DNA of 48,614 nucleotides from NCBI GenBank assembly GCA_004299305.1, contig SCPZ01000118.1, positions 1-48,614 of the forward strand, in the 5' to 3' direction. Positions 1 through 48,614 of this stretch are shown in pieces. The position numbers were made by a program, and so were the translations under genes. Within the stretch, counting starts at the first letter, position 1, and each line of letters starts with the position of its first letter. Source of the DNA: Methylobacter sp. (GTDB lineage Bacteria > Pseudomonadota > Gammaproteobacteria > Methylococcales > Methylomonadaceae). Below the pieces are notes generated by a model. It had not been told where the DNA came from, ran no database searches, and worked only from the letters and a program-made list of their open reading frames with translations.

Positions 1-120
1 GTCTTTGTGTCTTTGTGTCTTTGTGTCTTTGTGTCTTTGTGTCTTTGTGTCTTTGTGTCTTTGTGTCTTTGTGTCTTTGTGTCTTTGTGTCTTTGTGTCT
101 TTGTGTCTTTGTGTCTTTGT
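1..120. repeat. Octanucleotide tandem array, 15 copies
   Basis: Fifteen uninterrupted copies of the 8-mer GTCTTTGT start at the window edge, so the array may continue to the left. The unit length is not a multiple of three, so copy-number slippage would shift any reading frame across it. Read on the minus strand (ACAAAGAC units) all frames are open, and an ATG at 129-131 (minus) reads into the array without a stop. The unit resembles the CACGAAAGACAC-type dispersed repeats at 2712-2745, 42460-42485 and 45041-45070, so it may be an expansion of that family. No gene is assigned because the left side is not visible. Confidence 0.95.
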
Positions 121-390
121 CTGAAGATCATTTTCTCATTTCCGTCATCTCTTCGTTCTTTTTGACCTGAGTAGTTACATTCCACTGAAAGGCCCTTTAT
201 ATTTGCTCAGCGCCCCCACTGCCCTGCCTATGCGTCGAGTTAGGCTAACATATTCTTTATATCGATTTGCCCCCATGGATTCTGTTACAATCAAATGGTT
301 GGGCTGCCTTCGGCTAATTTTATTACTTAAAAACGCAAACCTTGCAAGTTTGATTATGGCCTTTTCTTGGGACTTAAATGTAGATACAAC
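121..390. other. Non-coding stretch with a family A repeat end
   Basis: No convincing gene is seen. CTGAGTAGTTAC at 167-178 is one end of the dispersed element called family A here (see 33096-33275). The rest is AT-rich and probably holds the promoter of the following receptor gene. I could not pick a clear -35/-10 pair. A 73-codon minus-strand frame (175-396) lacks a recognisable domain and overlaps the receptor start, so it is not annotated. Confidence 0.5.
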
Positions 391-2625
391 ATGCACATAG
401 TAATTAGCAATACCTTAATCCGTAAGTTTGTTTCGCGACAGAAAACTTCCTATCAGCGCATAACATCAAAAACAACGAACCTACAAAAACAGCTGAAAAC
501 TGTCCAAGCTTTTGCGCTTATGCTGCTGTTTTGTATAGACAGCGCTCACGGTGACCAGATCGTCAATCTGGACGAAGCCGCGCTACTGAAGCTTTTTGAT
601 GCCAAAGATTTGGTCAGCATCGCCAGCGGTTACAAGCAACCCCTAACGAAAGCCCCGGCAGTAGCCACGGTGATTACCGCCGAGGACATCAAAGCCATGG
701 GCGCTACCGACCTTGACGAGGTACTGGAAACCGTGCCCGGCATCCACGTCTCGAGAAGAGCGTCGGGCTATACCCCTATTTACAGCATTCGCGGCGTTTA
801 CTCCGGCGCCAATCCGCAAGTACTGGTGCTTATTAACGGCGTTTCCATTTCAAATTTATATTTGGGCGATAGAAATCAGGTGTGGGGCGGGATGCCGGTA
901 CAAGCCATCGCTCGCGTCGAAGTGGTGCGCGGGCCGGGTTCCGCCGTGTATGGCGCAGATGCCTTTGCCGGGGTAATCAATATCATCACCAAAACCAAAC
1001 AGGATATTAAGGGCACCGAAGTGGGCGGACGTGTCGGCAGCTTTGACACCTACGACGGCTGGGCGTTGCACGGAGGCACTTGGGCCGGTTTTGACGTAGC
1101 CGCTACATTGGAATATCACGATACACAAGGCCACAAGGGCATTGTCGATGCCGACGCCCAAACCGTTCAGTTCGACCGGCTTTTCGGCAGTCATGCCTCT
1201 TTGGCGCCCGGCCCGGTTAACTTGCAGGCGCAGAACCTTGACGCGCGCGTGGACCTTTCCCGTGAAAAGTGGCGGATCCGTGCCGGACTGCAAAACCGGG
1301 GCAATATCGGCAATGGCGCCGGTTTCGCCCAAGCATTAGACCCCACCAACAGATACGCCAGCCAGCGATGGAATGCCGACCTAAACTACGACAATCCTGA
1401 TTTCGCAGAAGACTGGAACGTGAAAGCGCAGCTGAGCTATCTCGACACATCGCAAGAAGTAGAAAGCAATTTAACCCTGTTTCCGCCCGGTGCCCGGCTA
1501 CCCATAGACCCTGCTACGGGCCAACTCGGCAGAGGTCCGTTTGTGACCTTTCCACAAGGTTACATCGGCAATCCTGAAATTTTCGAACGCCACGCCAGTT
1601 TCAATACTTCGGCGTTTTATACCGGCTTTAACCGGCACACATTACGCATAGGCGCCGGATTTAATTACGGAACCCTTTATGATGCCAAAGCAACTGAAAA
1701 TTTTGGTATTAATCAGCTAACAGGAACCGCAAACCCGCTGTTACCGAACTTTTCCTTGATCAATGTAACCGGCACGCCTGCCAACTTTATCAGCACCGCC
1801 GATCGCAAGAATTCTTTTGTTTTTTTGCAAGATGAATGGAAATTCGCCAAAGATTGGGCCTTTACCGCCGGCATTCGCTACGACAATTACTCGGACTTTG
1901 GCAATACTGTCAATCCACGCCTGGCCTTGGTATGGGAAGCCCGTCATAATCTAACGACAAAACTGCTCTATGGGAGCGCTTTTCGCGCACCGTCGTTCGC
2001 GGAGCTGTACCTCACCAACAATCCTGTCGGTCAAGGCAACCCTGCTCTAAAACCGGAAATCATGGACACCGTAGAGCTGGCTTTCGATTACCGACCCATT
2101 GATAAGCTGCGCCTGGGCTTGAATATATTCGACTATTGGTGGAAAGACGTTATCGGTAGCGCCTTAGCCACTACTGCTATGTATCAAAATGGCGGCAACA
2201 AAACCGGTCATGGTGCCGAACTGGAAATGGAGTGGAAAGCCGACGACACGCTGAAATTTTTGGGTAACTATGCCTATCAAAAGTCCCAAAATAAAGAGAC
2301 TAACCACGATGCCGGCTATGCGCCGCACCATCAGGTTTATGTGCGCGCTAATTGGAATTTTATGCCTAATTGGCAGTTGACTCCCCAAGCCAAGTGGATC
2401 ATTGACCGCAGCCGAACCGCCAATGATAATCGACCCGCAGTTGCCGATTACACCTGGGTGGACATGACGCTACGCCGCCAGCACATTGCCGAGCACTGGG
2501 AAGTGGCGTTTTCGGTGAGAAATCTGCTCGACGTCGACGCGCGCGACCCCAGTTCATCGACCATTCCCAACGACTTACCCTTAGCAGGCCGAAATTTCTT
2601 CGGGGAAATCAGGGTTAACTTTTGA
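391..2625 (+). CDS. TonB-dependent outer-membrane receptor
   Basis: A TonB-dependent receptor imports a ligand across the outer membrane using TonB energy. The N-terminus has a long basic stretch followed by a hydrophobic signal segment (AFALMLLFCIDSAHG). The plug domain follows: the KAPAVATVITAEDIKAMG region, then VPGIHVSRR, YSIRGV and VEVVRGPGSAVYGADAFAGVINI. A roughly 550-residue barrel ends in a terminal Phe, as needed for BAM recognition. I chose the ATG at 391 over an upstream in-frame TTG at 367; the true start could even be the ATG near 520, because the N-region is unusually long. It is the first gene of a run with a YfiR-like protein, a hybrid kinase and a diguanylate cyclase, so it may act in ligand sensing as well as uptake. 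The ligand (siderophore, cobalamin or other) cannot be told from sequence. Confidence 0.9.
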   Translation: MHIVISNTLIRKFVSRQKTSYQRITSKTTNLQKQLKTVQAFALMLLFCIDSAHGDQIVNLDEAALLKLFDAKDLVSIASGYKQPLTKAPAVATVITAEDIKAMGATDLDEVLETVPGIHVSRRASGYTPIYSIRGVYSGANPQVLVLINGVSISNLYLGDRNQVWGGMPVQAIARVEVVRGPGSAVYGADAFAGVINIITKTKQDIKGTEVGGRVGSFDTYDGWALHGGTWAGFDVAATLEYHDTQGHKGIVDADAQTVQFDRLFGSHASLAPGPVNLQAQNLDARVDLSREKWRIRAGLQNRGNIGNGAGFAQALDPTNRYASQRWNADLNYDNPDFAEDWNVKAQLSYLDTSQEVESNLTLFPPGARLPIDPATGQLGRGPFVTFPQGYIGNPEIFERHASFNTSAFYTGFNRHTLRIGAGFNYGTLYDAKATENFGINQLTGTANPLLPNFSLINVTGTPANFISTADRKNSFVFLQDEWKFAKDWAFTAGIRYDNYSDFGNTVNPRLALVWEARHNLTTKLLYGSAFRAPSFAELYLTNNPVGQGNPALKPEIMDTVELAFDYRPIDKLRLGLNIFDYWWKDVIGSALATTAMYQNGGNKTGHGAELEMEWKADDTLKFLGNYAYQKSQNKETNHDAGYAPHHQVYVRANWNFMPNWQLTPQAKWIIDRSRTANDNRPAVADYTWVDMTLRRQHIAEHWEVAFSVRNLLDVDARDPSSSTIPNDLPLAGRNFFGEIRVNF

Positions 2626-2848
2626 GCGAAACAATAATAAGCATGGCCATATTAACCAGAAATCTGCATAAACAGCATTTGGATGATTTTCAATAATAAA
2701 TCCAACACACGAATCGTCCACGAAAGACACGAAGAGCACAAAAAATCCGACACTATAATTGTTTCGATGGTTTCTTTCGTGTCGCCTAAAGGCGCCTACT
2801 TTTGGCTTTCATGATTCTTGTGGATACTATTTCCTACGGATCGAATTC
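2626..2848. repeat. Intergenic repeats between receptor and yfiR-like gene
   Basis: Holds a CACGAAAGACACGAA-type repeat (about 2712-2745). Inside a second copy sits the REP-like module TCGCCTAAAGGCGCC...TTTTGG at 2782-2805, with CTTTCGTG on its left and CTTTCATG on its right. The open frame reaching back to 2759 over this stretch is repeat sequence, not protein. That matters for choosing the start of the next gene. Confidence 0.7.
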
Positions 2849-3394
2849 TTGAACTCGTTAAAGCTTCGAGCAGTACTGCTCAGCGCGCTTATTTTTCCTG
2901 GGCTGAGCACTGCTTACGCTAGCGGAGGCGATGACTTTACCGACAGGATCAAAGTGGCTTTTACTTACAAAATCATCCAATTTATCGAGTGGACGGAGGA
3001 TGGCGAAAACAAAGGGCCCGTCACTATTTGCGTACTCGCCGAGAAGCAGCTTAATCGGCTTTTCGCCGACTTTGAAGGAAAAGAAGTTAACGGACAGGCA
3101 GTCCAGGTTTTATTTTTGGAGCAATCGCCAAAAGCGTCCGACCTGTGCGGCGTCCTCTACATTGGCAATTTAGAACAGGCCCGTTTACCGCAAATTTTGC
3201 ACCAGATCTCATCCATGGGAAAAATATTGACGGTCAGCGATATAGATCAGTTCGCCAAGCTGGGCGGCATGGTGGAACTTAAAGTCCACGGTAGGAGTGT
3301 AAAAATGGAGGTCAATGTGTCCAATGCCACGAATGTCGGCATTCGGATCAGTTCGAAGCTCCTGGAAGTTGCCAATATCGTGCAGAGAGACTGA
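2849..3394 (+). CDS. YfiR-like periplasmic regulator (DUF4154)
   Basis: YfiR-family proteins are periplasmic repressors that bind the sensor domain of a membrane partner (YfiN in Pseudomonas). Visible here: a signal peptide ([19 protein letters not shown]), the family start [15 protein letters not shown], then [10 protein letters not shown] and [12 protein letters not shown] with a conserved Cys, [21 protein letters not shown], and a C-terminal [23 protein letters not shown]. The start is taken as TTG at 2849 because everything upstream in frame is dispersed repeat. This gives 181 residues, normal for the family. The stop overlaps the next start (TGATG), so it is co-translated with the hybrid kinase, whose sensor region looks YfiN-like. 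That pairing is the best clue to its partner. Confidence 0.85.
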
Positions 3395-6300
3395 TGATGC
3401 CAAGATTACCATCCCAACGCCCCTCTGTGTTCAGCAAAATCTCCATCAAAGGCAAACTGATGCTGATTACGATGGCGACGGTTTTATTCGCCTTGCTGCT
3501 TACCGTTATTGCTATCCTTTACTACGATAGAGTGCGCAGTCGCGACTATCTGGTGCAGGACATCTCTTCATCCGCCCAGCTATTGGCGAATCGTAGTTCC
3601 GCCGCGCTGTTGTTCGATGATAAACGGGTGGCAAAAGAAAATCTTACTGCACTACAGGCGAAACAGGCCGTCATTCAAGCGTGTCTATTTTCTGCCGACA
3701 ATGTCCCCATTGCCGAATATCAATCCGCCAGCATTGCGTCGGCGGTTGCTTGCCAAAACAACAGTGACCAGCTCAATGGATACCGCTTTCAAGGCGAGAT
3801 TCTGGAGGTTTTTCATCCGGTAATATCCAACAACGAGATTATCGGCACCCTTTTGATTCGTACCAGCCTTGCCGAATTAAACAGCCGCTGGCAGGAGTTC
3901 ATTTTTTGGTGTATTGCTATTTTCTCTTCGGCCAGTATGGCGGCTTTTCTTCTTGCAGGCACACTCCGCAGGATTGTCACCAAGCCGCTGAACGCGCTCA
4001 CCTTGACGGCGCAATACATTACCGATGAAAAGGACTTTTCGGTTCGGGCCAATCATTACGGTAACGATGAGTTTGGGATATTAACCCATACTTTCAATGT
4101 CATGCTGGAAACCTTGGAAAAGCAAAACCGCCTGTTATTGGACGCCAACGCCGACCTGGATGAAAAAGTGCGGGAACGCACCCGGCAGTTGGAACTGGCG
4201 ATGCAAGAGGCCGAGGCCGCCAGCCAGGCTAAATCAGAGTTTTTAGCGAACATGAGCCATGAAGTCAGAACCCCCATGAATGCTATTCTGGGCATGATTC
4301 ACTTGGTCAAAAACACCGACCTTAACGCCAAGCAGCACGGTTATCTGAACAAAATATCCTTTGCGGCTCAATCGCTACTAAAAATTATCAACGACATCCT
4401 GGATTTTTCCAAAATTGAAGCCGGTCAGCTGGATTTGGAGCACGTCCCTTTTTCTTTGGACGAGCTTTTAGCTAATTTGGCCGACTTAGTCGGCTTCAAC
4501 GTCGAGGAAAAGGGCTTGGAAATCGTCTTTTCCGTCGCACCTGAGGTGCCGCGCCACCTTCTGGGCGATCCGCTACGTTTGGGCCAAATCCTCTTGAACC
4601 TGACGAATAACGCGGTCAAATTTACCGAGCAGGGAGAGATCCTCATTTCGGTTTCTGTCGAGTCCTTGGACGCAGTGCAATGCCGACTGCTCTTCACTAT
4701 TCGCGATGGCGGAATAGGCATGACGCAGGAACAAGTCCAAGGCCTGTTTAAAGCTTTCTCACAAGCTGACAGCTCGATTACCCGTCGATACGGAGGAACC
4801 GGCTTGGGCTTAGTTATTTGCCGCCAATTGGTAGGCATGATGAACGGTGAAATATCGGTCGAAAGCACCCCAATGCAAGGCAGCACTTTTCGTTTTAGTG
4901 TTTGCCTTGATGTGGCGCCGCCAATCGCAGAGGTATCGGCGCTAAATACCGTTGACTTTCAAGGAAAACGTACCTTGGTGGTGGACGACAACTTCTTTGC
5001 GCGTGAGATACTTTCGGTCATGCTGGATTCCTTGGGTTTTATTGTGGAGACCGTGTCTTCCGGTATTGAAGCATTGGAATGCATCCGCATCGGACACGAA
5101 ACCGGCCAACCTTTTGATTTGGTTTTAATGGACTGGAGAATGCCGAATATGAACGGCATAGAAGCCGCATCAATAATCAAAGCCGATACCCGCTTAACTA
5201 AAATTCCTGCTATTTTATTGATTACCACGTTTTTCGGGGAGGACCTGGCACAGCAGGCCCGACAAGTCGGATTAGACGGCTTTCTCTTAAAACCCATTAC
5301 CGAGGCGGCATTAATCAACACCATAGGCACGCTGTTCGGTCAAGCGGCATTAAAACCGATGACTCAGGAACACCCAGTTACTCAGAATGTATCGATTCAG
5401 GGCCGACGAATACTGCTGGTGGAAGACAACGCGTTTAATCGGGATGTTGCGTTTGAAATGTTGCAAGAATTGCACCTGGAAGTCGATTGCGCGCTCAACG
5501 GGCAGGAATGTATTGAGCGTCTGAACGGCACCGTTTCCTATGATCTCGTACTGATGGATATCCAGATGCCGGTCATGGATGGACTTAAAGCCGCCCGTTT
5601 AATCCGCACCGATCCGCGCTTTGAACATTTACCCATTATCGCAATGACTGCCCACGCCATGGTCGAAGATCGTGACAAAAGCCTGGCCGCCGGAATGAAT
5701 GACCACCTGATCAAACCGGTTAATCCACGCCAGTTGGCTACGATACTCCAACGCTGGCTAGGCGCCGAGACAATAAGCACTGAACACGCACCGGAACAAA
5801 CCGATGTTGACAGTGCCATAGTTCTGCTTGATTATAGCCAAGCATTGCAATTTGCAGACGATAACGAGGATAAATTGCGCAACAGGATGATTAATTTTTA
5901 TTCCTGCTATGAAGCGGCGCCTGAACAACTGGATGCCATGATATTAAGCGACGATAACGAGGGGCTAAAGCGAATGGCTCATACGCTTAAATCGGCATCC
6001 GGTTATATCGGCGCCTTGCGTTTACAGCACGCCGCCTCGCAAGCATGGGCGGACGCAACAACGCCGCTGGACCGACTCGCGACAACCTTGCGGCAAGAGC
6101 TGCAAGCAGTGTTGACAGCCCTTTTGCCCTCTATCACCCCTCTCCCTGAGAAAGAGGAGCTTTTGCCCTCCTCGCCCGCTGAAAGAGAACAAGGTCACCG
6201 CGATGTTTACAACTATTCACTGGGTACTGTGCCTAGCGCTTTTGCCGACTCACTGGAGCAAATGGAAGCTTTGATTCGCACAGGGGACGCCCGCGCCTCA

Positions 6301-6462
6301 ATACAGTTGTCCGAACTGGAACGCAGCATAAGCGATAATCCGCTGGCTGCCGAACTTGCCGATATTCGTGATGCTTTCGAGGAACTGGATCTTACACTCG
6401 CCTTAAGCAAGCTGGAAACCTTACGCGAAGCCTATGCTACCAACGTGGGAAGGACGCTATGA
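3394..6462 (+). CDS. Hybrid histidine kinase with YfiN-like sensor, two receivers and HPt
   Basis: A multistep phosphorelay kinase of 1022 residues. Order: TM1 (about 24-46); a periplasmic sensor (about 50-160) resembling the CHASE8 domain of YfiN-type proteins ([18 protein letters not shown]); TM2 (about 168-190); HAMP; HisKA with the phospho-accepting His near 289 ([10 protein letters not shown]); an ATPase domain with GGTGLGL; receiver 1 with Asp near 580 ([11 protein letters not shown]); receiver 2 with Asp near 722 ([11 protein letters not shown]); HPt with His near 863 (AHTLKSASG). A further C-terminal helical region (about 940-1022) resembles a degenerate HPt with no obvious His. The linker near residues 914-928 is encoded by DNA resembling a dispersed CCCTCTCCCT repeat. 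It is co-translated with the upstream YfiR-like gene and overlaps the downstream diguanylate cyclase, so the likely output is c-di-GMP synthesis. Confidence 0.92.
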
Positions 6463-7379
6463 TCAACAGGCAACGCATTCTGGTCGTTGATGATGAAAAG
6501 TTCAACCGCCAGTTACTAAGCGAGTTACTGCTTCCCGATTATGAGGTGTTCCTCGCCAAAGATGGCAAGCAAGCAATCGCCTGCGCCAGGGCGACCCCGC
6601 CGCCCGATCTGATCCTGCTGGACGTGATCATGCCGGACATGGATGGCTATGAAGTATTGCGCCGGTTACGTGCCGACGAGCGCACCTGCGATATTCCGGT
6701 CATATTCGTAACAGGCCTGAATGAAGAAGAGGACGAAGCCAAAGGCTTGAATATGGGGGCGGTCGATTATGTGTTAAAGCCTTTCCGATCTGCGGTAGTC
6801 CGCGCTCGCGTGCGTAATCACATGAGCTATATCTGGCAGCGCAAACAACTTGAGCAGGATGCGTTTATCGACGGATTAACAGGCATTCCAAACCGCCGCC
6901 GATTCGACCAAGCCATAGATAGCGAATGGAGACGCGCAAATCGTCACGGCATGCAGCTTTCCTTGGCGATGGTTGATGTCGATTTTTTCAAGCAATACAA
7001 CGACACTTACGGTCATGGCGCTGGAGACGAGGTGCTGAGGCAGATTGCCAATACGATGTTGCAAGTAATCAACCGTTCCGGCGAGCTGGTCGCCCGTTAT
7101 GGCGGCGAAGAGTTTGTTTTACTGTTACCGGAAATCGCGCCAGAAGAAGCCGCACGGATTGCCGAACGAATTCGTCAGGCCGTGGAAACGCTGGAACTTC
7201 GTCACGAAAAATCCGCTGCCGCCCCTTTCGTGACTATTAGTGTGGGAGGTGTTTCCCTGACGCCTTCTATGAATTCGACGATTGCCGAAATACTGACATT
7301 GGCGGATAACCAGCTTTATCTGGCAAAGCGGGCGGGACGAAACTCGGTGAGTTGGGAATTGGGGAATCTTTTTGCTTAG
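6459..7379 (+). CDS. Response regulator diguanylate cyclase (REC-GGDEF)
   Basis: This protein makes c-di-GMP from GTP when its receiver is phosphorylated. The receiver spans about 4-122 with phospho-acceptor Asp55 ([13 protein letters not shown]) and a Lys in the VLKPF motif. The GGDEF domain spans about 135-306; its active site GGEEF is at 215-219 ([10 protein letters not shown]) and the start motif is [10 protein letters not shown]. The residues before the active site read RSGELVA, so the usual RxxD inhibitory site is missing and product feedback is probably weak. The ATG overlaps the hybrid kinase stop by four bases (ATGA), so the kinase is its likely phosphodonor. It resembles PleD/WspR-type output proteins but has a single receiver. 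Confidence 0.93.
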
Positions 7380-7532
7380 GAATGAACTCGAAATAACTTA
7401 GGCAAGTTGCCAATAGTCGGAATGCAGGCTTCGCCTGCATGTGCAAGCACCAACAGTAGGCGCTTTAGGCGAAGCTTGCACTCCTGCCGCACACTGGTGT
7501 TCCCGATTCGGGAAATAATCTGAGTGTGTTTT
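7380..7532. repeat. Dispersed repeats after the diguanylate cyclase
   Basis: 7389-7440 holds AATAACTTAGGCAAGTTGCC plus a GCAGGCTTCGCCTGC palindrome. The same unit occurs inverted at 38930-38985 after the outer-membrane barrel gene. A REP-like module (CCAACAGTAGGCGCTTTAGG..., reverse orientation) lies at 7450-7472. These palindromes could also end transcription of the upstream operon. Confidence 0.7.
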
Positions 7533-7670
7533 TTAAATACGTTTCAATCTTGCTGATATATCTCGTAACAAAGCGTTTTGATCGTGTTTGTGAATATATA
7601 GATATTCGGCAAGCTCTTCAAGTCGCCGCAATGCTTTAGGCGATAAGACGATTTCCTGTTCATTCCTCAT
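7533..7670 (-). CDS. Small RelE/ParE-like N-terminal ORF (45 aa), possibly truncated
   Basis: Forty-five codons starting at the ATG at 7670, two bases from a MITE-like insertion. The sequence IVLSPKALRRLEELAEYLY recalls the first helix region of ParE/RelE-type toxins, but the reading frame stops far short of the usual 90-100 residues, so it is either a remnant or an unrelated small protein. Removing the inserted element and one TAA copy puts this ATG inside the 3' end of the preceding antitoxin-like frame (7781-7923), which is typical of a co-translated toxin-antitoxin pair. Function is not established. Confidence 0.35.
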   Translation of the reverse strand: MRNEQEIVLSPKALRRLEELAEYLYIHKHDQNALLRDISARLKRI

Positions 7671-7672
7671 AA

Positions 7673-7777
7673 GGCGATTTCCTGCGAAAAATATACCCAC
7701 CTGACTGGTCTTTTTGTCCGTCTTCTGCGTTGTAAAAATCCTGCGCCATTTGGGTATATTTATTCTTGGCAATCGCC
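7673..7777. mobile_element. MITE-like element, family B, short form (105 bp)
   Basis: The ends are imperfect inverted repeats of about 26 bp: GGCGATTTCCTGCGAAAAAT on the left and ATTTATTCTTGGCAATCGCC on the right. The element is flanked on both sides by TAA (7670-7672 and 7778-7780). It matches parts of the elements at 13203-13360 and 16791-16983 in opposite orientation but lacks their central segment. No reading frame for a transposase, so it would be a non-autonomous element. Confidence 0.75.
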
Positions 7778-7923
7778 TAATTTCGTTTGACTTGGATAAA
7801 CGCATCCGTCAGCTTTATGCTTTCGCCCTGTTCAAGTTGTTGTATGGAAATACTTATATCGTCTTTAATTTTTGTAGATTGTATAAATTGACTAAATTCT
7901 TTGATGAGGCGGCTGTGATTACT
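7777..7923 (-). pseudogene. Antitoxin-like remnant, 3' end altered by MITE insertion
   Basis: A minus-strand frame reads LIKEFSQFIQSTKIKDDISI, continues SIQQLEQGESIKLTDAFIQV and stops after KRN at a TAG made partly from element sequence (7777-7779). The style (short acidic-basic helix, LEQG, KLTDAF) resembles C-terminal halves of small Phd/RelB-type antitoxins, but I see no start codon in frame before a stop at about 7935. Without the 105-bp element the frame would end NYEE and overlap the ATG of the next ORF. Remnant status and family are inferences. Confidence 0.3.
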
Positions 7924-7934
7924 GCCATAGGTTT

Positions 7935-8124
7935 ATTGTAATATTTGTTCTATGTCGGAGTTGTCAAAGTGATATTAATCATGGTTCAAATCCTTAAGCT
8001 TTGGTATTTACTAAGCTATCCGGCAGAAAATAACCCTGAGGTCCCGCTTAGTGTGTGCCGGGTTACGCTACGCTAACTCAACCTACGCAACTGGGACAGA
8101 TAACATCCCTCAAAGAAATGTTAC
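7935..8124. other. Intergenic, with an AGATAACATCCCT hairpin repeat
   Basis: 8098-8126 carries an imperfect hairpin (AGATAACATCCCTC...AAATGTTACCT) followed by CGTCCCGCTTAAAA. A relative of both parts lies at 17150-17210. It sits just past the end of the arfA-like frame. Nothing else is recognised. Confidence 0.45.
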
Positions 8125-8343
8125 CTACAAGTTCGTCCCGCTTAAAATAAAACAAGAGGCTAGTCCAATAATTCCGCCGGGAACCATTGGACTAGCCTCC
8201 TGCCTTGGATGTTTCGCTTTGCGGCTGTATTTGCTTTTATCGAAAAAAGTTTGCGCTTTATTAAACAGGTGCGCGTACTTCGCGACCGGGTTTTGCTTAG
8301 GAATACAATCGGCTCCTTGCGGATTTTTACGTTTTTTCATCAT
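8125..8343 (-). CDS. arfA: Small basic ArfA-like ribosome-rescue protein with in-frame terminator
   Basis: The 72-codon frame is the length of E. coli ArfA, which frees ribosomes stalled on mRNA lacking a stop codon by recruiting RF2. It is rich in Lys/Arg and contains KSKYSRKAKHPRQEAS, like the basic KGSYMRKGKH...EAS core of ArfA. The start region has tandem ATGs (8343 and 8340) after AGAGG; the second has the better spacing. A perfect 14-bp hairpin followed by a T-rich tract lies inside the last third of the frame (codons about 49-63). The normal transcript should therefore end before the stop codon, the arrangement known for proteobacterial arfA. The hydrophobic tail after the hairpin (GLASCFILSG) would be made only from read-through RNA. 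The family call rests on core similarity plus the hairpin, so it is moderate. Confidence 0.6.
   Translation of the reverse strand: MMKKRKNPQGADCIPKQNPVAKYAHLFNKAQTFFDKSKYSRKAKHPRQEASPMVPGGIIGLASCFILSGTNL
8144..8199 (-). terminator. Intrinsic terminator inside the arfA-like frame
   Basis: Perfect inverted repeat GAGGCTAGTCCAAT (8156-8169) and ATTGGACTAGCCTC (8186-8199), 16-nt loop. On the minus strand it is followed directly by TTGTTTTATTTT. It has full intrinsic-terminator form although it lies upstream of the stop codon of the frame. Confidence 0.85.
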
Positions 8344-8420
8344 TTACCTCTTATAATAGGATAAGTTAGTGTGAATCCACACAACAGTAATATACCATTT
8401 TTTAAGAGTACATAGCGCTA

Positions 8421-10292
8421 GTGAAATTTAGAAAAGACTTTGATGTCATTGTGGTTGGCGGCGGTCATGCGGGTACGGAAGCCGCGTTGGCATCGGCTAG
8501 GTGTGGTGCGAACACCTTGCTATTGACGCAAAATATCGACACCCTGGGCCAAATGAGCTGCAACCCTGCGATAGGCGGCATAGGCAAAGGTCATCTGGTT
8601 AAGGAAGTCGATGCCTTAGGCGGCATAATGGCTCGGGCTATCGATCATGGCGGCATCCAGTTTCGCACCCTGAACGCCAGCAAAGGCCCGGCGGTTCGGG
8701 CGACTCGCGCCCAGGCGGATCGTCAGCTTTACAAGCAGGCGGTCAGGACGGCACTGGAAAACCAGCCTAATCTGGCGTTATTCCAGCAAACCGCGTCCGA
8801 TTTGATGGTCGAGGGCGGCAAAGTCGTCGGGGTTAAAACCCAAATGGGCTTGGATTTCAGCGCAAGAGCCGTGGTTTTAACCACCGGCACTTTCTTGGGC
8901 GGCAAAATCCATATAGGTCTCGAAAACTACAGTGGCGGTCGTGCCGGCGATCCGGCCTCGATTGCTTTGGCCGACAGGTTAAGGGAAATGCCGTTCAGGA
9001 TAGACCGTTTAAAAACCGGCACGCCGCCGCGCATTGATGGCCGGACCATCGATTTTAGCAAGCTGGAAGAACAGCATGGCGACGATCCGGTTCCGGTATT
9101 TTCATTTATCGGTAAGCCGGATCATCATCCTCGGCAGATTCCGTGTCATATCACCCGCACTAACAGTAAAACCCACGACATTATCCGTTCCGGCCTGGAT
9201 AGGTCACCGCTGTATTCAGGGATTATCGAAGGCGTCGGGCCGCGTTATTGCCCGTCGATTGAAGATAAGGTGGTGCGTTTCGCCGACCGGGATTCACACC
9301 AGATTTTTGTCGAACCGGAAGGCTTGAATACCCATGAGATTTACCCCAACGGCATATCGACCAGCCTGCCTTTCGATGTGCAGTATGCGCTGGTGCGCTC
9401 GATGCTGGGCTTTGAAAATGCCGAAATCTTGCGCCCCGGTTATGCGATTGAATACGACTTTTTCGATCCTCGGGATTTGAAATCGTCGCTGGAAACCAAG
9501 CACATGGACGCGCTGTTTTTCGCCGGACAAGTCAACGGCACCACAGGTTACGAGGAAGCGGCGGCGCAAGGTTTGATCGCCGGGCTTAATGCGGCGCGTT
9601 TGGTTCAGGGGCTGGACAGTTGGTGTCCTGGACGCGACGAGGCCTATATCGGCGTGATGATAGACGACCTGATTACGCGCGGCACTCAAGAGCCGTACCG
9701 CATGTTCACCAGTCGTGCGGAATACCGCTTGCTGCTGAGGGAAGACAACGCCGATTTGCGCTTGACCGAAAAAGGCCGGGAATTGGGCTTGGTTGACGAT
9801 GTGCGTTGGCAGGCTTTCGAGACCAAGCAAGCTGCGGTCTCCCAATTGCAGGACGACCTGAAAAAGAAATGGGTCAGGACGGAAACGGAACAGGCCAGTC
9901 AAGTCGAGCAATATTGGGGCAAACCGTTAATGCGCGAAGTCAATCTGATGGATTTATTGCGCCGCCCGGAAGTGGATGTCAAACAACTGTTGTCGTTTAT
10001 CGACGATGCCGGGGATGTTGATCCGCAGGTAGCCGAACAGGTCGAAATTCAAGCCAAATATGCAGGCTACATAGACCGGCAGCAAGGCGAGATAGACAAG
10101 GCTTTGCGTTACGATCACCTGCGTTTGCCTGAGGTCATTGATTACAACGGCGTCCCCGGACTATCCAATGAAGTGAGCGAAAAACTAAAAAAACAGCGAC
10201 CGGAAACCTTGGGGCAAGCCTCGCGTATTCCCGGCATTACACCGGCCGCTATCTCCTTGTTGCTGGTTTATCTAAAGAAAAAAAGCGCCTGA
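8421..10292 (+). CDS. mnmG: tRNA uridine-5-carboxymethylaminomethyl modification enzyme MnmG
   Basis: MnmG (GidA) works with MnmE to put a carboxymethylaminomethyl group on the wobble uridine of several tRNAs, using FAD and methylene-tetrahydrofolate. The FAD-binding start [16 protein letters not shown], the [20 protein letters not shown] motif, [12 protein letters not shown] and the [16 protein letters not shown] region are all present. Its 623 residues match the usual length. It starts with GTG at 8421; I see only a weak AGAG upstream. Its stop overlaps the rsmG start, and the order mnmG-rsmG-parA-parB is the usual arrangement near the replication origin in gammaproteobacteria. Confidence 0.98.
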
Positions 10293-10936
10293 TGGAAGAC
10301 TGTCGAAAAATCCTGGTAAACGGGATAACATCATTACATTTAAACCTAACTGACGAAAAAATAGCTCAGTTGCTTGATTTTATAAAGCTGATTGAAAAAT
10401 GGAATAAAGCCTACAACCTGACCGCGATACGGAACAGGGAGGAAATGGCGCGGCTGCATATACTGGACAGCCTGGCGATTGTTCCTCATATTGAAGGCAA
10501 GCGAATCATCGATATTGGCACCGGCGCAGGTTTACCGGGCATTCCCTTGGCAATATGTTTGCCTGAAATCGAGTTTACCTTGCTTGACAGCAACGCTAAA
10601 AAAACCCGGTTTGTGCAGCAGGTCGTCCTGGAATTAAAGCTTAAAAACGTCGAGGTTCTGCACAGTCGCGTGGAAAATCATCATCCTGAACCAGGGTATG
10701 ATGCGGTTCTTACCAGGGCGTTTGCCGGTTTGCCCGATATAGTGAAGCTATGTGCGCACTTGTTGAACAAAGATGGCGTATTACTGGCCATGAAGGGACA
10801 GAATCTGGATGCGGAACTGGCTGAGCTGGCAGAGATCGCAGCAGAAAAATCCGTCATCTCAGTTAGCGTTCCGGGAACTGATGTTGAAAGATGTTTGGTA
10901 CGAATAAAATTGCCTGAACAGGCCGAGGTAAAGTAG
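10292..10936 (+). CDS. rsmG: 16S rRNA (guanine-527-N7)-methyltransferase RsmG
   Basis: RsmG (GidB) methylates N7 of G527 in the 530 loop of 16S rRNA with S-adenosylmethionine. Visible: WNKAYNLTAIR, the LHILDSLA motif, the SAM-binding IDIGTGAGLPGIPLA and the LLDSNAKKTRF loop. 214 residues is normal. The ATG overlaps the mnmG stop (TGATG) and its stop overlaps the parA GTG (TAGTG), so the three are translationally coupled. Confidence 0.98.
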   Translation: MEDCRKILVNGITSLHLNLTDEKIAQLLDFIKLIEKWNKAYNLTAIRNREEMARLHILDSLAIVPHIEGKRIIDIGTGAGLPGIPLAICLPEIEFTLLDSNAKKTRFVQQVVLELKLKNVEVLHSRVENHHPEPGYDAVLTRAFAGLPDIVKLCAHLLNKDGVLLAMKGQNLDAELAELAEIAAEKSVISVSVPGTDVERCLVRIKLPEQAEVK

Positions 10937-11709
10937 TGGGAAAAGTAATTGCAATAACCAATCAAAAGGGCGGTGTAGGAAAAACTACAACCAGTGTAAA
11001 CCTGGCGGCATCATTGGCTGCGGCCCATCGGCGCGTGCTGTTGGTAGATCTTGATCCGCAGGGTAATGCGGCGATGGGCTGCGGCGTGGATAAACAGGCC
11101 GTTAAATATTCCAGTTACGATCTATTGATGGAAGAAGTGCCGGCGAGCGATACCGTCATTACCATCCCGGATATTGGTTTTTCGGTGATTCCCGGCAATT
11201 CCGATTTGACTGCGGCGGAAGTGGAGTTGATACAGGCGGAACGCAAGGAATTGCGGCTTGCTGACGCGTTAATTTCGATAAAATTGGATTATGATTTTAT
11301 TTTGATCGATTGCCCGCCTTCCTTGAACATGCTGACCTTAAATGCGATGGTGGCGGCGGACAGCCTGTTGATACCCATGCAATGCGAGTACTATGCCCTC
11401 GAAGGGCTGTCCGCATTAATGAGTACATTGAAAAACATTCAGGATACCGTCAACCCGGAATTGCATTTAGAAGGTATCTTGAGGACGATGTTTGATGACA
11501 GAAACCGCCTGACCAAAGATGTATCGGAGCAGTTGATTCGATATTTCGGCGATAAGGTATTTAGAACCTGCATTCCAAGAAATATCCGTTTGGCGGAAGC
11601 CCCAAGCCATGGCTTACCGGTGCTGAGTTATGACAAGGCATCGCGTGGGGCAGTGGCTTATATTGCATTGGCGGGTGAAATGATCAGAAAAGAAAAACAT
11701 AGCACATGA
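10936..11709 (+). CDS. parA: Chromosome partition ATPase ParA (Soj)
   Basis: A Walker-type ATPase that drives origin segregation together with ParB. It contains the deviant Walker A motif KGGVGKTTTSVNLA at residues about 9-22, LVDLDPQGNAA, DFILIDCPPSLN and the C-terminal GLPVLSYDKASRGAVAY. 257 residues. GTG start overlapping rsmG. Its stop overlaps the next ATG (ATGA), coupling it to a shortened ParB-like gene rather than directly to parB. Confidence 0.97.
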   Translation: MGKVIAITNQKGGVGKTTTSVNLAASLAAAHRRVLLVDLDPQGNAAMGCGVDKQAVKYSSYDLLMEEVPASDTVITIPDIGFSVIPGNSDLTAAEVELIQAERKELRLADALISIKLDYDFILIDCPPSLNMLTLNAMVAADSLLIPMQCEYYALEGLSALMSTLKNIQDTVNPELHLEGILRTMFDDRNRLTKDVSEQLIRYFGDKVFRTCIPRNIRLAEAPSHGLPVLSYDKASRGAVAYIALAGEMIRKEKHST

Positions 11710-12071
11710 CTTTAAGAAAACGTGGATTAGGCCGGGGGCTTGAAGCTTTGTTAGTTGATGTTGCCGATAAAGAGGAAAAATATCCGCCGCAAACCAGCCA
11801 AGCAGGTGAATATCGGGCCGTTAAAGATAGGCATCAGGATGAAATCAAAGCGGCGCCGGTGCTTGTCGATAACGATATGACTGTAGTTACTCCCCCATTC
11901 TTAGCGGCCAAATCAGCAGCACAAGCCGGGGAAGTAGATGGCCGCACGGCAATGGTGGTTGAGTTATTTAAAAATATTCAACGGGAACATCTTGTTCTGC
12001 TGGATGAAGCTGAGTCGTTAAGAAAATTGATTGAAGAGTTTGAATCGATAGTCCGCGCTGATCTGACATAA
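11706..12071 (+). CDS. Shortened ParB-like paralogue
   Basis: 121 residues made of two pieces of ParB. The N-terminus (LRKRGLGRGLEALL) equals the ParB start, and the C-terminal part (DGRTAMVVELFKNIQREHLV, then LLDEAESLRKLIEEFE) parallels DDRTAMAIALIENIQRED...LEEAEALRRLLDEFE of the real ParB just downstream. Missing are the segment with the GERRWRAA CTP-binding box, the helix-turn-helix and the C-terminal dimer domain. The middle (about residues 20-80) is unlike ParB. It overlaps the parA stop by four bases, so it should be translated. It could modulate ParA or ParB through the kept N-terminal ParA-contact motif, or be a decaying duplicate; the sequence does not decide. Confidence 0.75.
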   Translation: MTLRKRGLGRGLEALLVDVADKEEKYPPQTSQAGEYRAVKDRHQDEIKAAPVLVDNDMTVVTPPFLAAKSAAQAGEVDGRTAMVVELFKNIQREHLVLLDEAESLRKLIEEFESIVRADLT

Positions 12072-12296
12072 AGCAGCGCAAAGGGCATTACGCTGGTTCC
12101 CAAGCTCCAGCTTGGGAACCCAGTTGACGAAGCTCTAGCTTCGCGAAATGGGAAGTCACGACTGCATGGATGCAGGAGGTAGAGCACCAACAGTAGGCGC
12201 TTTAGGCGACGCAGGAGCGGTTGCCGATAGCTTCCCGCACCGAATTCCCAAGCTGGAGCTTGGGAACTAGCAATAAATAGAGAAAAGTAGAAGGTA
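12072..12296. repeat. Nested repeats between the two parB-like genes
   Basis: TTCCCAAGCTCCAGCTTGGG at about 12099 and TTCCCAAGCTGGAGCTTGGG at about 12247 are near-perfect palindromes at the two ends. Between them lie the GACTGCATGGATGCAGGA-type module (12160-12184) and a REP-like module (12187-12209). The block separates parB from its coupled upstream neighbour and may have brought or altered a promoter for parB. Confidence 0.8.
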
Positions 12297-13178
12297 ATGG
12301 CTGTACAAAAACGTGGATTAGGTCGAGGGTTGGATGCTTTATTAGGCAGTGTCTCCGATAAAAATGACGGCAAGGATGCAGTAGCAGGAGCGCCCTCGGG
12401 GGAAAAGCATCAGTTGCAGACCCTGCCTATCGAATACATGCAGCGGGGCAAGTATCAACCAAGAAAAGATATGAATCCCGAAAAATTGCAGGAGCTGGCG
12501 GATTCGATAAAAGCGCAAGGCGTCATACAGCCGGTTGTGGTGCGTAAGATCGCCCTGGAAAAATACGAAATAGTGGCCGGAGAGCGGCGCTGGCGTGCCG
12601 CGCAATTGGCGGGATTGCAACAGGTGCCGGTAATCATCAAGGAGATAGACGATCGCACCGCGATGGCGATAGCGTTGATCGAAAACATTCAACGGGAAGA
12701 CCTGAATCCTTTGGAGGAAGCCGAAGCGCTAAGAAGACTGCTGGATGAGTTTGAAATGACCCATCAACAAGTCGCCGATGCGGTGGGCAAGTCGCGCACC
12801 ACGGTTACCAATTTATTAAGATTGATGGATTTGCACCCGGAAGTGAAAAAACTATTGATCAATAAACAGCTGGAAATGGGCCATGCAAGAGCGCTGCTGT
12901 CCCTGGATGGCCCGAAACAACTGGCTGCGGCCAACAGGATTGTCAAGGAGGGCTTAACGGTAAGAGGAGCCGAGCGTTTGGTTAAAGAAAGCCAGGCCGA
13001 ACCTAAAACATCTAAAATACGGGAAATAGACAAAGATACCTTGCGTTTGCAGGAAGACTTGACCGCAAAACTGGGTGCAAAAGTATTAATTGACCATAAA
13101 GAAAACGGCACCGGGAAACTGGTCATCACTTATTCCAGTTTAGAAGAGCTGGATGGGATTCTCGAGCAAATCAAATAG
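12297..13178 (+). CDS. parB: Chromosome partition protein ParB (Spo0J)
   Basis: ParB binds parS sites near the origin, loads onto DNA as a CTP-dependent clamp and stimulates ParA. Visible in order: N-terminal RGLGRGLDALLG (ParA contact); YQPRKDMNPEKLQELADSI; the CTP-binding GERRWRAAQLAG; the ENIQREDLNPLEEAEAL helix; a helix-turn-helix (TVTNLLRLMDL); and a C-terminal dimer region. 293 residues is the typical length. The start sequence is nearly identical to that of the shortened paralogue upstream, consistent with duplication. Confidence 0.97.
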   Translation: MAVQKRGLGRGLDALLGSVSDKNDGKDAVAGAPSGEKHQLQTLPIEYMQRGKYQPRKDMNPEKLQELADSIKAQGVIQPVVVRKIALEKYEIVAGERRWRAAQLAGLQQVPVIIKEIDDRTAMAIALIENIQREDLNPLEEAEALRRLLDEFEMTHQQVADAVGKSRTTVTNLLRLMDLHPEVKKLLINKQLEMGHARALLSLDGPKQLAAANRIVKEGLTVRGAERLVKESQAEPKTSKIREIDKDTLRLQEDLTAKLGAKVLIDHKENGTGKLVITYSSLEELDGILEQIK

Positions 13179-13202
13179 CGGCTTACGCCTGCTGCTTTTC
13201 CA

Positions 13203-13360
13203 GGCGATTGCCAAGAATAAATATACCCAAATGGCGCAGGATTTTTGTTCGTCTTCAAGGCGTAAAAATAGGCGCATAGCGAGCTATGCAACCATTTTTA
13301 CAACGCAGAAGACGGACAAAAATACCAGTCAGGTGGGTATATTTTTCGCAGGAAATCGCC
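13203..13360. mobile_element. MITE-like element, family B (158 bp)
   Basis: Left end GGCGATTGCCAAGAATAAAT, right end ATTTTTCGCAGGAAATCGCC (imperfect inverted repeats of about 26 bp, both running into ATACCC/GGGTAT). It is flanked by CCA on both sides (13200-13202 and 13361-13363). The central palindromic segment GCGCATAGCGAGCTATGC is shared with the copy at 16791 and absent from the one at 7673. Confidence 0.8.
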
Positions 13361-13474
13361 CCAGATCATCCGATCATCCAGACGCCATAAGGTAACACCA
13401 AAAAATCAATATACACTGGGCGGCTGATTGCAACAGCCGTCCTGATTTGTCAATCTCATAAAAAATAGCAAGAC

Positions 13475-16400
13475 ATGAACCGTAGCTTATCTTCTTTATT
13501 GCTTTATCCGGCCACCGCCCTGATGAACAGGCTGTCGTTCTACAAGAAATTTGCAATGCTCGGTCTCATCGCCCTGATTGCATTTTGCGTCACCCTCTAC
13601 AGTTTTTATATCAACCTGAACCAGGTCATCACCAGCTCACAGCGGGAACTCGATGGCTTGGCGATTATACGACCGCTTGCCGAGACCATACAGTTTGCGC
13701 AACAGCACCGCGGTCTTTCATCTGCGGTGCTGAGCGGCGCTAACGAATTGAAACCGATGCTTGTAGAAAAAGAATTCGATATAAAAGCGGCATTAACCCG
13801 AGTGGAAGCCCGCCTTCCTGCCAACACCCGGCAGCTAAAATCATGGAAAAACATCGCCAACCATTGGAAACGCATTCAGGCCAATGGCCTGCAATGGTCG
13901 CACATGGACAACATCTCCGCTCACACCCAACTCATTGGTGAAATACTGCTGTTTGTCATAGACATTAGCGATTCCTATGGCTTGACCGCCAATACCGATC
14001 TCGATACATTTTATTTGGTTCATACCTTAAGTCATGAACTGTTAAACGCGCTGGAACATCTCGGTCAAATCCGCGCCTACGGCACCGGCATTCTGGGAGT
14101 GAAACAGGTATCCGAGCAGCAAAAAATACTCATGAACACCCTGATTTGGCAACTCAACGATACCCTCGCCAGCCTCAATGTCAGCATGGAAAAGGCGGCC
14201 CGCTATAACCCCGAGATACGAAACACCTTATTTTCGACTTACGAGAACGTCCAGAAATCATCGCAACAAGTGATAGAGGCGGTTCATTCCGACGTTCTAA
14301 GCGAAAATTTCGCTATGGACGCAGAGGCGTTTTTTGCTATCACAACGACCGCCATCAATCATGGCTACACCCAGTTGTATCAATCGATGTTGCCGACAGT
14401 CGAAGAACTGATTCGGGTGCGTATCCAACGTACCGAGGCGACTCTGTTGAGTACCTTTAGCATTGCACTCCCGCTTTTGCTGTTGGTGGTTTACTTGATG
14501 GCGGCGATTTACAAAACCACCTTAGGCAGCATCCAAGAGCTCTCACGCTCGGTGCGCGGTTTTGCGCGCGGCGATTTGAGCGACAGGGTACATCTGGAAA
14601 CATACGATGAACTCAGCCAGATTGGCGACAGCTTCAATACCATGGCCGATGAACTTACCGAGCTGTTCGAAGTACGGCAAGCCGCCGCTCAATATTCCCG
14701 CAGCCTGATTGAAGCGAGCCTGGACACCTTGATGATGATCAACGCAGAGGGCGAGATTACCGACATCAATACCGCCACAGAACGCGTTACAGGTTTAGAT
14801 CGAGCCAAGCTGATCGGCAGTGATTTTTCGGGTCATTTCACCGATCCGCTAAAAGCCCACACCGGCTACCAACAGGTCTTCTCGCAGGGTGGTGTGATTG
14901 ATTACCCGCTGGTCATTCGCCATGTGTCCGGCAAAACCATTGATGTACTTTATAATTTCAGCCCATACCGTGACGGTAAAGGCAACGTGCTGGGGGTATT
15001 TGCCGCCGCTCGCGACATTACCGAACGTAAGAAAACCGAGGCTGATCTTCGCATCGCCGCCACCGCCTTTGAATCTCAAGAAGGGATGCTGGTTTCCGAC
15101 GCCAACAACATCATCCTCCGGGTGAACGGCGCCTTCACCAAGATTACCGGCTACAGCGCCGAAGAAGTCATCGGCCAAAACCCGCGCATACTCCAATCAG
15201 GACGGCAGGATACAATCTTTTATACCGCCATGTGGAAGAGCATCAATGACACGGGCTCATGGGAAGGCGAAGTCTGGAATCGGCGCAAGAATGGCGAAAT
15301 TTTTCCAGAGCGTCTGACCATTACCGCAGTGAAAAATCAAGACGGCATGGTCACGAATTACGTCGCCACACTGTTCGACATCACACTAAGCAAGGCGGCG
15401 GCCGATAAAATCGAGCACCTGGCGTTCTACGACCCCCTAACCGGCCTGCCCAATCGGCGGCTGCTTCTGGATCGGTTAAAACCGGCCTTGGCGTCAAGTC
15501 ATCGCAATGATCGCTTAGGCGCCTTACTGTTTATTGACATGGATAACTTCAAGACGCTAAACGACACGCTCGGTCACGACTTTGGCGACTTGTTGCTACA
15601 GCAGGTCGGCGAACGGCTGACATCCTGCGTTCGTGAAGTCGATACCGTTGCCCGTCTAGGCGGTGATGAATTCGTGGTGATGCTGGAAGATTTGAGCGAG
15701 CAAACCACTGAAGCCCTGGATCAAACCGAAGTTGTAGGCAATAAAATCCTGGCCACGCTCAACCAGCCCTACTTGCTGGTCACCCATACTTACCACAGCA
15801 CCCCCAGTATCGGCGCCACCCTATTCAACGGTCACGAACAGTCTGTCGATGAGCTGCTAAAACAAGCGGATATTGCGATGTATCACGCCAAGGCATCAGG
15901 CCGCAATGCCCTACGCTTTTTCGACCCGAAAATGCAGGCCAGCATCAGCGCCCGGGCCGCACTGGAAGCCGACTTGCGCCTGGCGCTGGCTGAAAACCAG
16001 TTCGAAATGTACTACCAATTACAGATTACCCGTAACCAGCAAGCGGTCGGCGCCGAAGCGCTTATCCGGTGGCACCACCCGGTGCATGGCTTAATATCCC
16101 CTACGGACTTCATCCCGCTGGCCGAGGAAAACGGCTTGATATTGTCCATTGGACAATGGGTGTTGGAGACAGCCTGCGCCCAGATCAAAGCCTGGGAAAG
16201 CAATGAACTCACCCAACACTTGCAACTGTCTGCCAACGTTAGCGCCCGCCAGTTCCATCAAGCTAACTTTGTAGAACAAGTGAAGCAGGTGCTGAGCAGC
16301 AACGCCATCAACCCCAACCGGCTCAAGCTGGAACTCACCGAAAGCCTAGTGCTCGACGACATCGACGATACTATTATCAAGATGAATGCACTTCGGGAAA

Positions 16401-16729
16401 TCGGCGTACATATTTCAATGGATGACTTCGGCACCGGCCATTCATCACTATCCAGTTTGAGAAAGTTACCCTTAGACCAACTCAAGATCGATCAAAGTTT
16501 TGTCAACGATATTTTAAGCGACCCGGATGATGCCGTCATCGTGAAGACCATCATTGCCATGGCTAACAGTCTGGGCATAGAGGTTATCGCCGAAGGTGTG
16601 GAGACAGAAGCTCAACGCGCCTTCCTTGAACAAAATGACTGCCTGCTCTGTCAGGGTTATCTATTCAGCAAGCCGGTACCGATTGAGCAGTTTGAGCTGT
16701 TGCTTAAACAGAGTAAGTTGGAAGACTGA
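13475..16729 (+). CDS. Membrane NIT-like/HAMP/PAS/PAS/GGDEF/EAL c-di-GMP protein
   Basis: 1084 residues. TM1 lies at about 24-46, then a helical periplasmic sensor (about 50-320; the IQFAQQHRGLSSAVLSG motif resembles nitrate/nitrite-sensing NIT domains), TM2 near 330-350 and HAMP (FARGDLSDRV). Two PAS domains follow (about 405-520 and 525-645), then GGDEF with GGDEF at 729-733 (VARLGGDEFVVML) and EAL with the signature Glu near 861 (GAEALIRW). The EAL domain keeps the downstream metal and catalytic motifs (NVSARQF, DDFGTGHSSL, KIDQSFV, AEGVET), so it can probably cleave c-di-GMP; the GGDEF site is also intact. No operon partner: it stands alone between two family B elements. Its C-terminal half closely parallels the protein at 34503-37529. 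Confidence 0.92.
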   Translation: MNRSLSSLLLYPATALMNRLSFYKKFAMLGLIALIAFCVTLYSFYINLNQVITSSQRELDGLAIIRPLAETIQFAQQHRGLSSAVLSGANELKPMLVEKEFDIKAALTRVEARLPANTRQLKSWKNIANHWKRIQANGLQWSHMDNISAHTQLIGEILLFVIDISDSYGLTANTDLDTFYLVHTLSHELLNALEHLGQIRAYGTGILGVKQVSEQQKILMNTLIWQLNDTLASLNVSMEKAARYNPEIRNTLFSTYENVQKSSQQVIEAVHSDVLSENFAMDAEAFFAITTTAINHGYTQLYQSMLPTVEELIRVRIQRTEATLLSTFSIALPLLLLVVYLMAAIYKTTLGSIQELSRSVRGFARGDLSDRVHLETYDELSQIGDSFNTMADELTELFEVRQAAAQYSRSLIEASLDTLMMINAEGEITDINTATERVTGLDRAKLIGSDFSGHFTDPLKAHTGYQQVFSQGGVIDYPLVIRHVSGKTIDVLYNFSPYRDGKGNVLGVFAAARDITERKKTEADLRIAATAFESQEGMLVSDANNIILRVNGAFTKITGYSAEEVIGQNPRILQSGRQDTIFYTAMWKSINDTGSWEGEVWNRRKNGEIFPERLTITAVKNQDGMVTNYVATLFDITLSKAAADKIEHLAFYDPLTGLPNRRLLLDRLKPALASSHRNDRLGALLFIDMDNFKTLNDTLGHDFGDLLLQQVGERLTSCVREVDTVARLGGDEFVVMLEDLSEQTTEALDQTEVVGNKILATLNQPYLLVTHTYHSTPSIGATLFNGHEQSVDELLKQADIAMYHAKASGRNALRFFDPKMQASISARAALEADLRLALAENQFEMYYQLQITRNQQAVGAEALIRWHHPVHGLISPTDFIPLAEENGLILSIGQWVLETACAQIKAWESNELTQHLQLSANVSARQFHQANFVEQVKQVLSSNAINPNRLKLELTESLVLDDIDDTIIKMNALREIGVHISMDDFGTGHSSLSSLRKLPLDQLKIDQSFVNDILSDPDDAVIVKTIIAMANSLGIEVIAEGVETEAQRAFLEQNDCLLCQGYLFSKPVPIEQFELLLKQSKLED

Positions 16730-17298
16730 TTAACGCTGTTCCAATCCAACTTGCATTGCCCCATGCTCCGGCACTCGTCGTTATACATAAGGTGATTGCC
16801 AAGAATAAATATACCCAAATGGCGCAGGATTTTTGTTCGTCTGCAACGACTGCATGGATGCAGGAGGTAGAGAGTTGCCGAGGCGTAAAAATGGGCGCAT
16901 AGCGAGCTATGCAACTATTTTTACAACGCAGCAAACGGGCAAAAAGACCAGTCAGGTGGGTATATTTTTCGCAGGAAATCGCCTAAGTCCTGTCGAGCCA
17001 AAAAATGCCGTCATGCCGGTATGCGACATCAATGAGGTTTTTGAAACATGGCAGGAAGAATAACAACGCGGTAAGGCGTAATTGTAGGGCGCAATAGCCA
17101 TGTACGCTGTGCGTACTTTAAATTACTATGCGAAATAAAAAAACGGGGCTTCCAATTTAAAAGCGGGACGATTTTACAGATAACATCCCTTGAAGGAATG
17201 TTATCTGCCCCGGCTTAGTTGGTAGCCAAAAACGGTACGCGTAGCGTACTACAGCCAGGGCGACCACTTTCCGTCACCCGACATTTTGGCGAATTGTT
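16730..17298. other. Intergenic repeats, no gene recognised
   Basis: Contains part of a CGTTATACA...GGGAACG-type repeat (16761-16790), the family B element (16791-16983), a hairpin CAGATAACAT...ATGTTATCTG (17176-17207) that could terminate transcription, and a GGTACGCGTAGCGTAC palindrome (about 17234-17249). A short frame after the MITE (VEPKNAVMPVCDINEVFETW, about 16995-17060) looks like the tail of a lost gene but is too short to name. Confidence 0.55.
16791..16983. mobile_element. MITE-like element, family B, with nested insert (193 bp)
   Basis: Ends GGTGATTGCCAAGAATAAAT and ATTTTTCGCAGGAAATCGCC, flanked by TAA on both sides (16788-16790 and 16984-16986). Compared with the 13203 copy it carries an extra piece near 16843-16878 that holds the GACTGCATGGATGCAGGA module also seen at 12160 and 37556. 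One repeat has therefore inserted into another. Confidence 0.8.
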
Positions 17299-18723
17299 TT
17301 ATCCCGCCATTAAATCCCCCGCCATATCCCCCAGCTTTTTTAGCGCCCGTTCCAATCTATCATTCCAAGGCACAGCGCAACTAAGCCGGATAAAGTTGCC
17401 GTATTTCTTTTGCGTAGCCGAAAACAGCGGCCCAGGCGCGATGATGATGCCTTCAAGGCTGGCTTGCCGATGCAGTTCCATCGCATCGACATGTTCCGGC
17501 AGCTCGACCCACAACGCGAAACCGCCTTCCGGCTGGGTCACTTTGGTACCCTCGGGAAAAAACAGGCTCACCGCTTTGACCATACGGGTCACGCTTTGCG
17601 CATAATCCTGCCGAACTTGGCGCAGGTAACGATCATAACCGCCCTGCTCCAGCAAATGGGCAATGATCAGTTGATTTAGCGTCGGCGTGGCCTGATGCAG
17701 CATGTATTTAAGATTTTCCACTTTTTTCATGTGTCGGCCCGGAACCAGCCAGCCGATGCGCAAGCCCGGCGACAAGGTTTTGGCAAAAGACGAGCAATAC
17801 AGCACTTCGCCCTGTTGGCTCCAGGCCTTGGCGACGGAAGGCCGCTTCAATCCGAAACCCAAATCGCCATAGACATCGTCTTCGACCAGCGGAATGCCGT
17901 TTTTTTCCAACAGTCCGACTATGTTCTTCTTCCGTTCGTCGGACATGCAGGAACCAAGCGGGTTGTTGTAGTTGGAAATCAACAGGCAGGCTTTGATCGG
18001 CCACTGTTCAATCGCCAGTTGCAGCGCTTCAACAGAAACGCCTTCGCGCGGATGAGTCGGTATTTCCAATGCTTCCATGCCGCAGGATTCGATGACCTGC
18101 AACAAGCCGTAAAAGGTCGGCGATTCGATAGCGATTACATCGCCCGGTTTGCAGACCGCCATCAACGCGAGCCGGACCGCGTCCCTCGCGCCATGAGTAA
18201 TGACTATATCGTCTGGACTGACCGTACAATTCAACTCGACCATGCGCTTGGCAATCTGGCGGCGCAGCTCTTGATTGCCGAGCAATTCGTCGGTGTCGAA
18301 ACAGCGTTTTTCAAACAGGCGCGCTACTTTTTGGGTGGCCTGTTGCAGAATCCGTGTCGGTAAGAATGCCGGGGCAGGTACCGAAGAGCCCAGATTGATT
18401 TGATAAGGGTCTTTAGCGGCCAACAGAATCTGCCGGGTTAAGGACTGGCCTGTCACACGGGAAGGCGTCGTTGACGGTTCGGAAATACCGGGTTCAGTGA
18501 TGGCTAGCCGGTGAACGGTGCTGACGTAATAGCCGGAACGCGCTCTAGCCTCGATTCGGCCTTGATCCTCCAGCAGCCGGTAGGCTTCAAGCGCGGTCGA
18601 TACGCTTACGTTCAACTGTTGGCTTAAGCGGCGTATGCCCGGCAAGCGCTCGCCTGTATGGTAAACGCCCTGTTCGATATGGGCGAGGATATGATCTGCT
18701 ACGGTCTCATAAAGATGTTTCAT
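17299..18723 (-). CDS. MocR/PdxR-type regulator (GntR HTH + aminotransferase fold)
   Basis: MocR-family regulators join a GntR-type winged helix to a class I aminotransferase-like domain that binds PLP and senses an amino compound. The N-terminal HTH (about 1-70) reads GERLPGIRRLSQQLNVSVST; the C-terminal domain (about 110-474) has NYNNPLGSCMS, EDDVYGDL and the PLP-lysine motif SFAKTLSPGLRIGW with Lys near 315. I chose the ATG at 18723, preceded by GAGGAGAGG, over a longer frame from 18768. It is divergent from the multicopper oxidase operon. The shared region upstream of both that operon and the nit cluster carries repeated ATCTGT-type sites overlapping the presumed -35, a usual place for MocR binding. 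Control of both is inferred, not shown. Confidence 0.9.
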   Translation of the reverse strand: MKHLYETVADHILAHIEQGVYHTGERLPGIRRLSQQLNVSVSTALEAYRLLEDQGRIEARARSGYYVSTVHRLAITEPGISEPSTTPSRVTGQSLTRQILLAAKDPYQINLGSSVPAPAFLPTRILQQATQKVARLFEKRCFDTDELLGNQELRRQIAKRMVELNCTVSPDDIVITHGARDAVRLALMAVCKPGDVIAIESPTFYGLLQVIESCGMEALEIPTHPREGVSVEALQLAIEQWPIKACLLISNYNNPLGSCMSDERKKNIVGLLEKNGIPLVEDDVYGDLGFGLKRPSVAKAWSQQGEVLYCSSFAKTLSPGLRIGWLVPGRHMKKVENLKYMLHQATPTLNQLIIAHLLEQGGYDRYLRQVRQDYAQSVTRMVKAVSLFFPEGTKVTQPEGGFALWVELPEHVDAMELHRQASLEGIIIAPGPLFSATQKKYGNFIRLSCAVPWNDRLERALKKLGDMAGDLMAG

Positions 18724-18878
18724 TAGTTTTGCCCTCTCCTCGGGTTGTCTGTCCGGCAAATTTAGCACAACTGTATCTATTTATGATTCATTTTTTTATA
18801 TTGTATAGCTATCTTGCTACCGCTCCCTCTCATATATCGTTCCTATACCGGAACAAAATCACAATAAATCCGAATTAC

Positions 18879-19002
18879 CCATAACAGTTACCGTCTTATT
18901 AAGCGGAACAGATCAGTTAAATCGCTATCTGTACTTAATAATTAATACAATTCTAAATCTGTTCCGCTTTCTTTCTCGCGAGTACAGTATGTACCGTCAA
19001 TC
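18879..19002 (+). promoter_or_regulatory. Promoter/operator region of the copper operon, shared with the nit cluster
   Basis: Three sites: GGAACAGAT (18905-18913), ATCTGTAC (18927-18934) and ATCTGTTCC (18957-18965). The first and third form an inverted pair AAGCGGAACAGAT/ATCTGTTCCGCTT. A -10-like TACAGT lies at 18983-18988 and the transcript should begin near CCGTCAATC (18994-19002). The spacings (13, 22 and 20 bases, then 5) are identical to those at 24208-24305 upstream of the nit cluster. The third site overlaps the position of the -35 element. Confidence 0.75.
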
Positions 19003-19017
19003 AGTTAAAGGGTTGAC
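18996..19017 (+). promoter_or_regulatory. 5' leader hairpin of the copper operon
   Basis: GTCAATC (18996-19002) can pair with GGTTGAC (19011-19017), 7 bp with one U-G pair and an 8-nt loop. It lies at the predicted 5' end of the transcript. The nit leader begins with the same left arm. Confidence 0.5.
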
Positions 19018-19040
19018 CTACTAACAACCGGGAGAATTTC

Positions 19041-20843
19041 ATGGCGCCAATTCAATCACCGGCTCATCCGTCTTCGCATAGGTTGCCTAGTAAATTGAAA
19101 CACACAGCATTCCGAGGTCATGTTATGCGTAAAAAATTGCTTAACACACTATTAGTAAGTAGCCCGTTGCTACTATTTTCCGTTTGTAGTCAGGCGGCTG
19201 TCGATTTGCCTGCTTCAGCAAAAATTCCATTGGGTGCAGCCGAGGAGGTTTGTGTCGATTTCAATCCAGCTTCGTGGCGTGATGCGCAAGAAATCGATGG
19301 CGTCAAAATCCAGGAGTCGCGTTTGTGCGAACCCGACAACCCGGCCGACATTGCCGCTTTCGTCAAAGGCACCAATAACATTTCCATGGAAACCTTGATG
19401 CATACGCAATTGGCTGCCGATGCCGTTACCCTATCCGACGATGTCGACGGCGACGGCGACCCCGACAAGGTCATTATCAAACTGGAAGTGGTCGAGCTGA
19501 ACGGGCATTCGCCCGACGTTAAAGAACCGATCACCACTTTCGATATAGCGCCGGGCATACAGCCGACCTTTTGGGTGTTTGCGCCGAAAACACGCGATAT
19601 GTCCACCATGAATCTTTACGATACCCGCGCCAATCCTACTTTGCGCGCCCCATCGCCGACGATACGCGTGGAACAGGATGATGTGGTTTGGCTTGTCTTA
19701 GAAAACACGCATTTTTTACCGCATTCCATTCACCTGCACGGCGTTGACCATCCGTTCGCGGATCAGGAAGGCACAGGCAATGATGGCGTTTCACAAACCA
19801 GCAATAGGGACACCATGCCGGGTGAGAGCAAAACCTATGTGGTTAAGCCGCGTCAGCCCGGCACCATGTATTACCATTGCCATGTGCAATCGCACACCCA
19901 CATCCCCATGGGTTTGCAAGGGATGTTTGTAGTGGAGGAAAACCGCCCCAACAACTGGCCGCAAACCTTGAATGTCGGCGCTGGCCAAGTGCGTCATCCC
20001 TCGGTCGCGGTGCTGGAAAAATATTCCCGGGAATATGACTTGCATTACCAATCCGCCGATAAAGAACTACACGAGACCGTGGCGCGATCCGCCAATGATC
20101 CCCGCTTGCTGGCGAAACACTTGAACATGGATTACGACACGACCGATGCCAGCAACGATTATTTCATGCTCAATGGTCGCTCGTTCCCTTATACCTTAAG
20201 GGAGTCTTTGATTCACATGGATAAGGATGAAAAAGTAAAGCTGCGGGTTTTGAACGGTCATACCGAAACCCTGGCCCTACACATGCATGGACATAAGCCC
20301 ACTAGCACGCATTATGACGGCGTAGATAACGGTACCGGCTCCCATATGCAAAGAGACGTGCATGGCATGGTAACGGCGCAACGGCTCGACTTGGAACTGA
20401 GCGGACAGGATGACGGCTTGCACAGCTTCGGCGAAGGTATCTGGATATTTCATGACCATGTTGAAAAAGCGTTCACTACCGACGGCGTGGGTGAAGGCGG
20501 CGATATTAGCCTGGTTGTCTATAAAGGCTTTTACGATGAGCGCGGCATCCCCAAAGTCCGCGGCATGAGTCTCGCACCTTACTTTACCAAGGCGTTTTGG
20601 CAACGAAACTATCCCATCTGGCAAGATTACGATGCTTGGCGTAGCTTAGGTCTTCCTGAGTTAACAGTCGGCGTTGCGGCAGCTGAGCAGGCAACAACCG
20701 ATGCCACATCAATTCCGCAGCAGTCGGGGCGCTCAACAGCCATAGTCTTGTTATACGGCATATTACTGGGCATTGCGCTCTATGTTGTAACGATTCGGCG
20801 GCATTCTATCCTGGGCTGGTTTCGGCAAAAACAATCCGGTTAG
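19041..20843 (+). CDS. Membrane-anchored two-domain multicopper oxidase
   Basis: Periplasmic copper oxidase. A first ATG at 19041 has a strong GGGAG site; an internal ATG at 19125 also has GAGG and begins a clean signal peptide (MRKKLLNTLLVSSPLLLFSV). The first 28 residues may therefore be an extension or the real start may be 19125. Copper motifs, numbered from 19041: HSIHLHG (228-234), HCHVQSH (279-285, with the type 1 Cys) followed by MGLQGMFVV, LHMHGHKP (413-420) and FHDHVEKAFTTDG (470-482). The Cys is in the first cupredoxin domain and none is in the second, as in type C two-domain oxidases. A C-terminal TM (AIVLLYGILLGIALYVV) anchors it. Substrate unknown. First gene of a copper operon with two metal-binding partners and an HMA-membrane protein. 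Confidence 0.9.
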   Translation: MAPIQSPAHPSSHRLPSKLKHTAFRGHVMRKKLLNTLLVSSPLLLFSVCSQAAVDLPASAKIPLGAAEEVCVDFNPASWRDAQEIDGVKIQESRLCEPDNPADIAAFVKGTNNISMETLMHTQLAADAVTLSDDVDGDGDPDKVIIKLEVVELNGHSPDVKEPITTFDIAPGIQPTFWVFAPKTRDMSTMNLYDTRANPTLRAPSPTIRVEQDDVVWLVLENTHFLPHSIHLHGVDHPFADQEGTGNDGVSQTSNRDTMPGESKTYVVKPRQPGTMYYHCHVQSHTHIPMGLQGMFVVEENRPNNWPQTLNVGAGQVRHPSVAVLEKYSREYDLHYQSADKELHETVARSANDPRLLAKHLNMDYDTTDASNDYFMLNGRSFPYTLRESLIHMDKDEKVKLRVLNGHTETLALHMHGHKPTSTHYDGVDNGTGSHMQRDVHGMVTAQRLDLELSGQDDGLHSFGEGIWIFHDHVEKAFTTDGVGEGGDISLVVYKGFYDERGIPKVRGMSLAPYFTKAFWQRNYPIWQDYDAWRSLGLPELTVGVAAAEQATTDATSIPQQSGRSTAIVLLYGILLGIALYVVTIRRHSILGWFRQKQSG

Positions 20844-20851
20844 AAAGCTAT

Positions 20852-20980
20852 ATGAAACAACGGGAAGTTATTGCAGCGACTGTTTCGGTGAAGCCCGTCA
20901 GGATGACGTCTTTTCAAGAAACAGTTTCTGTTCAACCGCTACCCGGTAACTTAATGAAATTTAATCGATTTGGAAGGTAA
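20852..20980 (+). CDS. Possible 42-residue small ORF in the copper operon
   Basis: An ATG nine bases after the oxidase stop opens 42 codons that fill the gap to two bases before the next gene. Sequence starts MKQREVIAATVSVKPVRMTS; no domain is recognised and the ribosome site is weak (AGAAAG). It may simply be an untranslated spacer. Confidence 0.25.
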   Translation: MKQREVIAATVSVKPVRMTSFQETVSVQPLPGNLMKFNRFGR

Positions 20981-20982
20981 CC

Positions 20983-21573
20983 ATGAACAAATTAGCAATT
21001 TTTAAAAACGTGTGCTTAGCATTAGCGGGCCTGATTTTTTCTGCGTCTGCGTGGGCGCATGGCGGCGCGGCGGGAACCGACACCGACCAGTGTAAGTTTG
21101 AATTAGAACCCGGTCACTGGCTTCACTATACCGCTTATCAACCGGAAATGTACCCCGCCAAGGATTTTTGCGGCAGCCTCCCTGCACTCAACGCGCTAAC
21201 GCAGTTGGTGTTTGATTATCAAGATATGCGTTATCGCGATATGGCGGTAGAGTTTGAAGTGACCAGAGAACCTGATGGAACGCGCGTTTTCTTTGAAGAA
21301 GCCAAAAAACATAAATCGGGAACGGTAGCTCTCTCTTTGCCCAAAGGCGTGACCGAACAAGGCAAGTATCTTATCCATATCACCTTATTAAAAAACGATG
21401 GCGGACGCTTGGATGCGCACATGGGCTTCACGGCGGGCGCAGGCGAATCAATTTCTTATAGCACTTATGGCTTATATGCGTTGTTTGCATTTGCGGGGCT
21501 TTACGTACTCTATCTTTCAAGCGCCGGATTTAAACGCCAGATTGACACTGGCCTAGAAAAAATTAAAGCGTAA
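20983..21573 (+). CDS. Predicted periplasmic protein with mature N-terminal His and C-terminal TM
   Basis: 196 residues, family not recognised. A signal peptide ends SASAWA, so cleavage would leave His26 (HGGAAG) as the first residue, the position used by histidine-brace copper proteins (CopC, LPMO-like chaperones). Two Cys (near 37 and 61) could form a disulfide. The middle is beta-rich (MAVEFEVTREPDGTRVFFEE, KYLIHITLLKNDG) with a further His near 146, and a TM segment (GLYALFAFAGLYVLYLSS) is followed by a basic tail. AAGGTAACC ribosome site just before the ATG. Its position between a multicopper oxidase and a cupredoxin suggests copper handling. That role is an inference from the mature N-terminus and the context. 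Confidence 0.8.
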   Translation: MNKLAIFKNVCLALAGLIFSASAWAHGGAAGTDTDQCKFELEPGHWLHYTAYQPEMYPAKDFCGSLPALNALTQLVFDYQDMRYRDMAVEFEVTREPDGTRVFFEEAKKHKSGTVALSLPKGVTEQGKYLIHITLLKNDGGRLDAHMGFTAGAGESISYSTYGLYALFAFAGLYVLYLSSAGFKRQIDTGLEKIKA

Positions 21574-21693
21574 TTCATTCATCAACGCCGCACTAAGTCA
21601 TGAACGGTGGTATTGAGGGCTGCGGTTTCCGGTCTTTGCAAACCGTACCGATAGCACCGTTTCATGCGCGCGGCAAGCGAAGAGGGACTCCCT

Positions 21694-22539
21694 ATGGCTC
21701 ACCTATTTTCAATCGCACTATTAACGGCTTTGTTGTCATCGACCGCGACCGCAAAGGAATACGAAAAACACACGGCGCTGATGGATCATGGCAATGGTCA
21801 CCTGATGGACATGAACGGCGGCATGGTGATGGGGCAAAATACCGACACGCTGCCGGGCGGATGCGACAAGATCAAGGCCACTAAAGAAATCACCGTACAT
21901 GCCGGGCACAAATACGCAGAAAAATTTCCTGGGCGGATGTGGGCTTTCGATCGACAAGAATTCAAGTTTGAGCCTTGCACCCAATTGACCGTACATTTCG
22001 TCAATGACGACCATATCCGCCACCAATGGATGATGCACGGTTTGCCTAAGTACCTTTATCCGCACGGCATGTTTCATTTGGAAGTATCGGGCCCTGCGCA
22101 AATAAGCGGCACGTTAATCTTGCCGCCCGGCGATCAAACCTACCTGGTGCATTGCGATATGGCGGGACACATGGAGAAAGGCTTAAAAGCCCAGCTTAAA
22201 GTCGGTAAAGGCAGCGGCGATTTGCCCAGCATTCCCGGCATCACCGCGAACCTGATTGAAGATAACTATAACGAAGCCATGCCGACGGTGCTGCTGGCCA
22301 AGACTGCTGCGCCTGTTAACGTTGCATCCAGCGAAGAACCGTTGATTTCCGGTACCTTACTGACCGGCATAGTTATAGGATTGTTGCTGACATCCTATTT
22401 GACGCGGAAATTTAAAGGCATGAGTGTTGCTGAAATTATTGCTTATATTTTTCAGCATTTAACGACTCTGTGTAGGTTTTTATTCAAGCAATTGGCCTTT
22501 TTAATAAAGCTGATATTACCTAATAAAATTTCTGTTTAA
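21694..22539 (+). CDS. Membrane-anchored cupredoxin (plastocyanin-like)
   Basis: 281 residues from the ATG at 21694 (GAGGGA upstream; a longer frame opens at 21664). Signal peptide (LFSIALLTALLSSTATA), a Met/His-rich linker (HTALMDHGNGHLMDMNGGMV), then a cupredoxin domain. Likely type 1 copper ligands are a His in HIRHQWMMHG, Cys154 in LVHCDMAGHMEKG, His159 and a following Met. A C-terminal TM (ISGTLLTGIVIGLLLTSYL) is followed by a second hydrophobic helix (LFKQLAFLIKLILP). It could pass electrons to or from the oxidase upstream. Third gene of the copper operon. Confidence 0.88.
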   Translation: MAHLFSIALLTALLSSTATAKEYEKHTALMDHGNGHLMDMNGGMVMGQNTDTLPGGCDKIKATKEITVHAGHKYAEKFPGRMWAFDRQEFKFEPCTQLTVHFVNDDHIRHQWMMHGLPKYLYPHGMFHLEVSGPAQISGTLILPPGDQTYLVHCDMAGHMEKGLKAQLKVGKGSGDLPSIPGITANLIEDNYNEAMPTVLLAKTAAPVNVASSEEPLISGTLLTGIVIGLLLTSYLTRKFKGMSVAEIIAYIFQHLTTLCRFLFKQLAFLIKLILPNKISV

Positions 22540-22672
22540 GTGCTTATATCTGCCTTAACACCTATCGGTTTAACGAGGAGTTTAAACTGGATGCTAGGGA
22601 ACACTAAGAGCATGACCGCAGGGGCTTGATACCGAGTTTCTGCTGATCCAGTCAACAACAGAGGGCTAGGCT

Positions 22673-23746
22673 ATGAACATCGTTACCAGAGAATTTAAAA
22701 TCAGTGGTATGCATTGTTTCGGCTGCGAAGAAGCCATAAACGATAGCCTCAAGGGAATGTCCGGCATCATCAAAGCCGAAGCCGACTACCGTCGGCAAAC
22801 CGCTAAAATTGTATATGACACTCGGTTAATCAGCGAACTTGCCATACGCCAGCACATAGAGGCCAAGGGCTATGGCGTTGACGAAGCTTCCAGGCCATTC
22901 TTCAAGAAAGCGATACAGACTCTGATCTTTTTGCTGCTACTGGCTTCCGTCGGCGGATTGGCATGGTGGGGGAAAAACCTAATCCCCGGCATTTTGCAGC
23001 AAATCAATCCTCACATGAACCCTACCTTGCTGTTCGGTATTGGCGTTTTAACCGGTTTTCACTGTATCGGCATGTGCGGCGGCTTTGTGGTCGGTTACAC
23101 CGTTGCCGGTCAATCCAAGGCTCGACAATTAGGGGCGCATTTACTCTACGGTTTAGGGAAAACACTGTCATATACCACGCTGGGCGCCGGTTCCGGTTTA
23201 CTGGGATCGATAATTGCCATCACACCGCTGATGCGAGGTACGGTCACTTTGCTGGCCAGCGGCTTCGTACTGCTATACGGTTTGAAAATACTGAATGTAT
23301 TTTCTCTATTACGGCGATTTAGCTTGCGCTGGCCGCGCATCATCAATCGGCAGGTTGCCGACAGTTTACGCCGACATCGCAGCCCTTTGTCCATCGGTTT
23401 GCTGAACGGGCTGGTATTAGGCTGCGGGCCTTTGCAAGCCATCTATGTAATGGCCGCAGGCACTGGCGATCCGCTGCAAGGCGCATTGTTTTTGCTAATA
23501 TTCGGCTTGGGTACTCTGTTACCCTTGACCGGGTTCGGCTTATTTGCTGTTCTGTTATCCCCAACTGCCATTCGGCAGCTGCTAAGCGTTTCCGGGATAT
23601 TGGTGATCGTGATGGGACTGATGATGGCGCAACGGGGATTGAAGCTCTTATCGCCCGTCGAATCAATGCTGTCGCCAGCACAATTGCAAACGTCGGCTCC
23701 GCTACCGTTACAGAAAAAATCATCGAAAACGCAGGCTGGGATATAG
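22673..23746 (+). CDS. HMA domain fused to SafE/DsbD-like six-TM protein
   Basis: 357 residues. The N-terminal heavy-metal-associated domain has GMHCFGC (Cys15, Cys18). A TM near 80-100 links to a membrane domain with TGFHCIGMCGGFVVGYTVAG and LLNGLVLGCGPLQAIYVMAA, the repeated pattern of the TauE/SafE or DsbD-TM2 group, with Cys in the membrane. Such fusions are found with copper and cytochrome oxidase maturation genes; movement of copper or reductant is the likely role. ATG preceded by GAGGG. Last gene of the copper operon, followed by a repeat island. Confidence 0.85.
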   Translation: MNIVTREFKISGMHCFGCEEAINDSLKGMSGIIKAEADYRRQTAKIVYDTRLISELAIRQHIEAKGYGVDEASRPFFKKAIQTLIFLLLLASVGGLAWWGKNLIPGILQQINPHMNPTLLFGIGVLTGFHCIGMCGGFVVGYTVAGQSKARQLGAHLLYGLGKTLSYTTLGAGSGLLGSIIAITPLMRGTVTLLASGFVLLYGLKILNVFSLLRRFSLRWPRIINRQVADSLRRHRSPLSIGLLNGLVLGCGPLQAIYVMAAGTGDPLQGALFLLIFGLGTLLPLTGFGLFAVLLSPTAIRQLLSVSGILVIVMGLMMAQRGLKLLSPVESMLSPAQLQTSAPLPLQKKSSKTQAGI

Positions 23747-24180
23747 TTGAAAATTCATCGCTATCAATCCGGTTTAACCAGCATCTCACATCAGCCGACA
23801 CTCATCCATATCACCTAGACTTATCAACGCTCGGTCGAGACGATGTATCGTTCCCACACTCCCGTGCTCATCGTTATACACAACACTGTCCCGTCTCCGA
23901 GTAATCCCCTTGTTGGGCGTGCTTCTAACTTCCCTCGTTCCCACGCGCTGCGCTCGTCTTTATACACAAGTCATTGTGAGAGCATTTGGAATTGCCCCTC
24001 TCGTAGGAGCGGGCCGCGCCCGCGACATTTGGGGGAATGATTACACTGTTGTAATGTCTTCATCGCGGGCATGACCCACTCCTACAATGGTCAACATCGA
24101 CCAAGGCATTCACACAGTTGTGTATAACGATGAGCGCAGCGTGTGGGAACGAGGTAACGTATTAGATAAATCAGATTTAA
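23747..24180. repeat. Nested inverted-repeat island between copper and nit operons
   Basis: An outer inverted pair, CGTTCCCACACT...TCGTTATACACAAC (23849-23889) and its inverse GTTGTGTATAACGATGAGCG...GTGGGAACG (24114-24152), encloses a further CGTTCCCACGCGCTGCGCTC copy (about 23937). It also encloses an inner inverted pair: GTAGGAGCGGGCCGCGCCCG near 24004 and TCGCGGGCATGACCCACTCC near 24063. No gene is seen. The structure could fold in RNA and separate the two operons. Confidence 0.75.
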
Positions 24181-24305
24181 CCATAACAGTTATCCGCTTT
24201 ATTAAGCGGAACAGATCGTCTAAACCGCAATCTGTACCCTAAAAATCATTTTTTCCTGAATCTGTCAACAAGCTTGCTTCACTCGTAAACTATCTCCCGT
24301 CAATC
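24181..24305 (+). promoter_or_regulatory. Promoter/operator region of the nit cluster
   Basis: Sites GGAACAGAT (24208-24216), ATCTGTAC (24230-24237) and ATCTGT (24260-24265), then a -10-like TAAACT (24286-24291) and CCGTCAATC (24297-24305) at the expected transcript start. Sequence and all spacings match the copper operon promoter at 18879-19002. The third site is less complete here (ATCTGTCAA instead of ATCTGTTCC). Confidence 0.75.
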
Positions 24306-24370
24306 CCCCTCAGTGATTGACGGCCATAACTCATCCCTGTATCGCCACCTGATTGATGCAGGGCTTTTTT
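24297..24370 (+). terminator. Leader hairpin plus terminator-like attenuator before nitB
   Basis: Hairpin 1: CCGTCAATC (24297-24305) with GATTGACGG (24315-24323), 9 bp. Hairpin 2: CCCTGTATC (24335-24343) with GATGCAGGG (24355-24363), 9 bp with one U-G, followed by C and six Ts (24365-24370). The second has intrinsic-terminator form and ends about 20 bases before the nitB start. TCAATC of hairpin 1 could instead pair with GATTGA (24351-24356), which would break the terminator. Regulated read-through is an inference. Confidence 0.6.
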
Positions 24371-24391
24371 ATTCATAACGAGGAATATTCC

Positions 24392-24874
24392 ATGCCAGCA
24401 GTTCAACAACCAGCACACATCAAAGGCGACTTTTTTGTCGATTACGAAGAGAAAGTGTTCGAAGACGTCAAAGCCGAACCCGGCGAAAAAGCCCTGGTGA
24501 AATTCCACACCGTGGCCTTTGAAGGCTCGATCGGCTTCGTAAACCTGTTGCAGGCGACCCGCTTGCAACGCAAGGGCTTTGAAACCTCGATCCTGCTGTA
24601 TGGGCCGGGCGTAACGCTGGGCATTCAACGCGGTTTTCCGCGCTTGGGCGATGAGGCTTTTCCGGGCCATCAAAACTACACCACCCAGATCAACAAATTC
24701 ATGGCCGAAGGCGGCAAGGTTTATGCCTGCCGGTTCGCGCTGCAAGCTTTGTACGGACACGGCGAACCCAGCCTGATCGAAGGCATCCGCCCGGTCAGCC
24801 CGCTTGATGTCTTGGACATTGTGCTGATCCATCGCCGCGAGAACGCTTTCATCCTGGATACCTGGACGATGTAA
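24392..24874 (+). CDS. nitB: NitB, MSMEG_0572/Sll0783-family protein
   Basis: 160 residues (ATG at 24392, CGAGGAA upstream). The family is known from Nit1C clusters and cyanobacterial nitrogen-starvation genes; its biochemical role is unknown. The protein is a compact alpha/beta type with [40 protein letters not shown] and a [16 protein letters not shown] segment with one Cys, somewhat like DsrE-type folds. First gene of a seven-gene set in the order known from Pseudomonas pseudoalcaligenes (nitB-nitH). No sigma54-type NitA gene is seen here. Confidence 0.88.
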
Positions 24875-24980
24875 ATCATTTTTAGCCACAGATTTACACA
24901 GATAAAACATTACGTTATTCATCCGTGCAATCCGTGTTCATCCGTGGCTCAACAGCTTTTTCAGGACAGGAGTACAGATT
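24875..24980. repeat. Dispersed ATCCGTG-type repeat inside the nit operon
   Basis: GCCACAGATTTACACAGAT on the left and ATCCGTGTTCATCCGTGGC on the right form an imperfect inverted repeat filling the gap between nitB and the nitrilase gene. Its core resembles the family A interior at 30811-30915 and 33117-33243. An AGGAG ribosome site remains intact before the nitrilase GTG. Confidence 0.7.
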
Positions 24981-25970
24981 GTGACATCAAATAAAATCGT
25001 CAGGGCGGCAGCGATACAGATTGCACCGGTGTTCGATTCTGCCTTCGGCACCGTCGACAAAGTTTGCCAGGCCATCAGCGATGCGGCCAAGGAAGGCGCT
25101 CAGCTGGTGGTATTCCCGGAAACCTTTGTGCCTTACTACCCGTATTTTTCGTTCGTGCTGCCACCGGTCGCCGCAGGCCGAGAACATTTAAAGCTTTACG
25201 AACATGCGCCGACCGTGCCGGGACCGGTCACCGATGCGGTTGCCGCCCAAGCCCGCGCGCTGGCCGTGGTCGTGGTGCTGGGCGTTAATGAGCGCGACCA
25301 CGGCAGTCTTTACAACACCCAATTGATTTTCGACGAATGCGGCAACTTGGCATTAAAACGCCGCAAGATCACCCCGACCTATCATGAACGCATGATCTGG
25401 GGCCAGGGCGACGCTTCCGGCCTGAAAGTGGTCGAGACCGGCATCGGACGGATCGGCGCATTGGCTTGCTGGGAACATTACAACCCGCTGGCCCGCTACG
25501 CCTTGATGGCGCAGCATGAAGAAATCCATTGCAGCCAATTTCCAGGCTCGTTGGTCGGGCCGATTTTTGCCGAGCAGATCGAAGTCACGATCCGTCATCA
25601 CGCGCTGGAATCCGGTTGCTTCGTGATCAACGCGACCGGCTGGTTACACGATGAGCAGATCGAATCGGTGACATCCGATCCCGGTTTGCAAAAAGCCCTG
25701 CGCGGCGGCTGTTGCACGGCCATTATATCGCCTGAAGGCCAACATCTGGCCGAACCGTTGCGCTCCGGCGAAGGCATGGTCATTGCCGATCTGGATATGT
25801 CGCTGATCACCAAACGCAAACGCATGATGGATTCGGTCGGCCATTATGCCCGCCCCGAGCTGTTAAGCTTGAGAATCAATGACAAGCCGACTGCGCCGAT
25901 GTTCAGCGATGAACCGGTAGCGATTTCTTTTCCAGCCCCCCAAAACAGCGAGCAACCCAGCCATGAATAG
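24981..25970 (+). CDS. nitC: Nit1C nitrilase
   Basis: Nitrilases hydrolyse nitriles to acid plus ammonia. In P. pseudoalcaligenes this gene's counterpart is required for growth on cyanide. The catalytic triad is visible: Glu47 ([12 protein letters not shown]), Lys129 ([12 protein letters not shown]) and Cys163 ([12 protein letters not shown]). 329 residues is the normal length. It starts with GTG at 24981, AGGAG eight bases upstream. The stop overlaps the radical SAM gene start by eight bases. Closest to the Nit6803 (Sll0784) group by memory of motif context; the natural substrate is not known. Confidence 0.95.
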
Positions 25971-27057
25971 AGCCGAACCACAACTGATTACCGAGCTGCA
26001 ATCGTTGGGATTGCGGCTGGAAGATGCAGAATCCGGCCTTGCCGTCCGTCGCGGAGGGGCTGGCCCATCCGACCACAAAGCCGTTACCTTGGGCGGCAAA
26101 ACCATCATGGTGCCGATCGCCACAACAGGGGCAATCAACTCGCCGTTCATCGCCAGCCGTCCCGATGAACACGGCATCAGCATCATTCGCCGCGATGGCC
26201 GCGACATCGACTTGATTACATTTCCCCGCCAGCCGCTTTTTTACGGTTTAAAAACTGCGGACGGCGTGCCCTATTCCCATATCGCTACTCTACATGCGGC
26301 GGATGTATTGGCTACGACGGTGTTGCAATCCTGCATCCGCTACAGCAACCGAAAAAAGTCCTGCCAGTTTTGCGCGATTGAGCAATCGCTGCAAGCAGGT
26401 CTTACCATCCTCCGCAAAACGCCTGAACAGTTGGCCGAAGTCGCCCGTGCTGCGGTAGAGCTGGACGGCGTCAAGCACATGGTCATCACCACCGGCACGC
26501 CGAACCTGAGCGACTGCGGCGCGGCGATTCTGTGCGAAAGCGCCGTCGCGGTGAAAGCCGCCGTCAACCTGCCGATTCAAGGCCAATGCGAACCGCCGGA
26601 TGACGATAGCTGGTTCGAACGCATGAAGGCCGCAGGCATCGACAGCTTAGGCATGCACCTCGAAGCCGTCACCCCGGAAGTCCGCGCCCGGATTATGCCC
26701 GGCAAAGCCGGTGTGCCGATGGAACGATATATGGACGCTTTCGATGCGGCGGTTGCGGTGTTCGGCAGGGGCGAAGTCAGCACCTACATTCTGGCCGGGC
26801 TGGGCGATTCCGCAGAGGCGATCCTATCCGTTTGCGAACAGCTGGTCGGCAAAGGCGTTTATCCGTTCGTGGTGCCGTTTATCCCGGTTACCGGCACGCC
26901 GCTGGCCGATCATCCATCGCCCGATCCGCGCTTCATGCAGGATATTTTACAACCGCTCGGCGCTATGTTGAAACAAGCTGGGCTCCGCTCCGCCGACATA
27001 ACAGCAGGATGCGCCAAATGCGGCGCTTGCTCGGCCCTATCCAGTTACGAGGTCTGA
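25963..27057 (+). CDS. nitD: MSMEG_0568-family radical SAM-like protein
   Basis: 364 residues. Belongs to the Nit1C radical SAM family; reaction unknown. Cysteines that could hold iron-sulfur clusters are C124, C134 and C137 ([19 protein letters not shown]), a CX9CX2C spacing instead of the standard CX3CX2C. C350, C353 and C356 near the end ([10 protein letters not shown]) form a CX2CX2C group suited to an auxiliary cluster. TIM-barrel-like features follow: [36 protein letters not shown] and YILAGLGDS. Overlaps the nitrilase gene and is one base from the GNAT gene. Confidence 0.9.
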
Positions 27058-27058
27058 C

Positions 27059-27601
27059 ATGCTGAACGAAGCTATCAATCATTTTGTGCCCAACGAGTAC
27101 CTAGTCAAATGGGTAACCCAGGACTGGGAACGCGAACAAATGCTGCGCCTGCGCCAAGCGGTGTTTTGCGAGGAGCAAGGCGTTTTCCAGGGCAATGATA
27201 TTGACGACATCGACCGGGTTGCCACGCCGATTGTCGCGATTGCCTGCGTCGGCGGATTGCCCGATGAAGTGGTCGGAACCGTCCGCATTCACCAAGCCGA
27301 ACCGGGCATCTGGTGGGGCTCACGGCTGGCGGTCGCTGCCGACTACCGCAAACAGGGCAACTTGGGCGCGGCGCTGATCCGTCTGGCCGTTACGACTGCC
27401 CATGCCCAGGACTGCCACACCTTTTTGGCGCAGGTGCAAAGCCGCAATGTACTGTTGTTTCGCCGCCTGCATTGGCGTTCGCTACAGGAAATCGAACTGC
27501 ACGACCGCCCGCATCACCTGATGCAAGCCGATTTGGACTGGTATCCGCCCTATGCCGACGGTGCGACCGGCTTCATTGCGACCAGCAGGATTGCGGCATG
27601 A
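27059..27601 (+). CDS. nitE: GNAT-family N-acetyltransferase, MSMEG_0567/Sll0786 type
   Basis: 180 residues. The GNAT core is visible: LRLRQAVFCEEQGVF, then VVGTVRIHQAEPGIWWGSRL, AVAADYRKQGNLGAALIRLA (acetyl-CoA pyrophosphate loop) and FLAQVQSRNVLLFRRLHWRS. In some species this domain is fused to the AIR synthase-like protein that follows; here they are separate, with a four-base ATGA overlap. Acyl acceptor unknown. Confidence 0.9.
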   Translation: MLNEAINHFVPNEYLVKWVTQDWEREQMLRLRQAVFCEEQGVFQGNDIDDIDRVATPIVAIACVGGLPDEVVGTVRIHQAEPGIWWGSRLAVAADYRKQGNLGAALIRLAVTTAHAQDCHTFLAQVQSRNVLLFRRLHWRSLQEIELHDRPHHLMQADLDWYPPYADGATGFIATSRIAA

Positions 27602-28569
27602 ACGATCTAGCCCGGCTGACGCAAAGCATAAGGCAAAGCATCGGCTTGGCGCATAAGCGCGATATTGCTGCGGTGACGAACATGCTTCCGTTGCCGAAAG
27701 GTGCAATCCGCTTGGGAGACGACTGCGCCTCTATACCGGACCGGGACGGATTTTTATTGTTCGCAACAGAAGGTTTCCTGAATGAGTTTGTCGCGACTCA
27801 GCCCTGGTTTGCCGGTTACTGCGGCGTGATGGTCAATGTCAGCGATATTTACGCAATGGGCGGCAGGCCGATTGCCGTGGTCGATGCGATCTGGAGCGAC
27901 AGCGAACAACAAGCCCGACCGGTGCTGGAAGGCATGGTCGCCGCCTCGGAAATTTATCGCGTGCCTATCGTCGGCGGACACAGCAATCTTCGCAACGACC
28001 GCTCGCAACTGTCGGTGGCGATTCTCGGTCGCGCCAATAAATTGCTCAGCAGTTTTGCGGCAAAAGCAGGGCAAAAACTGCTGGCGGCGGTCGATTTGCG
28101 CGGGCATTTTCGGGAACCTCATGCGTGGTGGGATGCGAGCACCGGTTCGCCACCCGAACGATTACGTGAGGATCTGGAATTATTGCCGCAACTTGCCGAA
28201 ACCGGTCTGTGTGCCTCGGCAAAGGACATCAGCATGGCCGGCATGGTCGGCACGGTGCTGATGCTGCTGGAGTGCTCCGGCTTGGGCGGCGTAATCGATG
28301 TGAACGCGATACCGCGCCCTCCAGGTATTCCGTTAGAGCCTTGGCTGTGCTGTTTTCCCAGTTACGGCTTTGTATTAAGCGCGGAAGGTCGGCATACCGG
28401 AGCCATCATCGAACATTTCTCCCGGCGCGGCATTAGTTGCGCGGTAATCGGCGAAACCGACACGTCCGACCGCCTGAAACTTGCCGATGCCGACAAAGAG
28501 GAACTGCTATGGGACTTGCACGCGAGCCCGTTGACCGGCTGCGGCCCAAAATTCAAGCAGGGGGTGTAG
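27598..28569 (+). CDS. nitF: AIR synthase-like (PurM-type) protein, Sll0787 family
   Basis: 323 residues of the PurM/SelD/ThiL ATP-grasp-like fold. Visible: [24 protein letters not shown], the metal/phosphate segment [41 protein letters not shown] and [19 protein letters not shown]. It probably activates a substrate with ATP for the cluster's unknown product. The start is ATG 27598, overlapping the GNAT stop; a longer in-frame opening back to 27313 lies inside the GNAT gene and is ignored. Confidence 0.9.
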
Positions 28570-28680
28570 GGTACGCTACGCGTACCTTCCACATTGATTT
28601 TTATGAAGATTACAAAGGTACGCACAGCGTACCTACCTAAGCTAACTGCTTTGCAACTTTTACGGTAAGAGGCCTTATCC
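28570..28680. repeat. Palindromic insert between nitF and nitG
   Basis: AGGGTACGCTACGCGTACCT (28568-28587) and AGGTACGCACAGCGTACCT (about 28617-28635) surround a short AT-rich spacer. The same GTACGC...GCGTAC motif occurs at 17089-17115 and 17234-17250. It interrupts an otherwise tightly packed operon. Confidence 0.6.
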
Positions 28681-28968
28681 ATGCCTGAAATGCGTTTTCG
28701 CGTCCGTTGGCCGGACCAATCCACCAGTCTTTGTTATTCGCCGTCACAGGTGATCAAGGATTTTTTTAAACCGGGCGAAACCTACGAATTGGAAGATTTT
28801 CTCGCCCGTAGCCGGGCGGCTTTGCAAATCGCCAGCGAGCGGGTTCGGCAGAAATACGGTTATACCTGTTCCAGTGCAATGAGCCAATTGGCTGAAATTG
28901 AAACTGTCGCCGCGCGATTTTTGGACATTGAAAACCCGAAGGTCTTGATCGAAGAGTTCATAAGCTAA
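28681..28968 (+). CDS. nitG: MSMEG_0570-family nitrogen starvation response protein
   Basis: 95 residues. Conserved start MPEMRFRVRWPDQSTSLCYS, PSQVIKDFF, the YELEDFLARSRAALQIASERV helix and EIETVAARFLDIE. The family is found only with these clusters; role unknown, perhaps a small subunit. Here the gene is separated from its neighbours on both sides by repeats, but its frame is intact. Confidence 0.88.
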   Translation: MPEMRFRVRWPDQSTSLCYSPSQVIKDFFKPGETYELEDFLARSRAALQIASERVRQKYGYTCSSAMSQLAEIETVAARFLDIENPKVLIEEFIS

Positions 28969-29222
28969 GGATGTAAGCCGGAAACTCCACCTCATGCTAC
29001 GCGCCCACCGACAAGCTCGGGGGGAGACCTTCCAGGTTTTCCAAACCTGGAAGGTCTAACTGGCAGCATTCTTACAGGCGGGGCAATCCTGTCCCAAACG
29101 TTTGATAACTTGTCTATACGCCGACATGACTGCTCTGAAATACACTTGCTTATAACGACAAGCGCGCTGCGTAGGAACGAGAACAATCACAAATCGCTAC
29201 ACCACAATAAAGAGAGAACTCC
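28969..29222. repeat. Hairpin and repeat spacer before nitH
   Basis: GACCTTCCAGGTTT (29027-29040) and AAACCTGGAAGGTC form a 14-bp hairpin with a 3-nt loop, a common dispersed palindrome. A TATAACGACAAGCGCGCTGC-type repeat with AGGAACGAG (about 29151-29180) follows. AGAGAG lies before the nitH ATG. These may weaken transcription into nitH or carry their own promoter. Confidence 0.65.
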
Positions 29223-30530
29223 ATGAATAATCAACAAAACAATCCTCACCCACATTACCCAGTCATTATCGTCGGCGGCGGCCAAGCCGGTTTGTCGGTC
29301 AGCTATCACTTGCAAAAGCTGGACATCAGCCATATCGTCTTTGAAAAGAACCGGGTCGGCCATTCCTGGCGCAACGACCGCTGGGACAGTTTTTGTCTGG
29401 TGACCCCGAACTGGCAATGCCGGTTGCCGGACTTTCCGTATCAAGGCGACGATCCGCAAGGCTTCATGCTCAAGGATGAGATTGTCGACTATGTCGAAGC
29501 CTTTGCCGAAAAGGTCAATGCGCCATTAAACGAAGGCGTAGCCGTAACCCGTGTCCGCAGGAGCAAACAAGGTTGGCTTGAGGTGACGACCAGCGCCGGT
29601 GACTTCACCGCCGATCACTTGGTCGTGGCAACCGGAGGTTACGATATTCCGATTGTTCCGGATTATGCGCACAGTCTTCCCGAACGCATCACCCAGGTTC
29701 ACTCCATGCATTACCGCAACCCGCAGCAACTTCCGCCCGGCGAGGTGCTGGTGGTGGGGTCCGGCCAATCCGGCGTACAGCTGATGGAAGACTTGCACTT
29801 GGCCGGACGGAAAGTGCATTTGGCCGTGGGTAATGCACCGCGTTCGCCGCGCCTGTATCGCGGCCGGGAAACTACCGAATGGCTGTACGACCTGGGCTTT
29901 TACCAGCTGACCGTGGATAAACACCCGCTGGGCGATGCGGCTAAACACAAGACCAACCACTACCTGACCGGGCGCAACGGCGGCCATGAAATCGATTTGC
30001 GCAAGTTTGCACTGGAAGGTGTCCGCCTGTACGGCACCATGGCGAATATCCACGGCAGTACGCTGGAATTCAAGGCGGACTTGACTCAAAACCTCGACGA
30101 AGCCGACGAGGTCTATGTGCGGATACGCGAGGATATTGACCGCTATATCGCGGACAACCGGATTGATGCGCCGGAAGAGCCGCCGTTCAGCAAAATCTGG
30201 GAACCCGAATTCGATCCGACCGCGTTGGATGCCGATGCCGCCGGTATCACATCGATCGTCTGGGCAATCGGTTTCCGTCCCGATTACAGCTGGATAGAGC
30301 TGCCGGTTTTCGATGGTCGTGGACATCCGCAATTCCAGCGCGGCGCAAGCAATGAAGAGGGGCTTTATTTTATCGGCTTGCCTTGGCTCAACACCTGGGG
30401 TTCCGGTCGCTTTCTGGGCATTGCCGAAGATGCGCAATACTTGACCGGGGTGATTCGGGACAAGATAGAGACGGCGCAAAGCCAGACCTGCACATCGCGC
30501 GGGCCTGCTGCGAACCGAGAGTTAAGTTAA
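29223..30530 (+). CDS. nitH: MSMEG_0569-family FAD-dependent oxidoreductase
   Basis: 435 residues, a flavoprotein monooxygenase-like enzyme. N-terminal FAD motif VIIVGGGQAGLSVSYHL, RNDRWDSFCLVTPNWQCRLP (typical of this group), the ATG motif LVVATGGYDIP, an NAD(P)H motif VLVVGSGQSGVQLMEDL near residue 177 and the C-terminal IGLPWLNTWGSGRFLGI. Last gene of the Nit1C set. The reaction is unknown, but it would let the pathway oxidise an intermediate. Confidence 0.92.
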   Translation: MNNQQNNPHPHYPVIIVGGGQAGLSVSYHLQKLDISHIVFEKNRVGHSWRNDRWDSFCLVTPNWQCRLPDFPYQGDDPQGFMLKDEIVDYVEAFAEKVNAPLNEGVAVTRVRRSKQGWLEVTTSAGDFTADHLVVATGGYDIPIVPDYAHSLPERITQVHSMHYRNPQQLPPGEVLVVGSGQSGVQLMEDLHLAGRKVHLAVGNAPRSPRLYRGRETTEWLYDLGFYQLTVDKHPLGDAAKHKTNHYLTGRNGGHEIDLRKFALEGVRLYGTMANIHGSTLEFKADLTQNLDEADEVYVRIREDIDRYIADNRIDAPEEPPFSKIWEPEFDPTALDADAAGITSIVWAIGFRPDYSWIELPVFDGRGHPQFQRGASNEEGLYFIGLPWLNTWGSGRFLGIAEDAQYLTGVIRDKIETAQSQTCTSRGPAANRELS

Positions 30531-30982
30531 ACTTCGAAAACCGTACAGAAATTTAAGAGACACGCCAGAAACCGGTCAATGCATAGCCTGCCCCGACCGG
30601 TTATACGCCAAAATTGCGGCCTGCGCGAATTAGAATAAATCACACGTTTGCGAAATGATTTTTCTAGGATTTTGTAGACCAACCCTATCATCGCTGCTGT
30701 CCATCCCCAACTTCAGCCCTCGTTGTCATCCAATCTATTAACAGGACTCTACCTTAAATTAGGCGATTTCCTGCGAAAAATAAAATACGCAACTTCAACA
30801 GCTAAGAAATAGCACACGGATGACGCTGATTGGACGGATTTAAACGGATTTTTAACAATTCTAATGACTTAGAGTTTTATCAGTGATTATCTGTCTAGTC
30901 CGTGTCATCCGTGTTCCATTATAAATTAGCCATACTGAGTAGTTAAGATTGTAGAATGTGGGGGCTTATTTTTGCGAGTTAC
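30531..30982. repeat. Intergenic repeats between nitH and phoR
   Basis: No gene. A single family B end (GGCGATTTCCTGCGAAAAAT at about 30763-30782) is followed by a family A relative: ACACGGATGACGCTG near 30813 through CATCCGTGTTCCATTATAA and the end CTGAGTAGTTAA at 30935-30946. The left end of this A copy is degenerate. Confidence 0.65.
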
Positions 30983-32281
30983 CTAATTGCAAACCCGCTT
31001 AACCGGGAAATGACAACTGAACCGGCTGCCCTTGCCCAATTCACTGACTATATTTAGCTTGGCGTCATGCCTCATCAGCACATGTTTGACGATGGCCAGG
31101 CCTAACCCGGTGCCGCCCACCTTCTTGATACGCTTGGCTTCAGACCGGTAAAACCGTTCGGTAACGCGGGGAATATCGATCGCTGCAATACCTTCGCCCT
31201 GATCCTCAACATCCAGCACTATGTCATCTTTAGATACATACCAGCGCACTTTTACCACGGAATCTTCCGGCGAATATTTCAATGCATTGCCCAACAGGTT
31301 AGTAAAGGCGCTACGCAGTTCCTGTTCTTCGCCAACGATATGCACATCTGTTTCCAGGCTCAATTCGATCCGTGCTTCGATTCCAACAGGGGAGGAAGCT
31401 TTGCCATGCACTGTTTCCGCCTCTTTACAAATTTGGCTTAATAAGGCAGGAATATTAACGCACTCGGTTTTCTGCTGTTTGGTTTCCAGGCGTGTCAGCA
31501 ATAGTAAATCATCGACCAGATGTTGCATTCGCTCGGTCTGTCCATGCATTTGCTGAAACGAGGTGGTTAATAAAGGCGATTTGCCGTCATCCATGTCCTG
31601 CAAGGTTTCCAGGTAACCTTTTAGTACGGTCAGGGGCGTTCTGAGTTCATGCGACACATTCGCCACAAAATCCTTGCGCATCCTTTCCATTTTTTTCAGC
31701 TGCGTAACATCCTGAGCCAATAACAGGCGCAAGCCTGCGCCATAAGTAACAATCCGCACAGCCAGCGTGATGCGGCTGTCTACCGGTGACGTTAATATAA
31801 CGGGCTCGCTGTAATTCCCGGATTTAAGGTAGCGGATAAAATCAGGGAAACGAATAAGATTGGGAATACGCTGGCCTTTATCCGTTTGTTGCAAGCCGAA
31901 AACTTCCCTGGCTGCTTTATTTGCCCACTCGATCTCGTCATTGGTACCCAAAACGACAGCGGCATCAGGTAAGGCCTCGGTGGACTGGCGAAACTGGTCG
32001 ACCATTCTACCCAGTTTCTTTTTACGTTTTTTTTCGTTCTTTTTAATGCGGTAAACATGGTAATAAATTTCTTCCCAAACGCCGGTGGTCTTGGGGTATT
32101 TGGTGCGGCCTCCTGTTCGTATCCATCGTTCAAACCGGTTAATCTGGAATAGCTGGCGCATAAACATACCTAGCGTCAATACCAACGCCAAAGGCATGAA
32201 AAGCCCGGTCATTCCGCCTACTATCGATACCGCTAAAAACAGCAGCAATCCGGTAATCAGTTCTTTTTGCCAGATACCCAT
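30983..32281 (-). CDS. phoR: Phosphate-regulon sensor kinase PhoR
   Basis: 432 residues. Two short N-terminal TM helices with almost no periplasmic loop, a basic linker, a PAS domain (LPDAAVVLGTNDEIEWANKA), HisKA with His211 (NVSHELRTPLTVLKGYLETL) and an ATPase domain with NLLGNALKYSP, DQGEGI and GGTGLGLAIVKH. This is the standard PhoR plan: the kinase senses phosphate through the Pst/PhoU complex rather than directly. It lies five bases after phoB in the same operon. Confidence 0.94.
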   Translation of the reverse strand: MGIWQKELITGLLLFLAVSIVGGMTGLFMPLALVLTLGMFMRQLFQINRFERWIRTGGRTKYPKTTGVWEEIYYHVYRIKKNEKKRKKKLGRMVDQFRQSTEALPDAAVVLGTNDEIEWANKAAREVFGLQQTDKGQRIPNLIRFPDFIRYLKSGNYSEPVILTSPVDSRITLAVRIVTYGAGLRLLLAQDVTQLKKMERMRKDFVANVSHELRTPLTVLKGYLETLQDMDDGKSPLLTTSFQQMHGQTERMQHLVDDLLLLTRLETKQQKTECVNIPALLSQICKEAETVHGKASSPVGIEARIELSLETDVHIVGEEQELRSAFTNLLGNALKYSPEDSVVKVRWYVSKDDIVLDVEDQGEGIAAIDIPRVTERFYRSEAKRIKKVGGTGLGLAIVKHVLMRHDAKLNIVSELGKGSRFSCHFPVKRVCN

Positions 32282-32286
32282 ATCGA

Positions 32287-33009
32287 TTACGACGGCATAG
32301 CTATAGGTGCAGCTGACGAATCGGCCACTGAAAATCGATAGCCGAAACCGCGCACAGTTTGAACTAAATCTTCCCGACCGTGCTCACCCAGGATTTTACG
32401 TAATCTCCGTATATGCACGTCAACAGTGCGTTCTTCGATGTAGACGCTACGTCCCCAGACCTGATCCAGTAATTGGGTGCGCGTGAATACTTTGTCGGGA
32501 TGGGTCATAAAAAACTGCATTAAGCGAAACTCGGTCGGACTTACGTCCAGCTGTTTATCGCCGATGCTGAATCGGTGCTGCTCGGTATCCAGGACCAAGT
32601 TTCCCAGACTGATTTGCGCCAGGTCGTTTATTTTTCCGGTTCTGCGTAACACGGCGCGGATACGCGCCACCAACTCCTTGGGCGAAAAGGGTTTGGTCAT
32701 ATAATCGTCAGCGCCGATTTCCAGGCCTCTAACCTTATCCTCTTCCTCGCCGCGCGCCGTCAGCAAAATAATAGGCAATTCCCGATACATGGAATCTTTT
32801 TTTAACCGCCTGGCCCATTCGACACCGCTGACTCCCGGCAACATCCAGTCCAACAAAATCAGGTCCGGCAAGGCCTCATCCATGACTTTTTGAGCGTCTT
32901 CCGCATCCGCTGCCGCAATCGACCTAAAGCCGGCCTGCTCAAGTATCATCAGCAACATCTCTCTGATCGCATCTTCGTCTTCAACAACAAGAATATTTAA
33001 ACTAGGCAT
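32287..33009 (-). CDS. phoB: Phosphate-regulon response regulator PhoB
   Basis: 240 residues. Receiver with Asp54 (LILLDWMLPGVSG), Thr in LLTARGEEEDKV, Lys in DYMTKPFSPKEL, and an OmpR-type winged helix (VSPTEFRLMQFFMTHPDKVF, YIEERTVDVHIRRLRKIL). When phosphorylated by PhoR it activates phosphate-starvation genes. ATG at 33009. A single TGTCATAAAA half-site on the minus strand (about 33064-33073) is a weak Pho-box candidate. Confidence 0.96.
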   Translation of the reverse strand: MPSLNILVVEDEDAIREMLLMILEQAGFRSIAAADAEDAQKVMDEALPDLILLDWMLPGVSGVEWARRLKKDSMYRELPIILLTARGEEEDKVRGLEIGADDYMTKPFSPKELVARIRAVLRRTGKINDLAQISLGNLVLDTEQHRFSIGDKQLDVSPTEFRLMQFFMTHPDKVFTRTQLLDQVWGRSVYIEERTVDVHIRRLRKILGEHGREDLVQTVRGFGYRFSVADSSAAPIAMPS

Positions 33010-33095
33010 AATTAAATTTGGGATAAGGATAAGTTAGACATTCTAGCAAACTACATATTACCCTTTTATGACAAACAGGATTTGCTTGTTGTAAT

Positions 33096-33275
33096 GTAAC
33101 TACTCAGCAGATAGAAAATGGAACACGGATTAAACTGATAAACACAGGTAAAATTAATAAATGTGCTATCCATCGACTCTTTAAAAATCTGTTTAAATCC
33201 GTCCAATCCGTGTCGCCTAGAGGCGCCTACTTTTGGCATCCGTGTTCTATTATAAAATTAGCCCTGAGTAGTTAC
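33096..33275. mobile_element. Family A MITE-like element with 8-bp flanking duplication (180 bp)
   Basis: The ends are a perfect 12-bp inverted pair, GTAACTACTCAG (33096-33107) and CTGAGTAGTTAC (33264-33275). GTTGTAAT lies directly outside both ends (33088-33095 and 33276-33283), as expected for an 8-bp target duplication. The interior has ACACGGAT/ATCCGTGT units and a nested REP-like module at 33213-33236. No coding frame. The same end occurs at 167, 30935 (one mismatch), 37628 (one mismatch) and 37695. Confidence 0.8.
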
Positions 33276-33283
33276 GTTGTAAT

Positions 33284-33452
33284 GATAAGTGTAAGACTCA
33301 CATTACAAAATAAAGAACTTCAAAAAAATTCCCAAACCTACCTGATTAAAGGTATTATTCCACCTACCTCGCCTACGTAATAATACCTATTTTGCAGATT
33401 AGCGTAGCGCACATCCGACGACCGCTGCCGCAGAGCTTCAACTACTTTAATC
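33284..33452. other. Upstream region of the PhnD-like gene with a hairpin
   Basis: AGGTATTATT (33350-33359) and AATAATACCT (33379-33388) form a perfect 10-bp hairpin with a 19-nt loop, followed by ATTTTGC. It may be a weak terminator or leader structure. No clear Pho box or ribosome site is seen. Confidence 0.45.
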
Positions 33453-34502
33453 ATGATTGAAATTTTACGTCGATATAGCCTCTTAACGCTGTTGTTGCTC
33501 TTTAGTTGTGTTGTCTTTGCCGAACCGCCTCCCGTGGAAAACGTAGCGGATCAAGCCCAAACAACTCAAATATCGAAAGATAATGCAAAACCCAAAAAAA
33601 CCATCTTCATGGAATGGTGGAATTTATTGTTGGATTTACCTTTGTTTAGTGGCTGGAACCAACAGTCAGATGACCACTATAAACCCAGTTTCAGCGCACA
33701 AGGCGCATCTAAACTGACCAAATATATAATCGGCATCCATCCCTTGCATAACCCCAGACGGCTGTTTGAAGTTTACGGCCCTATTGTCGATTTTCTTAAC
33801 GCAAATATACCTGAAGCGGATTTTACCCTGGAAGCATCGCGCAATTATGAGGAGTTCGACCGTAAACTCTATAGCGGACACTTTGATTTTGCGATGCCCA
33901 ATCCTTATCAAACCGTCAACTCGCTTAAGTACGGCTATCGCGTATTCGGCAAAATGGCCGATGACGATGATTTTCGCGGCATCATTCTAGTGCGTCGCGA
34001 CAGCGGCATTAACACCGTCGCCGACCTCAAAGGCAAAACCGTATCGTATCCGGCGCCGACTGCGCTGGCAGCAACCATGATGCCCCAGTATTACCTGCAT
34101 ACCCACGGCATTGATATTAATCACGACATAGAAAATCGCTATGTCGGTTCGCAGGAGTCCTCCATTATCAACGTGTTACGCGGACATGTCGCAGCCGGAG
34201 CAACCTGGCCGGTACCCTGGAAAACATTCAGCAAGGAAAATCCCCAGCTAGCCGAACAGCTTGAAGTCAAATGGAAAACCGAGCCCTTGCAAAACAACGG
34301 TTGGGTCGTGCGTAAAGACCTACCGACAGGGGTGGCAGACAAATTTGCTACACTGCTGTTTAATCTCAACCAGCACCAACAAGGCCGGGAAATGTTGGCG
34401 CGCATTCCGGTTAGCCATTTTGAACCGGCTAATGACGACAGTTATGGCCCGGTGCAGGCATTTATTTCGACCTTTATCAAAACAGTGCGGCCTTTAGAAT
34501 AA
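33453..34502 (+). CDS. PhnD-like periplasmic binding protein
   Basis: 349 residues. Signal peptide (LLTLLLLFSCVVFA), then a proline/lysine linker and a type 2 periplasmic-binding fold of the phosphate/phosphite/phosphonate group: IIGIHPLHNPRRLFEVYGPI, YSGHFDFAMPNPYQTV, LVRRDSGINTVADLKGKTVS, and AAGATWPVPW near residue 250. No transporter permease or ATPase gene is nearby. Its stop is directly followed by the ATG of a membrane GGDEF-EAL protein, so it more likely presents a ligand to that sensor than to a transporter. The ligand is unknown; a phosphorus compound is suggested by family and by phoBR next door. Confidence 0.88.
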   Translation: MIEILRRYSLLTLLLLFSCVVFAEPPPVENVADQAQTTQISKDNAKPKKTIFMEWWNLLLDLPLFSGWNQQSDDHYKPSFSAQGASKLTKYIIGIHPLHNPRRLFEVYGPIVDFLNANIPEADFTLEASRNYEEFDRKLYSGHFDFAMPNPYQTVNSLKYGYRVFGKMADDDDFRGIILVRRDSGINTVADLKGKTVSYPAPTALAATMMPQYYLHTHGIDINHDIENRYVGSQESSIINVLRGHVAAGATWPVPWKTFSKENPQLAEQLEVKWKTEPLQNNGWVVRKDLPTGVADKFATLLFNLNQHQQGREMLARIPVSHFEPANDDSYGPVQAFISTFIKTVRPLE

Positions 34503-37500
34503 ATGGATACAAGAACGACTTGTAACCGAAGCAAAGCGCAACGGACTTTTTTTAGCGGCTCCATTCGGCAACAATTAGCGTGGTCGTTTGGCGGCGTCGC
34601 GTTGATCATGATGATCGGACTTGCAGGCCTGTTATTTGAGCGGCAACGTAATTTCCTGTATAGCGCCGCGACACAACAGGGTAAATCGTTGACCACATCG
34701 CTAGCCAGCAGCAGCACCTCCTGGGTATTAGCCAACGATATTGCAGGATTAAAGGAAGTGCTACAGGGCTTTGTCGACTTACCCGATCTCGAACGGGCCT
34801 ATATCTTATCGTTGCGCGGCGAAGTGTTAAGTTCCACTCGCTCTAACGAGGCCGGGTTATTCGTTACTGACTCGCAAAATCAAAAATTGTTAAGTTCCCC
34901 TCCAAAAAATCAAGTGTTGCTTGCCAATACGCATCAAATTGATATTGCCGCACCGATAATGGCTGGTAAGCGTCATGTCGGCTGGGCGCGGGTAGAAATG
35001 TCCATGAACGGGGTTAATGCCAATCTTCGCTCCGTTGTGATTATGGGCTTAAATTTTATAGTATTTGCCGCGCTGGCGGTATTGATTGCTGCAATACTAC
35101 TGGCGCGAAGACTCACCAAAAGATTGCATCATCTGCTGAAGGTAGCAACCGAAGTCGAAAAGGGAAACCTTGAAGTGCGGGCTTATATTTCCGGTACGGA
35201 TGAGCTTGGGATGCTGGCGCACGGTTTTAATCAAATGCTGGATGCCATGTCCAATTCCGAACGGCAGCGGGAACGAATCAACCATCTGTATGCTGCATGG
35301 ACCCAGAGTGCGGACATTATTGTGCGCGAATCGGACGAGATTAAGTTACTGACCGAAGTATGCCGAATCATAGCCAGTCATGTCGCGTTTAAATTGGTCT
35401 GGGTGGGTATGACCGGTCAGGATGGCTGGGTGCGTACCATAGCGGCCAGCCATCCCGATTCGACTTATCTTAGGAATATCAAAGTCTCAGTGGACGGGGC
35501 ATTGCCGGAAGGACGCGGACCGATGGGCACGGCAATCAGGGAAGGTGTGCCGAAAATTTTCAACAACTTTCTCGAAGAACCCTGCACGCGGCTCTGGCAA
35601 CCCATAGCCGCCAAAGAAAATATTAACGCGTCGGCGGCATTCCCGCTGATGCGTGGCGGTCGCTGCATCGGGGCTATCGCAGTCTACTCAGACGAACAAG
35701 GCTACTTTACCCCTGACCTGATCGACCTGATGCGTGGCCTGACCGACGATCTTTCCTATGCGCTGGACAACTTCGACCGGGAAAAACTGCGCCTCAAAGC
35801 CGAGCATGAACTGCGCATTGCGGCGGCGGCGTTTGAGTCCCAAGAAGGCATACTGGTCACCGATGCCGACAATAATATCCTGCAAGTCAACAAGTCGTTT
35901 ACCGAGCTAACCGGTTACAGCGCCGACGAAGTTATCGGCAAACCCGCAAGCCTACTCAACTCCGATCGGCAAGATAGTGCTTTCTATGCCGCGATGCAAG
36001 AATGCATCAATCGCGATAAATACTGGCAAGGCGAAATCTGGAATAAACGAAAAAATGGCGTTGTCTATCCTGAATGGCTGTGCATAACCGCTATTACCAA
36101 TCCTGAAGGGGTGGTTACCAACTACGTCAGCACTTTCACCGACATTAGCCAGCGCAAAGCCGATGAAGAACGCATCAAAGACCTGGCTTACTACGATTCC
36201 CTGACCAAACTTCCCAACCGCACCTTACTGTTTGATCGACTCAATTTTGCGCTCAACACCAGCAATCGTAACAAAACTCACGGCGCGTTAATGTTCCTCG
36301 ATATTGATAACTTCAAAACACTTAACGATACCCTGGGACACGACCGGGGCGATCAATTGCTGATCGAAGTAGGCCGACGATTGCAAAGCTGTGTGCGGGA
36401 TGTCGATACCGTAGCCAGATTGGGCGGCGATGAGTTTGTGATCATGCTGGAGTGTCTCGACGAACAGGAAATTGATGCAGCCATTCAGGCGCACACAGTT
36501 GCCGAAAAAGTTCGCTGCAATCTGGCGGAATTTTACCTGTTAAAAAGCAATCTCGACGATAAACTACAGCCTTTGATCGAACACTATTCCACGGCCAGCA
36601 TTGGTTTTGTCTTATTCCTGGGCCACGAAACCAGCAGTGAAGAACTGCTTAAACGCGCCGACCTAGCCATGTATCAGGCCAAACAAGCCGGACGGAATGT
36701 GATACGCGCTTTTGTGCCTGAAATGCAAGAGAGTTTAAATCTACGGGCATCTTTGGAAGCCGATTTGCGTAATGCGCTGGACCGCAATGAATTAAGTCTA
36801 CATTACCAGGTACAGGTCGATGCATCAGGAAAAGCGGTTGGCGCGGAGGCGTTGATACGCTGGAATCAGGCCGAGCGCGGCATGGTCTCGCCTGCCGAAT
36901 TTATTCCGCTTGCCGAAGAAACCGGCCTGATCCTGTCTATCGGTCCTTGGATATTGAAACAAGGCTGTGAAACCTTGGCTGACTGGGCAAAGTACCCGGA
37001 AACCCGAGGGCTGAAATTAGCGGTAAATATCAGCAGTCGACAGCTTAGTCAGGTTGATTTTGTAGAGCAAGTGCATACGACATTAGTGGAAACCGGCGCT
37101 GATCCTGTTTTGCTCAAATTGGAAATTACCGAGTCCGTAATTCTGGATAATGTGGAAGATACCATTGCCAAAATGCATGCCGTCAAGGAATTGGGAGTCA
37201 ATTTTTCGATGGATGATTTCGGCACCGGTTATTCCTCGCTGTCTTATCTGCAAAGATTACCCTTGGAGCAACTGAAAATAGACCAATCATTCGTTAAGAA
37301 TATTGCTTTTAATAACCATGACTCGGCTATCATCCGAACCATTCTGGCACTGGGAAAAAATCTTGATCTCAACGTCATTGCCGAAGGAGTGGAAACAGAA
37401 GCTCAACGCGGCTATCTGACCAATTACGGATGCCAGGTATTCCAGGGGTATTTGTTCGGCAGGCCGGTTAGTGCGGAACAATTTAAACAGAGCCTGTCGA

Positions 37501-37529
37501 TAGAACCGCCAAAAATCTCGTTATTGTAG
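34503..37529 (+). CDS. Membrane HAMP/GAF/PAS/GGDEF/EAL c-di-GMP protein
   Basis: 1008 residues. TM1 (about 27-45), a periplasmic sensor (about 46-175), TM2 (VVIMGLNFIVFAALAVLIAA), HAMP (ATEVEKGNLEVRAY), GAF (about 275-420), PAS (about 435-555), GGDEF with GGDEF at 641-645 (VARLGGDEFVIML), and EAL with Glu near 782 (GAEALIRW). The EAL domain keeps NISSRQL, LEITESVI, DDFGTGYSSLSYL, KIDQSFV and AEGVETE, so both activities may be present. It begins directly after the PhnD-like gene; a binding protein contacting the periplasmic sensor is the likely input. The PAS-GGDEF-EAL half is closely similar to the 13475-16729 protein. Confidence 0.93.
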   Translation: MDTRTTCNRSKAQRTFFSGSIRQQLAWSFGGVALIMMIGLAGLLFERQRNFLYSAATQQGKSLTTSLASSSTSWVLANDIAGLKEVLQGFVDLPDLERAYILSLRGEVLSSTRSNEAGLFVTDSQNQKLLSSPPKNQVLLANTHQIDIAAPIMAGKRHVGWARVEMSMNGVNANLRSVVIMGLNFIVFAALAVLIAAILLARRLTKRLHHLLKVATEVEKGNLEVRAYISGTDELGMLAHGFNQMLDAMSNSERQRERINHLYAAWTQSADIIVRESDEIKLLTEVCRIIASHVAFKLVWVGMTGQDGWVRTIAASHPDSTYLRNIKVSVDGALPEGRGPMGTAIREGVPKIFNNFLEEPCTRLWQPIAAKENINASAAFPLMRGGRCIGAIAVYSDEQGYFTPDLIDLMRGLTDDLSYALDNFDREKLRLKAEHELRIAAAAFESQEGILVTDADNNILQVNKSFTELTGYSADEVIGKPASLLNSDRQDSAFYAAMQECINRDKYWQGEIWNKRKNGVVYPEWLCITAITNPEGVVTNYVSTFTDISQRKADEERIKDLAYYDSLTKLPNRTLLFDRLNFALNTSNRNKTHGALMFLDIDNFKTLNDTLGHDRGDQLLIEVGRRLQSCVRDVDTVARLGGDEFVIMLECLDEQEIDAAIQAHTVAEKVRCNLAEFYLLKSNLDDKLQPLIEHYSTASIGFVLFLGHETSSEELLKRADLAMYQAKQAGRNVIRAFVPEMQESLNLRASLEADLRNALDRNELSLHYQVQVDASGKAVGAEALIRWNQAERGMVSPAEFIPLAEETGLILSIGPWILKQGCETLADWAKYPETRGLKLAVNISSRQLSQVDFVEQVHTTLVETGADPVLLKLEITESVILDNVEDTIAKMHAVKELGVNFSMDDFGTGYSSLSYLQRLPLEQLKIDQSFVKNIAFNNHDSAIIRTILALGKNLDLNVIAEGVETEAQRGYLTNYGCQVFQGYLFGRPVSAEQFKQSLSIEPPKISLL

Positions 37530-37785
37530 GCGCGCCAAAAGTAGGCGCCTCTACGACTTGCATGGATGCAGGAGGTAGAGGTGCCTACTTTTGGCATCCG
37601 TGTTCCATTAATCGTTTTTAGCATACGCTGAATAGTTACAAAAATCCGTGTAAATCCGTCTTATCTGTGCCATCCGTGTTCCATTTCCTATCTGCTGAGT
37701 AGTTACAATTTAGAAATTTAATTTCTGAAAATCTATAACTCCCTGCTACATAATTTTAAACATCCTGCACAAGGAAAACTTTATC
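37530..37785. repeat. Compound repeat block
   Basis: REP-like module halves (37535-37552 and 37582-37593, inverted) flank the GACTTGCATGGATGCAGG module (about 37555-37580). Two family A ends follow, CTGAATAGTTAC (37628-37639) and CTGAGTAGTTAC (37695-37706), each preceded by ATCCGTGTTCCATT. AAGGAA (about 37770) is the ribosome site of the next gene. Confidence 0.75.
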
Positions 37786-38907
37786 GTGTCAGCCAATATC
37801 CTGTTTTTTGCCCTGTTACTGGCTCTCCAACCTTGCGTTTATGCAGCCGCTGTAGACAACACCAACTCTCCTTACTTCAAAGGCGGCAAAATCGACGCCT
37901 TTTACGATCGCAAGGATAACGGCGATTTCCTGGTTAACAGCATTCTATGGACCCCGGTTTTTAAAGGCGGTCACGGCGTACAAATCTCTGAAACAGGCGG
38001 ACCGGACATCAACTACTTCGGCGGTTTTGCGCGCCCGTTGCTGTCCCGTCCCGAGCTTGGCGATTTAATTCTCGGCGCTCAGGAAGTGCTTCAGGGCGAC
38101 AGCAAACAAACCGAAGTTCAAGGCGAATACCGCCTGCCCTCAGGCTTGGGCTTTGGCGGCGGGTTTGTCGATAGAAACCTCAGCGACCAGGATATTAAAT
38201 TCGCCAAACTATCCTACCGGAACGAATGGCAATCCGTTAAATACATCGTATCTACGCAATGGCAGAGCTTTCAAGGACAAGATTACCCCGGCGGCTATGT
38301 CGCCCTGTACAACAAACAATTGATGGCAAGCTGGGGTAGCGATGGCGAACAATGGCGCAGCACAGCGGCTTATGTAGCGCCCGACCAAGGGGCGAACGAA
38401 CTGCGTCCGGCCATAGAAATGTTTTATGTCGATAACACGATAGGCCGCGTCAACGGCTCCAAAGACATGATGGTGACCGGCAGCTTGGGGTTTCGCAAAG
38501 GCTTTTTGGGACATGAATCCCGTCTGGGACGTGCCATGGGACCAAGCGGCGTAGAGTTTTCCAATCCCTTGGGCTACCTGAACCCCAACTTCAACCGTCG
38601 CCTTACCGCATGGGAAGTCGGCGAATTTATCAATTTCCGCTTTATTCATAAAACCCTGCCTAATCACGGCCGCGAAGAAACACTGGAAACCGCCATTTAT
38701 CCGGGGCAACTGCTGGGAACAGACAGCCTTGTTAACGCCCTGTTTGTGGGCATGGGCGTTACCAGTCCGAATCCGGGGCAAAACGGCGTCAGCGGACTGC
38801 TGGGTTATCACAAACGCATTGCCAACCTCGAATCCAGTTTTAGGGTGCAACATGATTTTGACCGTGACGACACGTCGATTTTTTTTAGCTTGATTCACTG
38901 GTTGTGA
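37786..38907 (+). CDS. Predicted outer-membrane beta-barrel protein
   Basis: 373 residues, not assigned to a named family. Signal peptide (ILFFALLLALQPCVYAAA), then alternating hydrophobic/polar strands rich in Gly and aromatics (GLGFGGGFVDRN, FAKLSYRNEWQSVKYIVSTQ, NALFVGMGVTSPNPGQNG), ending in the pattern IFFSLIHWL, close to a barrel C-terminus. GTG start with AAGGAA upstream. It may belong with the preceding signalling genes, but a repeat block separates them. Confidence 0.75.
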   Translation: MSANILFFALLLALQPCVYAAAVDNTNSPYFKGGKIDAFYDRKDNGDFLVNSILWTPVFKGGHGVQISETGGPDINYFGGFARPLLSRPELGDLILGAQEVLQGDSKQTEVQGEYRLPSGLGFGGGFVDRNLSDQDIKFAKLSYRNEWQSVKYIVSTQWQSFQGQDYPGGYVALYNKQLMASWGSDGEQWRSTAAYVAPDQGANELRPAIEMFYVDNTIGRVNGSKDMMVTGSLGFRKGFLGHESRLGRAMGPSGVEFSNPLGYLNPNFNRRLTAWEVGEFINFRFIHKTLPNHGREETLETAIYPGQLLGTDSLVNALFVGMGVTSPNPGQNGVSGLLGYHKRIANLESSFRVQHDFDRDDTSIFFSLIHWL

Positions 38908-38921
38908 TTTAAAATTGAACA

Positions 38922-38985
38922 ACTGCTTGCGTATGCAGGCGAAGCCTGCTCTCCGGTATTGGCAACTTGCCTAAGTTATTTCATA
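38922..38985. repeat. GCAGGCGAAGCCTGC/AACTTGCCTAAGTTATTT repeat
   Basis: Inverted copy of the unit at 7389-7440. It lies 15 bases after the barrel gene stop and could serve as its terminator. Confidence 0.7.
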
Positions 38986-39101
38986 GCCATTCTTTATTCC
39001 CACCTATCACGGCTAATCGTGCGGGTCAAAATTTTTTACTTCTGCCTGACCCTGATTTTACATACAATGGACTTTCAACCACATCAACAAAGGTGATCCC
39101 G

Positions 39102-39488
39102 ATGAAACATTTATATCAATCAACTGCGGTTCTATTACTGTTACTGCCTATAAGCATGATGAGTTATGCCGCAGAACCGCAAAAAGCCGACGCACCAATG
39201 AAAGACATGAGCATGCCTCAAGGCATGGGTATGCATCAGGGCATGGGTATGCATCAGGGTATGGGGATGGGCATGATGGGCGGCATGACTGAGGAACAAA
39301 AAACTGAGCATATGCGCGCCATACAGGCGCACATGCTACAGATGCATGAGCTCTCAAACCAGATTTTGTCAGAGAAAGATCCCGCAAAAAAAGAAGCTTT
39401 AAAAAATCAGCAATTGGAGCTCATGAAAGCGCATCATACTCAAATGATGGATCATGGCCAACAAAAGATGCAAGAACATAACAAATAA
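39102..39488 (+). CDS. Met/His-rich periplasmic metal-binding protein
   Basis: 128 residues from ATG 39102 (AAGGTG upstream; the frame opens earlier at 38967 but without signal features). Signal peptide (STAVLLLLLPISMMSYAA), then tandem GMGMHQ repeats (about residues 38-60) and a helical C-terminal region rich in Met, His and Gln (HMRAIQAHMLQMHELSNQIL, MKAHHTQMMDHGQQKM). The Met-His repeats suggest Cu(I)/Ag binding as in CopK/PcoE-type proteins or Spy-like chaperones. That role is inferred from composition. Followed by a strong shared terminator. Confidence 0.8.
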   Translation: MKHLYQSTAVLLLLLPISMMSYAAEPQKADAPMKDMSMPQGMGMHQGMGMHQGMGMGMMGGMTEEQKTEHMRAIQAHMLQMHELSNQILSEKDPAKKEALKNQQLELMKAHHTQMMDHGQQKMQEHNK

Positions 39489-39495
39489 CCTATCA

Positions 39496-39529
39496 GGATA
39501 AAAGGCGACCGCCCAGTCGCCTTTTATCC
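39496..39529. terminator. Bidirectional intrinsic terminator
   Basis: GGATAAAAGGCGAC (39496-39509) and GTCGCCTTTTATCC (39516-39529), a perfect 14-bp stem with a 6-nt loop and T/A-rich flanks in both directions. It ends the Met/His-rich gene (plus) and clpB (minus). Confidence 0.9.
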
Positions 39530-39546
39530 CTTCTATGGCTATGCGA

Positions 39547-42123
39547 TTAGCCCTTTAAAAATCGCAATGCCTCATGTTCAACATCAACTTTTATCGTATC
39601 CCCGGCGATAAAGTTACCAGACAATATCTCCTGCGCCAGCGGGTTTTCAAGCTGCTGCTGAATAGCCCGTTTCATCGGCCTTGCTCCGTAAACCGGGTCG
39701 AAACCCGCCTCGCCTAACAAATCCAGCGCTGCTTCAGAAATTTCAAAACCGATTTCGCGATCCTGCAACCGTTTACGCAAGTAGTCGATTTGAATCACGG
39801 AAATAGCGCGAATTTGTCCACGGCCCAGCGAATGGAATACCACCGCTTCATCGATCCGGTTGATGAATTCGGGGCGGAACTTGGTGCTGACGATGTCCAT
39901 GACTGCCGACTTCATCACCGAATAAAGCGCCTCGCCGGATAGTGATTGAATAATATCCGAGCCCAGATTAGAGGTCATCACGACAATGGTATTCCTGAAA
40001 TCGACCGTCCTGCCCTGCCCGTCGGTCAAGCGGCCATCGTCCAGCACCTGCAACAGGATGTTGAACACATCGGGATGGGCTTTTTCAATTTCGTCCATCA
40101 GGATGACCGAATACGGTTTGCGCCTCACTAATTCCGTTAAATAGCCGCCTTCTTCATAGCCGACATAGCCCGGAGGCGCACCGATCAGACGCGCCACCGA
40201 ATGTTTTTCCATAAACTCCGACATATCGATGCGCACCATCGCATCGGGCGTGTCGAACATAAACTCGGCCAGCGCCTTGCACAGCTCGGTTTTACCGACG
40301 CCGGTCGGCCCCAAAAACAGGAATGAACCATTCGGACGATTCGGATCGGACAAGCCTGCCCTGGAACGACGAATCGCATTACTGACCGCTTTTAGCGCTT
40401 CTTCCTGGCCGATCACCCGCTTGCTGAGTTGTTCTTCCATGTGCAGCAGCTTGTCGCGTTCGCCCTCCATCATTTTCGATACCGGAATGCCGGTCCATTT
40501 CGACACCACCTCGGCGATTTCTTCTTCGGTGACCTTATTGCGCAACAAAGTCATTTTATGTGCTTCGGCTGGTGCAGCGGAATGCAGCTGTTTTTCCAAC
40601 GCAGGAATAATGCCGTATTGCAACTCTGACATCTTCGCCAGATCACTGGCTCTGCTGGCCGCTTCCAGTTCGATTTTAGCGTGTTCCAGTTTTTCCTTGA
40701 TCGATGCCGAACCCTGTAACGAGGCTTTTTCGGCTTTCCAAATTTCTTCCAAGTCGGAATATTCCTTTTCCAGGTCGGCGATTTCTTCTTCCAGGATTTC
40801 CAGGCGTTTTTTAGACGCGGCATCGGATTCTTTCTTAAGCGCGACCTGCTCGATTTTTAACTGAATCAAACGCCGATACAGCTTGTCCATTTCCTCCGGT
40901 TTGGAATCGATTTCCATACGAATGCGGCTGGCCGCCTCGTCGATCAGGTCGATTGCCTTATCCGGCAACTGCCGGTCGGCAATATAACGGTAAGACAGGT
41001 TTGCCGCCGCGATGATGGCCGGGTCGGTAATATCGACGCCGTGATGCACCTCGTATTTTTCTTTTAAACCGCGCAAAATCGCTACCGTGTCTTCGACTGA
41101 CGGTTCATCGACCAGCACTTTTTGGAAACGGCGCTCCAAGGCCGCATCTTTTTCGACATATTTGCGGTATTCATCCAGCGTCGTCGCGCCCACGCAATGC
41201 AATTCACCACGCGCCAGCGCCGGTTTCAGCATGTTTCCGGCATCCATTGCGCCTTCGGCCTTGCCCGCGCCGACCATGGTGTGCAGCTCGTCGATAAACA
41301 AAATCACCTGCCCTTCCTGTTTGGCAAGATCGTTCAACACCGCTTTCAGGCGCTCCTCGAATTCGCCGCGAAACTTGGCCCCGGCAATCAACGCCGCCAT
41401 ATCCAGCGCCAACACCTGTTTGCCCTTGATGCCTTCAGGCACTTCGCCATTGACGATGCGTTGCGCCAAGCCTTCGACAATAGCGGTCTTGCCGACGCCC
41501 GGCTCGCCGATCAATACCGGGTTGTTTTTGGTGCGGCGCTGTAAAACCTGGATGGTTCGGCGTATCTCGTCATCGCGTCCGATCACCGGGTCCAACTTGC
41601 CTTGTTCAGCCCGCTCGGTCAGGTTAATGGTGTATTTTTTCAAGGCCTGACGCTGCTCTTCGGCATTAGGATCATCGACCGGTTGGCCGCCGCGCATCGC
41701 GTCGATGGCTTTTTCCACCGCTTGTTTGGTGACTCCGGCTTTTTTGAGCAAATCCTGGAGCAGGCCTTTTTCATCAAAAGCCGCCAACAAAAACAGCTCG
41801 CTGGAGATAAATTTATCGTTACGCTTTTGCGCCAGTTTGTCGGTTAAATTCAATAATCGTGATAATTCATTGGAAATTTGCACGTCGCCGCCGGAACCAC
41901 TGACTGTTGCCAAGCGCTCCAGTTCCCTAACCAACTCGGTGCGCAGCAGCTGTGTGTTAATGCCCATTTGGGCCAGCAACGGTCGCAAGCTGCCGCCCTG
42001 TTGATCCAACAAAGCCAGCATCACATGGGTCGGTTCAATGAATTGATGGTCCTTGCCCAAGGCCATACTCTGTGCATCAGCCAATGCCGTTTGAAACATG
42101 CTGGTTAATTTGTCCATTCGCAT
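39547..42123 (-). CDS. clpB: ATP-dependent chaperone ClpB
   Basis: ClpB pulls aggregated proteins apart with DnaK. 858 residues in the usual order: N-domain ([20 protein letters not shown]), NBD1 with [16 protein letters not shown] and [12 protein letters not shown], the coiled middle domain (about 410-530; [17 protein letters not shown]), NBD2 with [16 protein letters not shown] and the C-terminal [19 protein letters not shown]. It starts at ATG 42123 (GAGGTAGG upstream) as in E. coli (MRMD). A good heat-shock promoter lies upstream. Confidence 0.98.
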
Positions 42124-42163
42124 AATACCTACCTCATTTAAGGAGTTTTTTAAGATACTACCG

Positions 42164-42192
42164 ACATGGGGGATAGTACGGTAATTTTCAAG
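42164..42192 (-). promoter_or_regulatory. Sigma32-type heat-shock promoter of clpB
   Basis: On the minus strand CTTGAAA (42192-42186) is followed, after 14 bases, by CCCCATGT (42171-42164), matching the sigma32 consensus CTTGAAA-N11-15-CCCCATnT. It lies about 40 bases before the clpB start. Confidence 0.85.
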
Positions 42193-42711
42193 CGGATTAG
42201 CCAGACAAGAGACAGACGCCGTTGTGTAGCCGCTCCAGATATACGTTTAGCATTTGATGAAAATTTTCGTTATCGCTGCTATAGCAGCTCTTGAAACCGA
42301 TAGGTTGGCCGCTTAAGAATTTCGCTAGCAATAACTTCCGCGTATAGTTCCCACGCTCCGGGTCACGGCCATTACGCTAAACCCAAATGATTGGGTACAA
42401 GACTGGCCTTGCACTCCACTTGCCGGGAATGCGCAACCATTAACCTAAAAACCGCAGTTTATCCACGAAAAGCACGAAAGACACTAAATAAAACAATATA
42501 TTGTATTGATTTAGTCACTCACCCTTTGGGTAACGACCTACGGTTTGATAACCTTTTGAAATTTTTCGTGTCGCCTAAAGCGCCTACTGTTGGTTTTCGT
42601 GGACGAAATGATTTTTCTAGGATTAACTTAATGGTACGTAGGAACAATAAACACTTGTGTATAACAATGAGTCCCTTGCCAGGATTTGCAAACTGCAAAG
42701 CCTTGGATGCC
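42193..42711. other. Intergenic with repeat fragments
   Basis: No supported gene. Fragments seen: GTTCCCACGCTCCGGG (about 42347), the CACGAAAAGCACGAAAGACA repeat (about 42464-42485), and a second copy of that family at 42566-42602 carrying a nested REP-like module (42571-42593). TATAACAATGAG (42660) is a piece of the CGTTATACA family. The plus-strand frame 42391-42858 runs through these repeats and is not credible. Confidence 0.5.
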
Positions 42712-43344
42712 TTAGTACATTCGCATCCCAACCAGGGTAACTTCAATCAAGGCCAGGATAGTAATAATCCAGCCGGCAGTTTTAGGAAAAGATACGACGA
42801 GTTTATCGAGTCCGGTATACAAGACATCGGCTTTTTTGCTTACGGTGTTGTTGCGTAGTGAAATCCAGCGCCCGGAAAGCGACTCTATCTTCAATAAGGT
42901 AGTTAGGGAAAATCCAAGCATTAGCCCAACAGCAGTAGCCAAGACACATCCCAACAACAAAAACCACTTTACGCTGATCAGAATCCAGGAAACATATAGC
43001 CCTGGCAAGTGTAACGACCGACTGATACCGGGAACTACCGCCTCCGTATCCACCTGTGTTATCAGCCCAATTAGCGCATATACGGAGCCCGCAGTAATAA
43101 AAAACGCCAGAAGGTATCGATAACGCTGCACTAACGGCCAACAATCGCGCGGAATCTCCAGTATGCGCGTCGCCCGACGCGAGCTTACCCAACGGTTCAT
43201 TTTCTCGAATACCCGAAACATCAGCTCACTATGAAAAATCAATCCGATGCCGACCGCGAGAGAAAAGCCGCCGCCTATGAACAAGAACCTTAAAAAAGAG
43301 GGAAGGAGTATTTGGTCTATTATTTGACTTGGAATCGAGAACAT
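42712..43344 (-). CDS. Four-TM membrane protein of unknown function
   Basis: 210 residues from ATG 43344 (GGGATA upstream); an alternative ATG at 43440 adds 32 residues without membrane character. TM helices: FLFIGGGFSLAVGIGLIF, YLLAFFITAGSVYALIGLI, FLLLGCVLATAVGLMLGFSL and IITILALIEVTLVGMRMY. A cytosolic-type stretch, MNRWVSSRRATRILEIPRD, lies after TM1. The family is not recognised by name and the neighbours give no clue. Confidence 0.6.
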   Translation of the reverse strand: MFSIPSQIIDQILLPSFLRFLFIGGGFSLAVGIGLIFHSELMFRVFEKMNRWVSSRRATRILEIPRDCWPLVQRYRYLLAFFITAGSVYALIGLITQVDTEAVVPGISRSLHLPGLYVSWILISVKWFLLLGCVLATAVGLMLGFSLTTLLKIESLSGRWISLRNNTVSKKADVLYTGLDKLVVSFPKTAGWIITILALIEVTLVGMRMY

Positions 43345-43475
43345 AAGTTTATCCCAATAGTTTGCGGAACAATAAAGAAATACGTATTTTTCCGGCTTGT
43401 GGTGTGATTTCAGAGAGTCGACTATATACCCTTGATGCATTATTTGAAAAGAGTAAATAAATACTAACTACTTAG

Positions 43476-45023
<1,548 letters not shown>

Positions 45024-45180
45024 GCTTAAAAACACCGAGTTGTCCACAAAAGACACGAAAATCACGAAAATATTCAAAGCAATGCTATGACGCAGATTGT
45101 TGCATAAAGAATGAATGGTTCACACAATGCAACACACTAATTCGTTTCGTGCTTTTCGTGGACAAAATGGTTTTTCCTGA
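45024..45180. repeat. CACGAAA-type repeat between atpD and atpC
   Basis: TGTCCACAAAAGACACGAAA (about 45040) and TTTCGTGCTTTTCGTGGACA (about 45145-45165) form inverted arms filling the gap. N-ATPase beta and epsilon genes are usually adjacent, so this looks like an insertion. No clear ribosome site for atpC is seen upstream of 45181. Confidence 0.7.
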
Positions 45181-45591
45181 ATGAACCAATTCGTACTGAA
45201 CCTGTTCGATGCCAACCATGAACAACGCATCGTCGGCCTCACCTCTTTTGTCGGTGAAGACGCTACCGGCTGCTTCGGCATCCAAGCCAATCATGCGCGG
45301 TTTATGACCACCCTGGTTTTCGGCCTGGCGCGTTTTCGTCTGGACACGAAAGACTGGCAATATCTGGCTCTACCGGGAGCGGTCGCCTATTTCAATAACA
45401 ATGAATTGACGATCAGCACCCGGCATTTTTTAATCGACACCGACCTTGAGCGGATTAGCTCCTTATTGGAACAGCAATTGATAGCCGAAGAAGAAAATCT
45501 GCATGCAACCAGAGAGAGTTTGCACAAAATGGAACAGGCCATACTAAAACGTATGCTGGCGCTTAATCGTAAAACCGGCTGGCAATCATGA
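45181..45591 (+). CDS. atpC: N-type F-ATPase subunit epsilon
   Basis: 136 residues. The N-terminal beta-sandwich (MNQFVLNLFDANHEQRIVGL, GCFGIQANHARFMTTLVFG, LALPGAVAYFNNNELTISTR) and the C-terminal helical part (LEQQLIAEEENLHATRESLH) fit the epsilon subunit of the rotor stalk. The stop overlaps the next ATG by four bases. Confidence 0.88.
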   Translation: MNQFVLNLFDANHEQRIVGLTSFVGEDATGCFGIQANHARFMTTLVFGLARFRLDTKDWQYLALPGAVAYFNNNELTISTRHFLIDTDLERISSLLEQQLIAEEENLHATRESLHKMEQAILKRMLALNRKTGWQS

Positions 45592-45860
45592 ACAATCAAA
45601 AACTGCTCAAAAAGAAAATTGAAAGTCAGGTCAAGCGCATCAAAAAAGCCGAACATGACCGCCCGAATTTGTTATCGCAAACCGTCTATATCGGTACGCT
45701 GGGCCTGGTCATGGTATTGCCTGTTATTGGCGGCGTTTATTTAGGGCGCTGGCTGGACGGTATGATGGACGGCTACTCGATGCGCTGGACGCTGAGTTTA
45801 TTGTTTAGCGGGTTGGTGATTGGGATTTTTAATGTGTATTTTTTGATAAAAGATAAATAG
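45588..45860 (+). CDS. atpQ: N-ATPase accessory membrane protein AtpQ
   Basis: 90 residues with a basic N-terminus and two TM helices (IGTLGLVMVLPVIGGVYLG and LSLLFSGLVIGIFNVYFLI) joined by RWLDGMMDG, the AtpI/AtpQ pattern. In N-ATPase operons AtpQ is followed by AtpR and then the a subunit. Here the 77 bp before atpB hold only a repeat. Confidence 0.8.
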   Translation: MNNQKLLKKKIESQVKRIKKAEHDRPNLLSQTVYIGTLGLVMVLPVIGGVYLGRWLDGMMDGYSMRWTLSLLFSGLVIGIFNVYFLIKDK

Positions 45861-45877
45861 AAAAATAGTTTTTTATT

Positions 45878-45917
45878 CCCCTCACCCAACCCTCTCCCTC
45901 AGGAAGAGGGCTTTTTC
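45878..45917. repeat. CCCTCTCCCT repeat with terminator-like form at the atpR position
   Basis: CCTCACCCAACCCTCTCCCT followed by CAGGAAGAGGG and CTTTTT. CCCTCT/AGAGGG can pair and a T run follows, so it could act as a terminator inside the operon. A similar sequence lies in frame in the hybrid kinase gene at about 6134-6175. Confidence 0.65.
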
Positions 45918-45937
45918 GCGATAGGTTCAACTGAATC

Positions 45938-46603
45938 ATGGAAAACGAATTTACATTTGCTATCGGTCCCATACAGATCGGTTTATCAATCATCACCACA
46001 TGGGGCATCATGCTGGTGATCACTGTCATAGCCTGGCTTTCAACCCGGCATCTGGACATGCTGCCCAACGCCTTGCAGACCACCGCTGAAGGCATTGTTG
46101 CGGCTATCGACGAGGCTATTACCGCCGTCGCACCGGAACACGGACGACAAATCATGCCTTTTATCGCGTCCCTGTGGTTGTTCCTGATTGTTGCCAACCT
46201 GGTTGGTTTAATACCGGAATTGCATTCGCCTACCCGCGATCTTTCAGTGACCTCGGCACTGGCGGTACTGGTGTTTTTCTCGGTGCATTGGTTCGGCATA
46301 AAAACCCAGGGCTTGAAAAATTATTTGCATCATTACCTGACGCCCAGCCCGATTCTGTTGCCGTTTCATATTATCAGCGAATTTACCCGCACCCTGGCGC
46401 TGGCTATCCGTTTATTCGGCAACATGATGAGCCTGGAAATGGCGGCCATGCTAATATTATTGGTGGCAGGATTTCTCGCCCCGATCCCGATTTTAATGCT
46501 GCATATCATTGAAGCGCTGGTACAGGCCTATATCTTCGGTATGCTGGCGCTGATTTACCTGGCCGGAGCGATACAATCCCAACAACTTAATTCACCGGAG
46601 TAA
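45938..46603 (+). CDS. atpB: N-type F-ATPase subunit a
   Basis: 221 residues, membrane stator subunit forming the ion half-channels. Visible: FIASLWLFLIVANLVGLIPE, HIISEFTRTLALAIRLFGNM with the essential Arg in AIRLFGN, and ALVQAYIFGMLALIYLAGAI. AtpR, which N-ATPases place before it, is absent. Three bases separate it from the c subunit gene. Confidence 0.93.
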   Translation: MENEFTFAIGPIQIGLSIITTWGIMLVITVIAWLSTRHLDMLPNALQTTAEGIVAAIDEAITAVAPEHGRQIMPFIASLWLFLIVANLVGLIPELHSPTRDLSVTSALAVLVFFSVHWFGIKTQGLKNYLHHYLTPSPILLPFHIISEFTRTLALAIRLFGNMMSLEMAAMLILLVAGFLAPIPILMLHIIEALVQAYIFGMLALIYLAGAIQSQQLNSPE

Positions 46604-46606
46604 CTT

Positions 46607-46873
46607 ATGTCCGACATTGCCATGATCGTCCTCGGCTCCAGCATCGCCGCTATTATCGGTATCGCGCTGGGGGTAATGCTCCCTGCCCTGGCTATGGGCA
46701 AAGCTATCGGCAGCGCACTGGATGCCTTATCCAGGCAACCTGAATCGGAACGCTCGATTATGCGCACTTTATTCATCGGCCTAGCCATGATCGAATCGCT
46801 GGCGATCTATTGTCTGGTTATTATTTTGATTGTGCTGTTTCGCAATCCCTTGCTTGAATACATCATAAAATGA
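46607..46873 (+). CDS. atpE: N-type F-ATPase subunit c
   Basis: 88 residues, two-helix rotor subunit. Polar loop ALSRQPESERS; helix 2 has GLAMIESLAIYCLVI with the ion-carrying Glu followed by Ser and, four residues on, Tyr, as in sodium-type c subunits. Helix 1 reads GVMLPALAMGKAIGSALDAL. The position that is Gln in Ilyobacter and, as I recall, Glu in N-ATPases is Met here. The sodium site would then be incomplete, or specificity changed. The operon stops after this gene. Confidence 0.93.
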   Translation: MSDIAMIVLGSSIAAIIGIALGVMLPALAMGKAIGSALDALSRQPESERSIMRTLFIGLAMIESLAIYCLVIILIVLFRNPLLEYIIK

Positions 46874-46920
46874 TGGATCACGGGCAATAATTTCTCTACT
46901 TAGCCTAGGCGAAACGCATT

Positions 46921-48477
46921 ATGAATACAGAAGAATTGCAGGCCATCAGAAAACGGGTATTTGAATTAACCGTCACCAGCACGACCACCTCGGATTTGGA
47001 TGTACTGCTTGAGCGCGTGTTTGCAATATTATGCGACTATCACGCCTTGCCCCTGGAGCCACGCGGTGCGGTGGTGCTGCTTAATCCGCGGGGGCGCTAT
47101 TTTCAAGTCGCACAATTCGGCATAGAACCCGCATGGAAATCGCAATTACGCTGGGATTCAGGGGTATTTGCCTGTGCCGATATTACACGGGGATGCCGGG
47201 TTGAAACCGTTTCGTTCTTGCACGGCAAAGGCGAGCAACATAACTTGCAGCAGCACTTATTTTTTTTGCCGCTGTGCATTGATGACCAGGGCATTGGCTA
47301 CGCCGTGTTGTTTGTTCCGCTCGATTATCAGCCCTCCCCCACTCATCTCGAACTTATGAACGACTTGGCGTATGCGCTTTCCGGCCTGGTTCACCGTGCG
47401 CTTACCAATGAAACGCTGCGTATTCGGGAGCTGGAACTGGAAGAAGCCCGTGCGGATGCGATTCGCAACTTGGGCGTGGCATCGGAATACCGTGATAACG
47501 AGACCGGTTGGCATATCATGCGCATGACCAATTATGCCCAGGCGATTGCCAAGGCGATGGGCTTGCCGACGGATCAACGAGAGTTACTTTATGTCGCGGC
47601 GCCTATGCATGACGTAGGAAAAATCGGCATTGCGGATGCCGTATTACTTAAACCGGGCAAGCTGACTGCCGACGAATTTGAAATCATGAAAACGCATACC
47701 AATATCGGCGTCTCCATCTTAACCGGTAATGATGCATTAATTGCCGCTGCGCGTGATATTGCCGGTTCGCATCACGAGCGCTGGGATGGGATGGGCTACC
47801 CGCAAGGCTTAGCGGGCGAACAAATCCCGATTTTGGCGCGGATTTGTTCTGTAGCCGACGTATTCGATGCGCTAACCTCGACACGTCCGTACAAAGAAGC
47901 ATGGACTGTGGAGGATGCGACCGCTTGGGTTATTGCCGAATCCGGAAAATATTTCGATCCGGAAATCGTTGCGGCTTTTAGCAAAGCCATGCCTGAAATT
48001 TTGCGGATACGTGAACTGTACCGCGACGACATCATCGACCCCAAACAAATATTGACGCTTCCCCCGCTTGAGCCGAGAGAAGACGCCTGGGCGCCGTGGG
48101 ATGAAAATCTCAGCGTCGGCATTGATGTTATCGACGAACATCATCGCTACCTGTTCGACCTGATCAACGATTTGTACGATGTTGTGATCAATAAACTCGG
48201 AGCCCGCGAAGTGGCGCGATTGATCAAGGCATTGGATGCTTATGCCAAAGTGCATTTCCGCGCCGAGGAACAGATGATGACGCACTATGGATATGACGGC
48301 CTGAAACGCCAGCAACAGCAACATCATGCTTTTGAAGAGAAAATCCGCGAGTTCTACGAAGAACTTCATGCCAATCCCTTAGTCGCCCAGTTTGATGTGT
48401 TGTCTTATTTGCGAGACTGGCTGGTGAAACACATTCTGGTTGAAGACGCCCAGCTGCGTTCACTGGTCAGCGCTTGA
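46921..48477 (+). CDS. GAF/HD-GYP/bacteriohemerythrin protein
   Basis: 518 residues, a probable c-di-GMP phosphodiesterase with an oxygen- or NO-sensing di-iron domain. A GAF-like region (about 1-165), then HD-GYP (about 180-370) with VASEYRDNETGWHIMRM, MHDVGKIGI, HHERWDGMGYP and SVADVFDALTSTRPYK. A C-terminal hemerythrin (about 395-515) shows GIDVIDEHHRYLFDLIND, YAKVHFRAEEQMM, YGYDGLKRQQQQHHAFEEK and LRDWLVKHILVED. In the HxxxH pair the first His is Gln464 while His468 is kept, so one usual iron ligand is changed. It sits where the remaining N-ATPase genes would be expected, with a 47-bp gap. Confidence 0.92.
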   Translation: MNTEELQAIRKRVFELTVTSTTTSDLDVLLERVFAILCDYHALPLEPRGAVVLLNPRGRYFQVAQFGIEPAWKSQLRWDSGVFACADITRGCRVETVSFLHGKGEQHNLQQHLFFLPLCIDDQGIGYAVLFVPLDYQPSPTHLELMNDLAYALSGLVHRALTNETLRIRELELEEARADAIRNLGVASEYRDNETGWHIMRMTNYAQAIAKAMGLPTDQRELLYVAAPMHDVGKIGIADAVLLKPGKLTADEFEIMKTHTNIGVSILTGNDALIAAARDIAGSHHERWDGMGYPQGLAGEQIPILARICSVADVFDALTSTRPYKEAWTVEDATAWVIAESGKYFDPEIVAAFSKAMPEILRIRELYRDDIIDPKQILTLPPLEPREDAWAPWDENLSVGIDVIDEHHRYLFDLINDLYDVVINKLGAREVARLIKALDAYAKVHFRAEEQMMTHYGYDGLKRQQQQHHAFEEKIREFYEELHANPLVAQFDVLSYLRDWLVKHILVEDAQLRSLVSA

Positions 48478-48614
48478 AACGGCCTTCACGCAACTTACAG
48501 CGTTTTCAATTTAAATGAGTTACTAATTATTAGCGGGCTATGTCGGCTTCATTGCCGCTGGAGTGCAGGCTTCGCCTGCGCTGGCAAGCACCAAAAGTAG
48601 GCGCTTTAGGCGAA
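48478..48614. repeat. Dispersed repeats at the right window edge
   Basis: GCAGGCTTCGCCTGC palindrome (about 48564-48579) followed by a REP-like module CCAAAAGTAGGCGCTTTAGG (48591-48613), the same order as at 7425-7472. Probably the terminator region of the HD-GYP gene. Confidence 0.7.

What the first reader, a model, noticed from the sequence alone, without database searches (positions are those of the whole stretch)
18879..24305. Copper operon and Nit1C cluster share one promoter design
Upstream of the multicopper oxidase (18879-19002) and of nitB (24181-24305) about 125 bp match. Each has GGAACAGAT, 13 bases, ATCTGTAC, 22 bases, ATCTGT, 20 bases, a TAnAnT -10 box, 5 bases, then CCGTCAATC. 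Identical spacing of five elements over that length indicates one regulator, with the third site overlapping the -35 position. The MocR-type regulator divergent from the copper operon is the nearest candidate. This would tie nitrile/cyanide metabolism to a copper oxidase system, a link I do not know to be described.
Basis: partly seen in the sequence, partly recalled or inferred. Interest (0 to 1): 0.85.

Follow-up and report, generated by a model that had tools for sequence, protein, structure and literature searches.

The report
One MocR switch, two methanotroph operons
In a methane-eating Methylobacter, an operon thought to break down cyanide or nitriles and a spare copper-oxidase operon carry the same four-part control site, which comparison with relatives assigns to the MocR-type regulator encoded beside them.

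Summary
Of the 237 held genomes of the family, NitC is in 19, a close MocR (>=76%) in the same 19, and the exact pattern in 17, all among them. The operator follows this MocR clade to relatives of about 40% identity beside unrelated genes. So MocR is very probably the regulator. The copper link is repeated: another genus has a different MCO copy beside MocR and nit1C, with its own operator. Window boxes are 95% and spacers 53% identical, so this is no fresh promoter copy. Signal and sign are inferred: probably activation by cyanide or a nitrile, as for P. aeruginosa MpaR (PMC10790758). CCGTCAATC is the 5' arm of a leader hairpin; at nitB a conserved terminator-like hairpin follows. Binding and expression are untested.

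The parts
17299..18723 (-). MocR-type regulator gene (GntR HTH + class I aminotransferase domain), start at ATG 18723
   Evidence: Pfam GntR and Aminotran_1_2; start from homologues; its close orthologue lies within about 3.2 kb of nit1C in all 14 nit1C loci
18884..18962 (+). operator of the copper operon: box 0 ACAGTT 18884-18889, box 1 ACAGAT 18908-18913, box 2 ATCTGT 18927-18932, box 3 ATCTGT 18957-18962
   Evidence: four-box order conserved with MocR homologues
18983..18988 (+). -10-like TACAGT, 20 nt after box 3
   Evidence: a TAnnnT at exactly 20 nt in 33 of 47 distinct homologous operators
18996..19017 (+). leader hairpin of the copper operon (GTCAATC, loop 8, GGTTGAC); no terminator found
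19041..20843 (+). accessory multicopper oxidase-like gene (possible later start at 19125)
   Evidence: Cu-oxidase_3/_2; groups with genus g8 copies, not with the genome's own copy on C121
20983..21573 (+). small protein with signal- and membrane-like ends (by eye), no family
   Evidence: 82% homologue beside an MCO in G057
21664..22539 (+). cupredoxin-like protein with C-terminal membrane segment (read by eye)
   Evidence: weak Cu-oxidase_2, E 0.011, below cut-off; 44% homologue between MCO and MocR in G126
22673..23746 (+). HMA + DsbD_2 membrane protein, probable copper handling
24186..24265 (+). operator of nit1C: box 0 24186-24191, box 1 24211-24216, box 2 24230-24235, box 3 24260-24265
24286..24291 (+). 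-10-like TAAACT, 20 nt after box 3
24297..24323 (+). leader hairpin P1 (CCGTCAATC, loop 9, GATTGACGG)
24335..24370 (+). intrinsic-terminator-like hairpin (10 bp) plus T6 just before nitB
   Evidence: 18 of 19 distinct nitB leaders scanned (18 of 20 with G128, left out of the scan) against 17 of 1900 shuffles; compensatory pairs
24392..24874 (+). nitB
   Evidence: TIGR04044
24981..25970 (+). nitC, Nit6803-type nitrilase
   Evidence: TIGR04048, 576 bits against cut-off 503
25963..27057 (+). nitD radical SAM
   Evidence: TIGR04043
27059..27601 (+). nitE acetyltransferase
   Evidence: TIGR04045
27313..28569 (+). open frame holding nitF (AIR synthase-like); true start is further in
   Evidence: TIGR04049 from residue 100 on
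28681..28968 (+). nitG
   Evidence: position and conservation in nit1C loci
29223..30530 (+). nitH FAD-dependent oxidoreductase
   Evidence: Pfam Pyr_redox_3; conserved in nit1C loci

Best explanation
The two promoters form one small regulon of the MocR-type regulator encoded beside the copper operon and transcribed away from it. It recognises a four-box operator: two ACAG(T/A)T boxes followed by two ATCTGT boxes in the opposite sense, the last box at the -35 position exactly 20 nt before the -10. Two head-to-tail MocR dimers, one on each pair of direct repeats, are the simplest occupancy (inferred). Because the -35 is poor and box 3 sits on it, activation is more likely than repression (inferred, about 65%). 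The likely signal is cyanide or a nitrile acting on the PLP pocket (inferred, about 45%). The response would switch on cyanide/nitrile breakdown (nit1C) together with a spare periplasmic copper oxidase set. Shown here: operator, positions, conservation, co-occurrence, a repeated placement of copper genes. Inferred: binding, sign, signal, physiology. The confidence given is for MocR controlling both promoters through this operator, whatever the sign and signal.
For: Only two exact operator sites in the genome. NitC in 15 of 201 + 4 of 36 = 19 of 237 family genomes; MocR at >=76% identity in the same 19; the exact three-box pattern in 17 of 237, all among the 19. In 16 of these 17 an exact site lies before nitB; in G126 the exact site is before an MCO and the nitB boxes are altered, as they are in G064 and G128. 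Non-nit MocR homologues: 30 of 41 upstream regions score >=15 of 18 for the three boxes against 3 of 820 shuffles; a class-wide set gives 23 of 32 against 1 of 1600 (three operators are in both sets). Of 47 distinct operators chosen on boxes 1-3 only, 44 have ACAG at -24/-25 and 33 have TAnnnT at exactly 20 nt. Second MCO case: in G126 an MCO copy, a cupredoxin-like gene and MocR lie in one row behind an exact operator, next to nitH. Window boxes 95%, spacers 53% identical. In G064, where MocR stands apart from nit1C, MocR has its own altered operator, 16 of 18. Two-direct-plus-one-inverted operators are the commonest MocR type, and the four-box order is listed (PMC5320631, passages).
Against: No binding or expression data. 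An MCO beside MocR occurs in only 2 of 17 nit1C genomes whose surroundings were read (G591 and G595 not read that far), and contig ends hide part of the view in G039, G064, G128 and G141. In G126 the nitB boxes are altered (ACAGTC, AACTGT, TTCTGT). Eleven of 41 and 9 of 32 MocR homologues score below 15, and the MocR 2 kb downstream of nit1C in G564 has no such operator. The operator is near-symmetrical: 6 of 32 also score >=15 in the reverse sense. The Nit1C regulator described for Pseudomonas is NitA, sigma-54 dependent (PMC11049912). In strain CECT5344 a MocR represses, not activates, the cio cluster (PMC8567248), so the sign could be the reverse. Relatedness of the genomes weakens the co-occurrence statistic.
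Confidence: 0.87

Rival explanations
1. The copper operon's promoter is a copy of the MocR-nitB promoter carried along when the operon was inserted, with no function of its own.
For: In four relatives of the same genus MocR is directly divergent from nitB with no copper genes between, so the operon was probably inserted there; upstream parts of the two window promoters are alike. The window MCO groups with another genus.
Against: Boxes 95% but spacers 53% identical, while nitB promoters of four same-genus genomes keep 72-86% in the spacers against the window's: the boxes were kept as the rest drifted. G126 shows another MCO copy with an operator.
Confidence: 0.08
2. A regulator other than MocR binds the boxes, and MocR is only a neighbour.
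For: No binding data; NitA, not MocR, is the Nit1C regulator described for Pseudomonas (PMC11049912).
Against: The operator is found beside MocR homologues in loci without nit1C, and three nit1C loci from outside the order lack the boxes at the threshold used. No sigma-54 regulator gene was found among the cluster's neighbours in the window.
Confidence: 0.05
3. MocR is the regulator but as a repressor of both operons, released by its ligand.
For: Proteomics of a CECT5344 MocR mutant, cited by its authors as unpublished, showed constitutive cio proteins (PMC8567248); box 3 overlaps the -35, where a repressor could also block.
Against: The consensus scan shows no good -35 to be blocked, and the -10 spacing to box 3 is fixed across most of the clade, as for contact with RNA polymerase. 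MpaR acts positively on ccoN4 with a needed ATCTGAT element at about -68 to -62 (computed by me from distances in PMC10790758), where box 2 lies here if transcription starts at 24297.
Confidence: 0.33
4. The signal is nitrogen shortage or an amino compound, not cyanide.
For: NCBIfam names two of the nit families nitrogen starvation proteins; other MocR relatives lie beside aminotransferase-, PhzF- or DUF1127-like genes (by eye).
Against: Nit1C is described as required for cyanide assimilation in CECT5344 and induced by cyanide waste (PMC8567248, PMC5333837); copper oxidase genes make little sense under nitrogen shortage (inference).
Confidence: 0.35

Closest known systems
MpaR of Pseudomonas aeruginosa and its cyanide-inducible cluster (PMC10790758, passages read)
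   Same: MocR-type regulator; drives an extra respiratory-oxidase subunit under cyanide, with a CcoG-type cupric reductase gene in the same cluster; an ATCTGAT element about 62-68 nt before the start is needed; PLP-pocket lysine needed (K314 there, K315 here by motif).
   Different: Targets are ccoN4, ccoG-like and nirA genes, not nit1C or an MCO; no four-box operator in the passages read; orthology was not tested because the P. aeruginosa sequence was not obtained.
Nit1C cluster with NitA, Pseudomonas CECT5344 and others (PMC11049912, PMC8567248, passages read)
   Same: Same nitBCDEFGH set.
   Different: No adjoining NitA-type regulator found here; a MocR and four-box operator instead; a leader terminator; a copper operon between regulator and cluster.
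MocR of CECT5344, divergent from the cio cluster (PMC8567248, passages read)
   Same: A MocR tied to cyanide resistance and to a nitrilase (Nit4).
   Different: Reported as a repressor of cio; action on nit1C not mentioned in the passages read.
MocR regulons of the 2016 survey (PMC5320631, passages read)
   Same: Repeated boxes, direct plus inverted, near-constant spacing; the order <- <- -> -> is listed for 8 regulogs.
   Different: No occurrence of nitrilase, cyanide, copper, YjiR or Methylo- in the main text; supplementary tables not seen.
E. coli YjiR (name recalled from the gene's neighbours; locus L172)
   Same: 39-40% identical MocR; same four boxes, two of them changed, upstream.
   Different: No nit1C or MCO found nearby.

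Membership tests
MocR-subfamily regulator and regulon | GntR HTH fused to an aminotransferase fold | tested here: met
   PF00392 and PF00155
MocR-subfamily regulator and regulon | PLP lysine in the aminotransferase domain | tested here: met
   SSFAKTLSPG motif; motif meaning recalled
MocR-subfamily regulator and regulon | operator of direct and inverted boxes with near-constant spacing | tested here: met
MocR-subfamily regulator and regulon | direct binding and control of both promoters | not testable with these tools
   needs EMSA, footprint, reporters
Nit1C cluster | nitB-nitC-nitD-nitE-nitF-nitG-nitH in order | tested here: met
   NCBIfam above cut-off for B to F; H by Pfam; G by position and conservation
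Nit1C cluster | adjoining sigma-54 regulator NitA (Pseudomonas form) | tested here: not met
   neighbours are MocR, copper genes, GGDEF/EAL and PhoBR-like genes
MpaR-type cyanide regulon | cyanide-dependent expression | not testable with these tools
   none here
MpaR-type cyanide regulon | required ATCTGAT element about 62-68 nt before the start | tested here: inconclusive
   ATCTGT at the like place if transcription starts at 24297; start not mapped
MpaR-type cyanide regulon | cbb3 subunit gene as target | tested here: not met
   no such gene among the proteins of the two operons
Copper-resistance oxidase CueO/CopA | curated score cut-off | tested here: not met
   CueO 22.6 of 525 bits, CopA 30.9 of 479 bits

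The most novel reading that the evidence does not exclude
The MocR is a cyanide (or PLP-cyanohydrin) sensor that gives methanotrophs a two-armed cyanide response: it turns on cyanide assimilation and at the same time replaces or supports copper-dependent periplasmic oxidation with a spare multicopper oxidase, placed under its operator in at least two genera; transcription of the nit arm then meets a second checkpoint at a leader terminator.
Probability: 0.35. Interest if true: 0.78.

Novelty: new variant of a known kind. Interest (0 to 1): 0.62.

Why it matters
It names a regulator and an operator for Nit1C in methanotrophs, where the papers searched gave none. It links cyanide/nitrile use to copper oxidases in organisms whose particulate methane monooxygenase depends on copper (recalled). 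It gives a clear operator for a MocR clade spread over several gammaproteobacterial families, with a YjiR-like member in E. coli, making further regulons predictable. It also suggests that MocR proteins are a recurring solution for sensing cyanide, which can be tested directly.

Tried and rejected
Dispersed-repeat reading: rejected, 2 exact sites only in the genome. Known RNA element in window 18700-24500: Rfam gave 0 matches at E <= 1. CueO/CopA copper resistance: cut-offs far from met. ANTAR-type two-hairpin antitermination for the nitB leader: considered from recall; the P1 loops are 6-12 nt and vary; not pursued. RNAalifold on the leader alignment gave only 4 pairs, because the gaps misplace the terminator stem there; stems were therefore read per sequence. 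The leader of G128, without a T run, was left out before that count, so the figure is 18 of 20 with it. Structure prediction of the 20983-21573 protein was too poor to use (mean pLDDT 54) and no fold search was made. A sigma-54-like site before nitB of G564 was seen by eye only. The MCO tree is rough: bootstrap not settled, and the G126 copy sits on a long branch whose place is unsure. The search was too broad to inform.
Full report
The observation. The three-box pattern occurs twice in the window and in none of 100 shuffles. In the genome of 4,490,529 bases the exact pattern occurs only at these two places. Up to two mismatches add only the reverse reading of the nitB site, since the operator is nearly symmetrical; three mismatches add two unrelated places and two more reverse readings.

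What lies around it. MocR (17299-18723, minus) has a GntR domain and an aminotransferase domain. The copper operon holds a multicopper oxidase-like protein, a small protein without family, a cupredoxin-like protein (my reading of the ligands) and an HMA-DsbD_2 membrane protein. The nit cluster passes NCBIfam cut-offs for nitB, nitC, nitD, nitE and nitF. The nearest named relatives of MocR are in Methylobacter (93-95%), so the window is from a methanotroph of or near that genus.

Co-occurrence. The family is held as 237 genomes. NitC is in 15 of 201 and 4 of the other 36. MocR at 76% identity or more is in the same 15 and the same 4; the other matches listed there are at 59% or less. The exact pattern is in 17 of 237, all among those 19; the other two, G064 and G128, have boxes with changes. 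Drawn at random this would have a chance of 5e-24, a figure that ignores relatedness. In the 14 other nit1C loci MocR lies within about 3.2 kb of nit1C, but in different arrangements: directly divergent from nitB in four genomes of the window's genus, on the nitH side in the rest.

The operator follows MocR, not nit1C. The scan by protein for MocR relatives returned 61 loci. Of 41 without nit1C, read upstream of MocR, 30 score 15 or more of 18 for the three boxes, against 3 of 820 shuffles. Left out were 13 nit-linked loci, 5 fragments, one near-duplicate E. coli locus and one locus cut at the gene start. A second set gave 23 of 32 against 1 of 1600: the 29 best loci listed by a class-wide search by protein (61 of 369 genomes matched), plus three MocR regions fetched from two nit1C genomes outside the order. 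Three operators are in both sets. Pooled, 47 distinct operators with that score have ACAG at 24 or 25 nt before box 1 in 44 cases, and a TAnnnT at exactly 20 nt after box 3 in 33, at 21 in 5, at 19 in 1, at no other distance from 14 to 27. Neither feature was used in choosing them. The neighbouring genes differ: DUF1127-like, PhzF-like and aminotransferase-like (names by eye). Conversely, nit1C loci of three genomes outside the order lack the boxes, and the MocR 2 kb behind nit1C in one of them, G564, lacks an operator.

The copper arm. Relatives of the multicopper oxidase are in 199 of 201 family genomes. The window's genome has three matches; the one on C121 stands without the other copper genes. 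The window's copy groups with copies of another genus (support 99/100, rough) and not with the C121 copy, so it was probably acquired. One genome of that genus, G057, has the first three genes of the row without operator or NitC (the HMA-DsbD_2 gene was not found there). In G126, another genus, a divergent MCO copy with a cupredoxin-like gene and MocR follow an exact operator, next to nitH. The two MocR-linked MCO copies are 61% identical and do not group in the tree, though the long G126 branch leaves its place unsure; two separate placements are likely, not proved. In the window, boxes are 95% identical between the two promoters and the rest 53%; nitB promoters of four same-genus genomes share 72-86% of the rest with the window's nitB. 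Counter-evidence: only 2 of 17 nit1C genomes read have MCO there, and in G126 nitB's own boxes are altered.

The leader. CCGTCAATC is, on the evidence here, the 5' arm of a hairpin at the predicted 5' end of both transcripts; a role as a protein site is not excluded. In the nitB leader a terminator-like hairpin with a T run follows, right before the start codon. It is in 18 of 19 distinct leaders scanned, 18 of 20 with G128, against 17 of 1900 shuffles, with compensatory changes such as A-U to G-C. The same test finds none in the window's MCO leader or before nitB in the three outside loci. Condition-dependent readthrough is likely; the mechanism is unknown.

How it most likely works. MocR occupies the four boxes, probably as two head-to-tail dimers, and helps polymerase at a promoter without a good -35. 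The sign is inferred; a repressing role is the main rival, as reported for the CECT5344 MocR on the cio cluster (PMC8567248). The signal is inferred from function: nit1C serves cyanide use in Pseudomonas (PMC8567248, PMC5333837), and MpaR, a MocR that needs its PLP lysine, responds to cyanide; its authors propose PLP-cyanohydrin as the ligand (PMC10790758). From the distances given there, the required ATCTGAT lies at -68 to -62; box 2 here lies at -67 to -62 if transcription starts at 24297. A further hint is that two of three nit1C clusters outside the order have a quite different MocR-type gene (22-23% identical) divergent from nitB.

Against what is known. Papers were searched for MocR with cyanide, nitrilase, Methylomonas and YjiR, for Nit1C, and for methanotroph with nitrilase and cyanide or with hydrogen cyanide and copper. 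I saw listings and the starts of abstracts, and read passages of PMC10790758, PMC8567248, PMC5320631, PMC11049912, PMC13021748 and PMC5333837, no paper whole. None of what I saw described MocR control of nit1C or a joint copper-oxidase regulon. The library lacks most subscription papers and I did not see the supplement of PMC5320631, so the statement is limited to these searches.

Noticed in passing
24297-24370 and nitB leaders of L124-L134, L117, L051, L046, L195-L200: Conserved hairpin plus intrinsic-terminator-like hairpin with T run between promoter and nitB start: a probable attenuator of nit1C in methanotrophs.
   Followed up: partly
L243:1591-2985 (-), L245:3666-5003 (-): In two genomes outside the order a different MocR-type gene (22-23% identical) is divergent from nitB; MocR proteins seem to have been paired with nit1C more than once.
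   Followed up: partly
L171, L172, L174 upstream of the MocR gene: Escherichia YjiR-like genes carry the same four-box operator in slightly changed form; the one paper found with YjiR and MocR (listing only) was not read.
   Followed up: partly
L051:11379-12804: The MocR gene of G064 is in two overlapping pieces in different frames (assembly error or broken gene), though an operator lies before it.
   Followed up: no
L129, L132 (Methylomonas fluvii) and G595: Two nit1C-MocR sets in M. fluvii; two NitC and two close MocR genes in G595.
   Followed up: no
between nitF and nitG, e.g. L129 7110-8293, L044 10647-11831: Many loci of other genera (not G128) have about 1.1 kb more between nitF and nitG than the window (28569-28681), enough for one extra gene.
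   Followed up: no
about 23930-23955 and 24115-24155: Stretches like GTTCCCACGCGCTGCG, also seen near nitB in G138 and G097, look like a dispersed Methylobacter repeat beside the operator.
   Followed up: no
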